DNA from: Candidatus Enterococcus ferrettii
GTDB lineage: Bacteria; Bacillota; Bacilli; Lactobacillales; Enterococcaceae
Direction of reading: 5' to 3'
DNA length: 64,000 nucleotides
NCBI RefSeq assembly: GCF_017377655.1
Contig: NZ_JAFREL010000083.1
Coordinates: forward strand, 1 to 64,000
The position numbers were made by a program, and so were the translations under genes. The notes under the pieces were generated by a model. The model was not told the DNA's origin, searched no databases, and was given only the letters and a program-made list of their open reading frames with translations. Below, piece by piece: positions 1 to 64,000 of this stretch (positions are counted from its first letter, which is position 1; each line of letters starts with the position of its first letter).

Positions 1-191
1 CTTGATTTGACAATTCGCCAAATAAAAAAACCTACTTTATACGGATCGACAAAAACGGAAAGACAATCTTCGCAAGTAAATAAGCTAATTTAAAAGAATA
101 ATTTGTTTGGGAAATTGCAAACCTTTTGTAAGCAAATTACTCGACAGAATTCAATTGTAGCAGTAAAGTTAAGCCAAATGGGGGGATTTGA

Positions 192-1106
192 ATGTACGAC
201 GTAATTATTATTGGTGCTGGTCCTGCAGGTATGACCGCAGCTTTGTATGCATCCCGTTCAAATTTGTCTGTATTAATGATCGAGCGCGGTGCGCCTGGCG
301 GACAAATGAACAATACAGCTGAGGTAGAAAATTATCCAGGATTTGACTCAATTATGGGACCTGAGCTAGCACAAAAGATGTATGAAAATGTAGAAAAATT
401 TGGAACTAAAAATGCTTATGGAATTGTGTTGGATATTAAGGATCGCGGGGACTATAAAGAAGTCATTACCGAGGATCAAACTTATCAAGCCAAAACAATC
501 ATTATTGCAACGGGCTGTGTTCATCGTAAGCTGGGCGTAGCTGGAGAAGAATCATTTGCTGGTCGCGGCGTATCTTATTGTGCGGTATGTGACGGTGCCT
601 TTTTCCGCAACAAACGTTTGTTAGTAGTTGGAGGCGGCGATTCAGCAGTAGAAGAAGCGATTTACTTAACTCGTTTTGCCGCTGAAGTAGTCATTGTTCA
701 CCGCCGTGACGAATTACGAGCACAAAAGATTATTCAAGACCGGGCATTTGCAAACGAAAAGATTTCTTTTATCTGGGACAGTGTCGTAGAAGAAATAGTT
801 GGCAATGATATGGTGGTAACTGGAGCAAAAATTCGTAATGTTAAGACTGATGAAATCCATGAAGAACCAGCTGATGGCATGTTCATTTATGTCGGACTTG
901 ATCCACTAACAGAACCATTTAAAAATAGTGGTATTACCAATCAAGCAGGTTGGATTGAAACAGATAATGAGATGAAAACCAGTATTCCTGGTGTCTTTGC
1001 AATTGGTGATGCCAGAGAAAAAGATCTGCGTCAAATCACAACTGCAGTAGGCGAAGGTGGTATTGCAGGTCAACAAGTTTATAAATATATCGAGAGTAAT
1101 AAATAA
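192..1106 (+). CDS. trxB: Thioredoxin reductase
   Basis: Cytosolic FAD/NADPH flavoenzyme that reduces thioredoxin. Visible: N-terminal FAD-binding motif GAGPAG near residues 8-13, the redox-active CAVC pair followed by DGAFF around residues 130-137, a second Rossmann motif VGGGDSAVEEA for NADPH, and the C-terminal FAD motif GVFAIGDAR. Length of 304 aa is within the usual 300-320. ATG at 192 follows a G-rich ribosome site (GGGGGG at about 180-185). The gene stands alone, closed by a strong terminator just after its stop. The 190 bases upstream hold no other gene that I recognise. Confidence 0.96.
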   Translation: MYDVIIIGAGPAGMTAALYASRSNLSVLMIERGAPGGQMNNTAEVENYPGFDSIMGPELAQKMYENVEKFGTKNAYGIVLDIKDRGDYKEVITEDQTYQAKTIIIATGCVHRKLGVAGEESFAGRGVSYCAVCDGAFFRNKRLLVVGGGDSAVEEAIYLTRFAAEVVIVHRRDELRAQKIIQDRAFANEKISFIWDSVVEEIVGNDMVVTGAKIRNVKTDEIHEEPADGMFIYVGLDPLTEPFKNSGITNQAGWIETDNEMKTSIPGVFAIGDAREKDLRQITTAVGEGGIAGQQVYKYIESNK

Positions 1107-1107
1107 T

Positions 1108-1138
1108 GAGTGTCTTTTTTGACACTCTTCTTTTTTTG
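1108..1138 (+). terminator. Rho-independent terminator of trxB
   Basis: Seven-base perfect stem GAGTGTC / GACACTC at 1108-1114 and 1121-1127 with a T6 loop, followed by a T-rich run to 1137. It begins 2 bases after the trxB stop. Confidence 0.9.
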
Positions 1139-1158
1139 CTCCATTTTCATGTTTTTGT

Positions 1159-1186
1159 TTGCTGAATATAACAAGGATGGTATACT
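1159..1186 (+). promoter_or_regulatory. Probable sigma-A promoter of pgm
   Basis: TTGCTG at 1159-1164, a 16-base spacer and TATACT at 1181-1186, lying 34 bases before the pgm start and downstream of the trxB terminator. Confidence 0.6.
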
Positions 1187-1219
1187 TGAAAGGTAAGAAA
1201 AATGAAAGAGGTGTCCTTC

Positions 1220-2935
1220 ATGTCTTGGGAACAAGTGTATGAACAATGGATGAATTCCGATAAACTGGATGAAAAAATGCAAAAGGAATTAAAAGCGCTT
1301 AATGATAATGCTGAATTAAAGCAAGATGCTTTCTATACATCTTTAGAATTCGGTACAGCAGGAATGCGGGGGATTTTAGGACCAGGAACCAATCGTATGA
1401 ACATTTTTACGATTCGTCAGGCTACAGAAGGTTTGGCCCGTTTCATGGATACCCAAGATGCTGAAACTAAAAAGCGCGGCGTAGCAATTGCCTATGATTC
1501 TCGCCACATGTCGCCCGAGTTTTCAATGGAAGCAGCTAGAACGTTGGCTGCTCATGGCATTCCTTCTTATGTTTTTGAAAGTCTGCGACCAACTCCAGAG
1601 CTTTCTTTTGCAGTACGTCACTTGAATGCATTTACAGGGATAATGATTACTGCTTCACATAACCCCGCTGAATACAATGGGTACAAAGTCTATGGTGAAG
1701 ATGGAGGCCAAATGCCGCCAGAAGATGCGGATGCATTGACTAAATTTGTGCGCTCAGTTGAGAATCCTTTAGAAGTGGAAGTTTTGCAAGACGAAACCAG
1801 CAGTCTAATTACGATTATTGGTGAAGAAGTTGATGCTGCTTATTTGGAAGAAATCAAAGCTGTGACAATTGATCAGGAACTGATTAACGAAATGGGCAAA
1901 AACTTGAAACTTGTTTATACACCATTACATGGTACTGGAACAATGCTTGGGGAGAAAGCCTTGAAGCAAGCAGGGTTTGAAGAATATATGCTGGTTCCTG
2001 AACAAGCAGTGGCTGATCCTGATTTTTCCACTGTTAAATCACCAAATCCTGAAGAGCATTCAGCTTTTGAATATGCAATTAAATTAGGTGAAAAAGAAGG
2101 TGCTGATTTATTAATCGCCACGGATCCAGATGCTGACCGTTTAGGAGCAGCAGTACGTTTGCCGAGTGGTGAATACCAAGTATTAACTGGAAATCAAATC
2201 GGTGCGTTGCTGATTCGCTACATTTTAGAAGCTCATAAGCAAGCGGGGGATCTACCAGAAAATGCAGCGGTATTAAAGTCCATTGTTTCAAGTGAATTGC
2301 CAACGGCCATTGCTAAAGCCTATAATACTGAAATGGTTGATGTTTTGACCGGCTTCAAATTTATTGCTGAAAAGATTCAACAATACGAAGAAGATGGCTC
2401 TCATACCTTTATGTTTGGCTTTGAAGAAAGCTATGGTTATCTAATCAAGCCATTTGTTCGGGACAAAGATGCAATTCAAGCGTTGCTGCTATTAGCAGAG
2501 GTTGCCGCTTATTATAAGAAGCAAGACAAAACCCTTTATGATGGTTTGCAAGAAATTTTTGAAGAATACGGCTACTTTGCAGAAAAAACTATTTCTGTGA
2601 CGTTGAGTGGTGCAGAAGGTGCTGCTAAGATCAAAGAGATCTTGGAAGGGCTGCGGACTCAAGCGCCAACGGAATTTGCAGGGGTTTCAGTGGCACTAAC
2701 CGAAGATTATCTAATTCAACAAGCCACAGATAGCCAAGGTACAAGCAGGGCCATCGCCATGCCTTCTTCAAATGTATTAAAATATACGTTAGAGGATGAT
2801 ACCTGGTTAGCTATCCGACCATCTGGAACAGAACCAAAAATTAAATTTTACATTGGAGTAAAAGGGTCATCTGAAAAAGATGCGGAGAATAAGCTAGCGG
2901 CTTATGAAGCAGCAATCCGCAAAATTACAGAGTAG
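1220..2935 (+). CDS. pgm: Alpha-phosphoglucomutase / phosphomannomutase
   Basis: Interconverts glucose-1-phosphate and glucose-6-phosphate, feeding cell-wall and glycolipid sugar synthesis. The alpha-D-phosphohexomutase signature is present: the catalytic phosphoserine loop TASHNPAEYNG, the metal-binding DPDADR motif, the sugar-binding GFEES motif and the C-terminal phosphate-binding RPSGTEPK. Length of 571 aa fits the PgcA-type long form of Bacillota. An upstream ATG at 1202 is in frame, but AAAGAGGTG at 1205-1213 is spaced 6 bases from the ATG at 1220, so the start MSWEQ is preferred. An ArsR regulator follows after 14 bases, probably co-transcribed. Confidence 0.95.
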   Translation: MSWEQVYEQWMNSDKLDEKMQKELKALNDNAELKQDAFYTSLEFGTAGMRGILGPGTNRMNIFTIRQATEGLARFMDTQDAETKKRGVAIAYDSRHMSPEFSMEAARTLAAHGIPSYVFESLRPTPELSFAVRHLNAFTGIMITASHNPAEYNGYKVYGEDGGQMPPEDADALTKFVRSVENPLEVEVLQDETSSLITIIGEEVDAAYLEEIKAVTIDQELINEMGKNLKLVYTPLHGTGTMLGEKALKQAGFEEYMLVPEQAVADPDFSTVKSPNPEEHSAFEYAIKLGEKEGADLLIATDPDADRLGAAVRLPSGEYQVLTGNQIGALLIRYILEAHKQAGDLPENAAVLKSIVSSELPTAIAKAYNTEMVDVLTGFKFIAEKIQQYEEDGSHTFMFGFEESYGYLIKPFVRDKDAIQALLLLAEVAAYYKKQDKTLYDGLQEIFEEYGYFAEKTISVTLSGAEGAAKIKEILEGLRTQAPTEFAGVSVALTEDYLIQQATDSQGTSRAIAMPSSNVLKYTLEDDTWLAIRPSGTEPKIKFYIGVKGSSEKDAENKLAAYEAAIRKITE

Positions 2936-2949
2936 AAGAGGGGCTTAGA

Positions 2950-3240
2950 ATGAGTACACAAAAGACTGAAATTCTAGCCGTTAGTCAGTTGTTTAAAGTG
3001 TTGAGTGACCCCACTCGTTTAAGAATTTTATTGTATTTGAAGCAAGGTGAACGCAATGTTTCTTCCATCAGTGAAAATTTGGCAATGGAACAGTCCGCGG
3101 TTTCCCATCAGTTGAAGCTGTTGCGGGACAACCGTTTGGTCAAAGCACGACGCGATGGCAAGGCAATGTTGTATAGTTTGGATGACCATCATGTCTTAGA
3201 TATTTTGGATCAAACCTTCCGCCATGTGTCTCATCATTAA
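2950..3240 (+). CDS. ArsR/SmtB-family metalloregulator, CzrA-like
   Basis: A 96-residue winged-helix repressor. The recognition helix region reads EQSAVSHQLKLLRDNRLV. The C-terminal alpha-5 helix holds D79, H81, H92 and H95, the exact D-x-H-x10-H-x2-H spacing of the zinc/cobalt site in CzrA-type sensors. It therefore probably releases DNA on binding Zn or Co. No metal exporter (CzrB/CDF) is next to it. It lies 14 bases after pgm and is followed by a terminator, so its targets must be elsewhere. Metal specificity is inferred from the motif only. Confidence 0.88.
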   Translation: MSTQKTEILAVSQLFKVLSDPTRLRILLYLKQGERNVSSISENLAMEQSAVSHQLKLLRDNRLVKARRDGKAMLYSLDDHHVLDILDQTFRHVSHH

Positions 3241-3244
3241 GACA

Positions 3245-3289
3245 ACTAGTGATTTTCTATTTTTATTGGAAAATCACTAGTTTTTTTTT
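3245..3289 (+). terminator. Terminator after the ArsR gene
   Basis: Perfect 13-bp inverted repeat ACTAGTGATTTTC (3245-3257) with its complement at 3269-3281, running into a T9 tract. Confidence 0.93.
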
Positions 3290-3374
3290 GGTATTTTAGT
3301 TATACTAAGACACAAACTATATTAAAATATGATGAAACACGTTTAATCTTTGTGCAATCATTTGGAGGCGAATT

Positions 3375-4664
3375 ATGGAAAAACCAGTTAAAGTAGGTCT
3401 ATTAGGTTTAGGTGTTGTAGGAACTGGTGTGCTGGAAATTCTGGCAGATCATCAGGAGAAAATCGAAAAGAGTATTGGCTGTCCCTTAACCGTAACAAAA
3501 GCGTTGATTCGCCCGACTGAGGACAAAGAAGAAACGGCGAAAAAATACAATCTTCAATTGGTGCATGAGTTAACTGATATTACAGAGGATCCAGAAATTG
3601 ATATTGTAGTAGAAGTAATGGGTCGTATTGAACCAGCTAAGACTTTCATTGCAGAATCGCTGAAAGCTGGCAAGCACGTTGTTACAGCGAATAAAGATTT
3701 ACTCGCTCAACATGGCAGTGAATTAGCTTCTTTAGCTCATGAGCAAAAACGCAACTTATACTATGAAGCAAGTGTGGCTGGTGGTATTCCAATCTTACGG
3801 ACCATCGCTAACAGTTTAGCAGCGGATGATATTCAGGAAGTATTAGGAATTGTTAATGGAACAACTAATTATATGTTGACTAAAATGGTCACTGAACAGT
3901 TAGACTACGAAACTGCCTTGAAGCAGGCTCAAGAATTAGGCTTTGCTGAAAGTGACCCAACAAATGACGTAGATGGCATTGATGCAGCGTATAAAATGGT
4001 AATTTTAAGCAAATTTGCTTTTGGTATGACGATTAATATGGACCAAGTAAAGGTAAAAGGAATTCGGGGATTATCCGGTAATGATGTGACGGTTGCTGAC
4101 CAGTTAGGCTATACCGTTAAATTGATTGGCTCGACTGTTAAGCAAGGCGACAGTATTGCAGCCGAGGTAGGACCAGTATTGGTTCCTAGTAATCATCCAT
4201 TAGCTTCCATTCATAATGAATTTAATGCGGTATTTGTGAAGAGTTCAGGAATTGGTGAGTCCATGTATTACGGACCTGGCGCTGGTTCACGACCAACAGC
4301 AACTAGTATTGTAGCGGATTTGATGACGATCGTTAATAAGATTCAACTAGGCACGATTGGTCATCGTTTCAGTGAGTATACTCAACCAACCAAGTTGACA
4401 CCGCCTGAAGAAATTGTCAGCAAATACTTCTTGTCATTAAAAATGCCTGATGAAACAGGTCAATTTTTACAATTAGCTGAGATCATGGCACAAGCTGGTG
4501 CAGGACTTGAACAGGTAGTTCAAGAGAAAGCTCAAGTAGAAAATGCTCGAGTTGTGGTAATTACTCACAAAATGTCGGAAACAACCATGAGCCAAATTCA
4601 AAAAGACATCGATGAAAAAACAGATTTTGAACTATTATCAACAATGAAAGTAATGGGGGAATAG
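3375..4664 (+). CDS. hom: Homoserine dehydrogenase
   Basis: NAD(P)H-dependent reduction of aspartate semialdehyde to homoserine, the common precursor of threonine and methionine. N-terminal nucleotide-binding GLGVVGTGV motif near residues 11-19, central catalytic domain containing AGGIPI and GTTNYML, and a C-terminal ACT domain (about 350-429) that suggests feedback inhibition by threonine. Length of 429 aa is typical of Gram-positive Hom. ATG at 3375 has TGGAGGCG 6-12 bases upstream. First gene of hom-thrC-thrB. Confidence 0.97.
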
Positions 4665-4669
4665 TTAAC

Positions 4670-5728
4670 ATGTACGAAGGATTATTAAAGCAATATCAAG
4701 AATATTTACCAATCACTGATAAAACACCAATGCTGTCATTAGCGGAAGGAAATACACCGTTAATTCCATTGCATAATTTATCTAAAGAACTAGGAATTAC
4801 TTTGTATGGTAAATATGAAGGCTTGAATCCAACTGGTTCATTTAAAGATCGTGGGATGGTTATGGCTGTAGCTAAAGCTGTTGAAGACGGAGCGAAAGCA
4901 ATTATCTGTGCATCAACTGGAAACACTAGTGCAGCAGCAGCGGCATATGCGACTCGTGCAGGTATTAAAGCCTATGTAGTAATTCCAGATGGAAAAATTG
5001 CTATGGGTAAACTGGCTCAAGCGATTATTTATGGCGCGGATATCATTTCAATTCCAGGAAATTTTGATGAAGCGTTGAAAGCAGTGCGTGATATTGCAGA
5101 AACAGAAGTAGTTGCTTTGGTAAACTCAGTTAATCCTTATCGTTTAGAAGGTCAAAAAACTGCTGCTTTCGAAATATGTGAACAACTAGAAAAAGCACCT
5201 GATGTTTTAGCTATTCCTGTTGGCAATGCTGGAAATATTTCGGCCTATTGGAAAGGTTTCAAAGAGTGGCATGAAGTGAAAGGCACTGCGTTACCTCGTA
5301 TGCATGGTTTTGAAGCGGAAGGCGCAGCAGCAATTGTTAGGGGAGAAGTAATCGAACAGCCGGAAACAGTGGCGACTGCGATTCGAATTGGGAATCCAGC
5401 CAGCTGGAAATTAGCTGAGGCGGCAAGAGACGAATCAGGTGGACACATCGATGCAGTAACTGATGAAGAAATTTTAAATGCATACCGGAAAGTTGCAGCA
5501 CAGGATGGCGTCTTTGTAGAACCTGGTTCAGCAGCATCGTTAGCCGGAGTAATTCAGCATGTGAAGAGTGGAAAAATCAAACAAGGTGAAACTGTAGTAA
5601 CAGTTTTCACTGGTAATGGTTTGAAAGATCCAGATACAGCAATTAATGCAACTGATGTAAAAATTAGTAAAATGAGCGATTTAGAAGATATGCGTCAACA
5701 CTTGAAAGAAGGAGTGGCGAAACTATGA
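4670..5728 (+). CDS. thrC: Threonine synthase
   Basis: PLP enzyme converting O-phosphohomoserine to threonine. The PLP-lysine motif GSFKDRGM is at about residues 56-63, with [14 protein letters not shown] as the phosphate/substrate loop and GNAGNIS as the PLP-phosphate loop. Length of 352 aa matches the short Bacillus-type enzyme. It begins 5 bases after hom and its last codons overlap thrB by 4 bases (ATGA), indicating translational coupling. Confidence 0.97.
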
Positions 5729-6588
5729 AAATCCGCGTTCCTGCTACAAGTGCCAACCTAGGTCCAGGCTTTGACTCTTGCGGGATCGCGCTTTCGCAGT
5801 ATTTAGTGATCGAGATTGGTCCAGCAACACAAAAATGGGCAGTGGAGCATGAGTTGTCTAATTCCATTCCTCGCGATGAGAAAAATCTGCTGATTCAAAC
5901 AGCGTTGAAAATAGCGCCTAAGTTGACACCTCACAGTATAAAGATGTCAACTGATATTCCAGTCGCTAGAGGATTGGGCAGCAGTTCCTCTGTCATTGTG
6001 GCCGGAATTGAATTGGCTAATCGTTTGGGTAATCTAAACTTGTCTGTTCGAGAAAAATTAGAGATTGCTACAGAGATCGAAGGTCATCCTGACAATGTTG
6101 CACCAGCAATTTGTGGTAGTTTTGTTGTGGCTAGCTATGCAGATGAGCAGGTAGAGTATGTAAAACATCATTTTCCAGAATGCGATGTGGTCGTATTCAT
6201 TCCAGACAAGGAATTGTTAACCTCAGCCAGCCGAAGTGTCTTACCTGATGAATTTTCTTATAAGGAGGCAGTAAAGGCCAGTTCGATTGCGAATGTAATG
6301 ATTGCCGCAGTATTGAATGGCAATTTACCTTTGGCTGGAAAAATGATGGAAAAAGATTTATTCCATGAGAAACACCGTAAAGATTTAGTGCCTCATTTAA
6401 CTGAAATCCGAGAAATTACGCAAAAAATGGGTGGATATGGCAGCTATCTAAGTGGAGCAGGCCCTACTGTATTGACATTAGTGGCCCCAGATAAATCTCA
6501 GCAGGTTGCTGAGCGATTGAAGGAGTTAGATGACACAGCTCGGGTGGAAATCTTGGCAGTTGATCAAGAAGGACTGCAAGTTTATTAA
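5725..6588 (+). CDS. thrB: Homoserine kinase
   Basis: GHMP-family kinase that phosphorylates homoserine ahead of ThrC. Motif 1 is [13 protein letters not shown] near the N-terminus, the ATP loop is [18 protein letters not shown] near 77-94, and the C-terminal GHMP motif is [12 protein letters not shown]. Length of 287 aa is normal. Overlaps thrC by ATGA. No clear terminator precedes the downstream Met T-box leader, so some read-through into the leader is possible. Confidence 0.96.
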
Positions 6589-6596
6589 TTAAATAG

Positions 6597-6849
6597 TATG
6601 TGATGAAAAGAAGAGTATAAAAGAACTAGGTTTTACAGAAAGCTTCGGTAGCTGAAAAGAAGTATTCCTGATCTTTTAGAAGATGGTCTTGGAGCATAAA
6701 ATGATGAATAGAGTAATCATTTGCGGGTCGGCCCGGTACAGCTTTTCAACAGTCCGCTGTTGAGTGAGATTGATCCTAGATCAATAAACAAAGGTGGTAC
6801 CACGGAAAACTTCCGTCCTTTCCTATTACAGGAGGACGGAAGTTTTTTT
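6597..6849 (+). promoter_or_regulatory. T-box riboswitch, probably tRNA-Met specific, controlling metY-metA
   Basis: This fills the 444-base gap between thrB and metY. The T-box sequence AAGGTGGTACCACGG is at 6791-6805. Immediately downstream a perfect 13-bp stem (6807-6819 with 6833-6845) runs into T7, forming the terminator that the antiterminator competes with. Upstream is a long Stem I region; ATG appears twice (6701-6706) on its 3' strand, near where the specifier codon is expected. Met-specific T-boxes are known in Lactobacillales in place of S-boxes. The family call is firm. The exact specifier is inferred from position and downstream genes. Confidence 0.93.
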
Positions 6850-7032
6850 GCTAGTCTGCTTTTTGCAGTTTGTTATTGTGAGAGAGTTAGATTTAAAGGG
6901 GTTGCTCAAATTCAAAATTAAGAAGACTAGTTGGATTGTACACAATAGGGATAAAAGATTTTTGATAAGAAAATGTTGAACAGAAGAACAAACAGATCGA
7001 ACAACCAATCACAATCAAAGGAGGAAATGAAT

Positions 7033-8304
7033 ATGGAATTCGAAACAAAATGTCTGCATGCGGGGTACACGCCAGGAAATGGAGAACCTCGGGTATTACC
7101 TATTACTCAAAGCACTACGTACACTTATGATTCAACAGAGGAAATTGGAAAACTATTTGATTTGAAGGAAAGTGGTTATTTTTATACTCGATTGGCAAAT
7201 CCAACGACGGGGGCGGTAGAGGAAAAGCTAGCTGCACTGGAAAATGGCGTAGGAGCATTATGCACTGCTTCTGGTCAGGCGGCGACTTTCTATGCTATCT
7301 TGAATATTTTAGAAGCAGGGGATCATTTTATCTCTTCTTCTTATATTTATGGGGGTACGTACAATTTATTTGCCCATACCTTACGGAAAATGGGAATTGA
7401 AGTGACTTTTGTAGATCAAAATGCTTCTTTAGAAGAATTGAAGCAAGCAGCAAAATCAAATACCAAAGCGGTTTTTGCTGAAACAATTGCTAACCCAGCC
7501 TTATGTGTATTAGACATCGAAAAATTCGCACAGTTAGCGCAAGCTTTGGACGTACCGTTTTTAATTGATAATACTTTTGCGACTCCTTATTATTGCAGAC
7601 CAATTGAATTTGGAGCAGATATTGTTATTCATAGTACAACTAAATACTTGGATGGTCATGCGGTTCAAACCGGCGGAGTTATCATTGACGGTGGGAAATT
7701 TAACTGGAATAATGGTAAATTCCCACAATTGTCTGAACCAGATGACACTTATCACGGGATTGTCTATACTGAAACCTTTGGTGCTGCAGCATATATTACT
7801 AAAGCTAGGGTTCAACTAATGCGCGATTTAGGAGCAACCCCTTCTCCGCAAAATTCTTTCTTACTGAATTTGGGAATCGAAACTTTAGCAGTAAGAATGG
7901 AACGTCATTATCAAAATGCTATGGCTGTTGCAGAGTTTCTAACTAAACAACCTGCAGTCAAAAAAATAAAGTATCCTGGTTTAAAGCAAGATGAAAATTA
8001 TGATTTAGCACAAAAATATGTTCCAAATGGATTATGCGGTGTGATTTCCTTTGAAATTGGAGCAGGCAAAGAAGAAGCAGCGAAATGGTTGGATGCTTTG
8101 CAATTGGTTTCGTTGGAAGTTCATGTAGCAGATATTCGAACATGCGCACTGCATCCAGCAACATCTACCCATCGTCAGCTAACCGATGAAGAATTAACGC
8201 AGGCGGGAATTTCACCAGGTTTGGTGCGCTTATCATGCGGAATTGAGAATGTATCAGATATTCTAGCAGACTTGCAGCAAGCTTTTGAACAACTGGAGGG
8301 ATAG
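7033..8304 (+). CDS. metY: O-acetylhomoserine sulfhydrylase (PLP, Cys/Met metabolism family)
   Basis: Makes homocysteine directly from O-acetylhomoserine and sulfide. The Cys/Met PLP signature DIVIHSTTKYLDGH contains the PLP-lysine. The N-terminus (FETKCLHAGYTPG) and 423 aa length fit MetY rather than the shorter MetB/MetC. An in-frame upstream start at 6973 and an ATG at 7027 exist, but AAAGGAGG at 7017-7024 is 8 bases from the ATG at 7033, which is chosen. It lies behind the Met T-box and 2 bases before metA, consistent with methionine-repressed direct sulfhydrylation. Confidence 0.93.
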   Translation: MEFETKCLHAGYTPGNGEPRVLPITQSTTYTYDSTEEIGKLFDLKESGYFYTRLANPTTGAVEEKLAALENGVGALCTASGQAATFYAILNILEAGDHFISSSYIYGGTYNLFAHTLRKMGIEVTFVDQNASLEELKQAAKSNTKAVFAETIANPALCVLDIEKFAQLAQALDVPFLIDNTFATPYYCRPIEFGADIVIHSTTKYLDGHAVQTGGVIIDGGKFNWNNGKFPQLSEPDDTYHGIVYTETFGAAAYITKARVQLMRDLGATPSPQNSFLLNLGIETLAVRMERHYQNAMAVAEFLTKQPAVKKIKYPGLKQDENYDLAQKYVPNGLCGVISFEIGAGKEEAAKWLDALQLVSLEVHVADIRTCALHPATSTHRQLTDEELTQAGISPGLVRLSCGIENVSDILADLQQAFEQLEG

Positions 8305-8306
8305 TC

Positions 8307-9230
8307 ATGCCGATTCGTTTAGAACCTGACTTTCCAGCAAAAAGGATCTTGGAGAATGAAGATATCTTTGCCATTGATAATTTGCGAGCTAATCAACAAG
8401 ATATTCGACCATTAAAATTATTGATTCTAAATTTAATGCCTAATAAAATCGCAACTGAAATTCAATTGCTGCGGTTAATCAGTCAAAGTCCATTGCAAAT
8501 TGATGTGGATTTTATGAAGGTAGCTTCCCATGAGCATCGTAATACTAGCAAGACCCATTTGGAGAAATACTATTTAGAATTTTCTTCTATTAAAGAAACT
8601 TGTTATGACGGATTGATTATTACGGGTGCCCCCATTGAAAAACTGTCTTTTGAAGAGGTAGATTATTGGGAGGAACTGACTGCAATTATGACCTGGAGCA
8701 AAACCCACGTGACTTCGGTCATCCACATTTGTTGGGGAGCTCAGGCGGGGATGTATTACCATTATGGAATAGATAAAGTGCTGTTTGAGGAAAAGCTGTT
8801 CGGCATTTTCTCACAAAAGCTTTTGACGCAGCATCGTTTGTTCCGTGGTTTTGATGATGTTTTTTGGATGCCGCAATCTCGTTATACTGGAATTAATGAA
8901 ACACAAGTCTCAGACAGTTCGCTAGAAGTAATCGCTCGAGGAGCCGATGGTGCAGCCACGATTCTTCTTTCAGATGATGGGCACAATGTATTTTTACTGG
9001 GACATTTTGAATATGATTCCGGTACCTTAGAAGGTGAGTATCTGCGGGACTTGGATAAAGGATTAGATACTCAAAAGCCTGAAAATTACTATTTGTCTTC
9101 GGAGAAGATTACAAATCGTTGGCGAGCGCATGCGTATTTGTTTTTCCATAATTGGATTAATGATGTCTATCAGACAACTCCCTATGTATTAGAGCAAATA
9201 GTCGAGATCCAAACGAAAAAGACAAAATAA
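8307..9230 (+). CDS. metA: Homoserine O-acetyltransferase (MetA family)
   Basis: Acylates homoserine for MetY. Catalytic Cys142 lies in HICWGAQAG, and His233 and Glu235 are in GHFEYDSGT. Residue 111 is Glu (GAPIE), the residue reported in the Bacillus cereus enzyme to confer acetyl-CoA use, where the E. coli succinyltransferase has Gly. So, despite the family name homoserine O-succinyltransferase, acetyl transfer is expected, matching the MetY next to it. Length of 307 aa is standard. It follows metY by 2 bases in the same T-box operon. Confidence 0.94.
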   Translation: MPIRLEPDFPAKRILENEDIFAIDNLRANQQDIRPLKLLILNLMPNKIATEIQLLRLISQSPLQIDVDFMKVASHEHRNTSKTHLEKYYLEFSSIKETCYDGLIITGAPIEKLSFEEVDYWEELTAIMTWSKTHVTSVIHICWGAQAGMYYHYGIDKVLFEEKLFGIFSQKLLTQHRLFRGFDDVFWMPQSRYTGINETQVSDSSLEVIARGADGAATILLSDDGHNVFLLGHFEYDSGTLEGEYLRDLDKGLDTQKPENYYLSSEKITNRWRAHAYLFFHNWINDVYQTTPYVLEQIVEIQTKKTK

Positions 9231-9245
9231 GATTTTTAAAATAGA

Positions 9246-9317
9246 AAATATCCGAACTTTAGCAACTGCACCCCTGTAATTATTGGAGTGTTCATTAACT
9301 ATAGTTCGGATATTTTT
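9246..9317. terminator. Terminator between metA and PPSR-1
   Basis: Inverted repeat AAATATCCGAACT (9246-9258) with AGTTCGGATATTTT (9303-9316) enclosing a long loop. It has T/A-rich flanks on both sides and can serve both converging genes. Confidence 0.7.
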
Positions 9318-9335
9318 TGTTAAAATTCCGTTTAG

Positions 9336-10196
9336 TTAGTCGTCTTCAGCGTCTTCCATAAAATAGTAGCTGTGGTCTTCTAAATCTAGGGCGTTCATAA
9401 TCTTAGCTGCCGTTTCCTCTATAGAATAGTTTGCGACGTTTACTACATAGCAACCAAGTTTTTGATACAATTCATTGGCAAATTCTAATTCTGCTTGAAT
9501 TTTGTCGCGATCCGAATATGCTGTTTCAGGATTGAGGCCATAAGCGCGCATCCGTTCTTTTCGAATACTGATTAATACTTCAGGGTCATTGGTTAACCCA
9601 ACAATCTTTTTAGGATCAATCTGGAACAATTGCTTAGGAATATGCGCTTGTGGAATCAACGGCAAATTAGCTACCTTTAAATTTTTGTTGGCTAAAAACA
9701 GGCTTAAAGGTGTTTTCGATGTTCGTGAGACACCTAATAAAACAATGTCAGCGTCAAGGAAACCTTTTGCATCTTTGCCATCGTCGTATTTCACAGCAAA
9801 TTCCAACGCTTTGATTCGTTTAAAATAATTGTCATTTAAATGATGCAGTGCACCGGGTTCATAAGTTGGTTCAATACTTGCACGTCGTTCGATTTCATTA
9901 ACCACCGGATTCAACAGATCCATGTGGAACAAGCCTGCTTGTTCGCAAAATTCTTCAGCGATTCGTGATAATTTCGGATCAATTAATGTATGAATGATCA
10001 TGGCATTTTCATTTTTAGCATCTTTCAACGCCTTTAACAGTAACTCCGCTGAGCTGATAAAGGTTCGACGGAACAAGCAAAATTCTACAGTCGGGTATTG
10101 CGCCATAGAAGCCTGCGCCAATTTAGAAGCCGTTTCACCTGCCGAATCGGAAATGATAAAGATCGTTACAAGATCGGTTTGATTTTCCTTCTCCAT
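9336..10196 (-). CDS. PPDK/PEP-synthase regulatory kinase-pyrophosphorylase (DUF299), copy 1
   Basis: Bifunctional ADP-dependent Ser/Thr kinase and Pi-dependent pyrophosphorylase family that switches pyruvate phosphate dikinase or PEP synthase off and on. The P-loop-like motif GVSRTSKTPLS is present, along with the family's N-terminal ISDSAGETA and the KYDDGKD segment. Length of 286 aa is typical. ATG at 10196 is preceded by GGGAG. A paralogue lies at 37749-38567 on the same strand. This copy has an acidic tail (EDAEDD) and is divergent from the Zur-like gene. No dikinase gene is in the window. Confidence 0.92.
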   Translation of the reverse strand: MEKENQTDLVTIFIISDSAGETASKLAQASMAQYPTVEFCLFRRTFISSAELLLKALKDAKNENAMIIHTLIDPKLSRIAEEFCEQAGLFHMDLLNPVVNEIERRASIEPTYEPGALHHLNDNYFKRIKALEFAVKYDDGKDAKGFLDADIVLLGVSRTSKTPLSLFLANKNLKVANLPLIPQAHIPKQLFQIDPKKIVGLTNDPEVLISIRKERMRAYGLNPETAYSDRDKIQAELEFANELYQKLGCYVVNVANYSIEETAAKIMNALDLEDHSYYFMEDAEDD

Positions 10197-10245
10197 AAAA
10201 TTCTCCCTTGTATTTTAAGATAATTTATTATACCATATTGTTTAT

Positions 10246-10260
10246 TCATAATCATTACGA
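10246..10260. promoter_or_regulatory. Zur box in the PPSR-1 / zur intergenic region
   Basis: TCATAATCATTACGA matches the Bacillus Zur 7-1-7 consensus TCGTAATNATTACGA at all but one specified base. It ends 20 bases before the start of the Fur-family gene, so negative autoregulation is likely. The site could also reach the divergent PPSR-1 promoter. Confidence 0.7.
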
Positions 10261-10280
10261 TTTAATTAGGAGGAATCGTC

Positions 10281-10715
10281 ATGACCCAACCAACATTATT
10301 AGAAAAAGCGTTAATAAAAGTGAAGGAAAAGGGCTTTAAATACACGAAAAAGCGCGAAACCTTACTGGATTATTTGATTAAAAAGAATCGTTATGTGGCT
10401 GCTAAAGAAATATATGACTATTTGAATGCTCAGTTTCCTGGACTTAGTTATGATACTGTTTATAGAAACTTAAGGGAATTTTGTGAAATCGGCATTGTGG
10501 AAGAGACCGATTATCAGGGAGAAATGAAGTTCCGCTTCAGCTGCAGCGAAGATTTTGGGCACCATCATCACTTTATTTGTACGGTTTGTGGCAAAACGAA
10601 GGAGATTCACATGTGTCCAATGGATTTTTTCAAGGAGCAGTTAGATGATTGCCAAATTGAAGGGCATCGTTTCGAATTATATGGACGTTGTTCAGATTGT
10701 AAAACGATTGCTTAA
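10281..10715 (+). CDS. zur: Fur-family metalloregulator, probably Zur
   Basis: A 144-residue Fur-fold repressor. N-terminal winged helix with the recognition segment SYDTVYRNLREF. The dimerisation domain has the structural-zinc cysteines in CTVC and CSDC, and the histidine cluster GHHHHFIC forms part of the regulatory site. Family members include Fur, PerR and Zur. The Zur-type operator just upstream is the main reason for choosing Zur. ATG at 10281 follows GGAGGAATC. No zinc transporter is adjacent. Confidence 0.83.
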   Translation: MTQPTLLEKALIKVKEKGFKYTKKRETLLDYLIKKNRYVAAKEIYDYLNAQFPGLSYDTVYRNLREFCEIGIVEETDYQGEMKFRFSCSEDFGHHHHFICTVCGKTKEIHMCPMDFFKEQLDDCQIEGHRFELYGRCSDCKTIA

Positions 10716-10745
10716 CCAATCGGTAAAATAAAACTCCTCAGTACC

Positions 10746-10774
10746 TTGACTCATATTTATCCATTCGATATAAT
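10746..10774 (+). promoter_or_regulatory. Strong sigma-A promoter of rpsU-yqeY
   Basis: TTGACT at 10746-10751, an exact 17-base spacer and consensus TATAAT at 10769-10774. It leaves a leader of about 75 bases before rpsU. Confidence 0.88.
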
Positions 10775-10857
10775 AACCTATGGACGGTCTTGTTTTTTGA
10801 GAGTATATTTCAATAACAAAAACGGTTACTTTTTAAGCTCGGAGGGAGGGAATTTAT

Positions 10858-11034
10858 ATGTCAAAAACAGTGGTTCGTAAAAATGAATCTCTTGACGATG
10901 CTCTTCGTCGCTTCAAACGTTCCGTTTCAAAAGCGGGGACTCTACAAGAATCTCGTAAACGTGAATTTTATGAAAAGCCAAGTGTGAAACGCAAGAAAAA
11001 ATCAGAAGCAGCTAGAAAACGTAAAAAATTCTAG
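10858..11034 (+). CDS. rpsU: Ribosomal protein bS21
   Basis: 58-residue basic small-subunit protein: begins [19 protein letters not shown] and ends in a Lys/Arg-rich tail. The start ATG follows GGAGGGAGGG. It is followed after 18 bases by yqeY, the normal rpsU-yqeY pairing of Bacillota. Confidence 0.97.
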
Positions 11035-11052
11035 TGTGAATGGAGTGATATG

Positions 11053-11496
11053 ATGTCACTGCTTACTCGGCTAAACGAAGACATGAAGCAAGCGATGCGC
11101 AGCAAGGACAAAGAATCTTTGCAGGTAATTCGTATGCTGAAAGCCGCTGTTCAAAATGAACAAATCAATACAGGTCAGGAATTATCAGAAGATGATGAAC
11201 TAACTGTTCTATCTCGTGAGATGAAGCAGCGACGTGAGTCATTGATGGAATTCGAAAAAGCTGATCGGACTGATTTAGCGGATAAAGTCAAAAAGGAAAT
11301 TGTAATTGTAGAAAAGTACATGCCAGCGCAGCTTTCAGAAGATGAAATCCGCGGCATAGTAAGTGATGCAATTGCTAAAACTGGAGCAACTTCACCAAAG
11401 GAATTTGGAAAAGTGATGGGCGCTGTGATGCCAAAGGTCAAAGGTAAGGCTGATGGTAATCAGGTAAATGCCATCGTGAAAGAGTTGTTACAATAG
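11053..11496 (+). CDS. yqeY: GatB/YqeY domain protein
   Basis: A 147-residue helical protein related to the tail domain of GatB, the tRNA-dependent amidotransferase subunit; suspected to bind tRNA, but its exact role is unknown. Family features: RLNEDMKQAMRSKDK at the N-terminus and the central VEKYMPAQLSEDEI segment. Two tandem ATGs (11050, 11053) follow GGAGTG. The second has the better spacing (5 bases) and is chosen. It lies in the rpsU operon and ends at a strong terminator. Confidence 0.92.
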   Translation: MSLLTRLNEDMKQAMRSKDKESLQVIRMLKAAVQNEQINTGQELSEDDELTVLSREMKQRRESLMEFEKADRTDLADKVKKEIVIVEKYMPAQLSEDEIRGIVSDAIAKTGATSPKEFGKVMGAVMPKVKGKADGNQVNAIVKELLQ

Positions 11497-11503
11497 AAAT
11501 TTT

Positions 11504-11537
11504 ACCATCGAGAAGAAAATTCTCGGTGGTTTTTTTG
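11504..11537 (+). terminator. Terminator of rpsU-yqeY
   Basis: 11-bp stem ACCATCGAGAA / TTCTCGGTGGT (11504-11514, 11520-11530) with one G-T pair, followed by T7. Confidence 0.92.
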
Positions 11538-11563
11538 TGCTTTATAATTGAGGATTGCCACAA

Positions 11564-11583
11564 TTTCCACATTGAAGTGGAAA
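11564..11583 (+). promoter_or_regulatory. Inverted repeat, candidate operator of the beta-glucoside PTS operon
   Basis: Perfect 7-bp dyad TTTCCAC-N6-GTGGAAA about 70 bases before the first PTS gene. Its place upstream of the cre-like site suits an activator such as the LicR-type protein encoded at the end of the operon. That pairing is inference. Confidence 0.5.
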
Positions 11584-11603
11584 ATAAAAAATTTAAACTC
11601 ATT

Positions 11604-11617
11604 TGAAAACGTTTTAT
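11604..11617 (+). promoter_or_regulatory. cre-like site (CcpA)
   Basis: TGAAAACGTTTTAT contains the palindrome AAAACGTTTT and matches the catabolite-response consensus TGWNANCGNTNWCA except at the last two positions. It lies 35 bases before the PTS IIA start, a usual place for carbon catabolite repression. Confidence 0.6.
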
Positions 11618-11651
11618 AGTTAGGTCAGAAAGAAGGAGGAGGAACTTTTTA

Positions 11652-11981
11652 ATGGAAGAAGTCAGAGTCGGAACCGAGATGGACTCAATGGCCATCATCT
11701 TACATGCAGGCAATGCAAAGAGTGATGCGTATGAAGCCCTGCTCGCAGTGAAGCAAGGAGATTTCAAAACATTTGATGAAAAGCATACGACAGCAAAAAG
11801 TGAAATGAAACTTGCTCATCGAGCGCATGCAGAAATGCTTAGAAAGCTTTCTTCGGAGGATCGAATGAACGAGGTGGATCTGCTATTAGTGCATGCAGAG
11901 GGACATTTAACTTCAACAGAGATTGCTGTAGACATGATCGCTGAGTTTGGAGAATTGTATAAATGGAAGGAGACGATTTAA
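11652..11981 (+). CDS. celC: PTS lactose/cellobiose-family EIIA
   Basis: A 109-residue all-helical EIIA that takes phosphate from HPr and passes it to EIIB. The phosphorylated histidine is expected at H81 in the family motif LLLVHAEGHL. The N-terminal segment carries the conserved HAGNAKSDAYEAL. ATG at 11652 follows AGGAGGAGG. The stop overlaps the next start by one base (TAATG). Sugar specificity (cellobiose or another beta-glucoside rather than lactose) comes from the neighbouring phospho-beta-glucosidase and EIIC. Confidence 0.9.
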   Translation: MEEVRVGTEMDSMAIILHAGNAKSDAYEALLAVKQGDFKTFDEKHTTAKSEMKLAHRAHAEMLRKLSSEDRMNEVDLLLVHAEGHLTSTEIAVDMIAEFGELYKWKETI

Positions 11982-13375
11982 TGGATAAAAACTTTTTCTG
12001 GGGTGGGGCAACTGCCTCTTATCAATGTGAAGGTGCTTGGGATGTCGATGACAAGGCCGAATCAATGTGGGATCATTACCTGCATGAAAACGATATGGAA
12101 AATGGAGACATTGCCAGTGATCATTATCATCGCTTTGAAGAAGATATTCGTATGATGAAAGAAGGAGGTCAAACTTCTTATCGCTTTTCACTATCATGGC
12201 CGCGCATTATTAAAAATCAAGCTGGTGAAATTAATTCTAAAGGAATTGAGTTTTATCATCGCTTATTAGATGCTTGCCACAAATTTGATATCGAACCTTT
12301 TGTGACAATCTATCACTGGGATTTACCGCAATATTGGGAAGCAGATGGCGGTTGGCTAAATCGAGACGTAGCTTATGCATTCGAGCATTTAGCAAAGGTC
12401 TGCTTTGAACAGTTTGGAGATAAAGTTCGTTACTGGACAACCTTCAATGAACCCAAATGGTTTATTGCTAACGGCTATTTTATCGGAAATTATCCACCAG
12501 GCTTGCAGGACGTTCAAAAAACGATGATAGGAGCTTATCATGTAATGTTGGCGAGTGCTCTAGGGGTGCGGGCTTTCCATGAAGGCGGTTATCAGGGACA
12601 GATTGGTATTGTTCACAGCTATACACCAGTGAATGGTGTAGATGATACAATTGAAACAAAGATTGCGATGCGCTATGCAGATAACTATTGCAATAACTGG
12701 ATTTTAGACACAGCAGCCTTAGGAGAATTTCCAATTGATCTAGTAGCAAAACTGGCTTTAGATTATGACGTAGATTTTATAAAGGCAGATGAATTACGTA
12801 TCATTAAAGAAAATACAGTTGATTTCATCGGGCTAAACTATTATGCTCGTACTTTAGTGAAACCGTATACCGATGGTGAAACACAAGTAGTCTTCAACCA
12901 TTCGGGTAAAAAAGGTCAGAGTAAAGTGGTGATCAAAGGTTGGTTTGAACAAGTGAAGGATCCGAATAGTGAATTTACTGCCTGGGATACTGAAATCTAT
13001 CCAAAAGGCTTGCAGGATGGGTTGATTGAAGCTTGGGATCGCTATCACTTACCCATTTACGTTACCGAAAATGGGGTAGGCGTCAGAGAAGACGTGACTG
13101 TTGATCAGGTGAATGATGATTACCGTATTTCATTTATGAATGACCACATTAATGCCATCATGAACGCGATGGATCAAGGAGTAGATATTCGCGGCTACTA
13201 CGCTTGGGCATCCTTTGATTTATATTCTTGGAAAAATGGTGTTGAAAAGCGTTACGGCCTAGTTGCTGTTGATTTTAAAAATGAACAAGAACGTAAGCCT
13301 AAAGCCTCTTACTATTGGTTTAAAGAGGTCATTGAAAGTCACGGAGAAAAAATCCAACGAAGAGCGTTTGAGTAA
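11981..13375 (+). CDS. 6-phospho-beta-glucosidase (GH1)
   Basis: Hydrolyses the phosphorylated disaccharide delivered by the PTS to glucose and glucose-6-phosphate in the cytosol. GH1 hallmarks: N-terminal FFWGGATASYQCEG, acid/base Glu in TTFNEPKW, nucleophile Glu in YVTENGVG, and the C-terminal W-rich segment. Length of 464 aa is typical. An in-frame ATG at 11963 lies inside the EIIA gene, but GGAAGGAG at 11965-11972 places the start at 11981. It lies between EIIA and EIIB. Confidence 0.93.
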   Translation: MDKNFFWGGATASYQCEGAWDVDDKAESMWDHYLHENDMENGDIASDHYHRFEEDIRMMKEGGQTSYRFSLSWPRIIKNQAGEINSKGIEFYHRLLDACHKFDIEPFVTIYHWDLPQYWEADGGWLNRDVAYAFEHLAKVCFEQFGDKVRYWTTFNEPKWFIANGYFIGNYPPGLQDVQKTMIGAYHVMLASALGVRAFHEGGYQGQIGIVHSYTPVNGVDDTIETKIAMRYADNYCNNWILDTAALGEFPIDLVAKLALDYDVDFIKADELRIIKENTVDFIGLNYYARTLVKPYTDGETQVVFNHSGKKGQSKVVIKGWFEQVKDPNSEFTAWDTEIYPKGLQDGLIEAWDRYHLPIYVTENGVGVREDVTVDQVNDDYRISFMNDHINAIMNAMDQGVDIRGYYAWASFDLYSWKNGVEKRYGLVAVDFKNEQERKPKASYYWFKEVIESHGEKIQRRAFE

Positions 13376-13425
13376 CAATCCGATTTGCATTTAAAAAAAT
13401 GGCTCCATTGAGAGGAACGATAATA

Positions 13426-13716
13426 ATGAAAAAAGTAATGCTAGTTTGTAATGCAGGGATGTCAACAGGGATGTTAGCAAAAAAAATTGAAGCAGCTTCC
13501 GGCAATACGCTGGAAGTGAATGCTTACAGTGAATCTGAATATAAAGATTATTTGGAGGGGGTAGATTTAGTTTTAATTGGGCCTCAAATTCGTTTCTTAA
13601 AGCCGCAAATTTCGGCGGCGGTAGAGGTACCCGTTGAAGCAATTTCACCAATGAAATACGGCATTATGGATGGTAAAGGTGTTTACGAAGATATCAAAAA
13701 ATTGATCGGGGGATAA
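13426..13716 (+). CDS. celA: PTS lactose/cellobiose-family EIIB
   Basis: A 96-residue EIIB. The phosphorylated cysteine is C8 in VMLVCNAGMSTGML. AGAGGA at 13411-13416 sits 9 bases before the ATG at 13426; the longer reading frame from 13399 has no ribosome site and is not used. It lies 50 bases after the glucosidase and 6 bases before EIIC. Confidence 0.92.
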   Translation: MKKVMLVCNAGMSTGMLAKKIEAASGNTLEVNAYSESEYKDYLEGVDLVLIGPQIRFLKPQISAAVEVPVEAISPMKYGIMDGKGVYEDIKKLIGG

Positions 13717-13722
13717 AAGATC

Positions 13723-15075
13723 ATGGGATTTAATACATTAAGCGAAAAAATGGATCAATATATCTCGCCGCTTGCTAACAAGTTAAGTCAGCAGCGGCAC
13801 TTGAAAGCAACACGCGATGCCTTTATGTCAATGCTGCCAATTACTTTGTTTGGTTCAATTCCGATCATTTTGAATGCTGCACCAGTGACAGAAAATACAA
13901 CAAACCGCTTTTTGCTGGCTTGGGCGAGCTTTGCTGAACAGAACAGTATGATTTTAAACTGGATCAGTGGTATCACCTTAAGTGCCATGTCATTATTCAT
14001 TTGTATCGGAGTAACTTATTTCTTATGTCGTCATTACAAGGAAGATGTATTACGACCTTTGATGTTTGCAGTCGTTGGATTCTTGATGCTAGTTTTGACA
14101 CCGTTGAAGCTAGGCTGGGATGGTAAAGAAGTGGAGATTAGTTTCTTGGATGGTCGTGGAATTTTGTTGGCACTTTTTGTTTCTATTGTTACGGTGGAAG
14201 GCTATCATTGGATGCGTAAGAAAAACATTGGACGAATTTCAATGCCGGATAGTGTACCAGCTTCATTGTCAGAAACCTTTGCAGCGCTCGTACCTGGCCT
14301 GATTTTGATGACATTCTTTTCGATTGTCTTTATTATCTTTCATGCCTTCGATACGACCGCTGTACAATTCCTATACAATATTATGGCACCGAGCTTCCAA
14401 GCAGCGGATAGTCTGCCATTTACCATTTTGAGTATTTTCTTGATTCACTTGTTTTGGTTCTTTGGCATTCATGATGCGGCATTAGCTGGAATTTTAGGAC
14501 CGATTCGTGACGGAAATCTATCAATTAATGCGGCGGAAAAAATGGCGGGTACAGATTTAAGTAACGTCTTTACTACTCCATTTTGGACTTACTTTGTTAT
14601 TATTGGTGGTTCAGGTTCAGTCTTGGCATTAGCTTTCTTAATGATGCGTTCCAAATCAAAACAGTTAAGTACAGTGGGGAAAGTTGGTTTTCTGCCTTCC
14701 ATTTTCGGAATTTCAGAGCCGATGATCTTCGGGACACCGTTGATGTTGAATCCGATTTTCTTTGTACCATTTATTTTTACTTCTGTGTTTAACGGAATTG
14801 TTACTTACTTGTGTATGTCGTGGGGGATTGTTGGCAAGACCTTTGCGGTGTTCTCGTGGCAGATGCCCGCACCAATTGGAGCTTTCCTTTCCACTATGGA
14901 TTGGCGTGCGATTGTATTGGTTCTTGCATTGATAGCTCTAGATGGAGTGCTGTACTACCCATTCTTTAAGGTATATGAGAAAAACCTAATTACTCTGGAA
15001 AAAGAATCTGAGACAGAGGCTGATTCAGCAGAAAAAACAGCCGTAGATGTTTCCAATGATACAACGACTGCTTAA
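13723..15075 (+). CDS. celB: PTS lactose/cellobiose-family EIIC permease
   Basis: A 450-residue integral membrane sugar channel of the PTS with about ten hydrophobic segments. Family markers are the N-terminal KLSQQRHLKATRDAFMSMLP, the FWFFGIHDAA segment in the middle and the substrate-loop region FGISEPMIFGTP. The C-terminal tail (after about 425) is acidic and hydrophilic. ATG follows GGGGGATAAAAGATC. Together with EIIA and EIIB it forms one transporter. Confidence 0.93.
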   Translation: MGFNTLSEKMDQYISPLANKLSQQRHLKATRDAFMSMLPITLFGSIPIILNAAPVTENTTNRFLLAWASFAEQNSMILNWISGITLSAMSLFICIGVTYFLCRHYKEDVLRPLMFAVVGFLMLVLTPLKLGWDGKEVEISFLDGRGILLALFVSIVTVEGYHWMRKKNIGRISMPDSVPASLSETFAALVPGLILMTFFSIVFIIFHAFDTTAVQFLYNIMAPSFQAADSLPFTILSIFLIHLFWFFGIHDAALAGILGPIRDGNLSINAAEKMAGTDLSNVFTTPFWTYFVIIGGSGSVLALAFLMMRSKSKQLSTVGKVGFLPSIFGISEPMIFGTPLMLNPIFFVPFIFTSVFNGIVTYLCMSWGIVGKTFAVFSWQMPAPIGAFLSTMDWRAIVLVLALIALDGVLYYPFFKVYEKNLITLEKESETEADSAEKTAVDVSNDTTTA

Positions 15076-15081
15076 TAGTTT

Positions 15082-15106
15082 AGAGCATAGGTAATCCTAT
15101 GCTCTT
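15082..15106 (+). terminator. Hairpin between EIIC and the LicR-type gene
   Basis: Perfect 10-bp stem AGAGCATAGG / CCTATGCTCT with a TAAT loop but only a short T stretch, so probably a leaky terminator or processing point. A TATAAT at 15114-15119 just after it may be the -10 box of a separate promoter for the regulator gene, though no good -35 is visible. Confidence 0.55.
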
Positions 15107-15154
15107 ATTGTGATATAATCTAAAAGCTAAAATGCCTTCAGGAGGATCGAACAT

Positions 15155-17014
15155 ATGCAAATTTCTCAAAGACAAGAACAGATTATCGAGAAATTGACTT
15201 TTAGTAATCTCCCTCTCACAGCCCAGATGCTCTCTAAAGAGTTAGGCGTATCGTCTAAAACAATTCGTAATGATATTCAACAGTTAAATGGGCAGGTTTT
15301 ACAAGCGGTCATTTTATCGAAAGCGGGTGCTGGATTTTATCTTAATCCAGAAACTCTTACATTATTGGATAATGAGAAGGAAATTGATCGATCAAACCTG
15401 CGCTTTGAATTGCTGGTTCAAATTATTGATCAAACCAGGTGCGACTTTTACGAATTAGCCGATGATTTCTTTATCAGCGAGTCTGCACTTAATCGGATTA
15501 TCAAGGAGTTAAATGACTTGATTTCTCGACAGGATCAATCATTGATTATTCAGCGGAAAAACAACCAATTATTTATTGATGGTGAAGAAGCTGAGAAACG
15601 GCGCGTTTTTACGCTGTTCTTGAATCAAGAAATTGAGGCCAATAAATTAAGCTTGGAGAAGTATTCAGACTATTTTGGACAAATTGATTTAGCTAAGTTG
15701 TCGCAGTTGGTAATTCGTTTCCACCAACAGGAGAACTTTTCGATAAACGACTTTTCCACGATTTCTTTTATTTTACATGTAGCGGTATTGTTAGAGCGAG
15801 TGAGCAAAGCGAGCTTTTTAAATACTACTAAGACTGCAATGGAGGATCAAGAGGGACGTCGGCTAACCCTTGAAATAGCTGCTTTATTAGAAGAAAACTT
15901 TCAGGTAGAAATTCCAGAGGAAGAGTTGCCGTATATTTATCGTCTATATTCTGGTGTAATTGTTTCCAATGAGAGCTTGGAAGAACTGCGGTTAAAAGAA
16001 GTGATCGAAAATTTACTTGATAGTATTTCGGGGATTTTTTATTTAGATTTTACTCAAGACGAAAAGATTGTTGATTATTTGCTGACTCATGTTTCAGCTT
16101 TATACAAGCGGGCAATCAATCATCAATATTTAACCAATCCTTTGCTAGAGGAAATTAAAAGTAAGTTTTCTTTTGTTTACAATGTTAGTGTATATGCTTC
16201 CGCTTTTTTACAACGGACATTATACATACAATTTCCAGAGGATGAAATTGCCTATTTATCCTTGCATTTTCTTTCCGCTTTAGAAAATATTCGCAGGAAA
16301 AAAAAGAAGCAGGTGCTGCTAGTTTCACCTTACGGAGTAGGAAATCAGCGGATTGTTCGATCTTATTTAAATCGAATTACGGACTTCGAAATAGAGTTGT
16401 CTGTAGCACAGTCTGTTTTCGATATCAATGATGAGCTGATAAAGGACAAGGATTTGATTTTGACAACCGAAGCGTTGCAAATAGAGACGACTGTTCCTAT
16501 TTATCACTACCAGTCTTTTTTAACAGAACAAGATTTAGCCGAGATTACCCAACTCTTTGCTGCAGTCAGTCAAACGCCGTCGGTACTGACCCGCTTTTTG
16601 AAGGAAGAATTATTTTTTCCTCACGAGGGACAAAGGGCACCTGATGAAGCGATTCGTTTTCTTTGTCAGCAGTTGTGTGATAAAGGATATTGCGAAGCTG
16701 ACTATGTGGAAAAAGTATTAGAACGTGAGGCGTTGTCCAGCACAGCATTTGGCAATTATTATGCGATTCCCCATGCGATTAAACGTGAGGCTAAGAAAAA
16801 TGCAGTAGCGATTGCCTCCTTTGAAAAACCGATTCAATGGCAAGGAAAAAAAGTAAGACTGGTTCTGCTGCTGGCGTTAAAAGGAGAACGCGACAATTCC
16901 TTTGAGCAATTGTTTGAGGAGTTGGTGATGATTTTAAACGAACCTGCTCGTGTCAAACGGTTAGCGAAGCAAATAGATTTTGAAAAATTTTTAACGATTT
17001 GTCAGGAAAAATAA
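15155..17014 (+). CDS. PRD-containing transcriptional regulator, LicR/MtlR type
   Basis: 619 residues in the LicR architecture: two N-terminal helix-turn-helix domains (about 1-140), PRD1 (about 175-280) and PRD2 (about 285-385), an EIIB-like domain (about 385-470) and an EIIA-like domain (about 475-619). Likely phosphorylation histidines include H208 in PRD1, H312 and H371 in PRD2, and H540 in YAIPHAI. In the EIIB-like domain the usual phosphorylatable Cys is absent: the loop reads LLVSPYGVGNQ with Ser391. It is expected to activate the upstream PTS operon under PTS and HPr control. ATG follows CAGGAGGATCG. Confidence 0.9.
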   Translation: MQISQRQEQIIEKLTFSNLPLTAQMLSKELGVSSKTIRNDIQQLNGQVLQAVILSKAGAGFYLNPETLTLLDNEKEIDRSNLRFELLVQIIDQTRCDFYELADDFFISESALNRIIKELNDLISRQDQSLIIQRKNNQLFIDGEEAEKRRVFTLFLNQEIEANKLSLEKYSDYFGQIDLAKLSQLVIRFHQQENFSINDFSTISFILHVAVLLERVSKASFLNTTKTAMEDQEGRRLTLEIAALLEENFQVEIPEEELPYIYRLYSGVIVSNESLEELRLKEVIENLLDSISGIFYLDFTQDEKIVDYLLTHVSALYKRAINHQYLTNPLLEEIKSKFSFVYNVSVYASAFLQRTLYIQFPEDEIAYLSLHFLSALENIRRKKKKQVLLVSPYGVGNQRIVRSYLNRITDFEIELSVAQSVFDINDELIKDKDLILTTEALQIETTVPIYHYQSFLTEQDLAEITQLFAAVSQTPSVLTRFLKEELFFPHEGQRAPDEAIRFLCQQLCDKGYCEADYVEKVLEREALSSTAFGNYYAIPHAIKREAKKNAVAIASFEKPIQWQGKKVRLVLLLALKGERDNSFEQLFEELVMILNEPARVKRLAKQIDFEKFLTICQEK

Positions 17015-17015
17015 G

Positions 17016-17074
17016 AAAGACAGTGATTTTTTGAAGCGGCTCGTCAATGAGACTTCGAGGATTGCTGTCTTTTT
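17016..17074 (+). terminator. Terminator after the LicR-type gene
   Basis: AAAGACAG (17016-17023) pairs with CTGTCTTT (17065-17072) around a long internal loop, followed by a short T stretch. Confidence 0.65.
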
Positions 17075-17168
17075 AGGTCTTTCTTAAGGTGAGATCCCTT
17101 GCAATTTTGCTTTTATTTAGAGTGTGGTATGATAGGGTGACTGATTAAAATAAGGGGATGAAGTATTT

Positions 17169-18149
17169 TTGACAAAAAACGATTTTGAGTCGTTGGAAAT
17201 AAAACTTAACGCCAAAGATGATATTAGTATGTTGTTAGGTTCCCATGACAAACATATCAAGTTTTTAGAAGATAATACAGAAACAACAATTAATACACGT
17301 GGCGAAACCATCCAAATTATTGGTGAAAAAGAAGAGACCAAACTGGTCGCAGATGTTATTCGAGCATTGCAGATGTTAATTGATCGGGGAATAAAGGTTG
17401 CGACACCTGATGTGATGACCGCTCTTCGCTTGGCTAAAGATAATCATTTAGATGAGTTTGTGATGATGTATGAAGAAGAATTACTAAAGGATCGCAACGG
17501 AAAGCCTATTCGTCCTAAAAATATTGGTCAAAGCCGCTATATCTCCGCTATTCGTAAATCAGATGTAGTATTTGGAATCGGTCCTGCCGGTACTGGTAAG
17601 ACCTATTTGGCGATTGTTATGGCAATTGCCGCGCTAAAAAAAGGTGAGGTACAACGGATTATTTTGACTCGACCGGCTGTTGAGGCAGGCGAAAGTTTAG
17701 GATTCTTACCTGGTGACTTGAAGGAAAAAGTAGATCCTTACCTGCGCCCAATGTATGATGCGCTGCACCAAATCTTTGGTGTTGAGCATACGAACCGTTT
17801 ATTGGATCGTGGTGTCATAGAAATTGCACCATTGGCTTACATGCGAGGCCGTACTCTAGATGATGCTTTTGTTATCTTGGACGAAGCACAAAATACGACG
17901 ATTGCCCAAATGAAAATGTTTTTGACTCGGCTGGGATTTAATTCTAAAATGGTGGTTAACGGTGACACCAGTCAGATTGACTTGCCAAAAGGTCAGATGA
18001 GTGGCTTAATGCATGCGGAACGAACGCTGCGCAATATCAAACATATTCGCTTTGCGAATTTTGAATCTGCTGATGTGGTTCGTCACCCCGTAGTAGCTGA
18101 AATTATTGAAGCTTACGAGAAAGAGAATCTACGCCATTCAAATGAGTAG
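17169..18149 (+). CDS. phoH: PhoH-family ATPase
   Basis: A 326-residue cytosolic P-loop ATPase of the PhoH family, linked to RNA metabolism but with no settled substrate. Walker A GPAGTGKT and Walker B-like VILDEAQN are both present, with an N-terminal KH-like segment. No ATG fits; the TTG at 17169 follows AAGGGGATG with 8-base spacing. It starts the conserved phoH-pgpH-ybeY-dgkA-era-recO series. Confidence 0.94.
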   Translation: MTKNDFESLEIKLNAKDDISMLLGSHDKHIKFLEDNTETTINTRGETIQIIGEKEETKLVADVIRALQMLIDRGIKVATPDVMTALRLAKDNHLDEFVMMYEEELLKDRNGKPIRPKNIGQSRYISAIRKSDVVFGIGPAGTGKTYLAIVMAIAALKKGEVQRIILTRPAVEAGESLGFLPGDLKEKVDPYLRPMYDALHQIFGVEHTNRLLDRGVIEIAPLAYMRGRTLDDAFVILDEAQNTTIAQMKMFLTRLGFNSKMVVNGDTSQIDLPKGQMSGLMHAERTLRNIKHIRFANFESADVVRHPVVAEIIEAYEKENLRHSNE

Positions 18150-18164
18150 ATTGGAGGAAACAAC

Positions 18165-20366
18165 ATGTTGAATCAACCAATCAATAATTTGCGAAAAAAA
18201 CTCGGTTCACGATTTATTCCGCTAACTCTAGTCTTTTTTGCATTTCTTTTGATTGTTACGATGTTTACCAGCGTGCGTCAAAAACGAGTGGATTACCGGG
18301 AGGGTCAAGTCGCTTCTGAGAGTATTCGCGCCAATAAAACGCTTGAAAATATTGCTGAGACGGATCAGAAACGTCAACTGGCAGCTGAAGCTGTCACTCC
18401 GGAGTACACGTTCCAGCCTGAACTGGCAGAAACTCAGCACGATCGCATCAGTCAATTGATTGATTTGGTTCAAAAAACCAATAGTGATATTGATAAGGCT
18501 AATCAAACCAAAGTATCACAAGCTAAAGAAGGTGAGACTGTTCCTCAACCAACGGTGGAGGAACGTGTTGCCGCGGTAAAAAAGAACTTTGAAAGTATCG
18601 ACCAAGATACAGTCAGCTTTTACCAGAAGCTGCCGGAAAACTTTTTCCGTCTAGTTGTTCAACTGACAAGTCAGCAGTTAGATCAAGTAAAAACGTCGAC
18701 TTTAAAGTTGAACGATGAGCAGATGAGCAAACGAATTCGAGAGAGCGACTTAGAGGCCTATAGGCAGCAGGCGATCGATCAAATTCCTGACCTTGGACTA
18801 ACAGACAACCAAAACCAGGTGATTCAATACTTGTTGGAAAACGGTATTGTAGTCAATGATATTCTGAATGAGAAAAGAACAGAAGATTTACGGGAACAGG
18901 CGAAGAGCTCTGTTCAACCGGTTATGATCTATCAAGGAGAAATCATTGTTCGCGAGGGCAGCCAAATTGATGCCAGTGCCTTTAATAAGTTGAAATTATT
19001 GGGGCTGACTAGCTCGGGCGGGTCAACCTTCCCACTGATAGCCATGATTTTGTCAACTATTCTTCAAGGCTTTGTCTTGTGGTTCTACAGCCGACAATTT
19101 GAAGTTGAGTTTCAGCGAATCCGATTTATCTTATTCTATTCGGCTTCAATGATTTTCAGTGTTCTAGTCATGAAGTTTCTTCAGATTTTCCAAAGTACCA
19201 GCAGCAATAACTTGGCGCTATTTTTCCCAGCTGCTTTTGTACCATTGTTGTTGACTGTTTTTGTGAATCGCAGAGCTGGAAGTTTAGCGGCTGTTTTCCA
19301 AACTATTTTTGCTTTATTTGTTTACTATGATTCCATTGGAACCAACATGCTGACGATTATTTTGATGACCTATTTGTTTTCAGGTGTTTTGGCAGTGATG
19401 GTAAAACAAAAACGAGTATCTGATCAAGCCAAGCAAGCGCTGCTTTGGATCGTTATCTTCCCCTTGATTTGGGCGATTATTTTGAATATTTATCAAGGCT
19501 TGTCCTTTACCAATAGTGCAACTTGGGGCACGTTGATTTGTGCGGTAGCTGGATCGTTATTATCCTTCTTGTTAGGAACTGGTCTGCAGCCGTATATTGA
19601 ATTGCTAGTAACAGATAGTGGGGTTATTACGCTAAATGAATTAAGCAATCCCAACCATCCATTGCTTAAACAGCTGCTGGAAGAAGCACCGGGAACTTAT
19701 CATCATTCCATGATGGTGGCTAATCTGAGTGCCAATGCCGTAGCTGAGATTGGCGGACGTTCGCTGCTAACCCGTGTAGCTTGCTACTACCATGATATTG
19801 GTAAGATTCGTCATGCGAACTTCTTTGTGGAAAATCTGCCGCCGGGTGCGGAGAATCCACATAATTTCCTGCTGCCAGAAGACAGCAAGCAAATTATTTT
19901 TGGACATGTGATTGAAGGGGCTAAGATTCTAGAGGAATACAAAATGCCGCAAATGGTGATCGATATTTGTTATCAGCATCATGGAACGACGTTAATGAAA
20001 TTCTTCTATGTGAAAGCCAAAGAACGTAATCCGGAAATAACGGAGGCAGAATTCCGATATCCTGGTCCGAAGCCACAGACAAGAGAAGCGGGTGTAGTAA
20101 GTATCGCCGACAGCTGTGAAGCAGCAGTACGCGCAATGGATCATCCATCAATGGAAAAAATCAGCAGATTTGTTCATGAGTTGATTGAAGAACGTATCTC
20201 TGATGGGCAATTGGACGATTCAGGCTTGACGTTGAAAGAAATTCGAATTGTCGAAAAATCGTTAATCAGCAGTTTGAGTTCGACCTTCCATTCACGGATT
20301 AAATATCCGAAGATGAAATCAGAAGCTGAGAAAATGAAAGAAGAGCAAGAAAGAGGCGAACGGTAG
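18165..20366 (+). CDS. pgpH: Cyclic-di-AMP phosphodiesterase PgpH (7TM-HD)
   Basis: A 733-residue membrane enzyme that hydrolyses c-di-AMP. Order: one N-terminal membrane helix (about 16-36), a large extracellular 7TMR-HDED domain (about 40-285), seven membrane helices (about 290-490), then a cytosolic HD domain with HHSMM and CYYHDIGKI as metal-binding motifs. ATG follows TGGAGGAAAC. The stop overlaps the ybeY start by one base (TAGTG). Confidence 0.94.
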
Positions 20367-20839
20367 TGGATATTACCTTTATTGATGAAACCGGCGAAGT
20401 TTCTCAAGATAGAATCACTGAAGTTGACGACTTGCTGCAATTTGCAGCCGACTATTTGAAGCTGCCAGAAGACACGGAGATGTCGGTCACTTTTATGGAC
20501 AATGCGGCCATTCAGATTATTAATCGGGATTATCGCGATAAGGATGCACCAACGGATGTGATCAGTTTTGCTCTGGAAGAAGACGGTGAAGATGAGGGAC
20601 CGATAATTTTTGACGAAGAGATGGCAATGCCAAGAAATCTAGGCGATATAATGATTTCTACAGAACGTGCAGCAGAACAGGCGGAAGAGTACGGACATAG
20701 TTTCGATCGGGAATTAGGCTTTTTAGCTGTTCATGGTTTTTTGCATATCAATGGCTATGATCATATGACCCCGGAAGATGAGAAAGAAATGTTCGGACTA
20801 CAGAAAGAGATTTTGGATGCCTATGGACTCAAAAGATAA
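20366..20839 (+). CDS. ybeY: Endoribonuclease YbeY
   Basis: Zinc-dependent single-strand endoribonuclease used in 16S rRNA 3'-end maturation and ribosome quality control. The metal site [11 protein letters not shown] matches the family HGxLHLxGYDH. Length of 157 aa is normal. GTG at 20366 starts inside the pgpH stop, indicating translational coupling. Its 3' end overlaps the start of dgkA. Confidence 0.95.
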
Positions 20840-21323
20840 AAAAGAAAAAGTAGCTAAGACAGATGAAATGGATAAAACTGAAAAAATAGATGAGACAGAA
20901 AAAGCAGTTAGAGTGGATAAAATAGAAGAACCGAAAAAGATGGAAAATCGGGGGAAGAACAAGCATTTTATCACTTCTTTAGAATTTGCTTTTAAAGGAA
21001 TACAAACTGTCTTTGAAGAAGAACGCAACATGCGTAAACATGTTCTTCTAGGTGGGCTAGCAATGCTAGCTGGAGTCATTCTTGGGTTAGACCGTTTAGA
21101 ATGGCTATGGATTTTTCTGGCAGTTTTTTTGGTTTGGATAGTTGAAATCATTAATACTGTGTTTGAAAATGTAGTAGATATGTGTACGGAATGTCACTAC
21201 AATGCCATTGGCAAAAAGATCAAGGATATGGCCGCTGGTGCGGTATTGCTGACATCTATTTTTGCTGTAATTGTTGGCTTGATTATTTTCTTGCCAAAAA
21301 TTCTGGAATTTTTAGGCGCATGA
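20823..21323 (+). CDS. dgkA: Undecaprenol / diacylglycerol kinase (DgkA family)
   Basis: Small membrane kinase; Gram-positive members phosphorylate undecaprenol. Three membrane helices in the C-terminal two-thirds, with the family motif [13 protein letters not shown] carrying the catalytic Glu. Start choice is uncertain: ATG 20823 gives 166 aa and overlaps ybeY by 17 bases; ATG 20940 would give 127 aa, the usual family length. The longer form carries about 40 highly charged residues rich in Lys, Glu and Asp before the kinase domain. Confidence 0.88.
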
Positions 21324-21344
21324 AATTGAGAGAATGTTGTTTAG

Positions 21345-21393
21345 CTGGGACGAACGAGCTTTTGTAAGCTGAAAAGGTTCGCCCAGTTTTTTT
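21345..21393 (+). terminator. Terminator between dgkA and era
   Basis: CTGGGACGAAC (21345-21355) pairs imperfectly with GTTCGCCCAG (21377-21386), with a nested AGCTTTTGTAAGCT, followed by a T8 run. Confidence 0.8.
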
Positions 21394-21412
21394 CAGGAAA
21401 GGAATAGAAACT

Positions 21413-22312
21413 ATGACAGAACATAAATCAGGATTTGTTGCAATTGTTGGTCGTCCTAACGTTGGAAAATCATCCTTGCTGAACCGGATTGTTGGACAAA
21501 AGATTGCCATTATGAGCGACAAAGCTCAAACTACCCGTAACAAAATTCAAGGAGTGTATACGACGGATGAAGCTCAATTGGTTTTCATTGATACCCCTGG
21601 AATTCATAAACCCAAACATCGTTTAGGTGATTATATGGTGGAGGCTGCCTATAGTGCGTTGCGGGAAGTCGATGCGATCATGTTCATGATTAGTGCTGAT
21701 CAAAAGCGCGGGCCAGGAGACAACTTCATTTTGGAACGATTGAAAAACCAAAACGTTCCTGTTTATTTAATTATCAATAAGATTGATAAGATTCATCCAG
21801 ATGAATTACTGGCAATCATTGATGATTATCGTCAGGTGATGGAATTTAAGGAAGTCATCCCTATTTCAGCAACTGAAGGCAACAATGTAGAACATATGAT
21901 GGAAACTTTAGTGGATCAGATGCCGGAAGGTCCGCAATATTTTCCAGAAGATCAGGTGACCGATCATCCAGAATATTTTATTGTTTCGGAGTTAATCCGA
22001 GAAAAGGTATTGCAACTGACCCGTGATGAGGTTCCTCACTCAGTAGCAGTAGTAACCGACTCAATGAAGCGGGATGAGAACGAGAAGATTCATATTCAAG
22101 CGACAATTATAGTAGAGCGTACAAGTCAAAAGGGAATTATTATTGGCAAAGGCGGGAAAATGCTGAAAAATGTCGGAACGCAAGCACGTAAAGATATTGA
22201 GCGCTTGCTGGGAGACAAAGTGTTTCTGGAATTGTGGGTAAAGGTTCAAAAGGACTGGCGCGACAAGAAAACCTATTTGCAGGATTACGGCTACCGTAAC
22301 GATGATTATTAA
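21413..22312 (+). CDS. era: GTPase Era
   Basis: Essential 30S assembly GTPase that binds the 3' end of 16S rRNA. G1 GRPNVGKSS (residues 13-21), G3 DTPGIH, G4 NKID, and a C-terminal KH domain with [11 protein letters not shown]. Length of 299 aa is standard. ATG follows AGGAAAGG. Confidence 0.97.
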
Positions 22313-22319
22313 GATGAGC

Positions 22320-22344
22320 AGAGGTGAAGCGAGGCTTTACCTCT
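22320..22344 (+). terminator. Weak hairpin after era
   Basis: 11-bp stem AGAGGTGAAGC / GCTTTACCTCT with a GAG loop, followed by ATTTG only. Attenuation rather than full termination is likely. Confidence 0.45.
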
Positions 22345-22405
22345 ATTTGTTAGCCTATTTAATAGAAATCCCTTTATAATAGAAAGAAAGAGCAGAGGTG
22401 ACGTG

Positions 22406-23197
22406 ATGGCACAAGTAAGTGAAACCAAAGGCTTGATCCTTTTTAGTCGGGATTACAAGGAAAAGGATAAGCTGATTAAGATTTTTACCGAGTCGGCCGG
22501 GAAAGTTATGTTTTTTGCCAAGGGGATTCACCGACCGAATAATCCGCTGCGGTCTGCAGTTATGCCTTTTACCGAGGCAGTCTATATTGGTAATTTGAAG
22601 AAAGACGGCTTATCCTTTTTGAATAGTGCCAAAGAGATTCACCCGTTGCGCAAGCTGCAGGAGGACATTTTTCTAAATGCTTACGGTTCCTATATCTTAG
22701 GTTTAGTGGATGCCGCTATTGATGATCATGTCTATGATCCGGCTTTGTATGGCTTTACTAAACAGGCACTAGAGTTGATGGATCAAGGGTACGATGGCGA
22801 AACAATCTTGAATATTTTTGAATTGCAAATTATGCAACGATTTGGGGTAGCTTTAAACTGGAGAGCCTGCAGTATTTGTGGAAAGACTACTGGAGCTTTT
22901 GATTTTTCTTCGAAATACAGTGGGGTTTTGTGTCAGGACCATTGGCACATGGATGAACACCGTTACCATGCAGATCCGCGGGCAATTTATTTCATTCGCA
23001 TGTTTTCGACGATTTCTTACGATAAAATCAGTAGTGTAAATTTGAAGCCGGAAACTAAGCAGGCTATCCGTAAAACGATTGATCAGCTTTATGAAGAATA
23101 TGTTGGATTGCATCTGAAAAGCAAACGATTCATTGATCAAATGGGTGAGTGGCAAAATATGCTGAAGCCGTTAGATCCAAAAAATGATGCTGAATAG
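22406..23197 (+). CDS. recO: DNA repair protein RecO
   Basis: Recombination mediator working with RecF/RecR to load RecA on SSB-coated DNA. N-terminal OB fold (about 1-80), a helical domain, and a zinc-binding region with CSIC and a later Cys. Length of 263 aa is normal. AGAGGTG at 22394-22400 is 5 bases before ATG 22406; GTG at 22403 is the alternative. It is the last gene of the conserved block before the his operon. Confidence 0.94.
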   Translation: MAQVSETKGLILFSRDYKEKDKLIKIFTESAGKVMFFAKGIHRPNNPLRSAVMPFTEAVYIGNLKKDGLSFLNSAKEIHPLRKLQEDIFLNAYGSYILGLVDAAIDDHVYDPALYGFTKQALELMDQGYDGETILNIFELQIMQRFGVALNWRACSICGKTTGAFDFSSKYSGVLCQDHWHMDEHRYHADPRAIYFIRMFSTISYDKISSVNLKPETKQAIRKTIDQLYEEYVGLHLKSKRFIDQMGEWQNMLKPLDPKNDAE

Positions 23198-23233
23198 TCT
23201 GCGCTGTCTTAAAGACGGTGCAGATTTTTTTTA
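23198..23233 (+). terminator. Terminator after recO
   Basis: Stem TCTGC-x2-TGTCTT / AAGACGG-x-GCAGA directly after the stop, followed by T8. Confidence 0.85.
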
Positions 23234-23335
23234 TAGATCTTTGACTGGTAAAAACTTTAATAGAGTCAAAATCTCCTTTTTCAGATTCTTTCTTGAAAAA
23301 ATCCCTGGTTTGTTTAACAAATTTTCCAGCTTTCC

Positions 23336-23364
23336 TTGACCTTTAATGATAAAATGATTAATAT
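23336..23364 (+). promoter_or_regulatory. Probable sigma-A promoter of the his operon
   Basis: TTGACC at 23336-23341, a 17-base spacer and TAATAT at 23359-23364. The leader to the first gene is only about 50 bases, with no T-box or attenuator, so control is probably at initiation. Confidence 0.65.
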
Positions 23365-23415
23365 ACTTTAAACATAAACTTATGAGAATTTCATTTTGGA
23401 AAAGGAGTGGTATAG

Positions 23416-24972
23416 ATGAAGGAACTTTGGGATGTGCTACGCCCAGAAGAACAGATCGAATTACAAATAAGAAGGTTGTATCAAGAGCATCATTTTCATC
23501 TATACCAATTAAACAGCTTTGAGGAATTTGAAGGCTATCAGCAACAGCGGAATTTTTTTAAAGATAGTACGATTATTACCTTTACCGGAAATGATGGCCG
23601 AACGATGGCTTTGAAGCCGGATGTAACGATTTCGATTGTAAAAAATACACCCTCAGGGGAGCGTCGTAAGGTTTATTACGTAGAAGATGTTTATCGTCAA
23701 GATCGTCAAGAGGGGGAATATCAAAAGATTCGCCAAGTGGGAATTGAGATTATTGACAACATCGGACAAAAAGATGAACTTGAGGTTCTGCGTTTGGCTT
23801 GGCAGAGTCTAGCTTTAGTAGGTGAAGGAACCTTAGACCTTTCTCACATGGGGATAATCAATGCAATTTGCGAACAATTCCCTCAAGAGGAACGTGATCA
23901 GGTTCTGAAAGCTTTACAGCATAAAAGCTCGCATGCCATGGATGAATTGACTCAGAAATACAATTTGCCAAAAGAAGAAAGTGAGAACTTAGGAAAATTA
24001 CTGCGACTTTCTGGTAAATTTGAGCAGTTTTACGAAAAAGCACGTGGGTTGCTATCTACATTGCCTAAAGCTCAGGCTGCCCTAGATGAGTTGAAGGAAT
24101 TACACGATCAGTTGACAAGTGACCCTGAGTTGTCTTCGTTGATTCGTTTGCGACTAGACTTTTCAATTATGAACGATGCGGATTATTACAGCGGATTATT
24201 GTTCCAAGGATTTATTAAGGAATCAAAGGAAACCATTCTTCATGGCGGACGTTATGACCTCCTGCTAAAACGCCAGGGAAAAAGTCAAGGTGCGATTGGG
24301 TTTGGTATGAAGCTGAATCATGTGGGTGAAAAAAAAGCACCGAAGGACTCCGAGTATTTAAACATCGCCTTACCAAAAGGACGGATGGGAGATACGGTCT
24401 ATCAATTATTTACCAAAGCCGGAATTGCCAGCGAGGGAGTTTTCGAAGACAATCGCAAGCTGATTTTTGTTGATGAAACAAATAAATTGCGCTTTTTCTT
24501 AGTAAAACCTAGTGATGTAGCGATCTATGTGGAGCATGGTGCCGCTGATATAGGGGTCGTTGGCAAAGATATATTGCTGGAGAATTACGCACATGTTATT
24601 GAGTTTTTAGATCTACACCTAGGAGAATGTCGAATTGCAGTGGCGGCCTGCAATGATTTCGTAGAGGATGAAAGCCGACCGTTGCGAGTTTCAACGAAGT
24701 ACTCCAACATTACACGAGATTATTATGACAGCTTAGGTCGTTCGATTGAGTTGATTGGATTGCATGGTTCGATTGAATTAGCGCCATTATTAGATTTATC
24801 AGACGTAATTGTCGATATCGTGGAAACAGGTACTACTTTGAAGGAGAACAATTTAAAGGTGATTCAGGACATCGCACCCTCTTCTGCACGGTTAATTATT
24901 AACCACGCTACTTGGCGTTTTAAGCAAGCACGCATTCAGGAGGTTATTGAGAAAGTGAGGCAGGAAATTTGA
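23416..24972 (+). CDS. hisZG: HisZ-HisG fusion: ATP phosphoribosyltransferase with fused regulatory subunit
   Basis: First step of histidine synthesis (ATP + PRPP to PR-ATP). Residues 1 to about 310 are HisZ, the HisRS-like regulatory subunit: class II motifs at 61-71 (GRTMALKPDVT), 88-97 (YVEDVYRQDR) and 292-300 (GAIGFGMKL). From about 314, LNIALPKGRMGD opens a full short-form HisG of about 205 aa, with the PRPP-binding segment VDIVETGTTLKENNL starting at residue 466. The linker is about ten residues. In most Bacillota these are two adjacent genes of a hetero-octamer. Here one frame encodes both, with no internal ribosome site seen. ATG follows AAAGGAG. It overlaps hisD by 4 bases. Confidence 0.93.
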   Translation: MKELWDVLRPEEQIELQIRRLYQEHHFHLYQLNSFEEFEGYQQQRNFFKDSTIITFTGNDGRTMALKPDVTISIVKNTPSGERRKVYYVEDVYRQDRQEGEYQKIRQVGIEIIDNIGQKDELEVLRLAWQSLALVGEGTLDLSHMGIINAICEQFPQEERDQVLKALQHKSSHAMDELTQKYNLPKEESENLGKLLRLSGKFEQFYEKARGLLSTLPKAQAALDELKELHDQLTSDPELSSLIRLRLDFSIMNDADYYSGLLFQGFIKESKETILHGGRYDLLLKRQGKSQGAIGFGMKLNHVGEKKAPKDSEYLNIALPKGRMGDTVYQLFTKAGIASEGVFEDNRKLIFVDETNKLRFFLVKPSDVAIYVEHGAADIGVVGKDILLENYAHVIEFLDLHLGECRIAVAACNDFVEDESRPLRVSTKYSNITRDYYDSLGRSIELIGLHGSIELAPLLDLSDVIVDIVETGTTLKENNLKVIQDIAPSSARLIINHATWRFKQARIQEVIEKVRQEI

Positions 24973-26252
24973 GAATCTTTTCAACTGTAAAACAAACGCA
25001 GGAAGAAATTTTGGCGCGAAAAATGTCTGAATCCGTCGATGTTTCGACTACTGTATCTGAAATAGTAACGAAGGTTAAAACTGGCGGAGATCAGGCGATA
25101 AAACAACTGACAAAAGAAATCGATGGTGTTGAACTCGCTGATTTGCGGGTAGCGGCTGCGGATATTGAAGCTAGTGTGAATGAGATTTCTAGTGAGTTGC
25201 TCGCTGTTTTGAAAAAAGCCAAAGAAAATATTACGGCTTATCACGAAAAGCAGGTTCGCCAAGGATTTGTCTCAACCTCGGAACAAGGAATTGTCATGGG
25301 ACAACGTGTATTACCCTTAGAAACGGTGGGTGTTTATGTGCCCGGCGGAACAGCAGCGTATCCCAGTACAGTATTAATGGATGTATTGCCAGCTAAAATT
25401 GCTGGGGTGAAGCGAATCGTTATGATCACTCCTCCAAGCAAAGAAGGGAAATTAGCACCAGCTATTCTCGCAGCTGCACACGTTGCTGGTGTGGATGAAA
25501 TTTATCAAGTCGGTGGAGCGCAAGGTGTGGCTGCACTAGCCTATGGAACGGAAACGATTCCGGCAGTCGACAAAATTGTTGGACCGGGAAATATTTATGT
25601 TGCAACAGCGAAACGTATGGTTTACGGCTTGGTTGATATTGATATGATCGCAGGTCCAAGTGATGTCTTGATTGTGGCGGATGACAGTGCCAATCCTGAA
25701 TGGTTAGCCGCGGATTTAATTGCTCAGGCCGAACATGATCCCTTGGCGCAGGCCATTTTGATTACAACCTCAGAGTCAATGATACAAGCAGTGGATCAAG
25801 CAGTACAACAGCAATTAGTTGACCTGCCAAGACAAGCAATTGCTCAGCAATCATTGGACAACAATGGGAAACTGATTTTAACTCGGGATTTAGACGAGGC
25901 CATTTCTTTAGCAAATCAGGTGGCACCAGAACATTTGGAGTTAGCAGTTGATCAACCTTTTGGACTATTAGGAAAAGTAAGAAATGCCGGCAGTGTCTTT
26001 TTAGGCCATTACACGCCTGAGGTTTTAGGAGATTATTTTGCTGGACCGAACCATACTTTGCCAACGGAAGGAACCGCTCGTTTTTATTCCCCTTTGTCGG
26101 TAGACGATTATGTGAAGAAAAGCAGCTATCTTTACTATACGCCAGAAGCATTGGCAGAGGCAGGCCCTTCCGTTGAATTATTTGCTAAAACGGAACACTT
26201 AGATGGCCATGCCCGTTCAATGGCGATTCGATTAAAGGGGGAAAAGGAATGA
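24969..26252 (+). CDS. hisD: Histidinol dehydrogenase
   Basis: Zinc- and NAD-dependent enzyme for the last two oxidations, histidinol to histidine. Family signature IAGPSDVLIVAD and the metal/catalytic region QAEHDPLAQA and VAPEHLEL. Length of 427 aa is normal. The start is a TTG overlapping the hisZG stop (TTGA), so translation is coupled. Confidence 0.96.
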   Translation: MRIFSTVKQTQEEILARKMSESVDVSTTVSEIVTKVKTGGDQAIKQLTKEIDGVELADLRVAAADIEASVNEISSELLAVLKKAKENITAYHEKQVRQGFVSTSEQGIVMGQRVLPLETVGVYVPGGTAAYPSTVLMDVLPAKIAGVKRIVMITPPSKEGKLAPAILAAAHVAGVDEIYQVGGAQGVAALAYGTETIPAVDKIVGPGNIYVATAKRMVYGLVDIDMIAGPSDVLIVADDSANPEWLAADLIAQAEHDPLAQAILITTSESMIQAVDQAVQQQLVDLPRQAIAQQSLDNNGKLILTRDLDEAISLANQVAPEHLELAVDQPFGLLGKVRNAGSVFLGHYTPEVLGDYFAGPNHTLPTEGTARFYSPLSVDDYVKKSSYLYYTPEALAEAGPSVELFAKTEHLDGHARSMAIRLKGEKE

Positions 26253-27304
26253 ATTTCTTACATTCAAAATATGCTCATTTAGTTCCTTATACACCTGGGG
26301 AGCAACCAAAAGAATCTGACTTTATTAAGCTGAATACGAATGAAAGTCCTTATGAGCCAGCACCATCAGTTATGGAGGCAGTTAAAGCAGCAGCTCATAC
26401 GTTAAACCGATACTCCGATACTGCTGCAAGAATTGTAGTTGACCCCTTAGCAAAGCAATTAGGAGTCAAAGCGGACCAAGTTATTTTAGGGAACGGCAGC
26501 GATGAAATTTTATCCTTTATTTTCCAAGCATTCACCGAAAAAGGGATGTCTTTTCCAGATGTAACCTATGGTTTTTATGCAATCTATTGTGATATGTATC
26601 AAGCGCAGGCCAATGTGGTACCTTTGATGGAAGATTTTACCTTAGATTTATCGGCTTATGATGCATTGGCGGGAACTGTAATTATTGCTAATCCCAATGC
26701 ACCAACGGGTTTGCTGCTTTCCTGTGAGGAAATATGCGACTTCTTGAAACGACATCCAGATCGTTTGCTGGTAGTGGATGAAGCGTATATTGATTTCGGC
26801 GGTCAATCAATGATTGCCCACATAGAAGAGTTTGATAATCTGTTGGTGGTAGGTACCTTTTCGAAATCACGTCAGTTGGCGGGAGCACGTTTAGGTTATG
26901 CTGTAGGGAACAGTCAATTAATTGGGAATCTGAATCAGATCAAATACAGTGTGAATCCCTACAATATCAATGCAATGACCCAGGCCGCGGGGGCTGCAGT
27001 GTTAGCCGAGCAGGATTATGTGGACCAATGTATCAAGAAGACGATTGAAGTAAGAAACTGGAGTACACAGGAATTGAAAAAACGAGGCTTTGAAATGACA
27101 GACAGCTATTGCAATTTCCTGTTTGCTAAACATTCTGAATTTGCTGGCGAAACGTTATTTGAGGCGTTGCGAGAACAAAAAATCTTAGTCCGCTGGTTTA
27201 ATCAACCGCGTACAAAGGACTATTTACGTATTTCAATTGGAACCAAAGAACAAATGGAACGCTTGATGGATGCCGTGGATCGAATTTTGGAAGGAGCCAA
27301 CTAA
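26249..27304 (+). CDS. hisC: Histidinol-phosphate aminotransferase
   Basis: PLP class II aminotransferase converting imidazole-acetol phosphate to histidinol phosphate. PLP-lysine in VGTFSKSRQLAGARLGY, with NPNAPTG and VVDEAYIDF upstream. 351 aa. It overlaps hisD by ATGA and hisB by one base (TAATG). Confidence 0.96.
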   Translation: MNFLHSKYAHLVPYTPGEQPKESDFIKLNTNESPYEPAPSVMEAVKAAAHTLNRYSDTAARIVVDPLAKQLGVKADQVILGNGSDEILSFIFQAFTEKGMSFPDVTYGFYAIYCDMYQAQANVVPLMEDFTLDLSAYDALAGTVIIANPNAPTGLLLSCEEICDFLKRHPDRLLVVDEAYIDFGGQSMIAHIEEFDNLLVVGTFSKSRQLAGARLGYAVGNSQLIGNLNQIKYSVNPYNINAMTQAAGAAVLAEQDYVDQCIKKTIEVRNWSTQELKKRGFEMTDSYCNFLFAKHSEFAGETLFEALREQKILVRWFNQPRTKDYLRISIGTKEQMERLMDAVDRILEGAN

Positions 27305-27897
27305 TGAGAAAAGCAGAAGTGACGCGCAATACCTCGGAAACGAAGATTCAACTCCAATTAGCTGTGGACGGGACTGGCCAACAAAATATTAAAACAGGTA
27401 TTGGTTTTCTGGACCACATGCTGGAATTGTTTACTCGTCATGGCCGTTTTGATTTAGAGCTGGTCTGTGACAGCGATATCGAAGTGGATGGCCATCATAC
27501 AACGGAGGATGTAGGGATTGCGATTGGTCGTGCCTTTTCTGAAGCTTTGGGCGAACGTCGCGGAATTAAGCGCTATGGCAGTATGATGCTTCCGATGGAT
27601 GAAGCCTTGGTGATGACTGCTTTAGATATCAGCGGACGTGGAATGGCCGTCGTTGAGCTGGATATTCCTACCGAAAAAATTGGGCAACAGTTTGATACGG
27701 AGCTAGTTGAGGAGTTCTTCATTGCTTTTGCTCGTGAATTAGGAGCAACCATTCACTTACATCAAATTGCTGGCAAAAATAGTCATCATATTGTTGAAGC
27801 CTGCTTTAAAGGATTTGGTCGAGCATTAGGCGAAGCAGTCACCATCAATCAGGCGGCGCCAGATGAAATTCCTTCAACTAAAGGAACGATTATCTAG
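27304..27897 (+). CDS. hisB: Imidazoleglycerol-phosphate dehydratase
   Basis: Manganese-dependent dehydratase, the single-function form (197 aa) without the phosphatase domain of enterobacterial HisB. Metal-binding repeats HHTTEDVGIA and HHIVEACFK are both intact, as is GIGFLDHMLE. The separate PHP phosphatase at the end of the operon supplies the missing activity. Confidence 0.97.
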   Translation: MRKAEVTRNTSETKIQLQLAVDGTGQQNIKTGIGFLDHMLELFTRHGRFDLELVCDSDIEVDGHHTTEDVGIAIGRAFSEALGERRGIKRYGSMMLPMDEALVMTALDISGRGMAVVELDIPTEKIGQQFDTELVEEFFIAFARELGATIHLHQIAGKNSHHIVEACFKGFGRALGEAVTINQAAPDEIPSTKGTII

Positions 27898-27911
27898 AAA
27901 GGGAGAATCTG

Positions 27912-28538
27912 ATGATAGCGATTATTGATTATGGTGTCGGCAATTTATTCAGTTTAACCCGCTCATTGGAATATATTGGCGAGAAGAGTATTGTAACAAG
28001 AGACTTAAGTATCCTAGAAGCGGCCGATCACATTATTCTACCTGGTGTTGGCGCCTTTGGGGATGCAATTGAAAAATTGGAGCAGCTGGAATTAGTTGCG
28101 CCAATTCAGCAATTAGCAGCCAGCGGAAAACACTTCTTAGGGATTTGTTTAGGGATGCAGCTGCTATTCGAAACGAGTGAAGAATTCGGCAATTATCGAG
28201 GGCTAGGGTTGATTCCTGGAAAGATTATTTCTATGACAGAGGCCTTTCAAAAACAGGGGATTGATTTGAAGGTACCGCAAATTGGCTGGAACCAATTGGA
28301 AATTTTGCAGGAGGATTGCCCGCTGATTCGCGCTATCCAACAAGGCGATTATGTTTATTATGTGCATAGCTTCTATGGAGCGGATTGCGAAGACTCATTG
28401 GTTGCAGTTAGCGATTATGGTGTCAAAATTCCCGGGATTGTCCAAAAGGAAAATGTCATGGGAACTCAGTTTCATCCAGAAAAAAGCGGCGATGTCGGAT
28501 TGAAGATTCTTAAAGCATTTGCGGAGGTGGGAAAATGA
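27912..28538 (+). CDS. hisH: Imidazole glycerol phosphate synthase, glutaminase subunit
   Basis: Class I glutamine amidotransferase that feeds ammonia to HisF. Nucleophile Cys in GICLGMQLLF, and catalytic His-Pro-Glu in GTQFHPEKSG. 208 aa. ATG follows AAAGGGAG. Its stop overlaps the hisA start by 4 bases. Confidence 0.97.
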   Translation: MIAIIDYGVGNLFSLTRSLEYIGEKSIVTRDLSILEAADHIILPGVGAFGDAIEKLEQLELVAPIQQLAASGKHFLGICLGMQLLFETSEEFGNYRGLGLIPGKIISMTEAFQKQGIDLKVPQIGWNQLEILQEDCPLIRAIQQGDYVYYVHSFYGADCEDSLVAVSDYGVKIPGIVQKENVMGTQFHPEKSGDVGLKILKAFAEVGK

Positions 28539-29254
28539 AAATCTTTCCAGCAATCGATTTATTAAATCAAAAGGTCGTTCGTTTGTATCAAGGAGACTAC
28601 GATCAGCAGGAAATCTTTGGTGATGATCCAGCAGCTTTTGCCAAGTCCTTTGAGGAGGCGGGAGCAAAATATCTGCATTTGGTCGATTTGGATGGTGCTA
28701 AGGCTGGGAAGCTGCACTATTTCGAAATTGCGAAGCAAATTGTTGAACAAACCAACTTGTTTGTCGAAGTTGGCGGTGGTATTCGCGATGAAGCAACGAT
28801 TCAACATTGTCTGGATGCTGGAGTAGATCGGGTAATTTTAGGAACAATTGCGCAAAAAGATCCTGAGTTTACACAAGCTATGCTGGCAAAGTATGGCGAG
28901 AAAATTGCCATTGGAGTAGATGCTAAAGAGGGAAAAGTAGCAGTAGAGGGCTGGTTGGAGAAAACCGAAACTGATGCTTTTGAATTCTGTCAGCAGCTGC
29001 AAAGCTGGGGAGCAAAGACCATTATTTTCACGGAGATTTCCCGGGATGGGACAGGTCAAGGAATTAATATTCCTTTGTACCAGAAACTGAATGAATTAGA
29101 TTTGGAAATTGTGGCTTCTGGCGGAGTGGCCAGTTTAGCGGATATTGAACAATTAAAGGCGATTCAGATTGGTGGAGCAATTGTCGGCAAATCCCTTTAT
29201 AATGGCAGCTTGAAGCTAGAGGATGTCTTGGCAGCCGGCAAGGAGGAGAACTAA
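28535..29254 (+). CDS. hisA: ProFAR isomerase
   Basis: TIM-barrel Amadori isomerase of the pathway. N-terminal catalytic Asp in FPAIDLLNQKVVRL, phosphate-binding VEVGGGIRD, and later EISRDGTG and ASGGVASLADI. 239 aa. It overlaps both neighbours (ATGA with hisH, TAATG with hisF). Confidence 0.97.
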   Translation: MKIFPAIDLLNQKVVRLYQGDYDQQEIFGDDPAAFAKSFEEAGAKYLHLVDLDGAKAGKLHYFEIAKQIVEQTNLFVEVGGGIRDEATIQHCLDAGVDRVILGTIAQKDPEFTQAMLAKYGEKIAIGVDAKEGKVAVEGWLEKTETDAFEFCQQLQSWGAKTIIFTEISRDGTGQGINIPLYQKLNELDLEIVASGGVASLADIEQLKAIQIGGAIVGKSLYNGSLKLEDVLAAGKEEN

Positions 29255-30012
29255 TGCTCGCAAAACGAATTATTCCTTGTTTGGATGTCCGGGATGGCCG
29301 AGTAGTCAAGGGGGTAAACTTTGCTGGGCTGAAGGATGTGAATGATCCAGTTACTTTGGCGCGTTTTTACAATGAGCAGGGAGCGGATGAATTAGTTTTC
29401 TACGATATTACAGCTTCAGCTGAAGATCGTGAGCTGTTTACTGATATTTTAGAGGCTGTTGCCTCGGAGGTATTTATTCCTTTGACTGTGGGCGGCGGAA
29501 TTAATGAAGTAGCTGATTTTGAACGGGTATTAAATTGTGGTGCCGATAAAGTCAGTGTTAATTCCGGGGCTTTGCGAAATCCTCAACTGATTGAGGATGG
29601 GGCCAAGCGTTACGGCAGTCAATGTGTGGTTCTTTCGGTTGATATTCGAAAGGTAGGCGATCAGTGGCGGGTTTTTGCTAAAGGTGGTCGCGAAGATACT
29701 GGTATGGACGCGTTAGAATGGATCAAAAAAGGCGAAGCATTAGGTGCCGGCGAGCTGGTAATTAACAGCATGGATACGGATGGCGTGAAGCAGGGATTTG
29801 ATTTACCTTTGTTAACAGCGGTTAGTGAAATCAGCTCATTACCGATTGTTGCCTCTGGAGGAGCCGGAAACAGTGAAGATTTTTATCGCTTGTTCCAGCT
29901 GCCCAATATTGAAGCAGGCTTAGCAGCTTCTATTTTTCATTATGGCGAAGTAAAAATTCCTGATTTAAAGCGTCAATTAACAGAAAAAGCAATTCCAATG
30001 CGAATTGTTTAG
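29254..30012 (+). CDS. hisF: Imidazole glycerol phosphate synthase, cyclase subunit
   Basis: TIM-barrel cyclase paired with HisH. N-terminal Asp in RIIPCLDVRDGRVVKG, the phosphate sites PLTVGGGI and VASGGAGN, and second catalytic Asp in NSMDTDGVKQGFD. 252 aa. Confidence 0.97.
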   Translation: MLAKRIIPCLDVRDGRVVKGVNFAGLKDVNDPVTLARFYNEQGADELVFYDITASAEDRELFTDILEAVASEVFIPLTVGGGINEVADFERVLNCGADKVSVNSGALRNPQLIEDGAKRYGSQCVVLSVDIRKVGDQWRVFAKGGREDTGMDALEWIKKGEALGAGELVINSMDTDGVKQGFDLPLLTAVSEISSLPIVASGGAGNSEDFYRLFQLPNIEAGLAASIFHYGEVKIPDLKRQLTEKAIPMRIV

Positions 30013-30024
30013 AGGAGGAAGCAG

Positions 30025-30660
30025 ATGGAACTGAAATTTGATGAACAAGGCTTAATCCCAGTTATTGTACAGGATGCCCAAACCAATCAAGTCTTGACCT
30101 TGGCTTATATGAATCAAGAAAGTTTAACCCTAACGTTGAAGGATCGTTTAATGACCTTTTATTCCCGCAGCCGTCAAGAGTTATGGCGCAAAGGAGAAAC
30201 TAGCGGGAACTACCAGCATTTAGTCTCTTTAACCGCTGATTGCGACCAAGATGCCTTAGTTGCTAAGGTGACCAAGGATGGGCCGGCCTGCCATACTGGT
30301 TCAGAAAGCTGCTTTACTGAACAGCTTTTTGGTGAGCAGGAGCAGGAGAAAGTTCAACTAACTGATCTTTATCAATTAATTAAAGAGCGCAAAACGTCTC
30401 CTAAGGAAGGTAGTTATACCAGCTACCTGTTCGATAAGGGGTTAGAAAAGATTTTAAAAAAAATTGGTGAGGAATCTACCGAAGTTGTTATTGGAGCAAT
30501 GAAGGCAGATCGTCAGGAAACTGTTTTTGAAGCAGCGGATTTAACTTATCATATGCTAGTGCTTTTAGTGGAAATGGGCATCACGGTAGAAGAGGTTCAG
30601 CAGGAATTAGCCAAACGGCATGTCGTTGATCATAAGGTGAAGCAAGAAACGTTAAAATAG
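30025..30660 (+). CDS. hisIE: Bifunctional phosphoribosyl-AMP cyclohydrolase / phosphoribosyl-ATP pyrophosphatase
   Basis: Fused HisI (about 1-110) and HisE (about 115-211) catalysing steps two and three. HisI shows FYSRSRQELWRKGETSGN and a zinc cysteine pair around CDQDALV and CHTGSESC. HisE shows KIGEESTEVVIGAMK and the ADLTYHMLVLL helix. ATG follows AGAGGAGGAAG, 12 bases after hisF. Confidence 0.96.
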   Translation: MELKFDEQGLIPVIVQDAQTNQVLTLAYMNQESLTLTLKDRLMTFYSRSRQELWRKGETSGNYQHLVSLTADCDQDALVAKVTKDGPACHTGSESCFTEQLFGEQEQEKVQLTDLYQLIKERKTSPKEGSYTSYLFDKGLEKILKKIGEESTEVVIGAMKADRQETVFEAADLTYHMLVLLVEMGITVEEVQQELAKRHVVDHKVKQETLK

Positions 30661-30671
30661 GGGGAAGTTTC

Positions 30672-31496
30672 ATGTTCTATTCAAACGCACATACCCACAG
30701 CACCTGGTGTGATGGTAAGGATACTATGCAATCGATGGCTGAGGCAGCTATTCAATTAGGTTTTACTGACTTAGGTTTTACCAGCCATTCTTCAGCACCC
30801 TTTGATCCTTCTTGCCCTGGCGTTGCTGATGAAGCAGGGTACCAAAAAGAGGCCCATGGGCTACAGGAGCAATTCAAGGATTATTTGACGATTCGTGTAG
30901 GGTTGGAATGGGACTACTATAGTCCAGATCCACAGATTGGCTATGACTATTTTGTAGGATCGGTGCATTATTTACCACCAAGAAATGGCATCTATCGTTC
31001 GGTTGATGAAAGTCCGGAAACGCTGATGGAAACTTTGCGGGACTGGTATGGCGGCGACAAGCTGTTAATGATTCAGGACTACTACGACACCGTAGTGAGC
31101 CATATTCAACAGCATCAGCCAAAAATCGTCGGGCATTTTGATCTGATTACAAAGTTTAATGGGAAGGCCCCTTGGTTTGATGATACCAGCAGCGCATACC
31201 AGAAGATTGCTTTAAAGGCATTAGATGACGTAATTGATTTGGTTCAATCCTATGACGGTTTGGTAGAAGTGAATACTGGAGCTATTTCTCGTAATTGGCG
31301 AACACAGCCCTATCCGGATTGTTTCTTGCTGCAGCAGCTGCAGTTAAGAGAATGCCCGGTGATTGTCACTAGTGACAGTCATGAAACAAATACGTTAAAT
31401 TTTCATTTTAAAGAGACCGGTGAACTATTAAAGTCCTTAGGTTTTACCTCGACATTTCAATTAAAGGATGGCGAATTTCAAAAAATTTCGTTTTAA
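30672..31496 (+). CDS. hisK: Histidinol-phosphatase, PHP family
   Basis: Removes phosphate from histidinol phosphate. PHP-type metal ligands are visible: AHTHSTW at the N-terminus, GFTSHS, the GLEWDYY region, VGHFDLI and the C-terminal SDSHE. 274 aa, the HisJ/HisK type found in Bacillus and Lactococcus. Last gene of the his operon. Only 12 bases separate it from the glyQS promoter, and no terminator is seen between. Confidence 0.95.
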   Translation: MFYSNAHTHSTWCDGKDTMQSMAEAAIQLGFTDLGFTSHSSAPFDPSCPGVADEAGYQKEAHGLQEQFKDYLTIRVGLEWDYYSPDPQIGYDYFVGSVHYLPPRNGIYRSVDESPETLMETLRDWYGGDKLLMIQDYYDTVVSHIQQHQPKIVGHFDLITKFNGKAPWFDDTSSAYQKIALKALDDVIDLVQSYDGLVEVNTGAISRNWRTQPYPDCFLLQQLQLRECPVIVTSDSHETNTLNFHFKETGELLKSLGFTSTFQLKDGEFQKISF

Positions 31497-31508
31497 GCTA
31501 AATACGAT

Positions 31509-31538
31509 TTGACAAACCATAGGAAAAGTCGCTATTAT
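31509..31538 (+). promoter_or_regulatory. Promoter of glyQS
   Basis: Consensus TTGACA at 31509-31514, an 18-base spacer and TATTAT at 31533-31538, immediately before the T-box leader. Confidence 0.75.
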
Positions 31539-31539
31539 A

Positions 31540-31745
31540 GTAGCAAGTTGAATAGGTGCGTTGAGCAAAAAAAGAAGTTCATCCCTCAGTGAAGCGAGTT
31601 CGGGTCAGTGGAAGCCGAATGTGATATGAATTTTCCCGGCGTTTGTGAGCACAGTAGTTGAAAGCTGCCAAGTTTTTTTGACTTGGAAGTAGGGTGGAAC
31701 CGCGTTAATACGTCCCTATGTCTATTGCAGACATAGGGCTTTTTC
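31540..31745 (+). promoter_or_regulatory. T-box riboswitch of glyQS (tRNA-Gly)
   Basis: T-box AGGGTGGAACCGCG at 31691-31704. A stem III-like hairpin CCAAG...CTTGG lies just before it. A terminator stem CCCTATGTCT / AGACATAGGG (31714-31723, 31729-31738) runs into T5. The compact leader fits the known short glyQS type. Glycine specificity is taken from the downstream genes; I could not fix the specifier codon with certainty. Confidence 0.94.
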
Positions 31746-31776
31746 ATGTTTTTAGAACATTCAAGGAGGAAAATAA

Positions 31777-32667
31777 ATGAGTAAACGATCCATGCAAGAC
31801 ATTATTTTGACATTGCAAAAATTTTGGTCCGACAATGGTTGTATGCTGATGCAGGCTTATGACACAGAAAAGGGTGCCGGAACGATGAGTCCTTATACCT
31901 TTTTACGGGCAATTGGACCAGAACCTTGGCGGGCAGCTTACGTGGAACCATCACGTCGGCCAGCGGATGGACGCTACGGAGAAAATCCCAACCGTTTGTA
32001 TCAGCACCATCAGTTTCAGGTAGTGATGAAGCCTTCACCAGAGAATATTCAAGAGCTGTACTTAGACAGCTTGCGCTTACTGGGAATTGATCCACTGGAG
32101 CATGACATCCGTTTTGTAGAAGACAATTGGGAAAATCCATCAATGGGTTGTGCAGGACTAGGCTGGGAAGTTTGGTTAGATGGGATGGAAATCACCCAAT
32201 TTACTTATTTCCAACAAGTTGGCGGACTACCTTGTCATCCTGTAACAGCTGAATTAACTTATGGTTTGGAACGTTTGGCTTCTTATATTCAAGAAGTGGA
32301 AAGTGTCTATGATCTGCAATGGTCAGATGATGTAAAATATGGCGAAATCTTCAAGCAGCCAGAATATGAACATTCAAAATATTCCTTTGAAGTTAGTGAC
32401 CAAAAGATGCTGCTGGATAACTTTGATAAATTCGAAAAGGAAGCACAACGATGCATTGATGAAGATTTAGTGCATCCGGCCTATGATTACATTTTAAAAT
32501 GCAGTCATACCTTCAACCTACTAGATGCGCGCGGAGCCGTTTCAGTCACTGAACGGGCAGGCTACTTGGCACGCATTCGTAATATGGCACGAGCTGTTGC
32601 GAAAATCTTTGTGGCAGAACGTGAAAAATTAGGATTCCCATTGTTAAATCATGAGGAGGGCAAATAA
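31777..32667 (+). CDS. glyQ: Glycyl-tRNA synthetase alpha subunit
   Basis: Catalytic class II subunit of the alpha2-beta2 bacterial GlyRS. Starts [13 protein letters not shown]; has the family segments [27 protein letters not shown] and [13 protein letters not shown]. 296 aa. ATG follows AAGGAGG. glyS follows after 2 bases. Confidence 0.98.
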
Positions 32668-32669
32668 AA

Positions 32670-34748
32670 ATGGCAAAAGATCTATTATTAGAAATCGGTT
32701 TAGAAGAAATGCCTGCCCATGTGGTTTGGCCCAGCAGTAAACAGCTGGAAGAACGTGTAGTGAAATTTTTAGAAGAAAATAGTTTAACCTTTGATTCAGT
32801 GGAAAGCTTTTCAACCCCTCGTCGTTTGGGGATTCGAGTAACCAATATTCCTGATCGTCAAGAAGATGTTCAAGAAGAAGTTAAAGGGCCAGCTAAGAAG
32901 ATTGCTCAGGACGCAGAGGGGAATTGGAGCAAGGCAGCAGAAGGATTTGTTCGTGGGCAAGGTTTGACCACGGAGGCCATTACTTTCCGTGAAGTGAATG
33001 GTGTTGAATATGTTTATGTAACAAAGTATATTCATGGAAAAGAAAGCAACGAAGTGTTAACGCAATTAGATAAAGTTATCACTAGTATGACTTTCCCAGT
33101 AACTATGCATTGGGGCGATACTACTTTTGAATATATTCGTCCAATTCACTGGATGGTGGCTTTATTGGATGAAGAAGTGATCCCTTTTGAAATTTTAGAT
33201 GTGAAAACGGGTCGTGAAACCCGCGGACATCGTTTCTTAGGTGACAACGCGGTAATCAATGAGCCAAAAGAATACGAAGAAAAATTGAAGGAACAATTTG
33301 TCATTGCGAATGCCCAAGAGCGCCAACAAATGATTATTGATCAAATCAATCAATTGGCTGCCGAGAATAAATGGCAAATTGATCTGGATGCGGATCTTTT
33401 AGAAGAAGTAACTAATTTGGTTGAATATCCAACTGTTTTTGTGGGCGACTACGAAGAGCGCTTCTTATCCGTTCCTGAAGAAGTTTTAGTTACTTCCATG
33501 AAGGAACATCAACGCTATTTTGATGTTCGTAATCAAAAAGGAATCTTGCTTCCTCACTTTATTTCTGTACGTAACGGGAATAATGTTAAGCTGGACAATG
33601 TCATTAAAGGAAATCAAAAAGTACTAACTGCTCGCTTGGAGGATGCGGACTTTTTCTACGAAGAGGACAAAAAGCTCACTATTGATGCTTGTGTTGAAAA
33701 ACTGAAAAACGTAACCTTCCATGAAAAAATCGGCAGCATCTATGAAAAAATGCAGCGGGTTGGCAAAATTAGTCAGCTGATTGGTAAACAAGTAGGCTTA
33801 ACAGAGGACGAATTAGCTGATTTGCAGCGAGCTTCCGAGATTTATAAGTTTGACCTAGTCACTAATATGGTGGGTGAATTCCCTGAACTGCAAGGGATTA
33901 TGGGTGAGAAATATGCGTTGCTGCAGGGTGAAAAACCAGCAGTTGCTCAGGCTGTTCGAGAGCACTACCTGCCGATTTCAGCTGAAGGTGATTTGCCTGA
34001 ATCGAATATTGGGGCAGTTTTGGCAGTAGCTGACAAGCTGGACAGTATTTTAGCCTTCTTTGCGGTAGAAATGATTCCAAGTGGTTCAAACGACCCATAT
34101 GCTTTGCGTCGTCAAACTTATGGAATTGTACGTATTATTGAAAACAAAGGCTGGAGTTTCCCATTCCGGAAAGTTCAGCAAGTAGTAGCTGAAGCAATTA
34201 ATGCAGATGAAGCCAGCTTTGGCATTCATTTCAATCAAGATCAACAAGCATTAGTGGACTTCTTCAAAGGCCGTTTACGCCAACGTCTGCAGCTGCAAAA
34301 TATCCGTCATGACTTGATTGATGCAGTATTGGCATCGAAGCAGGATGACTTAACCCAAATTTTTGAAGCGGCTCGTATTTTTGGTCAACATGTTAAGGAT
34401 GTTGATTTCAAGGAATCGATGGAAGCTTTAACTCGGGTAATCAACTTAGCCAAGAAAGTAAATCCTGAAGCGGTTGGTCAAAAGGTTGATCCAAAACTCT
34501 TTGAAAATGAGAGTGAAAAAGAATTATTTGCTGCGGTAAAATCTGCTTGTGATCAGTTTGGCGATCAATCCATGGCAGATAATTATGAAATGCTAGCAAA
34601 CCTGCGTCCGGTGATTGAGCGCTACTTTAACGAAACGATGGTTATGGCAGAAGACGAAAAAGTCCGCAATAACCGATTAACTCAATTAGCACAGATTGCT
34701 GATATGGCGGAAGCTCTAGCAAGTATCGATAAAATCATTACAAAATAA
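32670..34748 (+). CDS. glyS: Glycyl-tRNA synthetase beta subunit
   Basis: Large tRNA-binding subunit of GlyRS. N-terminal [23 protein letters not shown] and [15 protein letters not shown] are diagnostic; the middle holds an HD-like region and the C-terminus the anticodon-binding DALR-type helices. 692 aa is normal. Strong terminator follows. Confidence 0.98.
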
Positions 34749-34757
34749 GCAGAAAGA

Positions 34758-34789
34758 AACCTTCAGACAAACGCATCTGAAGGTTTTTT
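34758..34789. terminator. Terminator between glyS and the AEC transporter gene
   Basis: Perfect 10-bp stem AACCTTCAGA / TCTGAAGGTT followed by T6 on the plus strand. It lies between converging genes and can serve both. Confidence 0.9.
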
Positions 34790-34792
34790 GCA

Positions 34793-35734
34793 TTATAAAA
34801 TGAGTTTTAGTAGCACTGGGATATACACAAGATACAATAGAACCGAATAGCCTAATGAAGAAGCAGCGTATTCCTGATCACCGCCGTAGGATCGAGCGAG
34901 GATCGGTACGGAGTTTTGTACCGGCATGGCTGATTGAATGATAAAGACAGACAGCATCAGCTCAGGGACATGAATCCATTGCCCCAATAACCAAACAATT
35001 AACGGGGACAGCAAATAACGGCCTACTAAAACGCCAAGAATGTCCTTATTCAGCTTAAGGTTTCGAATTCCTACATTGTATACGATGATTCCGATGACAA
35101 ACATTGACAAGGGTGTAGTTAAATTACCTAGGTAAGCAAAAAAGGTCGCAGCTTCACTCGGCATAGGCAGGCTAAGCAGTACCCAGCCAACGCCCACTAA
35201 AAATCCTAACAGAGCAGGTGAGAATATTTTTTTTAGAACCTGCAACGGATGAAAATGAACCGTTGCTTGTTCGATTTGCGGATGGTCTTTGGCAATCAAA
35301 TAGATTCCGATGGTCCAAAATAAGGTTGTATTCACAATGTAATAGAGCAGGACATAGGGCACTGATTTCTCACCAAAGATAGCTAAATTAATCGGTAAGC
35401 CAATAAAAATCGTATTGGAGCAAGTAAACATTGTGGCGAAGGCTCCTTGGCGACCTTCTGAAACCTTGAATAGTTTGACATATAGGTAGCTGAAGGCAAA
35501 GGTCAGCAGCATGGAAATAAGCGGAATAATCATTCCACTGAATAATTGCAAAAATTCTTCACGGGAAAAGTTCTTGGTAATATTCAAAAACATATTGCAG
35601 GGAAGGGCAATTTGCAGCACCAATTTGGAGAAAACATCTCCCACTTGGTTGGTAAACCACTGTTTATAGGTCAAAAAATAGCCAATAAACATTAAAGCAA
35701 AAATTAAAAATATATTGATATATGCAGATAGCAT
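34793..35734 (-). CDS. AEC-family transporter (auxin efflux carrier-like, malate permease type)
   Basis: A 313-residue membrane protein with about ten hydrophobic helices and the AEC pattern: N-terminal FALMFIGYFLTYKQW, and the second-half motif FIIQSAMPVQNSVPILA followed by a Gly-Asp-rich loop. Bacterial members carry organic acids or other small anions; the substrate here is unknown. A GTG at 35743 is in frame, but GAGGTG places the start at ATG 35734. It is separated from fbp upstream by a terminator. Malate or another carboxylate would fit the gluconeogenic neighbours, but that is inference. Confidence 0.85.
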   Translation of the reverse strand: MLSAYINIFLIFALMFIGYFLTYKQWFTNQVGDVFSKLVLQIALPCNMFLNITKNFSREEFLQLFSGMIIPLISMLLTFAFSYLYVKLFKVSEGRQGAFATMFTCSNTIFIGLPINLAIFGEKSVPYVLLYYIVNTTLFWTIGIYLIAKDHPQIEQATVHFHPLQVLKKIFSPALLGFLVGVGWVLLSLPMPSEAATFFAYLGNLTTPLSMFVIGIIVYNVGIRNLKLNKDILGVLVGRYLLSPLIVWLLGQWIHVPELMLSVFIIQSAMPVQNSVPILARSYGGDQEYAASSLGYSVLLYLVYIPVLLKLIL

Positions 35735-35759
35735 GAACAACACCTCGCTTCAACTATAC

Positions 35760-35801
35760 CGAAAAACCCCTCTCCCAACAAGATGAATTGGAAGAGGAGT
35801 G
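35760..35801 (-). terminator. Terminator of fbp
   Basis: On the minus strand CCTCTTCCAA pairs with TTGGGAGAGG (one G-T), followed by GG and T5, between fbp and the AEC gene. Confidence 0.8.
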
Positions 35802-35810
35802 AAAATTTTC

Positions 35811-37736
35811 TTAGTTTTTTTGATACAACAGCAAACCTGTCAAATTTTCGATCTGCTCCTCAATGCTTAAACCAACTGTCGTGTCCTTAATCAGAATACG
35901 GGTCAGTTCATGATCAATTACTTTTTTCAAAGAGGTTTGATCCGATTGCTTCTCTAACAGATTCTCAACCGAGGTAAAGGGTTCATGAGTAACCAATTGG
36001 AAGCCATAGGAATTGTTCAACAGCGAGTACCCAGCAATGCCAGTAGTCTTCTGATAAGCCTTAGAAAGACCGCCATCAATCACAAACAGCATTCCTTCAC
36101 CTTTAATGGGTGATTCGCCGCCCTTCACCTTCACCGGTGTATGACCGTTGATGATACGAGAGGCGGGTGAATAAAGACCAAACTCTTCTAAAATCATTTC
36201 GCAGATTTCTTTTTTATCCCGAAAAGAGTAGTAGCTGTTTTTTACTTCCAAATGCGTCTTTTTATCATTGATGAAGTAGCGCTCAAAGGTCGTCATGGCA
36301 CTCTTTCCAAATTGGGGCGAAATTTTACCAGTCCAGCAATACCAGATCCAATCAGCATGTGGATTGTCTGTACTTTGATCATTGCAACCTAACCGGATTT
36401 GATTTTCGAAAAACTCTAGCAGGCATTTGCCTTCATACAGATCCTTGCCAACCTTTAGGGGGAGGAATTTCCCCTTCCCATCCAATGGAATACAACCATG
36501 GAACAGCAAGTGTTGATTGTAAACCAAGTACATGGAGCCTTTGTCCAGTAAAAAATTCATATGTTCTTGCATTTTGACCGACATTTGGAAAGAGGCCATC
36601 AGCATATCCACTACATAATATTCCTGCTGAGTAAGGGCATAAGGGTCCTTTTGCACTGTTTGGAAACAGCTGCCCTGCAAAGGGTAAGTATCTTTGCCCA
36701 GTTTGATTGTATTGGACTTGAAATTGATCTGATTAAACATTAAACGATCTTCCATCTCAAATTCGGGATGACGTTGAATCAGCTGTCCTTCCAGCTTAAA
36801 TTGTAAAATAGATAAAGCTTGGTGAACCTTTTCCAGCGTATCTAAACTTTCGATGGAATAGTCTGCGCTGCAATTTTTTTCTTTGGGTGTGAAGACCGGA
36901 TTTTTTTCATAGTGCTCTTCAGCGTACATAAACAAAGGACGCAGATTTAAGGCATAAGCCTGTTCAATTTCATAAAGATAATTGTAACGGGCAGCAATTC
37001 GCAGCAGGGTTATTAGGCAGGCGCGAGAGCCGCCGTAAGCACCCATCCATAAAATGTCGTGGTTGCCCCACTGAACGTCGACGGAAGGCTGCTGGCATAA
37101 ACGGTCCATAATCTTGTCTGCGGCCGGTCCACGGTCGTAAATATCGCCAACGACATGCAGATGGTCTAAAACTAAGCGCTGAATACTGTTGCATAAAGCT
37201 ACAATGAAAGGTTCACCCTGATCCAGCTCCAAAAGATGAGACATGATTTGGTCAAAGTAATCAGCTTTATCCTGATAATTAGTGTCAGTGTACATTAACT
37301 CTTCAATGATATAAGCATATTGCTTTGGCAAAGCCTTTCTTACCTTTGAACGAGTATATTTGGTTGAAGAATAGCTCAGCAATTCTAACAATTGGCGTAT
37401 TTTTTTGCGATACCAGGAACAATCCTTATGGTCGAAGAAGGTATTGCTTGCTAATGCTTCTCGTGGGTAAGCTACTAAAATAGTTAGTTTGTCTTTCTCA
37501 TGGGAAGTCAGACGGTCCTGAAACAGGCCGCTGATTTTCTCCTTGATGTTACCAGCTCCGGTACGCAGAATATGGTTAAAGGCATCGTACTCACCGTGAA
37601 TATCGCTGATATACAATTCGGTTCCTTTAGGCAAGTGCATGATTGCTTCCAGATTAATTAATTCAGTCAAAATTGCTTCCTTGGTAGTGAATTCTTTTTC
37701 CAGCATTTGGTAATATTTTTCACGGGTAGACAGCAT
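35811..37736 (-). CDS. fbp: Fructose-1,6-bisphosphatase, class III
   Basis: Gluconeogenic phosphatase of the Firmicutes-specific class III. Calcineurin-like metal motifs DIHGEYDAF, GDIYDRGP and GNHD are in order in the first half, with NGHTPVKV near residue 540. 641 aa, close to Bacillus Fbp (about 670). GGAGG at 37742-37746 points to ATG 37736; the in-frame TTG at 37748 overlaps that ribosome site and is rejected. It lies directly after PPSR-2 on the same strand. Confidence 0.95.
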   Translation of the reverse strand: MLSTREKYYQMLEKEFTTKEAILTELINLEAIMHLPKGTELYISDIHGEYDAFNHILRTGAGNIKEKISGLFQDRLTSHEKDKLTILVAYPREALASNTFFDHKDCSWYRKKIRQLLELLSYSSTKYTRSKVRKALPKQYAYIIEELMYTDTNYQDKADYFDQIMSHLLELDQGEPFIVALCNSIQRLVLDHLHVVGDIYDRGPAADKIMDRLCQQPSVDVQWGNHDILWMGAYGGSRACLITLLRIAARYNYLYEIEQAYALNLRPLFMYAEEHYEKNPVFTPKEKNCSADYSIESLDTLEKVHQALSILQFKLEGQLIQRHPEFEMEDRLMFNQINFKSNTIKLGKDTYPLQGSCFQTVQKDPYALTQQEYYVVDMLMASFQMSVKMQEHMNFLLDKGSMYLVYNQHLLFHGCIPLDGKGKFLPLKVGKDLYEGKCLLEFFENQIRLGCNDQSTDNPHADWIWYCWTGKISPQFGKSAMTTFERYFINDKKTHLEVKNSYYSFRDKKEICEMILEEFGLYSPASRIINGHTPVKVKGGESPIKGEGMLFVIDGGLSKAYQKTTGIAGYSLLNNSYGFQLVTHEPFTSVENLLEKQSDQTSLKKVIDHELTRILIKDTTVGLSIEEQIENLTGLLLYQKN

Positions 37737-37748
37737 AAAAACCTCCAA

Positions 37749-38567
37749 TTAATTTGGCAAATGGCTATCCATGTGTTCAGCAATCAGAGTGGCTGCCTCT
37801 TCAATGGATTTGTTGGTTACATCGAGTGAGAATGCCCCTAAATCATCAAAGACGCCTAAAGCATAATCAAGCTCGTCCTTGATTCGTTTAATATCGGCAT
37901 AACGAGAATTTTCCTGTAGACCTAGCGAATGCAAACGACTGGTACGGATTTTCTGTTGTGTTTCGGGTTCAATAATTAAGCCTACCAGTTTTTCCTTTGG
38001 AACATCCTTAATTTGTTCAGGTAAGGGAACCTCTGGGATTAAAGGTAAATTAGCCACTTTATAGCGGTTATTAGCCAAATACATACTTAACGGTGTTTTC
38101 GAAGTGCGAGAGATTCCCAGCAAAACAATATCGGCTTCCATAAAGCCTTTTGGATCTTTTCCGTCATCATATTTCACTGCAAATTCAATGGCTTCCACTC
38201 GGTTAAAATATTCTTGGTTCAGTTTGTGGACGGTACCTGCCTCTTGCAAAGGAGCAATACCGGTTTTTTGATGAATGATTTCCATGAAAGGGCACATTAA
38301 ATCCATATATTGTAAGCCAGTTCGATCGCAAAAATCAGCAACAATCTTCGTTAAATTGCTGCTAACCAAAGTTGTAACAACAATCGCCCCGTCCTTTAGA
38401 GCATCACTTAAAATTTCTTTCAGCTCTTCTTCGTCCTTCATGAACGGGAAACGATAAGAAGTATCAAACTCAACATCAGGAAATTGTGCAGTAACAGCAT
38501 TCACCAATTTTAAAGAAGTTTCGCCAACGGCATCAGAGATCATATACAACGGTACACTTTTTTTCAT
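37749..38567 (-). CDS. PPDK/PEP-synthase regulatory kinase-pyrophosphorylase (DUF299), copy 2
   Basis: 272 residues, clearly paralogous to the protein at 9336-10196: same ISDAVGETS start, KYDDGKDPKGFMEADIVLLG segment type, P-loop-like GISRTSKTPLS and LANLPLIP-type segment. Expected to control a pyruvate phosphate dikinase or PEP synthase by ADP-dependent phosphorylation. It sits between ccpN and fbp, matching the Bacillus ccpN-yqfL order; this is therefore the likely orthologue of yqfL and the other copy the extra one. ATG follows AGGAGAAAATAATA. Confidence 0.92.
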   Translation of the reverse strand: MKKSVPLYMISDAVGETSLKLVNAVTAQFPDVEFDTSYRFPFMKDEEELKEILSDALKDGAIVVTTLVSSNLTKIVADFCDRTGLQYMDLMCPFMEIIHQKTGIAPLQEAGTVHKLNQEYFNRVEAIEFAVKYDDGKDPKGFMEADIVLLGISRTSKTPLSMYLANNRYKVANLPLIPEVPLPEQIKDVPKEKLVGLIIEPETQQKIRTSRLHSLGLQENSRYADIKRIKDELDYALGVFDDLGAFSLDVTNKSIEEAATLIAEHMDSHLPN

Positions 38568-38579
38568 TATTATTTTCTC

Positions 38580-39209
38580 CTATCGATTAGTTTCTGTTTG
38601 TTTCGCTTGCTGCATAATATAATTGAAGATGCGTGATTTTGTAATTTTTCCAATGATTTTTTTCGGATCTTCATCGCTGACCACCGGCAAAGAATCCACT
38701 TGATAATCCAGCAAAACTGCGCCAGCTTCTAAGACGGTATATTCTTTTGTACAGGTCCGGATATGTGGTGCACGAGTCATAACCACCGCAACGGGTGTAT
38801 TCTGCAGATTGCTGTTCAAAGCTGCCCGCAGTAAATCTTTTCGCGACAATAGTCCAACGAGATGCTGTTCCTTATCTGTCACATAAATAGAACCGACATC
38901 ATACATGAACATATTAGTAATTGCATCGTGGATCGAGGTGTCTTGCGGAGTCAGCAGTGGTGAGAGCATAATATCACCAACTTTCACTGAAAAGATCTTA
39001 TCGAACAAGAATTGTTCGATGCCGACACCGGTATAGGTATACCCAACTTTGGGGCTGGCCTCCAGCATACCGGCCATCGTTAGAAAAGAAAGGTCTGTAC
39101 GCAAAGTTGCGTGTGAGATACCTAGATTTTCAGCAATCTTTTCTCCGCTTAACGGCTGCTCTTTTTTTACTATTTCGATGATTTTCTCTTGCCGTTCTGA
39201 TAGCTTCAT
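38580..39209 (-). CDS. ccpN: CcpN-type repressor (HTH plus CBS pair)
   Basis: 209 residues: N-terminal DeoR-like helix-turn-helix (about 1-60, with ISHATLRTDLSFL), then two CBS domains (about 75-205; e.g. IYVTDKEQHLVGLLSRKDLL). In Bacillus subtilis CcpN represses gluconeogenic genes (gapB, pckA) and responds to ATP/ADP. Here it heads ccpN-PPSR-fbp, 12 bases before PPSR-2. ATG follows TAGGAGGAACTT. Confidence 0.92.
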   Translation of the reverse strand: MKLSERQEKIIEIVKKEQPLSGEKIAENLGISHATLRTDLSFLTMAGMLEASPKVGYTYTGVGIEQFLFDKIFSVKVGDIMLSPLLTPQDTSIHDAITNMFMYDVGSIYVTDKEQHLVGLLSRKDLLRAALNSNLQNTPVAVVMTRAPHIRTCTKEYTVLEAGAVLLDYQVDSLPVVSDEDPKKIIGKITKSRIFNYIMQQAKQTETNR

Positions 39210-39250
39210 AAGTTCCTCCTATAGTACAGTGATTCATTCGTACATCAAAT

Positions 39251-39278
39251 ATTATACACTTATTCGCTATATAAACAA
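39251..39278 (-). promoter_or_regulatory. Promoter of ccpN-PPSR-fbp
   Basis: On the minus strand TTGTTT (39278-39273), a 16-base spacer and consensus TATAAT (39256-39251), leaving a leader of about 40 bases. Confidence 0.7.
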
Positions 39279-39330
39279 CATAAACAGATGAATAAACGCA
39301 TATTTATTTTTTATCGATAAGACAAAATCT

Positions 39331-39359
39331 TTTACGAAAAAAGCGATAAGCGTTATACT
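39331..39359 (+). promoter_or_regulatory. Promoter of tRNA-Glu
   Basis: TTTACG at 39331-39336, a 17-base spacer and TATACT at 39354-39359. The tRNA begins 15 bases later. Confidence 0.75.
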
Positions 39360-39373
39360 ATTTTTGGTTAAAT

Positions 39374-39445
39374 AGCCTGTTGGTCAAGGGGTCAAGACGC
39401 TGCGTTCTCAGCGCGGAATCACGGGTTCAAATCCCGTACAGGTTA
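39374..39445 (+). tRNA. tRNA-Glu (anticodon CTC)
   Basis: 72 nt without encoded CCA. Acceptor AGCCTGT pairs with ACAGGTT (an A-T closing pair and one G-T). The D arm TGGTCAAGGGGTCAAGAC is Glu-like. Anticodon stem CTGCG / CGCGG with loop TTCTCAG gives anticodon CTC, reading GAG. T arm ACGGG-TTCAAAT-CCCGT. Most low-GC Bacillota read both Glu codons with TTC, so a CTC isoacceptor is notable, as is an A1-U72 end. It has its own promoter and terminator. Confidence 0.9.
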
Positions 39446-39450
39446 TACAG

Positions 39451-39495
39451 TGCTGCGGCAGTCGTTTTTTATTAACGATTGCGGCATTTTTTTTT
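39451..39495 (+). terminator. Terminator after tRNA-Glu
   Basis: TGCTGCGGCAGTCGTT with AACGATTGCGGCA forms an imperfect long stem followed by T9. Confidence 0.85.
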
Positions 39496-39557
39496 AAAAC
39501 AAAAAATAGTTGAGGTGTGCAGCTCACGAAAAAAGTCAATATTTTCCAAGCCGGCAG

Positions 39558-39577
39558 TGTATACTCTTTTGTATACT
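39558..39577 (+). repeat. Tandem TGTATACT pair upstream of the AraC-type gene
   Basis: Two identical 8-mers TGTATACT at 39558-39565 and 39570-39577, 12 bases apart and each containing the palindrome GTATAC, just ahead of the regulator gene. They could be a regulator site or hold the -10 element (TATACT). No matching -35 is seen. Confidence 0.5.
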
Positions 39578-39601
39578 AGGTAAAAGACAGGAGGCCGGGC
39601 G

Positions 39602-40444
39602 ATGGCACAAGCCAAAAAGGTGATTTGTTACGACAAGCAATTACAGCTGGAGGCGTATACTTTTACTGGCGTTTCGCAAAATTTCCCTAATCACTTTCAC
39701 GACTATTATGTAATTGGTCTAATTGAAGCAGGGGATCGTCGTTTGGTGGTGAATCAACAGGAATATATGATTGGACCAGGCGATCTCTTGACCTTCAATC
39801 CTTACGATAGGCATAGCTGCGAAGAAATTTCTGCCGGATGCTTGACCTATCGCTGTTTTAACATTAAAAAGGAAAAGATGCGTCACATCATGCAGGAGAT
39901 TGGAGCTGTGGAAGAATTGCCTTATTTTCTTCAGCCTGTTCAAAAGCAATCCAGTACGGTTGATGATTTTACCAGAGTACATCAACTGGTGATGGCTGAA
40001 CAAGAGGAAGGTGAAAAGGAATCACTCTTTTATTTATTGATGGAGGACTTTCTGCAAAATTTTACTTCCATGGAACAAACAAACCCGCTTTTTGCCAAGC
40101 AAGAGGTAGAGCGGGTGTGCGACTATCTAGAACATCATTATGGTGAGAAAATTACTCTGGATCAATTAAGTGAAATTGCTCATCTGAATAAGCATTCTTT
40201 GGTTCGCAATTTTACTCGTTACAAGGGGATTACGCCTTATCGCTATTTAGAAACGTTGCGCATTGATAAAGCGAAGAAGCTGTTGGAGCAAGGGAAAAGC
40301 TTGTTAGAAGCGGCTCAGCAAACGGGTTTTTACGACCAAAGTCACTTTGCAAATTATTTTAATCGTTTAATTGGACTAACCCCGAGCCAGTACCAATCTG
40401 TCTTTTTAAAAATGAAGGAAAAAGAGGATCTGTATGACGAATGA
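39602..40444 (+). CDS. AraC-family transcriptional regulator
   Basis: 280 residues: N-terminal cupin-type sensing domain (about 1-160, with FPNHFHDYYVIGLIEAG) and two C-terminal helix-turn-helix units (LDQLSEIAHLNKHSLVRNF and LLEAAQQTGFYDQSHFANYF followed by GLTPSQY). ATG follows CAGGAGGCCGGGCG. The effector is unknown. Its end overlaps the DUF2000 gene by 11 bases. Confidence 0.93.
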   Translation: MAQAKKVICYDKQLQLEAYTFTGVSQNFPNHFHDYYVIGLIEAGDRRLVVNQQEYMIGPGDLLTFNPYDRHSCEEISAGCLTYRCFNIKKEKMRHIMQEIGAVEELPYFLQPVQKQSSTVDDFTRVHQLVMAEQEEGEKESLFYLLMEDFLQNFTSMEQTNPLFAKQEVERVCDYLEHHYGEKITLDQLSEIAHLNKHSLVRNFTRYKGITPYRYLETLRIDKAKKLLEQGKSLLEAAQQTGFYDQSHFANYFNRLIGLTPSQYQSVFLKMKEKEDLYDE

Positions 40445-40853
40445 ACGAAAATGTGTCATGGTAGTAGATGAGAAGATGCCTATCGGGATTATTGCGAACA
40501 GTACAGCAGTAATGGGCGTTACGATTGGCAAACTATTCCCAGAGGTGGTAGGTCGAAATGTTTATGATCAAACCGGTTACGAGCATCAAGGAGTCATTGA
40601 ATTTCCGATTCCGATTTTAAAAGGTAATAAAGCGTTTCTGAGAGAATTGAAAGAAAAAATGCAAGACCCGAAGTTTGAACAAGTAACAGTGGTTGATTTC
40701 TTTGATGCTGCTCAGAGCTGTAAGACCTATGAGGAATATATTGAGAAGATGAAGAACATCCCTGAATCAGCGCTGCAGTATTTTGGTTTAACCTTTTTTG
40801 GTCCTAAAAAACAAGTGAATCAATTAACCGGCAGTTTGCCTTTACTGAGATAA
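40434..40853 (+). CDS. DUF2000 family protein
   Basis: 139 residues resembling DUF2000 (PTH2-like fold): N-terminal KCVMVVDEKMPIGIIANS, then IGKLFPEVVG and the C-terminal LTFFGPKKQVNQLTG. No catalytic motif is obvious and no function is established. The overlap with the AraC-type gene indicates one transcript and a shared role, probably handling or sensing the same small molecule. Confidence 0.82.
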   Translation: MTNERKCVMVVDEKMPIGIIANSTAVMGVTIGKLFPEVVGRNVYDQTGYEHQGVIEFPIPILKGNKAFLRELKEKMQDPKFEQVTVVDFFDAAQSCKTYEEYIEKMKNIPESALQYFGLTFFGPKKQVNQLTGSLPLLR

Positions 40854-40859
40854 GTTAGA

Positions 40860-40904
40860 AGCTTTGCTAATTCGTAATTATACGAGTCGGCAAAGCTTTT
40901 TTGG
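40860..40904 (+). terminator. Terminator after the DUF2000 gene
   Basis: AGCTTTGC (from 40860) pairs with GCAAAGCT (to 40897), with an inner ATTCGTAATTATACGAGT arm, followed by T6. Confidence 0.85.
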
Positions 40905-40906
40905 CG

Positions 40907-40937
40907 ACAAAAAAACCTAGCTGCTGCGAGCTAGGTT
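40907..40937 (-). terminator. Terminator of yidC
   Basis: AACCTAGCT (40914-40922) pairs with AGCTAGGTT (40929-40937). Read on the minus strand the stem is followed by a T8 run. Confidence 0.87.
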
Positions 40938-40944
40938 CAATGAA

Positions 40945-41868
40945 TTATTTACGTTTTTGTTTACCAGAATTACGACCATTAGCAGATTTCTTCGGCTGAT
41001 TGACCGCTTTAGGCTTAATCGGCTCAGCCTTTTTCATGGTTTGTGGTGTTACAACTTGCTTCGGTGGATTCTTCGCCAATTCTTCTTTAATTTTTGCCTT
41101 GATCTTTGGACGCATCAATACATTGGTGATGAAGGTTTGGATACAGCTAAAAATACCGCCGACTACCCAATATAGTCCCACACCAGCTGGTGAACTGAAG
41201 GTCATGAAGACAATCATTAATGGTGAAGCAATCATCATGCTGCGCATCGTCTTTTTCTGTTCTTCAGGAACACCGATCAAAGAAATGTAGCTTTGCAGCA
41301 AATAGGCAATCCCAACAACAACAACCAATACATAACTTGGTTTTGCTAAATCAATACCTAAAAACACAGAGCTCTGAATCCCGGTAGAAAAACGGGCAGT
41401 ATAATACAAAGCTGAGAAAATAGGCATTTGGATCAGCAACGGCAGACAACCAATGCCGCCCATCATGCTAACATTGTTTTCTTTGTAGACAGCCTGCATT
41501 TCTCTTTGAGCTTCCATTTGCTCTTCAGGAGTTGACGCTTCTTTTAATTTTGCTTGAGCGGCGTCCACTTGAGGCTTAATCGATTGCATTTTTTCTGTCT
41601 GAATTAGTGATTTTTTCGATTGGTTGATTCCTAATGGCATAATGATCAAACGAACGATGATCGTTAAAACAATGATAGCTAAGCCATAGGACCAGTTAAA
41701 GTTTTGAACCATCCACTCCAAAAAACTCTCTAAAGGAACAACTAGGAAACGATAAACAATACCTGATGTATCTGGTTTTCCGTCACTGCCCATACGAACA
41801 CAGCCAGATAGAAATACCACAAGACTTAGGAGTCCCGTTCCAAGAAGCCATTTTTTCATTTTATTCAT
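40945..41868 (-). CDS. yidC: Membrane protein insertase YidC/OxaA (second-paralogue type)
   Basis: Inserts and folds inner-membrane proteins. A lipoprotein signal peptide ends in the lipobox LSGC (Cys near residue 23), followed by about five membrane helices including NWSYGLAIIVLTIIVRLIIMP, and a basic C-terminal tail ending GKQKRK that probably contacts ribosomes. 307 aa. Neighbours are acyP and an rRNA methylase, an arrangement typical of lactic acid bacteria, so this is probably the stand-alone paralogue rather than the rnpA-linked one. ATG follows AGAGGAAG. Confidence 0.94.
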   Translation of the reverse strand: MNKMKKWLLGTGLLSLVVFLSGCVRMGSDGKPDTSGIVYRFLVVPLESFLEWMVQNFNWSYGLAIIVLTIIVRLIIMPLGINQSKKSLIQTEKMQSIKPQVDAAQAKLKEASTPEEQMEAQREMQAVYKENNVSMMGGIGCLPLLIQMPIFSALYYTARFSTGIQSSVFLGIDLAKPSYVLVVVVGIAYLLQSYISLIGVPEEQKKTMRSMMIASPLMIVFMTFSSPAGVGLYWVVGGIFSCIQTFITNVLMRPKIKAKIKEELAKNPPKQVVTPQTMKKAEPIKPKAVNQPKKSANGRNSGKQKRK

Positions 41869-41907
41869 TTAATTCTTCCTCTGCTAATAAAATTTCACAC
41901 AGGGAAT

Positions 41908-41936
41908 ACTATACTAAAGATCGGACCCCTTTTCAA
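41908..41936 (-). promoter_or_regulatory. Promoter of yidC
   Basis: On the minus strand TTGAAA (41936-41931), a 17-base spacer and TATAGT (41913-41908), between acyP and yidC. Confidence 0.7.
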
Positions 41937-41973
41937 TTGTATTTCAAAAAAAGCCGATGGATTCAACGTTTTC

Positions 41974-42246
41974 TTAATAGATTACAGAGAATTTATCTCG
42001 ATCTTTAATGGAGGAGTCCTCATACTTTTCCATGTGGTCTACTCGAGCAAAGGAATGGGGCGGTTGCTTAATCTTTTCTAAGAAGGTATCCACTTGTTCG
42101 GTTGAGCCGATAGCTTCGATCGTTACGCTGCCATTGTCTTCATTTTTTACAGTTCCGGTAATACCAATTTCCTGAGCCAGTAGTTGTGTAGTATAGCGAA
42201 AGCCGACACCTTGGACACGTCCAGTTACATTAATATGCATTTTCAT
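41974..42246 (-). CDS. acyP: Acylphosphatase
   Basis: 90-residue enzyme hydrolysing carboxyl-phosphate bonds. The phosphate-binding loop GRVQGVGFRY with its catalytic Arg and the catalytic Asn in GTVKNEDNGSV are intact. ATG at 42246 follows GGAGGAATCAGATC. It is divergent from the methyltransferase gene and upstream of yidC. Confidence 0.94.
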   Translation of the reverse strand: MKMHINVTGRVQGVGFRYTTQLLAQEIGITGTVKNEDNGSVTIEAIGSTEQVDTFLEKIKQPPHSFARVDHMEKYEDSSIKDRDKFSVIY

Positions 42247-42335
42247 GATCTGATTCCTCCTTTTTTACTATCATAACGAGTTTTGCTGGCTGAGACAAGA
42301 AATCGCGTGCTATAATGCCAAAGAGGTGACGCAAG

Positions 42336-43097
42336 TTGAAAGAAATTCAATCGAACAAAAATCCATTTATCAAAGAAATCAAAAAATTGCAGCAAAAAAA
42401 ATATCGTCAGCAAACCAATTCCTATATTTTGGAAGGCTTTCACCTAGTGCAGGAAGCCTTTAATGCGGGGGTGGAAATTCAAGAGGTTTTTGTCAATCCG
42501 CGAGGGCAAAAGGAATGGGCTGCTTGGCTGGCAGAACGTTTTCCTGAGTATTATTTAGTTAGCGATGAAATACTGAAAATGTTAGCAGATCAACCGACAC
42601 CTCAGGGGATGGCAGCTGTTGTTTCCATGACTGAGGATACGATCGAACAGTTTACTGGGGCATGGCTGTTGTTGGATCAGGTACAAGACCCAGGGAATGT
42701 CGGAACAATGATTAGAACTGCAGATGCTGCCGGCTTTAGCGGAGTTGTCCTAGGTGAAGGCACGGTTGATTTATATAACCCCAAAACCTTGCGCAGCATG
42801 CAAGGCAGTCATTTTCATTTGGCAGTAGTTTCCAGAAAGCTGCCAGAATTGATTTCTGAGTTGCAATCGCAGAAATTCACCGTCTTCGGAACCGCCTTAG
42901 ACAAAAACGCCAAAAATTATCAGACAGTGGATGTACAGGCTGATTTTGCTTTAGTGATGGGCAATGAGGGACAAGGAATGCGTCCGGATCTGTTAGCCAT
43001 GACAGATGCTAATCTTTATATTCCTATCAAGGGTCAGGCAGAGTCTTTGAACGTTGCGGTGGCTGCGGGCATCTTAATGTTTAAGTTAATTAAGTGA
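42336..43097 (+). CDS. TrmH/SpoU-family RNA 2'-O-methyltransferase
   Basis: SPOUT-fold methyltransferase acting on rRNA or tRNA. N-terminal substrate-binding domain (about 1-95), then the SPOUT motifs QVQDPGNVGTMIRTADA, FALVMGNEGQGM and IPIKGQAESLNVAVAAGI. 253 aa. No ATG fits; TTG at 42336 lies 6 bases after AAGAGGTGA. The target nucleotide is unknown. Confidence 0.92.
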   Translation: MKEIQSNKNPFIKEIKKLQQKKYRQQTNSYILEGFHLVQEAFNAGVEIQEVFVNPRGQKEWAAWLAERFPEYYLVSDEILKMLADQPTPQGMAAVVSMTEDTIEQFTGAWLLLDQVQDPGNVGTMIRTADAAGFSGVVLGEGTVDLYNPKTLRSMQGSHFHLAVVSRKLPELISELQSQKFTVFGTALDKNAKNYQTVDVQADFALVMGNEGQGMRPDLLAMTDANLYIPIKGQAESLNVAVAAGILMFKLIK

Positions 43098-43228
43098 TTG
43101 TGAAGAAAAATTCAGGCTTATTAAGGTTCCTTTAAAGTTCGGTATAAGTAAAGTAACTCACCTGTTTTCTTATCTGAAAGCGTGTTATACTACTAAACAG
43201 ATACGAAAGAAAAGGGGCTTTGCATCAG

Positions 43229-43714
43229 ATGAATTGGCAAGATGATAAAGAGTATATGTCCTATGTTGAAGATCTGCTAGCTACCAAAGAAGTACAAAGA
43301 TTGGCAAATTACACCCAACACATGAATTCAACACGCTTGGAGCACTCAATTAGTGTCTCTTATAATAGCTATAAATTAGCAAAACGTTTGAATGGCAACG
43401 CGAAGGCAACAGCTCGCGCGGGACTATTACACGATTTGTTTTATTACGATTGGCACACAACTAAGTTTGATGAAGGGTCTCACGCTTACATGCATCCACG
43501 TATTGCAGTGAAGAATGCAGAAAAGATTACTGAATTATCTGCACTAGAGCGCGACATTATTATCAAACATATGTGGGGTGCTACTATTACACCGCCTAAA
43601 TACAAAGAGGGTTATATTGTGACAATGGTCGACAAATATTGCGCGATCAAAGAAGCAGCAGCACCACTTACTGCACGTTTGAACAAAAGACGTGTGAAAA
43701 AAGAAGTTATCTAA
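43229..43714 (+). CDS. HD-domain phosphohydrolase, unassigned
   Basis: 161 residues consisting of one HD domain: LEHSISVSYNSYKLAKRL supplies the first His, LLHDLFYYDWH the HD pair, and MVDKYCAIKE the last Asp. Small stand-alone HD proteins hydrolyse nucleotides or similar phosphoesters; the substrate is not known. AAAGGGG at 43211-43217 is 11 bases before ATG 43229; a TTG at 43220 is too close. It is followed by its own terminator. Confidence 0.88.
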   Translation: MNWQDDKEYMSYVEDLLATKEVQRLANYTQHMNSTRLEHSISVSYNSYKLAKRLNGNAKATARAGLLHDLFYYDWHTTKFDEGSHAYMHPRIAVKNAEKITELSALERDIIIKHMWGATITPPKYKEGYIVTMVDKYCAIKEAAAPLTARLNKRRVKKEVI

Positions 43715-43741
43715 GAGCCTGGCAACTAGGCTCTTTTTTTG
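43715..43741 (+). terminator. Terminator after the HD gene
   Basis: GAGCCT / AGGCTC stem with a 7-base loop followed by T7. Confidence 0.88.
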
Positions 43742-43912
43742 TCGATTCTGCTCTTCGCAGTATCCAAAAGAACGAGTGCTACATAAAAATAGTTTTGTAC
43801 TTTTTAAGTGTAAAAGTTGACGGAGAGTAAAGCTTCCGGCTACAATAAAAGAGGTGAGTTATAAGTAAACGACACCTTATCCCCACAATAGATGTGAGCG
43901 AGGAAGATAAAT

Positions 43913-44536
43913 TTGATTGGAAAAGACAATTTAGTAAAACAGTTTACGTTAGCTTTAATTGGCACCTTTATCGCGGCACTAGGTATTCGCTTGATTGTAG
44001 TCAGTGGATTAGGGGCAGATGCAATCAGCACTTTGGTGTTAGGACTCCTGCAGCATATCCCACTACGCTTTGGTACAATCAGCTTGCTATTTAATGCCAT
44101 CGTGTTAGCCATCATCTTTTTTTATGATCGCAGCATGGTTGGTATTGGTAGCGTTATCAATGGTTTTGGAGTAGGCTTGTGTTTGAATTTAATAGATTCA
44201 CTCGGTTTGCTGCACACAATCCCTGAAGTATTAAACTACCCCTCAGTGGTGGTAGGAACAGTCGTGTTTGGTGTGGGAACGGGGATTTATCTTTTGGCAA
44301 ATGCAGGGTCAGCTGCTTATGAGAGCTTAATGATTGTTCTACAGCGGATACTGAAGGTGTCAGTGAAAACCGCTCGGATCATCCTAGATGGCAGCTTCTT
44401 TCTAGCAGGTTTTCTGCTAGGCGGTACAATTGGTTTTGGGACAGTCATTGTTTTAGTTTTGATGGGACCGTCGCTGGAGTTGACCTTGAATTATTTGCCT
44501 AAATGGCGAATTTTTCGTACGCGAAAAGTCAATTAA
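43913..44536 (+). CDS. YczE/YyaS-type integral membrane protein
   Basis: 207 residues with about five membrane helices. The family pattern is LIGTFIAALGIRLIVVSGLGADAIS-like near the N-terminus and a GFGVGLCLNLID segment in the middle. Some relatives act as regulators or transporters, but no function can be assigned here. TTG at 43913 follows GAGGAAG with 6-base spacing; no ATG fits. Roughly 200 bases upstream show no other gene. Confidence 0.83.
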   Translation: MIGKDNLVKQFTLALIGTFIAALGIRLIVVSGLGADAISTLVLGLLQHIPLRFGTISLLFNAIVLAIIFFYDRSMVGIGSVINGFGVGLCLNLIDSLGLLHTIPEVLNYPSVVVGTVVFGVGTGIYLLANAGSAAYESLMIVLQRILKVSVKTARIILDGSFFLAGFLLGGTIGFGTVIVLVLMGPSLELTLNYLPKWRIFRTRKVN

Positions 44537-44584
44537 AAAGCTGGTGCAAAATTCTAATGAAAGAATTTTGCGCCAGCTTGTTTA
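44536..44584. terminator. Bidirectional terminator, YczE-like gene / P-type ATPase
   Basis: 18-bp stem (44538-44555 with 44562-44579, one mismatch) between converging genes. The ATPase stop codon lies inside the left arm. Confidence 0.85.
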
Positions 44585-46878
44585 TTCGCCGCAGGATGGG
44601 GCAAGGTTTTTGATAGGAAAATATATCCGACAGCATTTAGAATCATCATGCCGATAAAGATAGCAAATGAACCGGCATTCAACAGCCCGATTTCTAAAAT
44701 AGAATGGAAAAGCATCGCAGCTACATAAATCCCTCCAACAGTTGTTACGATTAAAAAGATACGTAAAGGATTCAGCGGCAGGCAAGCTTTGATCACTGCT
44801 AGACAGCTAATACCAATCAATAGATAATACATTAAAGTGGTTGCGTCCATGTGAGCCCAGTTGTTATTCCGAGCAAGTAATGAGACAACCAATACATTCA
44901 CAACAACTAGTAAAGCATTAGGAACGGCTGCCCGTAATGCTGTTGGCAGGAATTTTCCTTTGATCCGTTCCTTGTTTCCTTCAAAGGATAAGAAGAAGGA
45001 AGGGTAGCCTTCAATTGCCAAGTCAATCAAGGTAATTTGAATTGGAATGAAGGGAAATGCAGTAGCTGTTAGCAAGCAAATGACTGACAATAAAAACGAA
45101 TAGATTGTTTTGATAAAGAAGATGCCTGATACTTTGGTAACATTATTTACTACGCGACGACCTTCAAAGACAACCTCTGGCAATGAGGTAAAGTCAGAAT
45201 CAAGTAAAACTAAGTTAGCAATTTGACGAGTGGCATCGTCGCCGTCCGCCATAGCAATACTGACATCTGCTTCACGAAGAGCCAAAATATCATTTACGCC
45301 ATCACCAGTCATGGCAACTGTCCGCCCCGCATTTTTCAACGATTGGACCAGCAATTTTTTCTGATGAGGTGCTACTCGACCAAAAACGGTATACTGCTGT
45401 GCTGCATCAATCACTTGTTGGTCAGTTTCACAGGTTGCTAAATCAATGTAACGTTCAAAGTTGGGCAGACCAGCCCGACGAGCAATGTTGGAAACGGTGA
45501 TTGGATTATCCCCAGAGATTACCTTCAGTTCCACGCCCTCGTTATACAAGTACGCCAACGTTTCTTCAGCATTCCGACGAATGACATCTTCAATTTCAAT
45601 CACAGCTAAGGCTGTTAAGTTTTCTTTTTCTTCAGGCACCTTGCTGCCAGGTCCAACGGCCAGCAGCAACACGCGTAAGCCTTCTTCCTGAGCAAGAGCG
45701 ACTTGGGCTGGTAAAGCCTCAGCAGCAATTAACTTTTCAGGAGCTCCAAGATAAACCACACCGAAGTCTTCTAAAGCCATTGCACCCCACTTACGATCGG
45801 AAGAGAAGGGCAAGACATCTAAACTAGCGTAACGGTCAGCCTCTGGAAAGTAATCCCGCAAAGCCTGCATGGTTACGTTGTTGTCGGTACTTTGTGCTAA
45901 GTAGCTGCCTAATAGCGACTGAACATCGATATCATTGGAAATTGGGTGAATATTTGTTACCCGCATGTTTCCTTCAGTGATTGTTCCAGTTTTGTCTAAA
46001 CAAAGAGTATCGACATGAGCGAGCGTTTCAATTGAGTACATATCTTGAACTAAAATGCGTTTTTTCGCCAGCTTTGTTACACCCGTTGTTAAGGCGATGC
46101 TGATTAAAAGGACCAATCCCTTTGGCAACATACCTAAAACAGCAGCAGCTGAAACGACTACAGATGTTTTGATACCACTTGTGCGGAAAAAGAAAGCTTC
46201 CAGAAATAGCAAAATCCCAAACGGAATAATAATGAAACTGGTAAATTTAGACACTTTGCGTATTGCTCGAACCAATTCTGAGTTGAAGGGCTTGTGAACT
46301 TTCGCTTCGCTGGCTAGTTTCGTTGCGTAATTATCAGCACCAACGCGAACAACTTTCGCAACGACCTCTCCACTGGTTAAAAAGCTGCCAGATAGTAACT
46401 CATTGCCGGCCGTTTTGCTAATCAAATCAGATTCACCAGTCAGCATGGCTTCATTTACTTCAGCAAAGCCAGATAGAACATTCATATCAGCAGCGATTTG
46501 TTCGCCGGCATGCATAATCACAGTATCATCCATTACGAGCTCTGTAGAGTTGATCGACTGCTCCTTGCCATCACGAAGAACCTTAACCTTCTGCTGGTTA
46601 ACAATCGACAGCTTCTGCACCAAATTCCGAGCATGAATTTCTTGATAAATTCCGATACAAATATTGGTTAAAATAATGACTAAATAGAACATGTTGGTGT
46701 AGGCACCTACTAGAAACAGGCAGATACCAATAATCAAGTTTAAAAAGTTAAAAAGGGTGACGATATTATCGTAGAGGATCGCCTTAGTCGATTTTGTGGC
46801 GTTTTCCTCATAGTTGTTTTGCAGCCCCTGCGATTTACGCTGCTGTACTTCGTTTTCAGTTAGTCCCGTTTGCTTCAC
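44554..46878 (-). CDS. P-type cation-transporting ATPase, HAD superfamily
   Basis: 774 residues from the chosen GTG start. LTGES (146-150) is the actuator motif, DKTGT has the phosphorylated Asp at 295, and MTGDGVNDILAL is the hinge motif. Membrane helices lie in two N-terminal pairs and a C-terminal bundle. No heavy-metal CPC motif, so it belongs with cation pumps of the P2-like group seen in streptococci and enterococci. M4 reads GMLPKGL (250-255 region): Lys253 replaces the Glu of the common PEGL. Ion unknown. The frame extends to 46965; GTG 46878 is preferred by homologous N-terminus (KQTGLTENEV) and ATG 46908 is an alternative. Confidence 0.87.
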   Translation of the reverse strand: MKQTGLTENEVQQRKSQGLQNNYEENATKSTKAILYDNIVTLFNFLNLIIGICLFLVGAYTNMFYLVIILTNICIGIYQEIHARNLVQKLSIVNQQKVKVLRDGKEQSINSTELVMDDTVIMHAGEQIAADMNVLSGFAEVNEAMLTGESDLISKTAGNELLSGSFLTSGEVVAKVVRVGADNYATKLASEAKVHKPFNSELVRAIRKVSKFTSFIIIPFGILLFLEAFFFRTSGIKTSVVVSAAAVLGMLPKGLVLLISIALTTGVTKLAKKRILVQDMYSIETLAHVDTLCLDKTGTITEGNMRVTNIHPISNDIDVQSLLGSYLAQSTDNNVTMQALRDYFPEADRYASLDVLPFSSDRKWGAMALEDFGVVYLGAPEKLIAAEALPAQVALAQEEGLRVLLLAVGPGSKVPEEKENLTALAVIEIEDVIRRNAEETLAYLYNEGVELKVISGDNPITVSNIARRAGLPNFERYIDLATCETDQQVIDAAQQYTVFGRVAPHQKKLLVQSLKNAGRTVAMTGDGVNDILALREADVSIAMADGDDATRQIANLVLLDSDFTSLPEVVFEGRRVVNNVTKVSGIFFIKTIYSFLLSVICLLTATAFPFIPIQITLIDLAIEGYPSFFLSFEGNKERIKGKFLPTALRAAVPNALLVVVNVLVVSLLARNNNWAHMDATTLMYYLLIGISCLAVIKACLPLNPLRIFLIVTTVGGIYVAAMLFHSILEIGLLNAGSFAIFIGMMILNAVGYIFLSKTLPHPAANKQAGAKFFH

Positions 46879-47135
46879 AACATTTCCCGCTTTCCATAAA
46901 AATCTCATACAGCATTCAAGATAGCATAAAATAAAAAGGCAGATTGAGGAAATAAGGTGAAACAATCGTTTTTTATGAAAATTTTAAAGGAAAAAATGTA
47001 AATGAAAGGAAATTATTTCTTGCTCTTTCAGACTTAAGGGTTCTTTTAAGAAGAAAACGCATTTATGCCTAGTAAGTCAGGGACATATTTGCTACAATAA
47101 ACGAGGTGTAATTATCGAAGAAGGAGTGTTTTTTA

Positions 47136-47699
47136 ATGATCTCAGCAAGCGATTTACGTGCCGGTATGACCTTTGTTCAAGACGGCAAATTAATTAAAGT
47201 ATTAGAAGCCAGCCATCATAAACCTGGTAAAGGAAATACTGTTATGCGCATGAAATTGCGCGATGTTCGTACAGGTGCTACGTATGATACTACATTGCGT
47301 CCTGATGAAAAGTTCGAAAAAGCAATGATGGAAACAAAACCAGTTCAGTATCTATACAGTCAAGACGACATGGCAGTCTTTATGGACTTGGAAACTTACG
47401 AACAATACGAATTACCAGTTTCTTCAATTGAAGAGGAAATGAAATATTTGTTGGAAAACATGGAAGTGAAAATCCAATTCTTTGGTTCCGAAGTGATTGG
47501 TGTAACCTTGCCTACTTCAGTTATCCTGCGAGTGGTTGAAACCCAACCTTCAATCAAAGGAGCAACGGTTACCGGCTCTGGCAAACCAGCAACGATGGAA
47601 ACTGGCTTAGTAGTCAACGTTCCTGACTTTGTTGAAGCAGGAGAATTATTAGAAATCAATACACAAGAAGGTACCTACGCAAAACGCGCAGGTAAATAA
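47136..47699 (+). CDS. efp: Translation elongation factor P
   Basis: Relieves ribosome stalling at polyproline. Three beta domains; the tip lysine is K32 in HHKPGKGN, and the C-terminal signature region is [14 protein letters not shown]. 187 aa is normal. ATG follows GAAGGAGTG. A TACAAT at 47092-47097 may be its -10 element. Confidence 0.97.
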
Positions 47700-47701
47700 T
47701 A

Positions 47702-47748
47702 AAAAGGGGGACTCGAATGCTGTGTGCAGTTGAGTCCTCCTTTTATAC
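47702..47748 (+). terminator. Terminator of efp
   Basis: 13-base arm AAAAGGGGGACTC (47702-47714) pairs with GAGTCCTCCTTTT (47732-47744), one mismatch. Confidence 0.75.
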
Positions 47749-47755
47749 GGTAAAA

Positions 47756-47786
47756 GGATCAGCCACCGGGATTGGATGGCTGATCC
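47756..47786. terminator. Hairpin between efp and folT
   Basis: Perfect 10-bp stem GGATCAGCCA / TGGCTGATCC with an 11-base loop. Flanking T-rich stretches on both strands are short. It is placed to end folT on the minus strand. Confidence 0.55.
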
Positions 47787-47792
47787 TTCATT

Positions 47793-48320
47793 TTAATGTG
47801 TATTAAATTGGGCAACCCAACGTTTGTAAGGCAAGACACTCCCTAAGAAGTAAGTCAGGATGCTTTGGATTGGAACCCAAATAATGGTTTTTATTAGGCG
47901 CGGCGCCCAAATGATCCAGCTGTTTAACGGAACATTGTACATAATCGCCAGCCATAGTGGGGTTAAAATTAGATTGATCACAATCGTGTTAACTACGACG
48001 GACTGGATAGAATTCTTCCAGGTAATCTCTTTTTTGTAAAAGAAAAAGCCGTAGATGGCACCTGATACAAAGGCATTAATCGTAAAGCCGATGAAAAAAG
48101 GTGCTTTTGGCAGTAAAGCCATGCCGATAAAATCGGCAACAACCGATCCCACTCCTGTCCAGAGAGGACCAAAAAGCATTCCCATAATGATTTCTGGGAC
48201 AAAGGTGAAGCTCACCTTCAAAAATTGTGTCTCAATACCTAATACGCGAGACAGTGTAACCATCAGGGCAATCAGTAATGCCATGGTGGTGATGCTTCTA
48301 GCATCCAGTTTTTTCTTCAT
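47793..48320 (-). CDS. folT: Folate ECF transporter S component
   Basis: 175-residue membrane protein with about six helices that binds folate and docks to the shared ECF module. Family features: N-terminal LDARSITTMALLIALMVTLSR-type helix with the conserved Ala/Gly surface, and a loop bearing KVSFTFVPEIIMG. AAAGGAG is 9 bases before ATG 48320; ATG 48329 touches the ribosome site and is rejected. The upstream THF riboswitch supports the folate assignment. Confidence 0.9.
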   Translation of the reverse strand: MKKKLDARSITTMALLIALMVTLSRVLGIETQFLKVSFTFVPEIIMGMLFGPLWTGVGSVVADFIGMALLPKAPFFIGFTINAFVSGAIYGFFFYKKEITWKNSIQSVVVNTIVINLILTPLWLAIMYNVPLNSWIIWAPRLIKTIIWVPIQSILTYFLGSVLPYKRWVAQFNTH

Positions 48321-48355
48321 TTCTAGCATCTCCTTTAAGAGCTGCTACATCTTCA

Positions 48356-48456
48356 TGCAGCGAATGCGAAAATAAAACCGCAGACCGAAGTCTTTCGTCC
48401 AGCAGGCAACATCCCATCCTTCCGGCACTTAACGCTTTATTCTCTACTCTGATTAT
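48356..48456 (-). promoter_or_regulatory. Tetrahydrofolate (THF) riboswitch upstream of folT
   Basis: Read on the minus strand, conserved THF-I elements occur in order: AGAGTAGA (48449-48442), GCGTTAAGTG (48435-48426), GATGGGATGTTGCC (48418-48405), GACGAAA (48399-48393) and GCGG before a GCATTCGCTGC end. A small hairpin GCTGC...GCAGC and the ribosome site follow, suggesting control of translation. This explains most of the 350-base gap between folT and the formate/nitrite gene. Confidence 0.88.
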
Positions 48457-48674
48457 TATTCGGGGAAAACCCCGCTAAAGCGTATCACAAATACCTGCCA
48501 AGCGCAATCAAACCCGGTTTTCCTTTTTCAGAAAGACAAAAGAAAAACTTTCAATATAGTCTGTTTTCTTATAAAATAAGAGAAGTTATGATAAATAATT
48601 CACAAAGACCTGGATAGCCAGCTCTTTGACTAGGCAAGTGTGAAAATTAATTCGACAAACGAAGGAGTAGACGC

Positions 48675-49442
48675 ATGTATTCACCGACAGAAACAGCAGA
48701 GATTTGTGTAGCAAAAGGAGTAGAAAAAACCAGAAAATCATTGATCCCACAGCTCATTTTGGGTTTTATTGGCGGAGCAATGATTTCGTTAGGGTATTTA
48801 GGGTACATGAAGATAGTGGCAATCACCCCGGAGGAGCTGCTTTTTTTAGGAACGCTCCTAGGGGCTTCGGTTTTTCCTATTGGACTAGTAGTCATTTTGT
48901 TAGCGGGCGGCGAATTGGTCACTGGCAACATGGTGGCCGTTTCGATTGCATGGCTGAATAAACAAGTTAGCGGACGGGCAGTCATTAAGAATTGGGCGAT
49001 TATTACTTTTGCTAACTTTTTAGGAGCAGTGTTTGTCGCCTATTTCTTTGGACATCTAGTAGGCTTAACCAGCAGTGGTGCCTATTTGCATGAAATTCAG
49101 GTGGTTGCCGAAGCTAAGTTAGCCGCAACACCATTGCAGGCTTTTGTATCAGGGATTGGCTGTAACTGGTTCGTTGGTTTAGGAGTCTGGCTAAGCTATG
49201 GCTGCAAGGATTCCGCTGGCAAAATTTTAGGAATTTGGTTCCCAATTATGGTTTTTGTCTTGTTGGGCTTTCAGCATAGTGTGGCGAACATGTTTGTTTT
49301 ATCAGATGCAATGCTTGAAGGCTATGCAGGCTTGGGCGATTTTTTGGGCAATATTCTTCCAGTTTATCTCGGCAATATTGTCGGTGGTGTTGGTTTTGTA
49401 TCGCTGCCGTATTTTATGAGCTATTTGAACGGTCATCATTAA
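48675..49442 (+). CDS. Formate/nitrite transporter family channel
   Basis: 255-residue FNT pentameric channel with six membrane helices. Visible family features: the early helix FIGGAMISLGYLGYM, the second GGELVTGNM segment and the late AVANMFV-type motif read as HSVANMFVLS. Substrate could be formate, nitrite or another small anion; no pfl or nitrite reductase is nearby. ATG follows GAAGGAGTAGACGC. Confidence 0.9.
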   Translation: MYSPTETAEICVAKGVEKTRKSLIPQLILGFIGGAMISLGYLGYMKIVAITPEELLFLGTLLGASVFPIGLVVILLAGGELVTGNMVAVSIAWLNKQVSGRAVIKNWAIITFANFLGAVFVAYFFGHLVGLTSSGAYLHEIQVVAEAKLAATPLQAFVSGIGCNWFVGLGVWLSYGCKDSAGKILGIWFPIMVFVLLGFQHSVANMFVLSDAMLEGYAGLGDFLGNILPVYLGNIVGGVGFVSLPYFMSYLNGHH

Positions 49443-49558
49443 TCGATAACTGAGGGGCAAGGGATTTCTTGCTCCTTATTTCAATTTTAACATCTGCCAG
49501 CTTTGGCTTTTGCGGTTAAACGAAATATGCTACTCTAAGAAAAAAGAGGAGGGGAAAT

Positions 49559-50527
49559 ATGACCCGTTCAAATGAAATTGCCGCCGAATTACGAGGGAAC
49601 GTTTTGTTCAAGCTGTTCCCCTACTTATATAGTAAAAACCTGTCGAAAATGGCGAATCGCTTTCTTTATTCGTCCATTGGCAGCCAAGTGAAAAGCCCCA
49701 CGCTTCGCTATGAGGAGCGCTTTATTCCGCGAGCGGATGGCAGCCAGCTGCGTATCTGTATCTACCGATCTAAGCAAGTTTCTGAAAATGTTCCGGGTAT
49801 TGTTTGGCTGCATGGAGGCGGTTATTCCATGGGAATCCCAGAATTGGATGAACGAACCTATGAAGCTTTGATAGCTGCAAATCCTTGTGTTATTGTTGCA
49901 CCAGATTATCGACGAAGTGTAGATGCTCCGTATCCAGCTGCACTTGATGACTGCTATTTAGCTTTAAAATGGTTAAAGGAAAATGGCGAGAGTCTTGGCT
50001 GCCGTTTGGATCAGTTGATGGTAGGCGGTAACAGTGCAGGCGGTGGATTGACAGTTGCACTAACCATGCTGGCTCGCGACAAGCAGGAGGTTAGCATTGC
50101 TTATCAGATGCCGTTGTATCCTATGCTGGATGACCGCATGCAGACCGCTTCGGCTAAGGATAACCATGCGCCAGTCTGGAACAGTCGCGCCAACCGAATT
50201 GCTTGGGATTTATACTTAGGCAAGCTAAAGAATTCTCCTGAAATTCCTAGTTATGCCGCACCTGCGCGATCCAAGGACTACACAGGACTGCCGCCAGCGG
50301 TTACCTATGTAGGGGATATCGAGCCTTTTTATGATGAAACGTTGCAGTATGTCAATCAGTTGAAGGCGGCCAGTATTCCAGTTGCTTTGAAGGTTTTTTC
50401 AGGAGCTTATCATGGCTTTTCACAGGTGAAACCTGATGCAGCGATCTCTGAAGAGGCCTTTGACTTCTTCATTGAGAATTATATTTATGCCTGCAAACAT
50501 TATTTTGCCAAGCAGGTGAAGAGATGA
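49559..50527 (+). CDS. Alpha/beta hydrolase, hormone-sensitive-lipase-type esterase
   Basis: 322-residue esterase. Oxyanion motif HGGGYSMG, nucleophile Ser in VGGNSAGGGLTVA, catalytic Asp in VGDIEPFYD and His in GAYHGFSQ. No signal peptide, so cytosolic. Natural substrate unknown. ATG follows GAGGAGGGGAAAT. It overlaps the next gene by 4 bases (ATGA). Confidence 0.92.
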   Translation: MTRSNEIAAELRGNVLFKLFPYLYSKNLSKMANRFLYSSIGSQVKSPTLRYEERFIPRADGSQLRICIYRSKQVSENVPGIVWLHGGGYSMGIPELDERTYEALIAANPCVIVAPDYRRSVDAPYPAALDDCYLALKWLKENGESLGCRLDQLMVGGNSAGGGLTVALTMLARDKQEVSIAYQMPLYPMLDDRMQTASAKDNHAPVWNSRANRIAWDLYLGKLKNSPEIPSYAAPARSKDYTGLPPAVTYVGDIEPFYDETLQYVNQLKAASIPVALKVFSGAYHGFSQVKPDAAISEEAFDFFIENYIYACKHYFAKQVKR

Positions 50528-50892
50528 ACCAGAGGGAAGCGCAAAAGGAATGGGCGCGCTGGAAATACTATGTGATGGCGCGCTCGCAGGCGGAATATTT
50601 AAATTTACGGCAGCTTTTCTCAGGAAACCAATGGAATGAAGAGAAAGAAAAAGTCTTCCTCACCAGTCTGCAAAAAGTTCAGGAGCTCCCCGCTAACCCG
50701 AAGGCGATGCGCAATGCCTATGAACATGTGTGGGGCTACTTTAAGAAGCAAGCTACCCCCGATGAACGAGCGGCTTTTTACCAGAGGCTGGTCGCAATCA
50801 GTGAAACACAGGACGATGCATTGCCTTATTTAATCTATTTAAACGAAAAATATCCCAATCAATACCTTGCTGACTCTAAATTATTCAACTAA
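50524..50892 (+). CDS. YbgA-like (DUF1722) protein
   Basis: 122 residues matching the DUF1722/YbgA pattern: WKYYVMARSQAEYLNL at the start, the central NAYEHVWGYFKKQATPDE, and the C-terminal LPYLIYLNEKYPNQYLADS. This domain is often fused to a DUF523 domain, absent here. Function is not established. Translational coupling to the esterase suggests a joint role. Confidence 0.78.
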   Translation: MNQREAQKEWARWKYYVMARSQAEYLNLRQLFSGNQWNEEKEKVFLTSLQKVQELPANPKAMRNAYEHVWGYFKKQATPDERAAFYQRLVAISETQDDALPYLIYLNEKYPNQYLADSKLFN

Positions 50893-50954
50893 AGCAGATT
50901 GTTTTCTTCTTTCCTACAAACCTTCTATAATGAGAGCGACGGAGGGATAAATGT

Positions 50955-51914
50955 ATGAAAACTAGAGCAATTGTGATAAATCAATATGGCGGGGCCGACC
51001 AATTAGTGGAGGAAACAGTGGAACTGCCAGCGTTAGAAGCAAATCAAGTAGTCGTGAAGGTTAAAGCCACTTCAGTGAATCCAATTGATTGGAAGCTGCG
51101 AGAAGGTTACTTAAGTCAAATGATGCCTTGGGATTTCCCGATTATTTTAGGTTGGGATGTTGCTGGAGAAATCGTGGAAGTCGGCGACCAAGTAACAAAC
51201 TGGCAGGTCGGCGATCAAGTCTTCGCCCGACCAGAAACGACCCGTTTTGGAACCTACGCGGACTACACGATCGTTGACGATCATTTATTGGCTAAAAAAC
51301 CTGAGAATATCTCCTTTGAAGCTGCAGCGGCAGTTCCTTTAGCAGGCTTGACTGCTTACCAAGCGTTATTCACTCATGGTCATTTAAAGGCTGGTGAAAA
51401 GGTCTTAATCCATGCTGGGGCTGGTGGAGTCGGCATGTTTGCTATTCAGTTGGCTAAAAATGCGGGAGCTGAGGTTATTACTACAGCTAGTGCGAAAAAT
51501 CATGAATGGCTGAAGGAATTAGGGGCAGATCAGGTAATTGATTACCACACCACTGACTTTTCAGAAGTGTTAACGGATATTGATTTAGTCTTTGATACAA
51601 TGGGCGGTGAAATTCAAGCGAAGAGTTTTAAGGTTTTGAAACCAGAAAGCGGCCGTTTGATTTCCATTGTGGGTACTCCGATTTTGGAATTAGCCAAAGA
51701 ATACAATATTTTATTGGCCAAAAGCATTTGGTTAAATCCTGACGGCGGCCAATTACAGCAGCTGGCTGAATGGCTGCAATCTGGAGAACTGAAAAGTGTC
51801 ATGGGAGAAACCTTCCCATTAACAGCTGAAGGTGTAAAAGAAGCCCATCGATTAAGTGAAACACATCATGCGCAAGGGAAAATTGTTCTGACAAATACTA
51901 GCAATGCCAATTAA
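50955..51914 (+). CDS. NAD(P)-dependent zinc-less alcohol dehydrogenase family (quinone oxidoreductase type)
   Basis: 319-residue MDR-superfamily protein. N-terminal GroES-like part with VNPIDWKLREG, and the Rossmann motif HAGAGGVGMFAIQLA for NADPH. Zinc ligands of classical alcohol dehydrogenases are absent. Likely reduces quinones or enones. ATG at 50955 follows GGAGGGATAAATGT. Confidence 0.9.
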   Translation: MKTRAIVINQYGGADQLVEETVELPALEANQVVVKVKATSVNPIDWKLREGYLSQMMPWDFPIILGWDVAGEIVEVGDQVTNWQVGDQVFARPETTRFGTYADYTIVDDHLLAKKPENISFEAAAAVPLAGLTAYQALFTHGHLKAGEKVLIHAGAGGVGMFAIQLAKNAGAEVITTASAKNHEWLKELGADQVIDYHTTDFSEVLTDIDLVFDTMGGEIQAKSFKVLKPESGRLISIVGTPILELAKEYNILLAKSIWLNPDGGQLQQLAEWLQSGELKSVMGETFPLTAEGVKEAHRLSETHHAQGKIVLTNTSNAN

Positions 51915-51939
51915 TTTGCATAATAAAAGTGGCTGCTGA

Positions 51940-51970
51940 GAAGATCATGTTAAAATGGTCTTCTTTTTTT
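51940..51970 (+). terminator. Terminator after the MDR oxidoreductase gene
   Basis: GAAGATCAT / ATGGTCTTC stem with a 6-base loop followed by T7. Confidence 0.82.
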
Positions 51971-52032
51971 ATCGCTATTGACACCTTCAGCTTTTGTTTG
52001 TATCGTTAAAATAAAATGTTGGAGGTTGTGCC

Positions 52033-52776
52033 ATGAGTAAGATTACCGAAAGTATTGCCTTTTTGCAGCAGCAAAAATGGATTGACTTAACCCATACTGT
52101 TTCAGCTGAAATTCCTTATTTCCAAGCCTTTAAGCCACTAAGTGAGGAGACATTATGTACGTTAGAAAATGATGGCTTTTACGCCAAAGAATACCATGTG
52201 GTCACACAATATGGGACGCATATTGACGCCCCGATTCACTTTGCAGCAGGTAAGGATCATTTAGAGCAATTGGATATGCAGCAATTTATTCTGCCGTTGG
52301 TTGTGCTTCACAAAGAAGACGCGGTAGCAGAGAATCCAGATTACTGTCTAACCGTTGCTGATATCGAAGCGTTTGAGCAGGAGCATGGGGAGATTCCAGC
52401 AGGCAGCTTTGTAGCCTTTGCTAGTGGCTGGTCAAAACGCTGGAACGAGCATGCTTCTTATTACAATGTTGATGAGAACGGTCAAGCCCATACGCCGGGC
52501 TGGTCATTGGAAGCTTTGAAGTTTTTACACGAAGAGCGTAACGTAACGGCGATTGGACATGAAACATTGGATACGGATACTTCGATGGATTGCACCAAAA
52601 ATGGTGGCTTGATCGGTGAATTATATTGGTTATCGCAAAATAAATTCCAGGTGGAGGTCTTAGCCAATTTAACTGATGTTCCAGCAATAGGTGGAGCGAT
52701 TTTCCTAGGTGTTCCTAAAATTAAGGGAGCGCCTGGCTTCACAATTCGCGCCTTTGCCATTGTACCTGCGGAATAG
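52033..52776 (+). CDS. Cyclase / kynurenine formamidase-like metal hydrolase
   Basis: 247-residue member of the cyclase family. The metal motif YGTHIDAPIHF fits the family HxGTHxDxPxH pattern, and a second His occurs in AIGHETLDTD. Members hydrolyse formamides or lactams such as N-formylkynurenine; no tryptophan-degrading neighbours are present, so the substrate is open. ATG follows TGGAGG. A GNAT gene follows 7 bases downstream. Confidence 0.85.
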   Translation: MSKITESIAFLQQQKWIDLTHTVSAEIPYFQAFKPLSEETLCTLENDGFYAKEYHVVTQYGTHIDAPIHFAAGKDHLEQLDMQQFILPLVVLHKEDAVAENPDYCLTVADIEAFEQEHGEIPAGSFVAFASGWSKRWNEHASYYNVDENGQAHTPGWSLEALKFLHEERNVTAIGHETLDTDTSMDCTKNGGLIGELYWLSQNKFQVEVLANLTDVPAIGGAIFLGVPKIKGAPGFTIRAFAIVPAE

Positions 52777-52783
52777 GTGAAAG

Positions 52784-53248
52784 ATGATTAAGGTGCTGAC
52801 GACTGATCATGAATTGAAGGAAGCTTTAGCAGTTGTATGGCAGGTATTTACTCAATTTGAGGCCCCAGAATATTCGATAGAGGGTGTTCAGGAGTTCAAA
52901 GAATACGTGGCTTTTGATGCAATGCAGCAGCGGATAAAAGCAAAAGAACTAAAATTGTGGGGCTATCACCAGGATGAGAAAATAGTGGGTGTCATTGGGG
53001 TGCGGCTGCCGGCTCATATTTCATTGTTATTTGTGGAATCGGCCTATCATCGACAAGGAATTGCCAGAAAGTTATATCAGACGGCGCTTTCAACCATAGG
53101 TGAGCCAGCAATTACTGTCAATTCCTCCCCCTATGCGCTTTCCGTGTACCAGCGGTTAGGCTTTGAGGAAACTTCGGAAGAACAAGTAGTAAATGGGATT
53201 CGTTTTATTCCCATGAAATACAGCGTAAAAAAACAAGGCTTAGAATAA
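52784..53248 (+). CDS. GNAT-family N-acetyltransferase
   Basis: 154 residues with the acetyl-CoA motif A region VESAYHRQGIARKLYQTAL and the beta-6/alpha-4 segment PYALSVYQRLGFEET. Substrate unknown. Co-directional with the cyclase gene at a 7-base gap. It converges with the nitroreductase gene and the two coding ends overlap by 9 bases. Confidence 0.88.
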   Translation: MIKVLTTDHELKEALAVVWQVFTQFEAPEYSIEGVQEFKEYVAFDAMQQRIKAKELKLWGYHQDEKIVGVIGVRLPAHISLLFVESAYHRQGIARKLYQTALSTIGEPAITVNSSPYALSVYQRLGFEETSEEQVVNGIRFIPMKYSVKKQGLE

Positions 53249-53265
53249 AAAGCCTTGTTTTTTTA
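53229..53265. terminator. Bidirectional terminator containing both stop codons
   Basis: AAACAAGGCT / AGCCTTGTTT, flanked by A7 on the left and T7 on the right, so it terminates both ways. The GNAT stop and the nitroreductase stop lie within the hairpin. Confidence 0.85.
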
Positions 53266-53971
53266 GGAATTCTTTCGTTTGTGGACGGCGTGGTTCATAA
53301 AAGTGAGCCAACATTTTTCTTGACCAGTCAGTATCTGCTGAGTTAGATGACCGTTGCCCATAATAGTCTTGCATGAGGTGGTCGTAGGCTAAAATACGTT
53401 CCTCAGTCATCGGCTGATAACGATCAACGTGCTGAATATCCTGCAGCGGCAAACGCGGCTTCACCTCATTTTTTTCAGCCGGATAGCCTACTGACAGGCC
53501 AAACAATGGGAAAGTATATTCAGGCAGCTCAAGCAGCTCGGCCATTTTAAACAAATCGTTGCGAATCCCACCAATGTAGCAAATTCCTAAGCCTAGAGAT
53601 TCAGCATAAACACTCAATGTTTGAGCAGCAATCGTTGTATCTACAACCGAAACGGTGAAGGCTTCCTCATTTTTTAAGGCTGCTAAAGAATGATCCTGCT
53701 GGGCTAAGATCTGAGCATGCTTATTTAAATCAGCTATAAAAACATAAAAGGCACCGGCATCTTTAACATAGCCAAAGCAGTTAGATAGGCCTTCAATGAT
53801 TTCCAGTTTTTGCGGATCAGTTACTTCAATAATGGAGTAAGACTGAATAAAATTGGAGCTGCTGCCGCTTTGAGCAGACAATACCAATTGCTTCTTAATT
53901 GCTGATGATAGTTTCTCTTTGGTGAATTTGCGAACCGATGTATGGTTCATTAATTGATCGAGTAAATCCAT
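53240..53971 (-). CDS. NADPH-dependent nitro/flavin reductase (NfsA/FRP type)
   Basis: 243-residue FMN oxidoreductase. N-terminal NHTSVRKFTKE, FMN-contact segment SAQSGSSSNFIQSYS, and the AESLGLGICYIGGIRND region are typical of the group that reduces nitroaromatics, quinones and free flavins. GGAGG at 53979-53983 points to ATG 53971; the longer frame to 54034 is not supported. Confidence 0.9.
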   Translation of the reverse strand: MDLLDQLMNHTSVRKFTKEKLSSAIKKQLVLSAQSGSSSNFIQSYSIIEVTDPQKLEIIEGLSNCFGYVKDAGAFYVFIADLNKHAQILAQQDHSLAALKNEEAFTVSVVDTTIAAQTLSVYAESLGLGICYIGGIRNDLFKMAELLELPEYTFPLFGLSVGYPAEKNEVKPRLPLQDIQHVDRYQPMTEERILAYDHLMQDYYGQRSSNSADTDWSRKMLAHFYEPRRPQTKEFLKKQGFLF

Positions 53972-54126
53972 TGTAGGACCTCCATTCTTTTCTTTATGAT
54001 AAAACAGCTGAATGAAAATGTAAAAGGCGAACATTCCTGTAAATTATATGAAAAAAGATTCACGATTCCCTCATCTCTTTCTAAAGATTGTGCTATAATG
54101 AGAAAAATCAATTTGGAGGGATTATT

Positions 54127-54396
54127 ATGCGCGGCATCGTAACCGTTATTGGAAAAGACAAGGTAGGAATTATTGCAGGTGTCAGCCAAAAATTGGCTGA
54201 GCTTGAAGTGAATATTTTAGATGTGTCTCAAACGATCATGGATGACTATTTTACTATGATGATGTTGACTAATTTAACGAATGCCAACAAAGAATTTGAT
54301 GATATTCGTGAAGAGCTTCATCAACTAGGCAAAGAGCTAGGGGTAAAAATCAGCGTGCAAAACCAAGAAATTTTCGACACCATGCACAAGTTATAG
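54127..54396 (+). CDS. ACT-domain protein, UPF0237
   Basis: 89 residues forming one ACT domain (VTVIGKDKVGIIAGVSQKLAE), a ligand-binding regulatory fold with no enzyme attached. GGAGGG is 8 bases before ATG 54127. It pairs with the UPF0210 gene 30 bases downstream, as in many Bacillota and archaea, and probably senses an amino acid for that partner. Confidence 0.9.
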   Translation: MRGIVTVIGKDKVGIIAGVSQKLAELEVNILDVSQTIMDDYFTMMMLTNLTNANKEFDDIREELHQLGKELGVKISVQNQEIFDTMHKL

Positions 54397-54426
54397 GAAA
54401 TTTTTTAACCAAAACAGGAGGGCGAC

Positions 54427-55770
54427 ATGGAAACCAATCAAATACTAGAAACCATCCGAATGATTGAAGAAGAAAATCTAGACATTCGTACGATTACGAT
54501 GGGTATTTCATTGTTGGATTGTATCGATAGCGACAGTGAAAAAGCCTGCGAAAAAATCTATCAAAAAATTACCACTAAAGCGAAAAATTTAGTACAGGTC
54601 GGTCAGGCAATTGAGTCTGAGTATGGGATTCCGATTATCAATAAACGTATTTCAGTTACACCAATCGCTATCATTGCAGCAGCTAGTGATGACACGGATT
54701 ATGTGAAGTATGCGAAAACGTTAGACCGGGCAGCGAAGGAAGTCGGCGTTGATTTTATCGGCGGATTCTCAGCCTTGGTTGAAAAAGGCTATCAAAAAGG
54801 CGACAAAATTTTGATTGATTCCATTCCTCAAGCGCTGGCTGAAACAGACTTTGTCTGCTCATCCGTTAACATCGGTTCGACTAAAGCCGGAATCAACATG
54901 GATGCTGTCAGACACATGGGTGAAATCATTAAAGAAACTGCAGCCGCTTCTGAATTAGGCTGTGCCAAATTAGTCGTCTTTGCTAATGCGGTAGAAGACA
55001 ATCCATTTATGGCAGGTGCTTTCCACGGTGTTGGAGAAGCAGACTGCGTAATTAACGTGGGTGTCAGTGGACCGGGTGTAGTAAAGCGTGCATTGGAAAA
55101 AGTGAAGGGCGAGCCCTTTGATGTGGTTGCTGAAGTAGTGAAACAAACGGCCTTTAAGATTACTCGTATGGGCCAGTTAGTTGGTCGTGCGGCGTCAGAG
55201 CGCTTAGATGTTCCATTCGGAATTGTTGACTTATCCTTAGCACCAACACCAGCTGTAGGAGATTCTGTGGCGCACGTATTAGAAGAAATGGGCTTAGAAA
55301 CGGTAGGAACTCATGGGACTACTGCTGCTTTGGCATTGTTAAATGATGCAGTGAAAAAAGGCGGCGTGATGGCCTGCAACCATGTTGGCGGATTATCCGG
55401 TGCATTCATTCCGGTTTCTGAAGATGCCGGCATGATTGATGCGGTAAACAACGGCTCACTGAATATTGAAAAATTAGAAGCCATGACAGCTATTTGTTCC
55501 GTTGGTTTAGATATGATTGCTATTCCTGGCGATACACCAGCTGCCAGCATTTCTGCTATGATTGCGGATGAAGCAGCGATCGGTGTTATCAACCATAAAA
55601 CAACTGCGGTTCGGATTATTCCAGCAGCCGGCAGTAAAATTGGTGATACGGTTGAATTTGGTGGCCTATTAGGTCGTGCACCAGTAATGAAAGTAAATCC
55701 AGCTGGTTCAGCTGACTTCGTTGCTCGTGGTGGACGGATTCCAGCACCGATCCATTCTTTTAAAAATTAA
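54427..55770 (+). CDS. UPF0210 (DUF711, PFL-like) protein
   Basis: 447 residues of a conserved family structurally related to glycyl-radical enzymes but without a known reaction. Conserved blocks include [37 protein letters not shown] and the late [18 protein letters not shown] follows AGGAGGGCGAC. It is transcribed with the ACT protein. Confidence 0.9.
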
Positions 55771-55776
55771 TCCTAC

Positions 55777-55806
55777 AAAGAAAGCCCTCAGCGGCTTTCT
55801 TTTTTT
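55777..55806 (+). terminator. Terminator after the UPF0210 gene
   Basis: Perfect 10-bp stem AAAGAAAGCC / GGCTTTCTTT with a 6-base loop, followed by T4. Confidence 0.9.
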
Positions 55807-55980
55807 GCTTTATTGTAAGATGTAGAAAAACAGCTAATAAAAGCCCCCAAGTCCCTCCACATTACCCAATTCACCGTCAAATATTAGCAAGCTGCGAATG
55901 CTTTGTACCTTCAAAACAACCAACTAATTTGAACGGTGACAAGCTCCAGCTTTTCTGAGAGAATAGAGGAGGAGGCGATA

Positions 55981-57393
55981 ATGATGAAACGAGCAATGGT
56001 TGTGTTAATGGGAATAGTATTTTTCCTGACTGGCTGCAGTGCCAAGCCAGCTGAGTCAGAGGAGAATCCAACATTTGATAAATATATCCAGCAGGCAGAG
56101 AAGCTGGTAAAGGAAAAAGAGTATCCTGATGCAGTTAAGGAATATGATAAAGCGTTAGCAGTAGATACCAAGCAGGAGAAGCAGCCAGTGGAGGATGACA
56201 AGGCTGGTGTGAATTTACTGATCGCTGTTAATAAATTAATTGACGAAAAGGACTATCGCAAGGTAATTGAGCAATTAGGCTCTTCAGATTTGCGCAAAAG
56301 CAAAGATGTTATTGTGCATAAACAGCTGGAAGAGGTCTATCAAGCTGCCCGCTCGAAGCAACGAGAGCAGTGGGGCAGTGAAGAAGAGTCAACCGATGAG
56401 TCTACAGCTGCCAAGCCTTCGACTAATCAAGCTGCCAGCAGCAGTCTTTGGAATGCTGAAAAAGGCAAAGCCTTGCAAGGCTTCATGGCACAATGGGGTT
56501 CTGCCATGGGTCAGAAGTATGAGAATTATTCTGATGGTGTAGTCGGTGATTTTTATGGAATGAGTATTCCAAATGATGTTGTAGCCCATGCGGCAATCGG
56601 TGGAAAGAAAGCGAACCTAAACTTAAGCAAAGAGGTTACTAGTCAAAAGGGACGATATCTGGTAGCAATCTATTCTGATGCTGCTCATAGCGGCTATATG
56701 GATAAGCACCTCTATCTGTTTGTCATTGACAATGGGCAGCCTAAGGTCTATGTAACAATGCAAAACCAAGGGAACAGTGAAAATCTGCTGTACTTTGATG
56801 AAACAGAGAACCAGGATGTGAAAAATGGCTTTGCAGCGATTGTTGCCAATACCAAGGGTTATCAATCCGCAGGACAAGCTAAGAAGCAGCTGTCAACGAA
56901 TGAAATCAATCAAACCTTTTTAGACTGGGCGATTCAGCGGGGAGAAATGGGCGGCATGGCGGTTTCTAGTCGGTACTTTACTCATGGAGCAGCTGGCAGG
57001 GGAGATTGGTATGCCCAGACACCCGATGGTGAGGTGCAAATGCAGGATAACGGGAATCCCGGTGCAGCAGCCTTTAAGATTCATATTATTGGCGGCTGTG
57101 TGTTCTATACTTCTTTAGATGGCACAATCGGGTTGGACCAAAAAGCTGAAGGAAGCAGTACTGCTGAGAACTATTACATTAATCTGGATCAAAGTCAGCC
57201 CGTTCATGTCTATTTGTTGGGTGATAACGGCAAAGTGTATGAGTATACTCACGTTCCTGCCGAAGAAAAAGCAATGGGCTTGTTTGGCGAATTGGAAGAT
57301 GACGGGACTAAAGGACAATACGGACCCACCAAAACCTTCGCTGTTTCTGAAGATGCTGATGCCCAGGCGAAATTAAAAGAATTGTTAAATTAA
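55981..57393 (+). CDS. Lipoprotein with TPR-like and DUF4767-type domains
   Basis: 470 residues. A signal peptide ends in the lipobox FLTGC (Cys19), so it is anchored outside the membrane. Residues about 30-130 resemble a TPR repeat (AEKLVKEKEYPDAVKEYDKA). A Ser/Thr/Ala-rich linker (about 135-155) follows, then a domain starting LWNAEKGKALQGFMAQWG that matches the DUF4767 pattern of lactic acid bacteria. Function unknown. GAGGAGGAGG is 5 bases before ATG 55981; the upstream frame is not used. Confidence 0.82.
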   Translation: MMKRAMVVLMGIVFFLTGCSAKPAESEENPTFDKYIQQAEKLVKEKEYPDAVKEYDKALAVDTKQEKQPVEDDKAGVNLLIAVNKLIDEKDYRKVIEQLGSSDLRKSKDVIVHKQLEEVYQAARSKQREQWGSEEESTDESTAAKPSTNQAASSSLWNAEKGKALQGFMAQWGSAMGQKYENYSDGVVGDFYGMSIPNDVVAHAAIGGKKANLNLSKEVTSQKGRYLVAIYSDAAHSGYMDKHLYLFVIDNGQPKVYVTMQNQGNSENLLYFDETENQDVKNGFAAIVANTKGYQSAGQAKKQLSTNEINQTFLDWAIQRGEMGGMAVSSRYFTHGAAGRGDWYAQTPDGEVQMQDNGNPGAAAFKIHIIGGCVFYTSLDGTIGLDQKAEGSSTAENYYINLDQSQPVHVYLLGDNGKVYEYTHVPAEEKAMGLFGELEDDGTKGQYGPTKTFAVSEDADAQAKLKELLN

Positions 57394-57430
57394 AAACGGC
57401 TTCCCACCATCAAAGTGGGAGCCGTTTTTT
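57393..57430. terminator. Bidirectional terminator, lipoprotein / TetR
   Basis: AAAACGGCTTCCCAC pairs with GTGGGAGCCGTTTT (one bulge), with T-rich runs on both strands between converging genes. Confidence 0.88.
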
Positions 57431-57977
57431 AGTAGATCTCAGTTTTGAAAACATTCAATAGCAGCTTGCTGATTGCGGCAGCACTCATACTTTCATAATC
57501 TCTTAACCAGCGAACAATTAAACCTACTGAGCCTTCGACAAAGTAAGACAAATAGAGCTCCTTTTCTACTGTTGAAGCCTCTGGAAAATACTGGGAAAAA
57601 TGCTGAAAGGCTTCCGGCTTAATTCGCTCCAGCAAGGGCGATAAGAAATTACTTTGATAATTCCCTAGCACCAGAATACGTACCTCTGGCCGCTGCTGAA
57701 TTTTTTGCAGCAAAGTGGTTAACCATTTTTCAATCGGCTGACTGTTTAACTGAATATCCGCCAACAAATCCTCCATGGTTTCTTCTTCAATCTTCTGCAG
57801 CAGATCAAAAGCATCCTTGTAATATTTGTAAAAGGTCCCCCGATTAATATCGGCTAGCTGAGTAATTTCCTTTACAGTAATTTTTTCTAAATCTTTTTGA
57901 GTTAACAGTGTTAAAAAGGCTTCGCGAATGGAATTTTTCGTGTAAATGGTTCGACGATTATTAGCTATTCCTACCAT
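57429..57977 (-). CDS. TetR-family repressor
   Basis: 182 residues. N-terminal helix-turn-helix (about 20-55) with VKEITQLADINRGTFYKYY; the C-terminal ligand domain is of the small TetR_C type. Divergent from the ABC exporter genes, whose promoter contains a palindrome over its -10 box; it is the likely repressor of them and probably of itself. ATG follows AGGAGAAAAG. Confidence 0.92.
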   Translation of the reverse strand: MVGIANNRRTIYTKNSIREAFLTLLTQKDLEKITVKEITQLADINRGTFYKYYKDAFDLLQKIEEETMEDLLADIQLNSQPIEKWLTTLLQKIQQRPEVRILVLGNYQSNFLSPLLERIKPEAFQHFSQYFPEASTVEKELYLSYFVEGSVGLIVRWLRDYESMSAAAISKLLLNVFKTEIY

Positions 57978-58049
57978 CTTTTCTCCTGCTTTCTTTCAAC
58001 AGTTCAAGTAAAACTGTCGCTTTAATGACAGCCATTTCAGTTTTGTTTC

Positions 58050-58079
58050 TTGTTCTTTGGAATGTTGCCTAGTATACTA
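58050..58079 (+). promoter_or_regulatory. ABC exporter promoter with overlapping palindromic operator
   Basis: TTGTTC at 58050-58055, an exact 17-base spacer and TATACT at 58073-58078. The 10-bp perfect palindrome TAGTATACTA (58070-58079) covers the -10 box, with TTG and CAA half-sites outside it. A TetR dimer bound here would block RNA polymerase. Confidence 0.7.
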
Positions 58080-58127
58080 ACAACAGACTAAAAAAGCAAC
58101 AGCTGTTCAATTAATGGAGGTCATAAG

Positions 58128-58829
58128 GTGAATTATGTAGAAGTCCAGCATGTGTCAAAACGTTATCAAATGGGAGAATCGGTCATCACAGCGAATGACG
58201 ACCTATCCTTTAACATAGAAAAGGGAGAACTGGCAGTCATACTAGGTCCCAGTGGTGCCGGAAAATCAACTGTTCTGAATATTTTAGGTGGAATGGATGC
58301 ACCCGATGAAGGAAAAATTTTAATCGACGGTACGGATATTGCTCAGTACAACGATAAACAATTGACCGCCTATCGTCGAGAAGACGTGGGTTTTGTTTTC
58401 CAATTTTATAATTTGGTACCAAACTTAACGACGAAAGAAAATGTGGAATTGGCCACGGAGGTTTCACCGAAAGCACTCGATCCAGAGGAAGTCTTAAAGC
58501 AGGTGGGATTGGATCATCGTCTAAACAACTTCCCCGCACAATTATCTGGCGGGGAACAGCAGCGAGTGTCGATTGCTCGAGCACTAGCTAAGAACCCGAA
58601 GCTGCTTTTGTGTGATGAGCCAACCGGGGCACTAGATTTTGAGACTGGGAAGCAGATTCTAAAGCTTTTGCAGAATGCCAGTCGAGTGCAAGGCAATACG
58701 GTCTTAATTATTACGCACAATTCAGCTTTGGCGCCGATGGCCGATCGGGTCATCCGGATTAATGACGCCAAGGTTCGTTCGGTTGAGGTGAACAAAAATC
58801 CTATTTCAATCGATGAGATTACGTGGTAG
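58128..58829 (+). CDS. ABC transporter ATP-binding protein (MacB/LolD type)
   Basis: 233 residues. Walker A GPSGAGKST, Q-loop FVFQFYNLVPNLT, signature LSGGEQQRV, Walker B LLLCDEPTGAL and the H-loop ITHNS are intact. The closest group pairs with FtsX-like permeases for peptide or drug export or sensing. GTG at 58128 follows TGGAGGTCATAAG. The permease gene follows directly. Confidence 0.95.
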   Translation: MNYVEVQHVSKRYQMGESVITANDDLSFNIEKGELAVILGPSGAGKSTVLNILGGMDAPDEGKILIDGTDIAQYNDKQLTAYRREDVGFVFQFYNLVPNLTTKENVELATEVSPKALDPEEVLKQVGLDHRLNNFPAQLSGGEQQRVSIARALAKNPKLLLCDEPTGALDFETGKQILKLLQNASRVQGNTVLIITHNSALAPMADRVIRINDAKVRSVEVNKNPISIDEITW

Positions 58830-58838
58830 GTGCTGTCG

Positions 58839-61505
58839 ATGAAAAATAAAACCTACTTAAAAGCCAGCCTGCGGGAAATTGCATACTCCAAGGGCCGCTT
58901 TATCGCGATCATTTTAATTATTTTGCTGGGAACGATGCTGTTTGTAGGAATCAAGGCCGCGGGTCCCATTCTGAATTCTTCAGCCAGCCGCTATGTAGAC
59001 AGTCACGAATTATCTGATTTGCAGGTGGTTTCCACTGGCGGATTAACCGAAGACGATTTAGCTGCAGCTAAAAAAGTGAAAGACGCCAATGTAGAGCCAG
59101 GGTACCAATTCTTTTATGCTGATCCAGATAAAAACGAAGTGGTTCAAGTCTTCTCCTACGATCCGCAGCAAAAGCAGAATCAATTAGTAGTAACTGAGGG
59201 TCGATTGCCCAAGACAGACAACGAAGTCATTCTAGATACTAAAGCTAAAGACAATGGCTATAAGATTGGTGACACGTATAAAATCAATGATGCGGATCAA
59301 TTGAAGGAAGCCAGCTATAAAATTGTCGGCTTTGCGAACTCGCCAATCTTCATCAGTACAGGGGAGCGGGGACTTTCCAATGTTGGCAATGGTCAAGTTG
59401 ATTATTTTGCATATATACCAAAAGAGCAGTTTAAATCAGAGGTGTACGGTATTTTCTATCTGACCTTTGAGCAAACGAAGGATTTAGAAACCTATGACAG
59501 CGACTACGAAGATAAGGTGAAAGAAAAGAGTGAACAGCTGGAGACACTGTTTGCTGATCGACCGCAAGAGCGTTTAGCAGAAATCCAGTCGGAGGCGCAA
59601 GAAAAGCTGAACCCGGAAAAAACTAAAGTAGCCGATGGCTTAGCTGAATTAGAGCAAGCAGAAACCCAGCTGAGTCAACAAACGGCTTTTGCTTCACAGC
59701 TGCCGGTTGAGCAACGGGCCCAATTAGTCGCAGCTCAGGAGCAGCTAGCGGAAAATCGTCAGCAGCTGACGGAGGCCCAATCTAAAATTGAGGAACAGGA
59801 GCAAAGCTTGGCGGACATGAAGGAACCCAGCTACTCCTTCCACCAACGCTCAGATAATCCTGGCTTTCAGGAATATGGGGATTTGTCCGAACGAATTGCG
59901 GCAATTGCCAATGTTTTCCCCGTCTTCTTTTTCTTCATTGCGGCATTAATCACCTTTACCACTATGACCAGAATGGTAGAGGAAAACCGCCGGGAGATTG
60001 GCACTTTAAAAGCATTAGGCTACAGCAAGTTTGAAATCTCAAAAAAGTATTTTATCTATGCATTATCTGCTGCGGCGATTGGGATTTTATTGGGAAGTGT
60101 TATTGGAACAGAGGCTTTACCACGAATTATTTTTGCTTTGTCTAGTGAACGATACAACTTCGATCAGGTCCATATTTACTATTTGCCTCGCCCGATTATT
60201 CAGGCGTCAATTGCTTTTGTGTTAGCTAGTCTGGGCTCGGCCTTACTAGTTTTAATGAAGGACTTGCGAGAAAAACCAGCGCAGCTGCTGCAGCCGAAAG
60301 CACCGAAACCGGGCAAACGGATTTTCTTAGAGTATATCAAACCACTCTGGGCCCGACTGAGCTTTAATCAAAAGGTCAGCTATCGCAATCTGCTGCGCTA
60401 TAAATCACGGATGGTCATGGCAATTATTGGTATTTCCGGTTGTGCCGGGTTGATGGTTGCTGGGGTAGGCTTGAAGGATTCATTAAGTTCAGTTACGGCT
60501 AAACAATTTGGCCCAATCATTGATTATCAGGGAATCGTTACGCTATCCGATGATGCAGATAATCCAGCAGATCGGCAAGCAGTTGAAACGGTATTTGATC
60601 AAGAAGGACAGGTAACTGCCTCTCTGCCAAGCTTCAATGAAGCAATCGAAATTCGTCAAAGCGGACAAGGCACGCAGCAGCTAACCATGATGGTTCCTCA
60701 GAGCAGCAAGGATTTTGCTGACTATGTCCATTTGAGGAATAGGGAAGAGAAAACAGTCAGGTTGGATGATCATGGTGCGGCTATCACTGAGAAGGTGGCG
60801 GAGCTCTTTGATTTAAAAGAAGGAGACAGTCTGACTATCTATGACAGTGAACAGCAGCCGATCAAGCTGAAGATTAGCCACATCGTAGAAAACTATCTTG
60901 GTAATTTCTTATATATGTCCAAGGATTACTATCAAACGATTACCGATGACAGTTATCAGCCCAATGCTTTTTTCCTGCAAACGAAAAGCATGAGTGAGAA
61001 ACAGGAAAACCAGCTGTCTGAGGAGTTATTGACAAGTGAGAAAGTTGTAAATACCTCATTTGTTTCGCAACAAATTCAGACGCAAGAAGATTCCATGGCG
61101 AATCTGGATGCCATTGTACTGATTTTCGTGGTGTTGTCTGGTTTGTTAGCCTTTGTTGTATTGTATAACCTAACCAATATCAATGTTTCAGAGCGGATTC
61201 GTGAACTGTCGACGATTAAGGTGCTGGGCTTCTTTGACAAAGAGGTAACTATGTATATCTTCCGAGAAAACGTCATTTTTACACTGCTGGGAATTGTGGT
61301 GGGCTATGGTGTTGGCATCGTGCTGACAGCCTTTATTCTGCGGCAGGCTTCTATGGAAAATGTCATTTTTCCTTTAGTGATTCACTGGACAGCCTATGTA
61401 ATTTCTGGTGGATTAACGATTGTTTTCACGCTGATTGTCATGGCAGTTACGCATGTGAAGCTGAAGCATATCAACATGATTGACGCATTAAAATCGAATG
61501 AATAG
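58839..61505 (+). CDS. FtsX-like ABC permease with extracellular coiled coil
   Basis: 888 residues. One N-terminal membrane helix, a large outside region with a MacB-like core (about 45-210) and a Gln/Glu-rich coiled coil (about 225-325), then FtsX core 1 (about 360-480), a second outside domain (about 520-770) and FtsX core 2 (about 760-885). Ten membrane segments are expected overall. ATG 58839 is preferred to the GTG at 58830, which touches the preceding stop. Forms an exporter with the adjacent ATPase; cargo unknown. Confidence 0.92.
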   Translation: MKNKTYLKASLREIAYSKGRFIAIILIILLGTMLFVGIKAAGPILNSSASRYVDSHELSDLQVVSTGGLTEDDLAAAKKVKDANVEPGYQFFYADPDKNEVVQVFSYDPQQKQNQLVVTEGRLPKTDNEVILDTKAKDNGYKIGDTYKINDADQLKEASYKIVGFANSPIFISTGERGLSNVGNGQVDYFAYIPKEQFKSEVYGIFYLTFEQTKDLETYDSDYEDKVKEKSEQLETLFADRPQERLAEIQSEAQEKLNPEKTKVADGLAELEQAETQLSQQTAFASQLPVEQRAQLVAAQEQLAENRQQLTEAQSKIEEQEQSLADMKEPSYSFHQRSDNPGFQEYGDLSERIAAIANVFPVFFFFIAALITFTTMTRMVEENRREIGTLKALGYSKFEISKKYFIYALSAAAIGILLGSVIGTEALPRIIFALSSERYNFDQVHIYYLPRPIIQASIAFVLASLGSALLVLMKDLREKPAQLLQPKAPKPGKRIFLEYIKPLWARLSFNQKVSYRNLLRYKSRMVMAIIGISGCAGLMVAGVGLKDSLSSVTAKQFGPIIDYQGIVTLSDDADNPADRQAVETVFDQEGQVTASLPSFNEAIEIRQSGQGTQQLTMMVPQSSKDFADYVHLRNREEKTVRLDDHGAAITEKVAELFDLKEGDSLTIYDSEQQPIKLKISHIVENYLGNFLYMSKDYYQTITDDSYQPNAFFLQTKSMSEKQENQLSEELLTSEKVVNTSFVSQQIQTQEDSMANLDAIVLIFVVLSGLLAFVVLYNLTNINVSERIRELSTIKVLGFFDKEVTMYIFRENVIFTLLGIVVGYGVGIVLTAFILRQASMENVIFPLVIHWTAYVISGGLTIVFTLIVMAVTHVKLKHINMIDALKSNE

Positions 61506-61511
61506 TTTTTA

Positions 61512-61543
61512 CCGCTGTCTTTTACAGGCAGCGGGTTTTTTTT
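61512..61543 (+). terminator. Terminator after the ABC permease gene
   Basis: CCGCTGTC / GGCAGCGG stem followed by G and T9. Confidence 0.88.
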
Positions 61544-61633
61544 AGGTTGCAAATCAGCTGTTAGGGCATTTTGTGTGGGGGATTTTTGTTCCCATGGTAT
61601 CATATTCGTAGGAGTAGAAATGAGGAAATTTTT

Positions 61634-62944
61634 ATGAGAATTGTGATTATAGGAGGGTCCTTTGCGGGGATTCAGGCCGCAATAACCAGCCGTGAATATT
61701 ATCCATTTGCTGACATTATTCTATTGGAAAAACAACCGGAGATAGGGTATATCCCTGGAAGCCTCTCCTTACTGCTGCAAGATAAGATCGCTGACTTGAA
61801 TCAGCTGCATTGGATAACTCTTCAAAAATTAACCGTTGATTATCAAATAGATGTGCAATGCAACCAAACCGTGGTCGGACTGACAGACGAAGGCAGATTG
61901 CAAGTAGCAGCAAATGAAATCGTTTCCTTCGATCGATTGATTATTGCCACCGGCTCGGGACAATTCTCTCGCTACGGTTCAACAGACGAAAGACCTGGCG
62001 CTAGAATTTTGCGCTTTAAAACAAAGGGCGAAGCGCAGCAGCTATTAAACCAGCTGCCAGAAGCTCAAAAAGTTGCAGTGATTGGAGCTGGGCAAGTTGG
62101 GCTAGAGATAGCAGAAGGATTACAGACTATAAACAAAGAAGTCCATCTGTTTGAAAGCAATCCGCAATTGCTCTTTCGTTATTTAGATAGTGAGATGACC
62201 CAACCGTTAGTTGAGGCTGTGCAAGCTGCTGGAGTACAGCTTCATTTGAATGCTTATGTGGAAGACTTGTTGGAAAAAAACGAGCAGGTATTGCTGACAG
62301 CTGCAGGTGAACAGACTGCCTTCGATCTGGTGTTGGTAGCGACTAACACTCGTCCCGATAACAGTTTATGGGAAAAAGCGCTGATTTTGAACGATGATGG
62401 GACTATTCAGGTTGATCGCTGGATGCAAACGAGCCGGACCAATGTTTTTGCGGTGGGAGATGCCATTCAAGTGAGCTTCCAGCCGACAGGTGAAGCGATG
62501 TATATTTCGTTAGTAAACAATGCGATTCGCACAGCCAAGCTGGCTGCAGCGAATTTGAATGGCCCGAAAAAAGCTGATCCAGGAACCTTGCGAACAATTG
62601 GCAATTATTTATTTGATTATTATGTAGGGAGTACTGGTTTAACTGAAAGTGAAGGAATTTTTTATCCCGGTACCTTGGAGACTCAGACTTTAGAACTGCC
62701 GGTTCATCTGTTTACTAAGGAAACACAGCGAATCAAAATGATTTTTGATCAAGAGACAAAGGAGCTGCTAGGTGCTCAGCTGTTAAGCAGAATGCCTGTA
62801 TTGGAGACCCTTAATCGGTTGGCAGCGGCCATCCGGCTAAAGGAGACAAAAGAACAGCTGCTGCAAAGCGAGGAATATTTCCATCCGGCTTTGAACACCC
62901 CACAAACGCTCTTTGCCAGAATTGAGGACCGCCATGAGGATTGA
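61634..62944 (+). CDS. FAD-dependent pyridine nucleotide-disulfide oxidoreductase, Nox/CoADR-like without redox Cys
   Basis: 436 residues. FAD motif GGSFAGIQAA at the N-terminus, NAD(P) motif VIGAGQVGLEIAEGL near 155-170, and a second FAD motif NVFAVGDAIQV. It resembles NADH oxidase / CoA-disulfide reductase, but the active-site Cys42 position is Gly42 (YIPGSLSLL), so the Cys-sulfenate chemistry is not possible. GAGGAAATTTTT precedes ATG 61634. The 3' end overlaps the Mga-type gene by 11 bases. Confidence 0.87.
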   Translation: MRIVIIGGSFAGIQAAITSREYYPFADIILLEKQPEIGYIPGSLSLLLQDKIADLNQLHWITLQKLTVDYQIDVQCNQTVVGLTDEGRLQVAANEIVSFDRLIIATGSGQFSRYGSTDERPGARILRFKTKGEAQQLLNQLPEAQKVAVIGAGQVGLEIAEGLQTINKEVHLFESNPQLLFRYLDSEMTQPLVEAVQAAGVQLHLNAYVEDLLEKNEQVLLTAAGEQTAFDLVLVATNTRPDNSLWEKALILNDDGTIQVDRWMQTSRTNVFAVGDAIQVSFQPTGEAMYISLVNNAIRTAKLAAANLNGPKKADPGTLRTIGNYLFDYYVGSTGLTESEGIFYPGTLETQTLELPVHLFTKETQRIKMIFDQETKELLGAQLLSRMPVLETLNRLAAAIRLKETKEQLLQSEEYFHPALNTPQTLFARIEDRHED

Positions 62945-64000
62945 GCAGCTTCTAGACAAGAAGGAACAGCTGCAGCTGCTGATTTTACGCCAGTTAATTC
63001 TGCAGGGAGGGCAGTTTTCTGCAACCGAATTACGAAAAGAAGTAGGATTGTCGCGTAATGCTTTTGAGCAATATGTCAGTGATTTGGAATATGTTTGCCA
63101 AATTTCTAAGATTCCTTTACGGCTCTTTTACGAGGGGACGGATTTAGTTCTCCATATTCCACCGGAACACAATCTGAATGATATTGTGGAACTATTTGTT
63201 GCGGACAGCATTAACTATCAAATTTTGGATTTTTTACTGCGGCATAAAGAATTTACCATCGTTCAATTGGTGAATGAACTGATGATTAGCGAGTCCTCAG
63301 TTTTTCGTAAAATTAAAGAGTTAAATCGTCTATTGGCCGAGTTTGGTCTGCAAATAAAAAATGGCCAGTTCTTGGGAGAGGAAGCACAAATTCGCTATTT
63401 TTATAATCAAGTTTATTCTTTTTTACCCAAGCGAATGCCAGAATACATGCAATTGACACCAGAAAATCAAAACTTTATTCGCGCGCTGGAGCAGGTGCTG
63501 GAAACGCACTTTTCTTGGGAAGCAGCCTATAAAATTTGTCGATGGATGGGGATTACTCGTAAACGATTGACCGCTAAAAAAACACAAACCAAGAAAACTC
63601 AAAAGCTGATGACCCCTTATTTGGAAAATGTGCTGTACCAAAAAATTGATCATGTGGTGACACTGTATTTTAGCCGGACCTCTTTAGAAGTCACCCAGAG
63701 TGAAAGTCTGATCTTTTATGAGTTCTTTGTTTCTAATTATATGCTGGATGAAGATGAAGCCTATCGGTTTGAATTATTGCGCAGTAAGAAGCTGCCGACT
63801 GCGGTAGTGGATGTTTACGTAAGAGAGACCCTGCTCTTGCATTATCGCCCACGCCGACTGCCAATTGATATGGAAAAGAAGATTGGGTACCATCTAGCTC
63901 AGATACACAATGAAATCTATTTTTTTCAAGGGAAAATCGAGCACTACCAACGGGACCAAATGCTAAACAAAGAAAAGCATTTGTTAGGCTCGGCCTTGAG
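62934..64000 (+). CDS. Mga-family transcriptional regulator (truncated by window end)
   Basis: 355 codons visible with no stop before the window edge. N-terminal Mga-type helix-turn-helix around 20-60 (SATELRKEVGLSRNAFEQYV), and a second one around 105-130 (TIVQLVNELMISESSVFRKI), followed by a PRD-like middle part. Enterococci and streptococci use such regulators, often PTS-linked, for virulence and sugar genes. Translation is probably coupled to the flavoprotein by the 11-base overlap. The C-terminal EIIB-like end is not in the window. Confidence 0.85.
   Translation, partial: MRIEQLLDKKEQLQLLILRQLILQGGQFSATELRKEVGLSRNAFEQYVSDLEYVCQISKIPLRLFYEGTDLVLHIPPEHNLNDIVELFVADSINYQILDFLLRHKEFTIVQLVNELMISESSVFRKIKELNRLLAEFGLQIKNGQFLGEEAQIRYFYNQVYSFLPKRMPEYMQLTPENQNFIRALEQVLETHFSWEAAYKICRWMGITRKRLTAKKTQTKKTQKLMTPYLENVLYQKIDHVVTLYFSRTSLEVTQSESLIFYEFFVSNYMLDEDEAYRFELLRSKKLPTAVVDVYVRETLLLHYRPRRLPIDMEKKIGYHLAQIHNEIYFFQGKIEHYQRDQMLNKEKHLLGSAL

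What the first reader, a model, noticed from the sequence alone, without database searches (positions are those of the whole stretch)
23416..24972. HisZ and HisG fused in a single 518-residue protein
The first gene of the his operon reads through from a complete HisRS-like HisZ (three class II motifs) into a complete short-form HisG with an intact PRPP site, joined by about ten residues. The usual state in Bacillota and others is two proteins forming a 4+4 hetero-octamer with HisZ as the histidine sensor. A covalent 1:1 fusion would fix the stoichiometry and may change allostery. I do not know of a characterised example.
Basis: partly seen in the sequence, partly recalled or inferred. Interest (0 to 1): 0.75.

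Follow-up and report, generated by a model that had tools for sequence, protein, structure and literature searches.

The report
Fused HisZ-HisG histidine-pathway enzyme
The first enzyme of histidine synthesis and its histidine-sensing regulator are encoded here as one protein; this is real and looks functional, but such fusions are common in related bacteria and have been mentioned in print, although they seem to have arisen many times in a similar way.

Summary
Window 23416-24972 is one 518-residue frame: HisZ domain (1-302), 11-residue linker, short-form HisG (314-518), heading a complete his operon. It is no sequencing slip: 17 of 20 genomes of the genus (own included) carry it full length in one frame. 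The genome has no other HisG. Catalytic HisG residues and HisRS-like histidine-pocket residues of HisZ are invariant in 66 of 66 aligned fusions. It most likely works as a short-form ATP phosphoribosyltransferase made of four identical chains (inferred).

It is neither rare nor unmentioned: three searches list 357 proteins with both domains (Enterococcus, Leuconostoc, Fructobacillus, Clostridia), UniRef labels some 'Multifunctional fusion protein', and a 2022 paper names hisZ-hisG among his fusions. I found no characterised example or solved structure.

New here: the fused state is scattered on the tree (14 changes, 11 forced; single clade rejected), and 356 of 357 fusions lack the C-terminal HisZ extension that 63 of 77 separate HisZ have, so HisG sits in its place. 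The enterococcal fused operon has a different history from the split his operons of sister genera.

The parts
23336..23364 (+). promoter-like site TTGACC-17-TAATAT of the his operon
   Evidence: consensus scan (17 sites found in the region, 17.0 expected from shuffles, so weak by itself); the same place is similar in the 12 Enterococcus records aligned (TTG and ATTA.TAT kept)
23416..24321 (+). HisZ domain (residues 1-302), compact form without the C-terminal extension of most separate HisZ
   Evidence: PF13393; aligned to 3od1_A, L. lactis 1z7m_A and E. coli HisRS 1htt_A (species names recalled or from papers); pocket residues invariant 66 of 66
24322..24354 (+). variable linker (residues 303-313), contains an A8 run at 24329-24336
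   Evidence: alignment A1 junction; frame check
24355..24972 (+). short-form HisG domain (residues 314-518) and stop
   Evidence: PF01634 and TIGR00070; R323, R347, C405 invariant 66 of 66, matching Arg32, Arg56, Cys115 of P. arcticus HisGS by the alignment (PDB chain numbering is one higher)
24969..26252 (+). hisD, overlaps the end of the fusion gene by 4 bases
   Evidence: TIGR00069 552.3 bits, cut-off 243.8
26249..27304 (+). hisC
   Evidence: TIGR01141 above cut-off
27304..27897 (+). hisB (dehydratase only)
   Evidence: NF002111 above cut-off
27912..28538 (+). hisH
   Evidence: TIGR01855 above cut-off
28535..29254 (+). hisA
   Evidence: TIGR00007 above cut-off
29254..30012 (+). hisF
   Evidence: TIGR00735 above cut-off
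30025..30660 (+). hisIE (itself a bifunctional gene)
   Evidence: NF002747 above cut-off
30672..31496 (+). hisJ-type histidinol-phosphatase
   Evidence: TIGR01856 above cut-off
31714..31738 (+). terminator-like hairpin after the operon
   Evidence: pattern scan only (3 found in the region, 8.5 expected from shuffles)

Best explanation
It is a fused short-form ATP phosphoribosyltransferase: the HisG domain catalyses ATP + PRPP to PR-ATP, and the HisZ domain on the same chain activates it and passes on histidine feedback inhibition, as separate HisZ does. Because the fused HisZ has the compact size of L. lactis HisZ and HisG starts right after it, I infer that four 59-kDa chains assemble into the equivalent of the 4+4 octamer (HisZ tetramer core, HisG dimers at both ends). 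Shown: the single frame, both complete domains, conserved catalytic and pocket residues, no second HisG, complete operon. Inferred: activity, histidine inhibition, oligomer.
For: Both domains over Pfam cut-offs. Only HisG in the genome; the only other HisRS-like hit is a separate 470-codon frame, of hisS size. Full his operon around it, so the first step should come from this gene. Equivalents of HisG Arg32, Arg56 and Cys115 (roles from passages of PMC9734150) invariant in 66 of 66; HisZ D69, T71, R94, Q107, E111, Y257, Y258, G277, G278, Y280 invariant in 66 of 66, at positions aligned with E. coli HisRS (which of them contact histidine is recalled). Profile positions 3-311 cover L. lactis HisZ chain 31-340 of 344, and 316 aligns with residue 1 of its HisG. 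Mass 59.3 kDa. Hetero-octamer architecture from passages of PMC10795190.
Against: No structure could be predicted (job interrupted, then tool switched off), so whether the 11-residue linker can span from HisZ to HisG within the known octamer is untested. The HisZ half scores below the NCBIfam hisZ cut-off. In-frame ATG 15-19 codons before HisG in 25 of 38 fused loci, 12 of them with a 4-base Shine-Dalgarno-like match; 3 of 38 have a 5-base match (AAGGA) before a TTG or GTG at the second or third HisG residue, so some separate HisG is not excluded.
Confidence: 0.82

Rival explanations
1. Sequencing or assembly slip joins two genes that are separate in the cell.
For: A8 run in the linker.
Against: 16 of the 19 other genomes of the genus and 16 named Enterococcus records (partly the same species) have the same uninterrupted frame; linker letters differ between relatives.
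Confidence: 0.01
2. One gene, but two working proteins: internal initiation just before HisG, or cleavage of the linker, yields free HisG and an ordinary hetero-octamer.
For: In-frame ATG 15-19 codons before HisG in 25 of 38 fused loci, 12 with a 4-base Shine-Dalgarno-like match; AAGGA before TTG/GTG in 3 of 38.
Against: In the enterococci that ATG is the Met of the conserved GFGM of the HisZ core; 4 of 38 loci (L044, L045, L047, L079) have no start codon near the junction and most have no good ribosome site.
Confidence: 0.08
3. The HisZ domain is kept only as scaffold and activator, and histidine feedback is lost or strongly altered by the fusion.
For: None direct; feedback has not been measured for any fusion that I met.
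Against: Pocket residues invariant in 66 of 66 fusions.
Confidence: 0.09

Closest known systems
Short-form ATP phosphoribosyltransferase HisZ + HisGS (L. lactis 1z7m, T. maritima 1usy, P. arcticus 5m8h, A. baumannii 8oy0)
   Same: Same two domains, same catalytic residues, HisRS-like regulatory part; compact HisZ as in L. lactis and T. maritima, which lack the C-terminal domain (PMC10795190 passage).
   Different: One chain instead of two; 1:1 stoichiometry is fixed.
hisZ-hisG fusions named in PMC9413887 (BMC Genomics 2022) and UniRef 'Multifunctional fusion protein' entries (Leuconostoc holzapfelii, Fructobacillus cardui; the Anaerosacchariphilus label is cut off in the listing)
   Same: Same domains in one chain, HisZ then HisG in the listed proteins.
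   Different: No biochemistry in the passages seen; the Leuconostoc-type fusion and the enterococcal one are rejected as one clade (AU p 0.00019). The source that the paper cites (Fani 2007, PMC1963479) holds no 'hisZ' in its main text.
Long-form ATP phosphoribosyltransferase HisGL
   Same: Catalytic and regulatory parts in one chain.
   Different: There the regulatory part is a C-terminal domain and the enzyme a homohexamer (PMC10795190 introduction); here it is an N-terminal HisRS-like domain.

Membership tests
HisG (ATP phosphoribosyltransferase, short form) | HisG domain above curated cut-offs, without the long-form C-terminal domain | tested here: met
   TIGR00070 187.3 vs 75.75; PF01634 168.7 vs 25.5; the chain ends about 205 residues after HisG starts
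HisG (ATP phosphoribosyltransferase, short form) | equivalents of catalytic Arg32, Arg56, Cys115 (P. arcticus numbering) | tested here: met
   R323, R347, C405 in 66 of 66
HisZ (regulatory subunit) | HisRS-like core above the PF13393 cut-off | tested here: met
   162 bits vs 25
HisZ (regulatory subunit) | score above the NCBIfam TIGR00443 hisZ cut-off | tested here: not met
   179.2 vs 271.65 bits; still the best of the HisZ and HisRS models (next NF008941 116.8, hisS TIGR00442 102.3)
HisZ (regulatory subunit) | histidine-pocket residues kept, HisRS-specific arginine lost | tested here: met
   identity of the contact residues recalled
Hetero-octameric short-form ATP-PRT | HisZ tetramer between two HisG dimers | not testable with these tools
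   structure prediction unavailable
Histidyl-tRNA synthetase | HisRS catalytic arginine and anticodon-binding domain | tested here: not met
   Asn253 at the E. coli Arg259 position; HisG follows the core after a short linker

The most novel reading that the evidence does not exclude
HisZ-HisG fusion is a recurrent, convergent event, mostly in Bacillota, in which HisG takes the place of the C-terminal extension of HisZ: many lineages lost that extension and gained the same C-to-N joint. This predicts that the C-terminus of the HisZ core lies next to the HisG N-terminus in the octamer, and that the extension is dispensable once HisG is tethered. One fusion (P0127, 613 aa) still keeps the extension and could be an intermediate.
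Probability: 0.55. Interest if true: 0.5.

Novelty: new member of a known kind. Interest (0 to 1): 0.38.

Why it matters
A natural single-chain short-form ATP-PRT removes the subunit-mixing step that complicates work on HisZ activation and histidine inhibition, and would give a one-gene enzyme for histidine production. Repeated fusions next to separate relatives make it testable whether the C-terminal extension of HisZ and subunit exchange matter for allostery. In itself this gene is an ordinary member of a widespread architecture for which I found no biochemistry.

Tried and rejected
Frameshift artefact: rejected. Fusions with full-length HisZ: 12 matches with 'open frames' of 600-650 aa looked like such fusions; fetched, 12 of 12 were two ORFs with an in-frame stop between them. 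Matches with stops inside (G224, G464, G541, G592, G429) are also split. T-box or other Rfam leader at this operon: none at gathering score in the window's 5' region or in 10 related loci, only weak hits below family cut-offs at E<=1, although PMC9413887 reports T-boxes before his operons of some enterococci. HisR operator (consensus cacTTTAnnnnnnTAAAgtg, passage): none seen by eye in the alignment; not searched formally. Structure model: job interrupted, then the tool was off; no fold search was run. Internal start for HisG: not excluded. One ancestral fusion with later fissions: not excluded by parsimony alone; disfavoured because separate HisZ of the same clade carry the extension that fusions lack (12 of 12 loci L070-L078, L080, L082, L083 have 65-68 residues after the core).

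Limits. Tree rows were picked by me; 132 HisG rows = 96 loci of 134 (left out: L001-L018 as the window's own gene or the same genus sampled again, not checked one by one; 18 loci as near-duplicates by eye of the identities; L092 and L117) and 36 of the 119 relatives; 64 rows; 102 rows = 50 of the 357 fused proteins, 4 fused loci, 48 split loci; Lactobacillaceae-type L111-L118, whose HisZ phmmer missed, are not in it., 69 is a quick tree with one support measure; several rows have long branches or unusual composition, and one search's bootstrap had not settled. Separate HisZ count: 82 ORFs found; left out are L019, L038 and one L129 ORF (HisRS-like), L092 (short piece at a contig end) and L130 (remnant); of the remaining 77, 14 are compact (at most 10 residues after the core) and 63 have 47-112. 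Rows are not independent of each other, and the extension is judged by length, not by fold.

Full report
What is there. Window 23416-24972 is one open frame of 518 codons. Residues 11-302 match PF13393 and 364-515 match PF01634, both far above cut-off. NCBIfam calls the second half hisG over its cut-off and gives hisZ as the best name for the first half, but below that model's cut-off. The gene starts an operon hisZG-hisD-hisC-hisB-hisH-hisA-hisF-hisIE-hisJ. The genome (5.4 Mb, 157 contigs) has this one HisG and, apart from the fusion, one HisRS-like gene in a 470-codon frame. The nearest named record is Enterococcus pallens (96% identity).

Is the fusion real. Relatives answer it: 17 of 20 genomes of the genus, own included, have a full-length match with no stop inside (two of the others have no match, one a remnant). 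In the family it is 34 of 105; 28 of 105 have separate hisG and hisZ matches, 6 only remnants or weak HisZ/HisRS-like matches, 37 none. Stop-to-stop ORFs show one frame in 38 fused loci, L001-L018 not counted. The junction varies in letters and length between conserved flanks.

How it works. In 66 aligned fusions the residues aligned with Arg32, Arg56 and Cys115 of P. arcticus HisGS are invariant (roles from passages of PMC9734150). In the HisZ domain Asp69, Thr71, Arg94, Gln107, Glu111, Tyr257, Tyr258, Gly277, Gly278 and Tyr280 are invariant; they align with the pocket region of E. coli HisRS (contacts recalled), while the HisRS Arg259 position is Asn in 55 of 66 and Arg in none of the listed ones. 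So catalytic centre and histidine sensor look intact and synthetase activity lost. Characterised short-form enzymes are hetero-octamers, a HisZ tetramer between two HisG dimers, in which HisZ activates HisG and also passes on histidine inhibition (passages of PMC10795190 and PMC9734150). The simplest model is the same assembly from four fused chains. This is inference: no structure prediction could be had, and no PDB hit spans both domains.

How common it is. Of the listed hits, 119 of 119 (own protein not counted), 120 of 120 (which includes the query's own record P0121) and 118 of 119 (P0155 already counted before) carry both domains in the order HisZ-HisG. The exception, P0254, is a lone 324-aa HisZ of Leuconostoc mesenteroides subsp. 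cremoris. Only the best 120 of 4961, 2204 and 1154 hits were listed, and the queries were themselves fusions, so these are not frequencies. Names include Enterococcus, Leuconostoc, Fructobacillus, Fructilactobacillus, Ruminococcaceae, Lachnospiraceae, Anaerovoracaceae, Clostridia and one Caldilineaceae MAG. UniRef labels some 'Multifunctional fusion protein', JGI 'regulatory subunit/ATP phosphoribosyltransferase'. In genomes searched with this protein, single-frame matches over both domains were listed in 12 of 246 genomes of the order and 3 of 398 of the phylum, own included; the match lists were cut and the query is nearly blind to distant fusions, so these are lower bounds.

In print. PMC9413887 says that 'hisZ-hisG' is among his genes that 'have undergone various single or multiple fusions' (passage), citing Fani 2007, whose held main text has no 'hisZ', and a 1995 paper that I did not see (reference list). 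Eight searches showed no characterised fusion in titles and abstract starts, nor did the passages I read in eight papers; the library holds open papers only.

Evolution. A tree of 132 HisG domains needs 9 changes between fused and split, 4 forced by well-supported branches. HisZ+HisG of 64 rows: 8 changes, all forced, and one fused clade is rejected (AU p 1e-84). HisZ+HisG of 102 rows: 14 changes, 11 forced, one clade rejected (p 2.8e-62); enterococcal and Leuconostoc fusions as one clade against the split rows rejected (p 0.00019). Separate HisZ usually continue 47-112 residues beyond the core (63 of 77; the other 14 end within 10), whereas 356 of 357 fusions have at most 47 residues between HisZ core and HisG, 344 of 357 at most 25, medians 12, 16 and 18 in the three sets. 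The two longest of these (P0110, P0111; 47 residues) have an Ala-rich linker unlike the extension. The exception, P0127 (613 aa, 78 residues), retains an extension-like stretch followed by a Met-starting HisG and sits with two compact fusions (P0126, P0130) next to split genes. In the window's own wider clade the 12 split loci all keep 65-68 residues. Since fission of a compact fusion would not bring the extension back, repeated fusion with loss of the extension is the more likely reading; but compact separate HisZ exist, so loss may also come first. That the extension is a folded domain is taken from PMC10795190 for other species, not shown here.

Horizontal relation. In the HisZ+HisG tree the enterococcal fusions share a well-supported clade (21 rows, 100/99) with Ruminococcaceae (P0035, P0037, P0061) and a Clostridiales MAG (P0079), while split genes of other genera of the same family group with other Lactobacillales (HisG alone agrees, with a 53-row fused clade at 100/99). 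HisD agrees in part: fused-operon HisD of nine family members and split-operon HisD of five are rejected as one clade (AU p 6e-48), the split ones lying with Lactobacillales; where the fused-operon HisD join is unresolved there. So the operon with the fusion has a different history from the split operons of sister genera; exchange between Clostridia and enterococci is likely, direction unknown.

Verdict. It is a member of a common architecture for which I found no biochemistry. The recurrent, similar way of fusing is the most interesting part and was not in the finding.

Noticed in passing
window 23330-23370 and the same place in L001-L005, L007-L010, L014-L016: Promoter region and spacer of the his operon are similar across 12 enterococcal records beyond a bare promoter (TTG..ATG..AAAA..ATTA.TAT), and no T-box is found there; an unknown operator may overlap the promoter.
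   Followed up: partly
window 23240-23330: Near-palindrome TTTGTTTAACAAA upstream of the -35 box, partly kept only in L001 and L002.
   Followed up: no
L130 (G053) and G018:C4:57613-57753: HisZ remnants without HisG (a 203-codon piece; a 66-codon piece with stops), perhaps decayed his operons.
   Followed up: no
P0127 (613 aa): A fusion that keeps the C-terminal stretch of HisZ and a Met at the HisG start, next to compact fusions in the tree: possible fusion intermediate, or a recent stop loss.
   Followed up: partly
P0107 (657 aa): Holds part of the HisZ half twice in tandem before HisG (sequence): a real internal duplication or an assembly error.
   Followed up: no
window 6594-6823: T-box leader (112 bits) upstream of a 443-aa gene at 6973-8304 that looks like a PLP-dependent sulfhydrylase (recalled, not tested).
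   Followed up: no
window 48356-48453 (-): THF riboswitch (85.9 bits).
   Followed up: no
PMC9413887 Table 1 (passage): The table as held seems to swap HisZ and HisG (HisZ as the transferase, HisG as the regulatory subunit).
   Followed up: no
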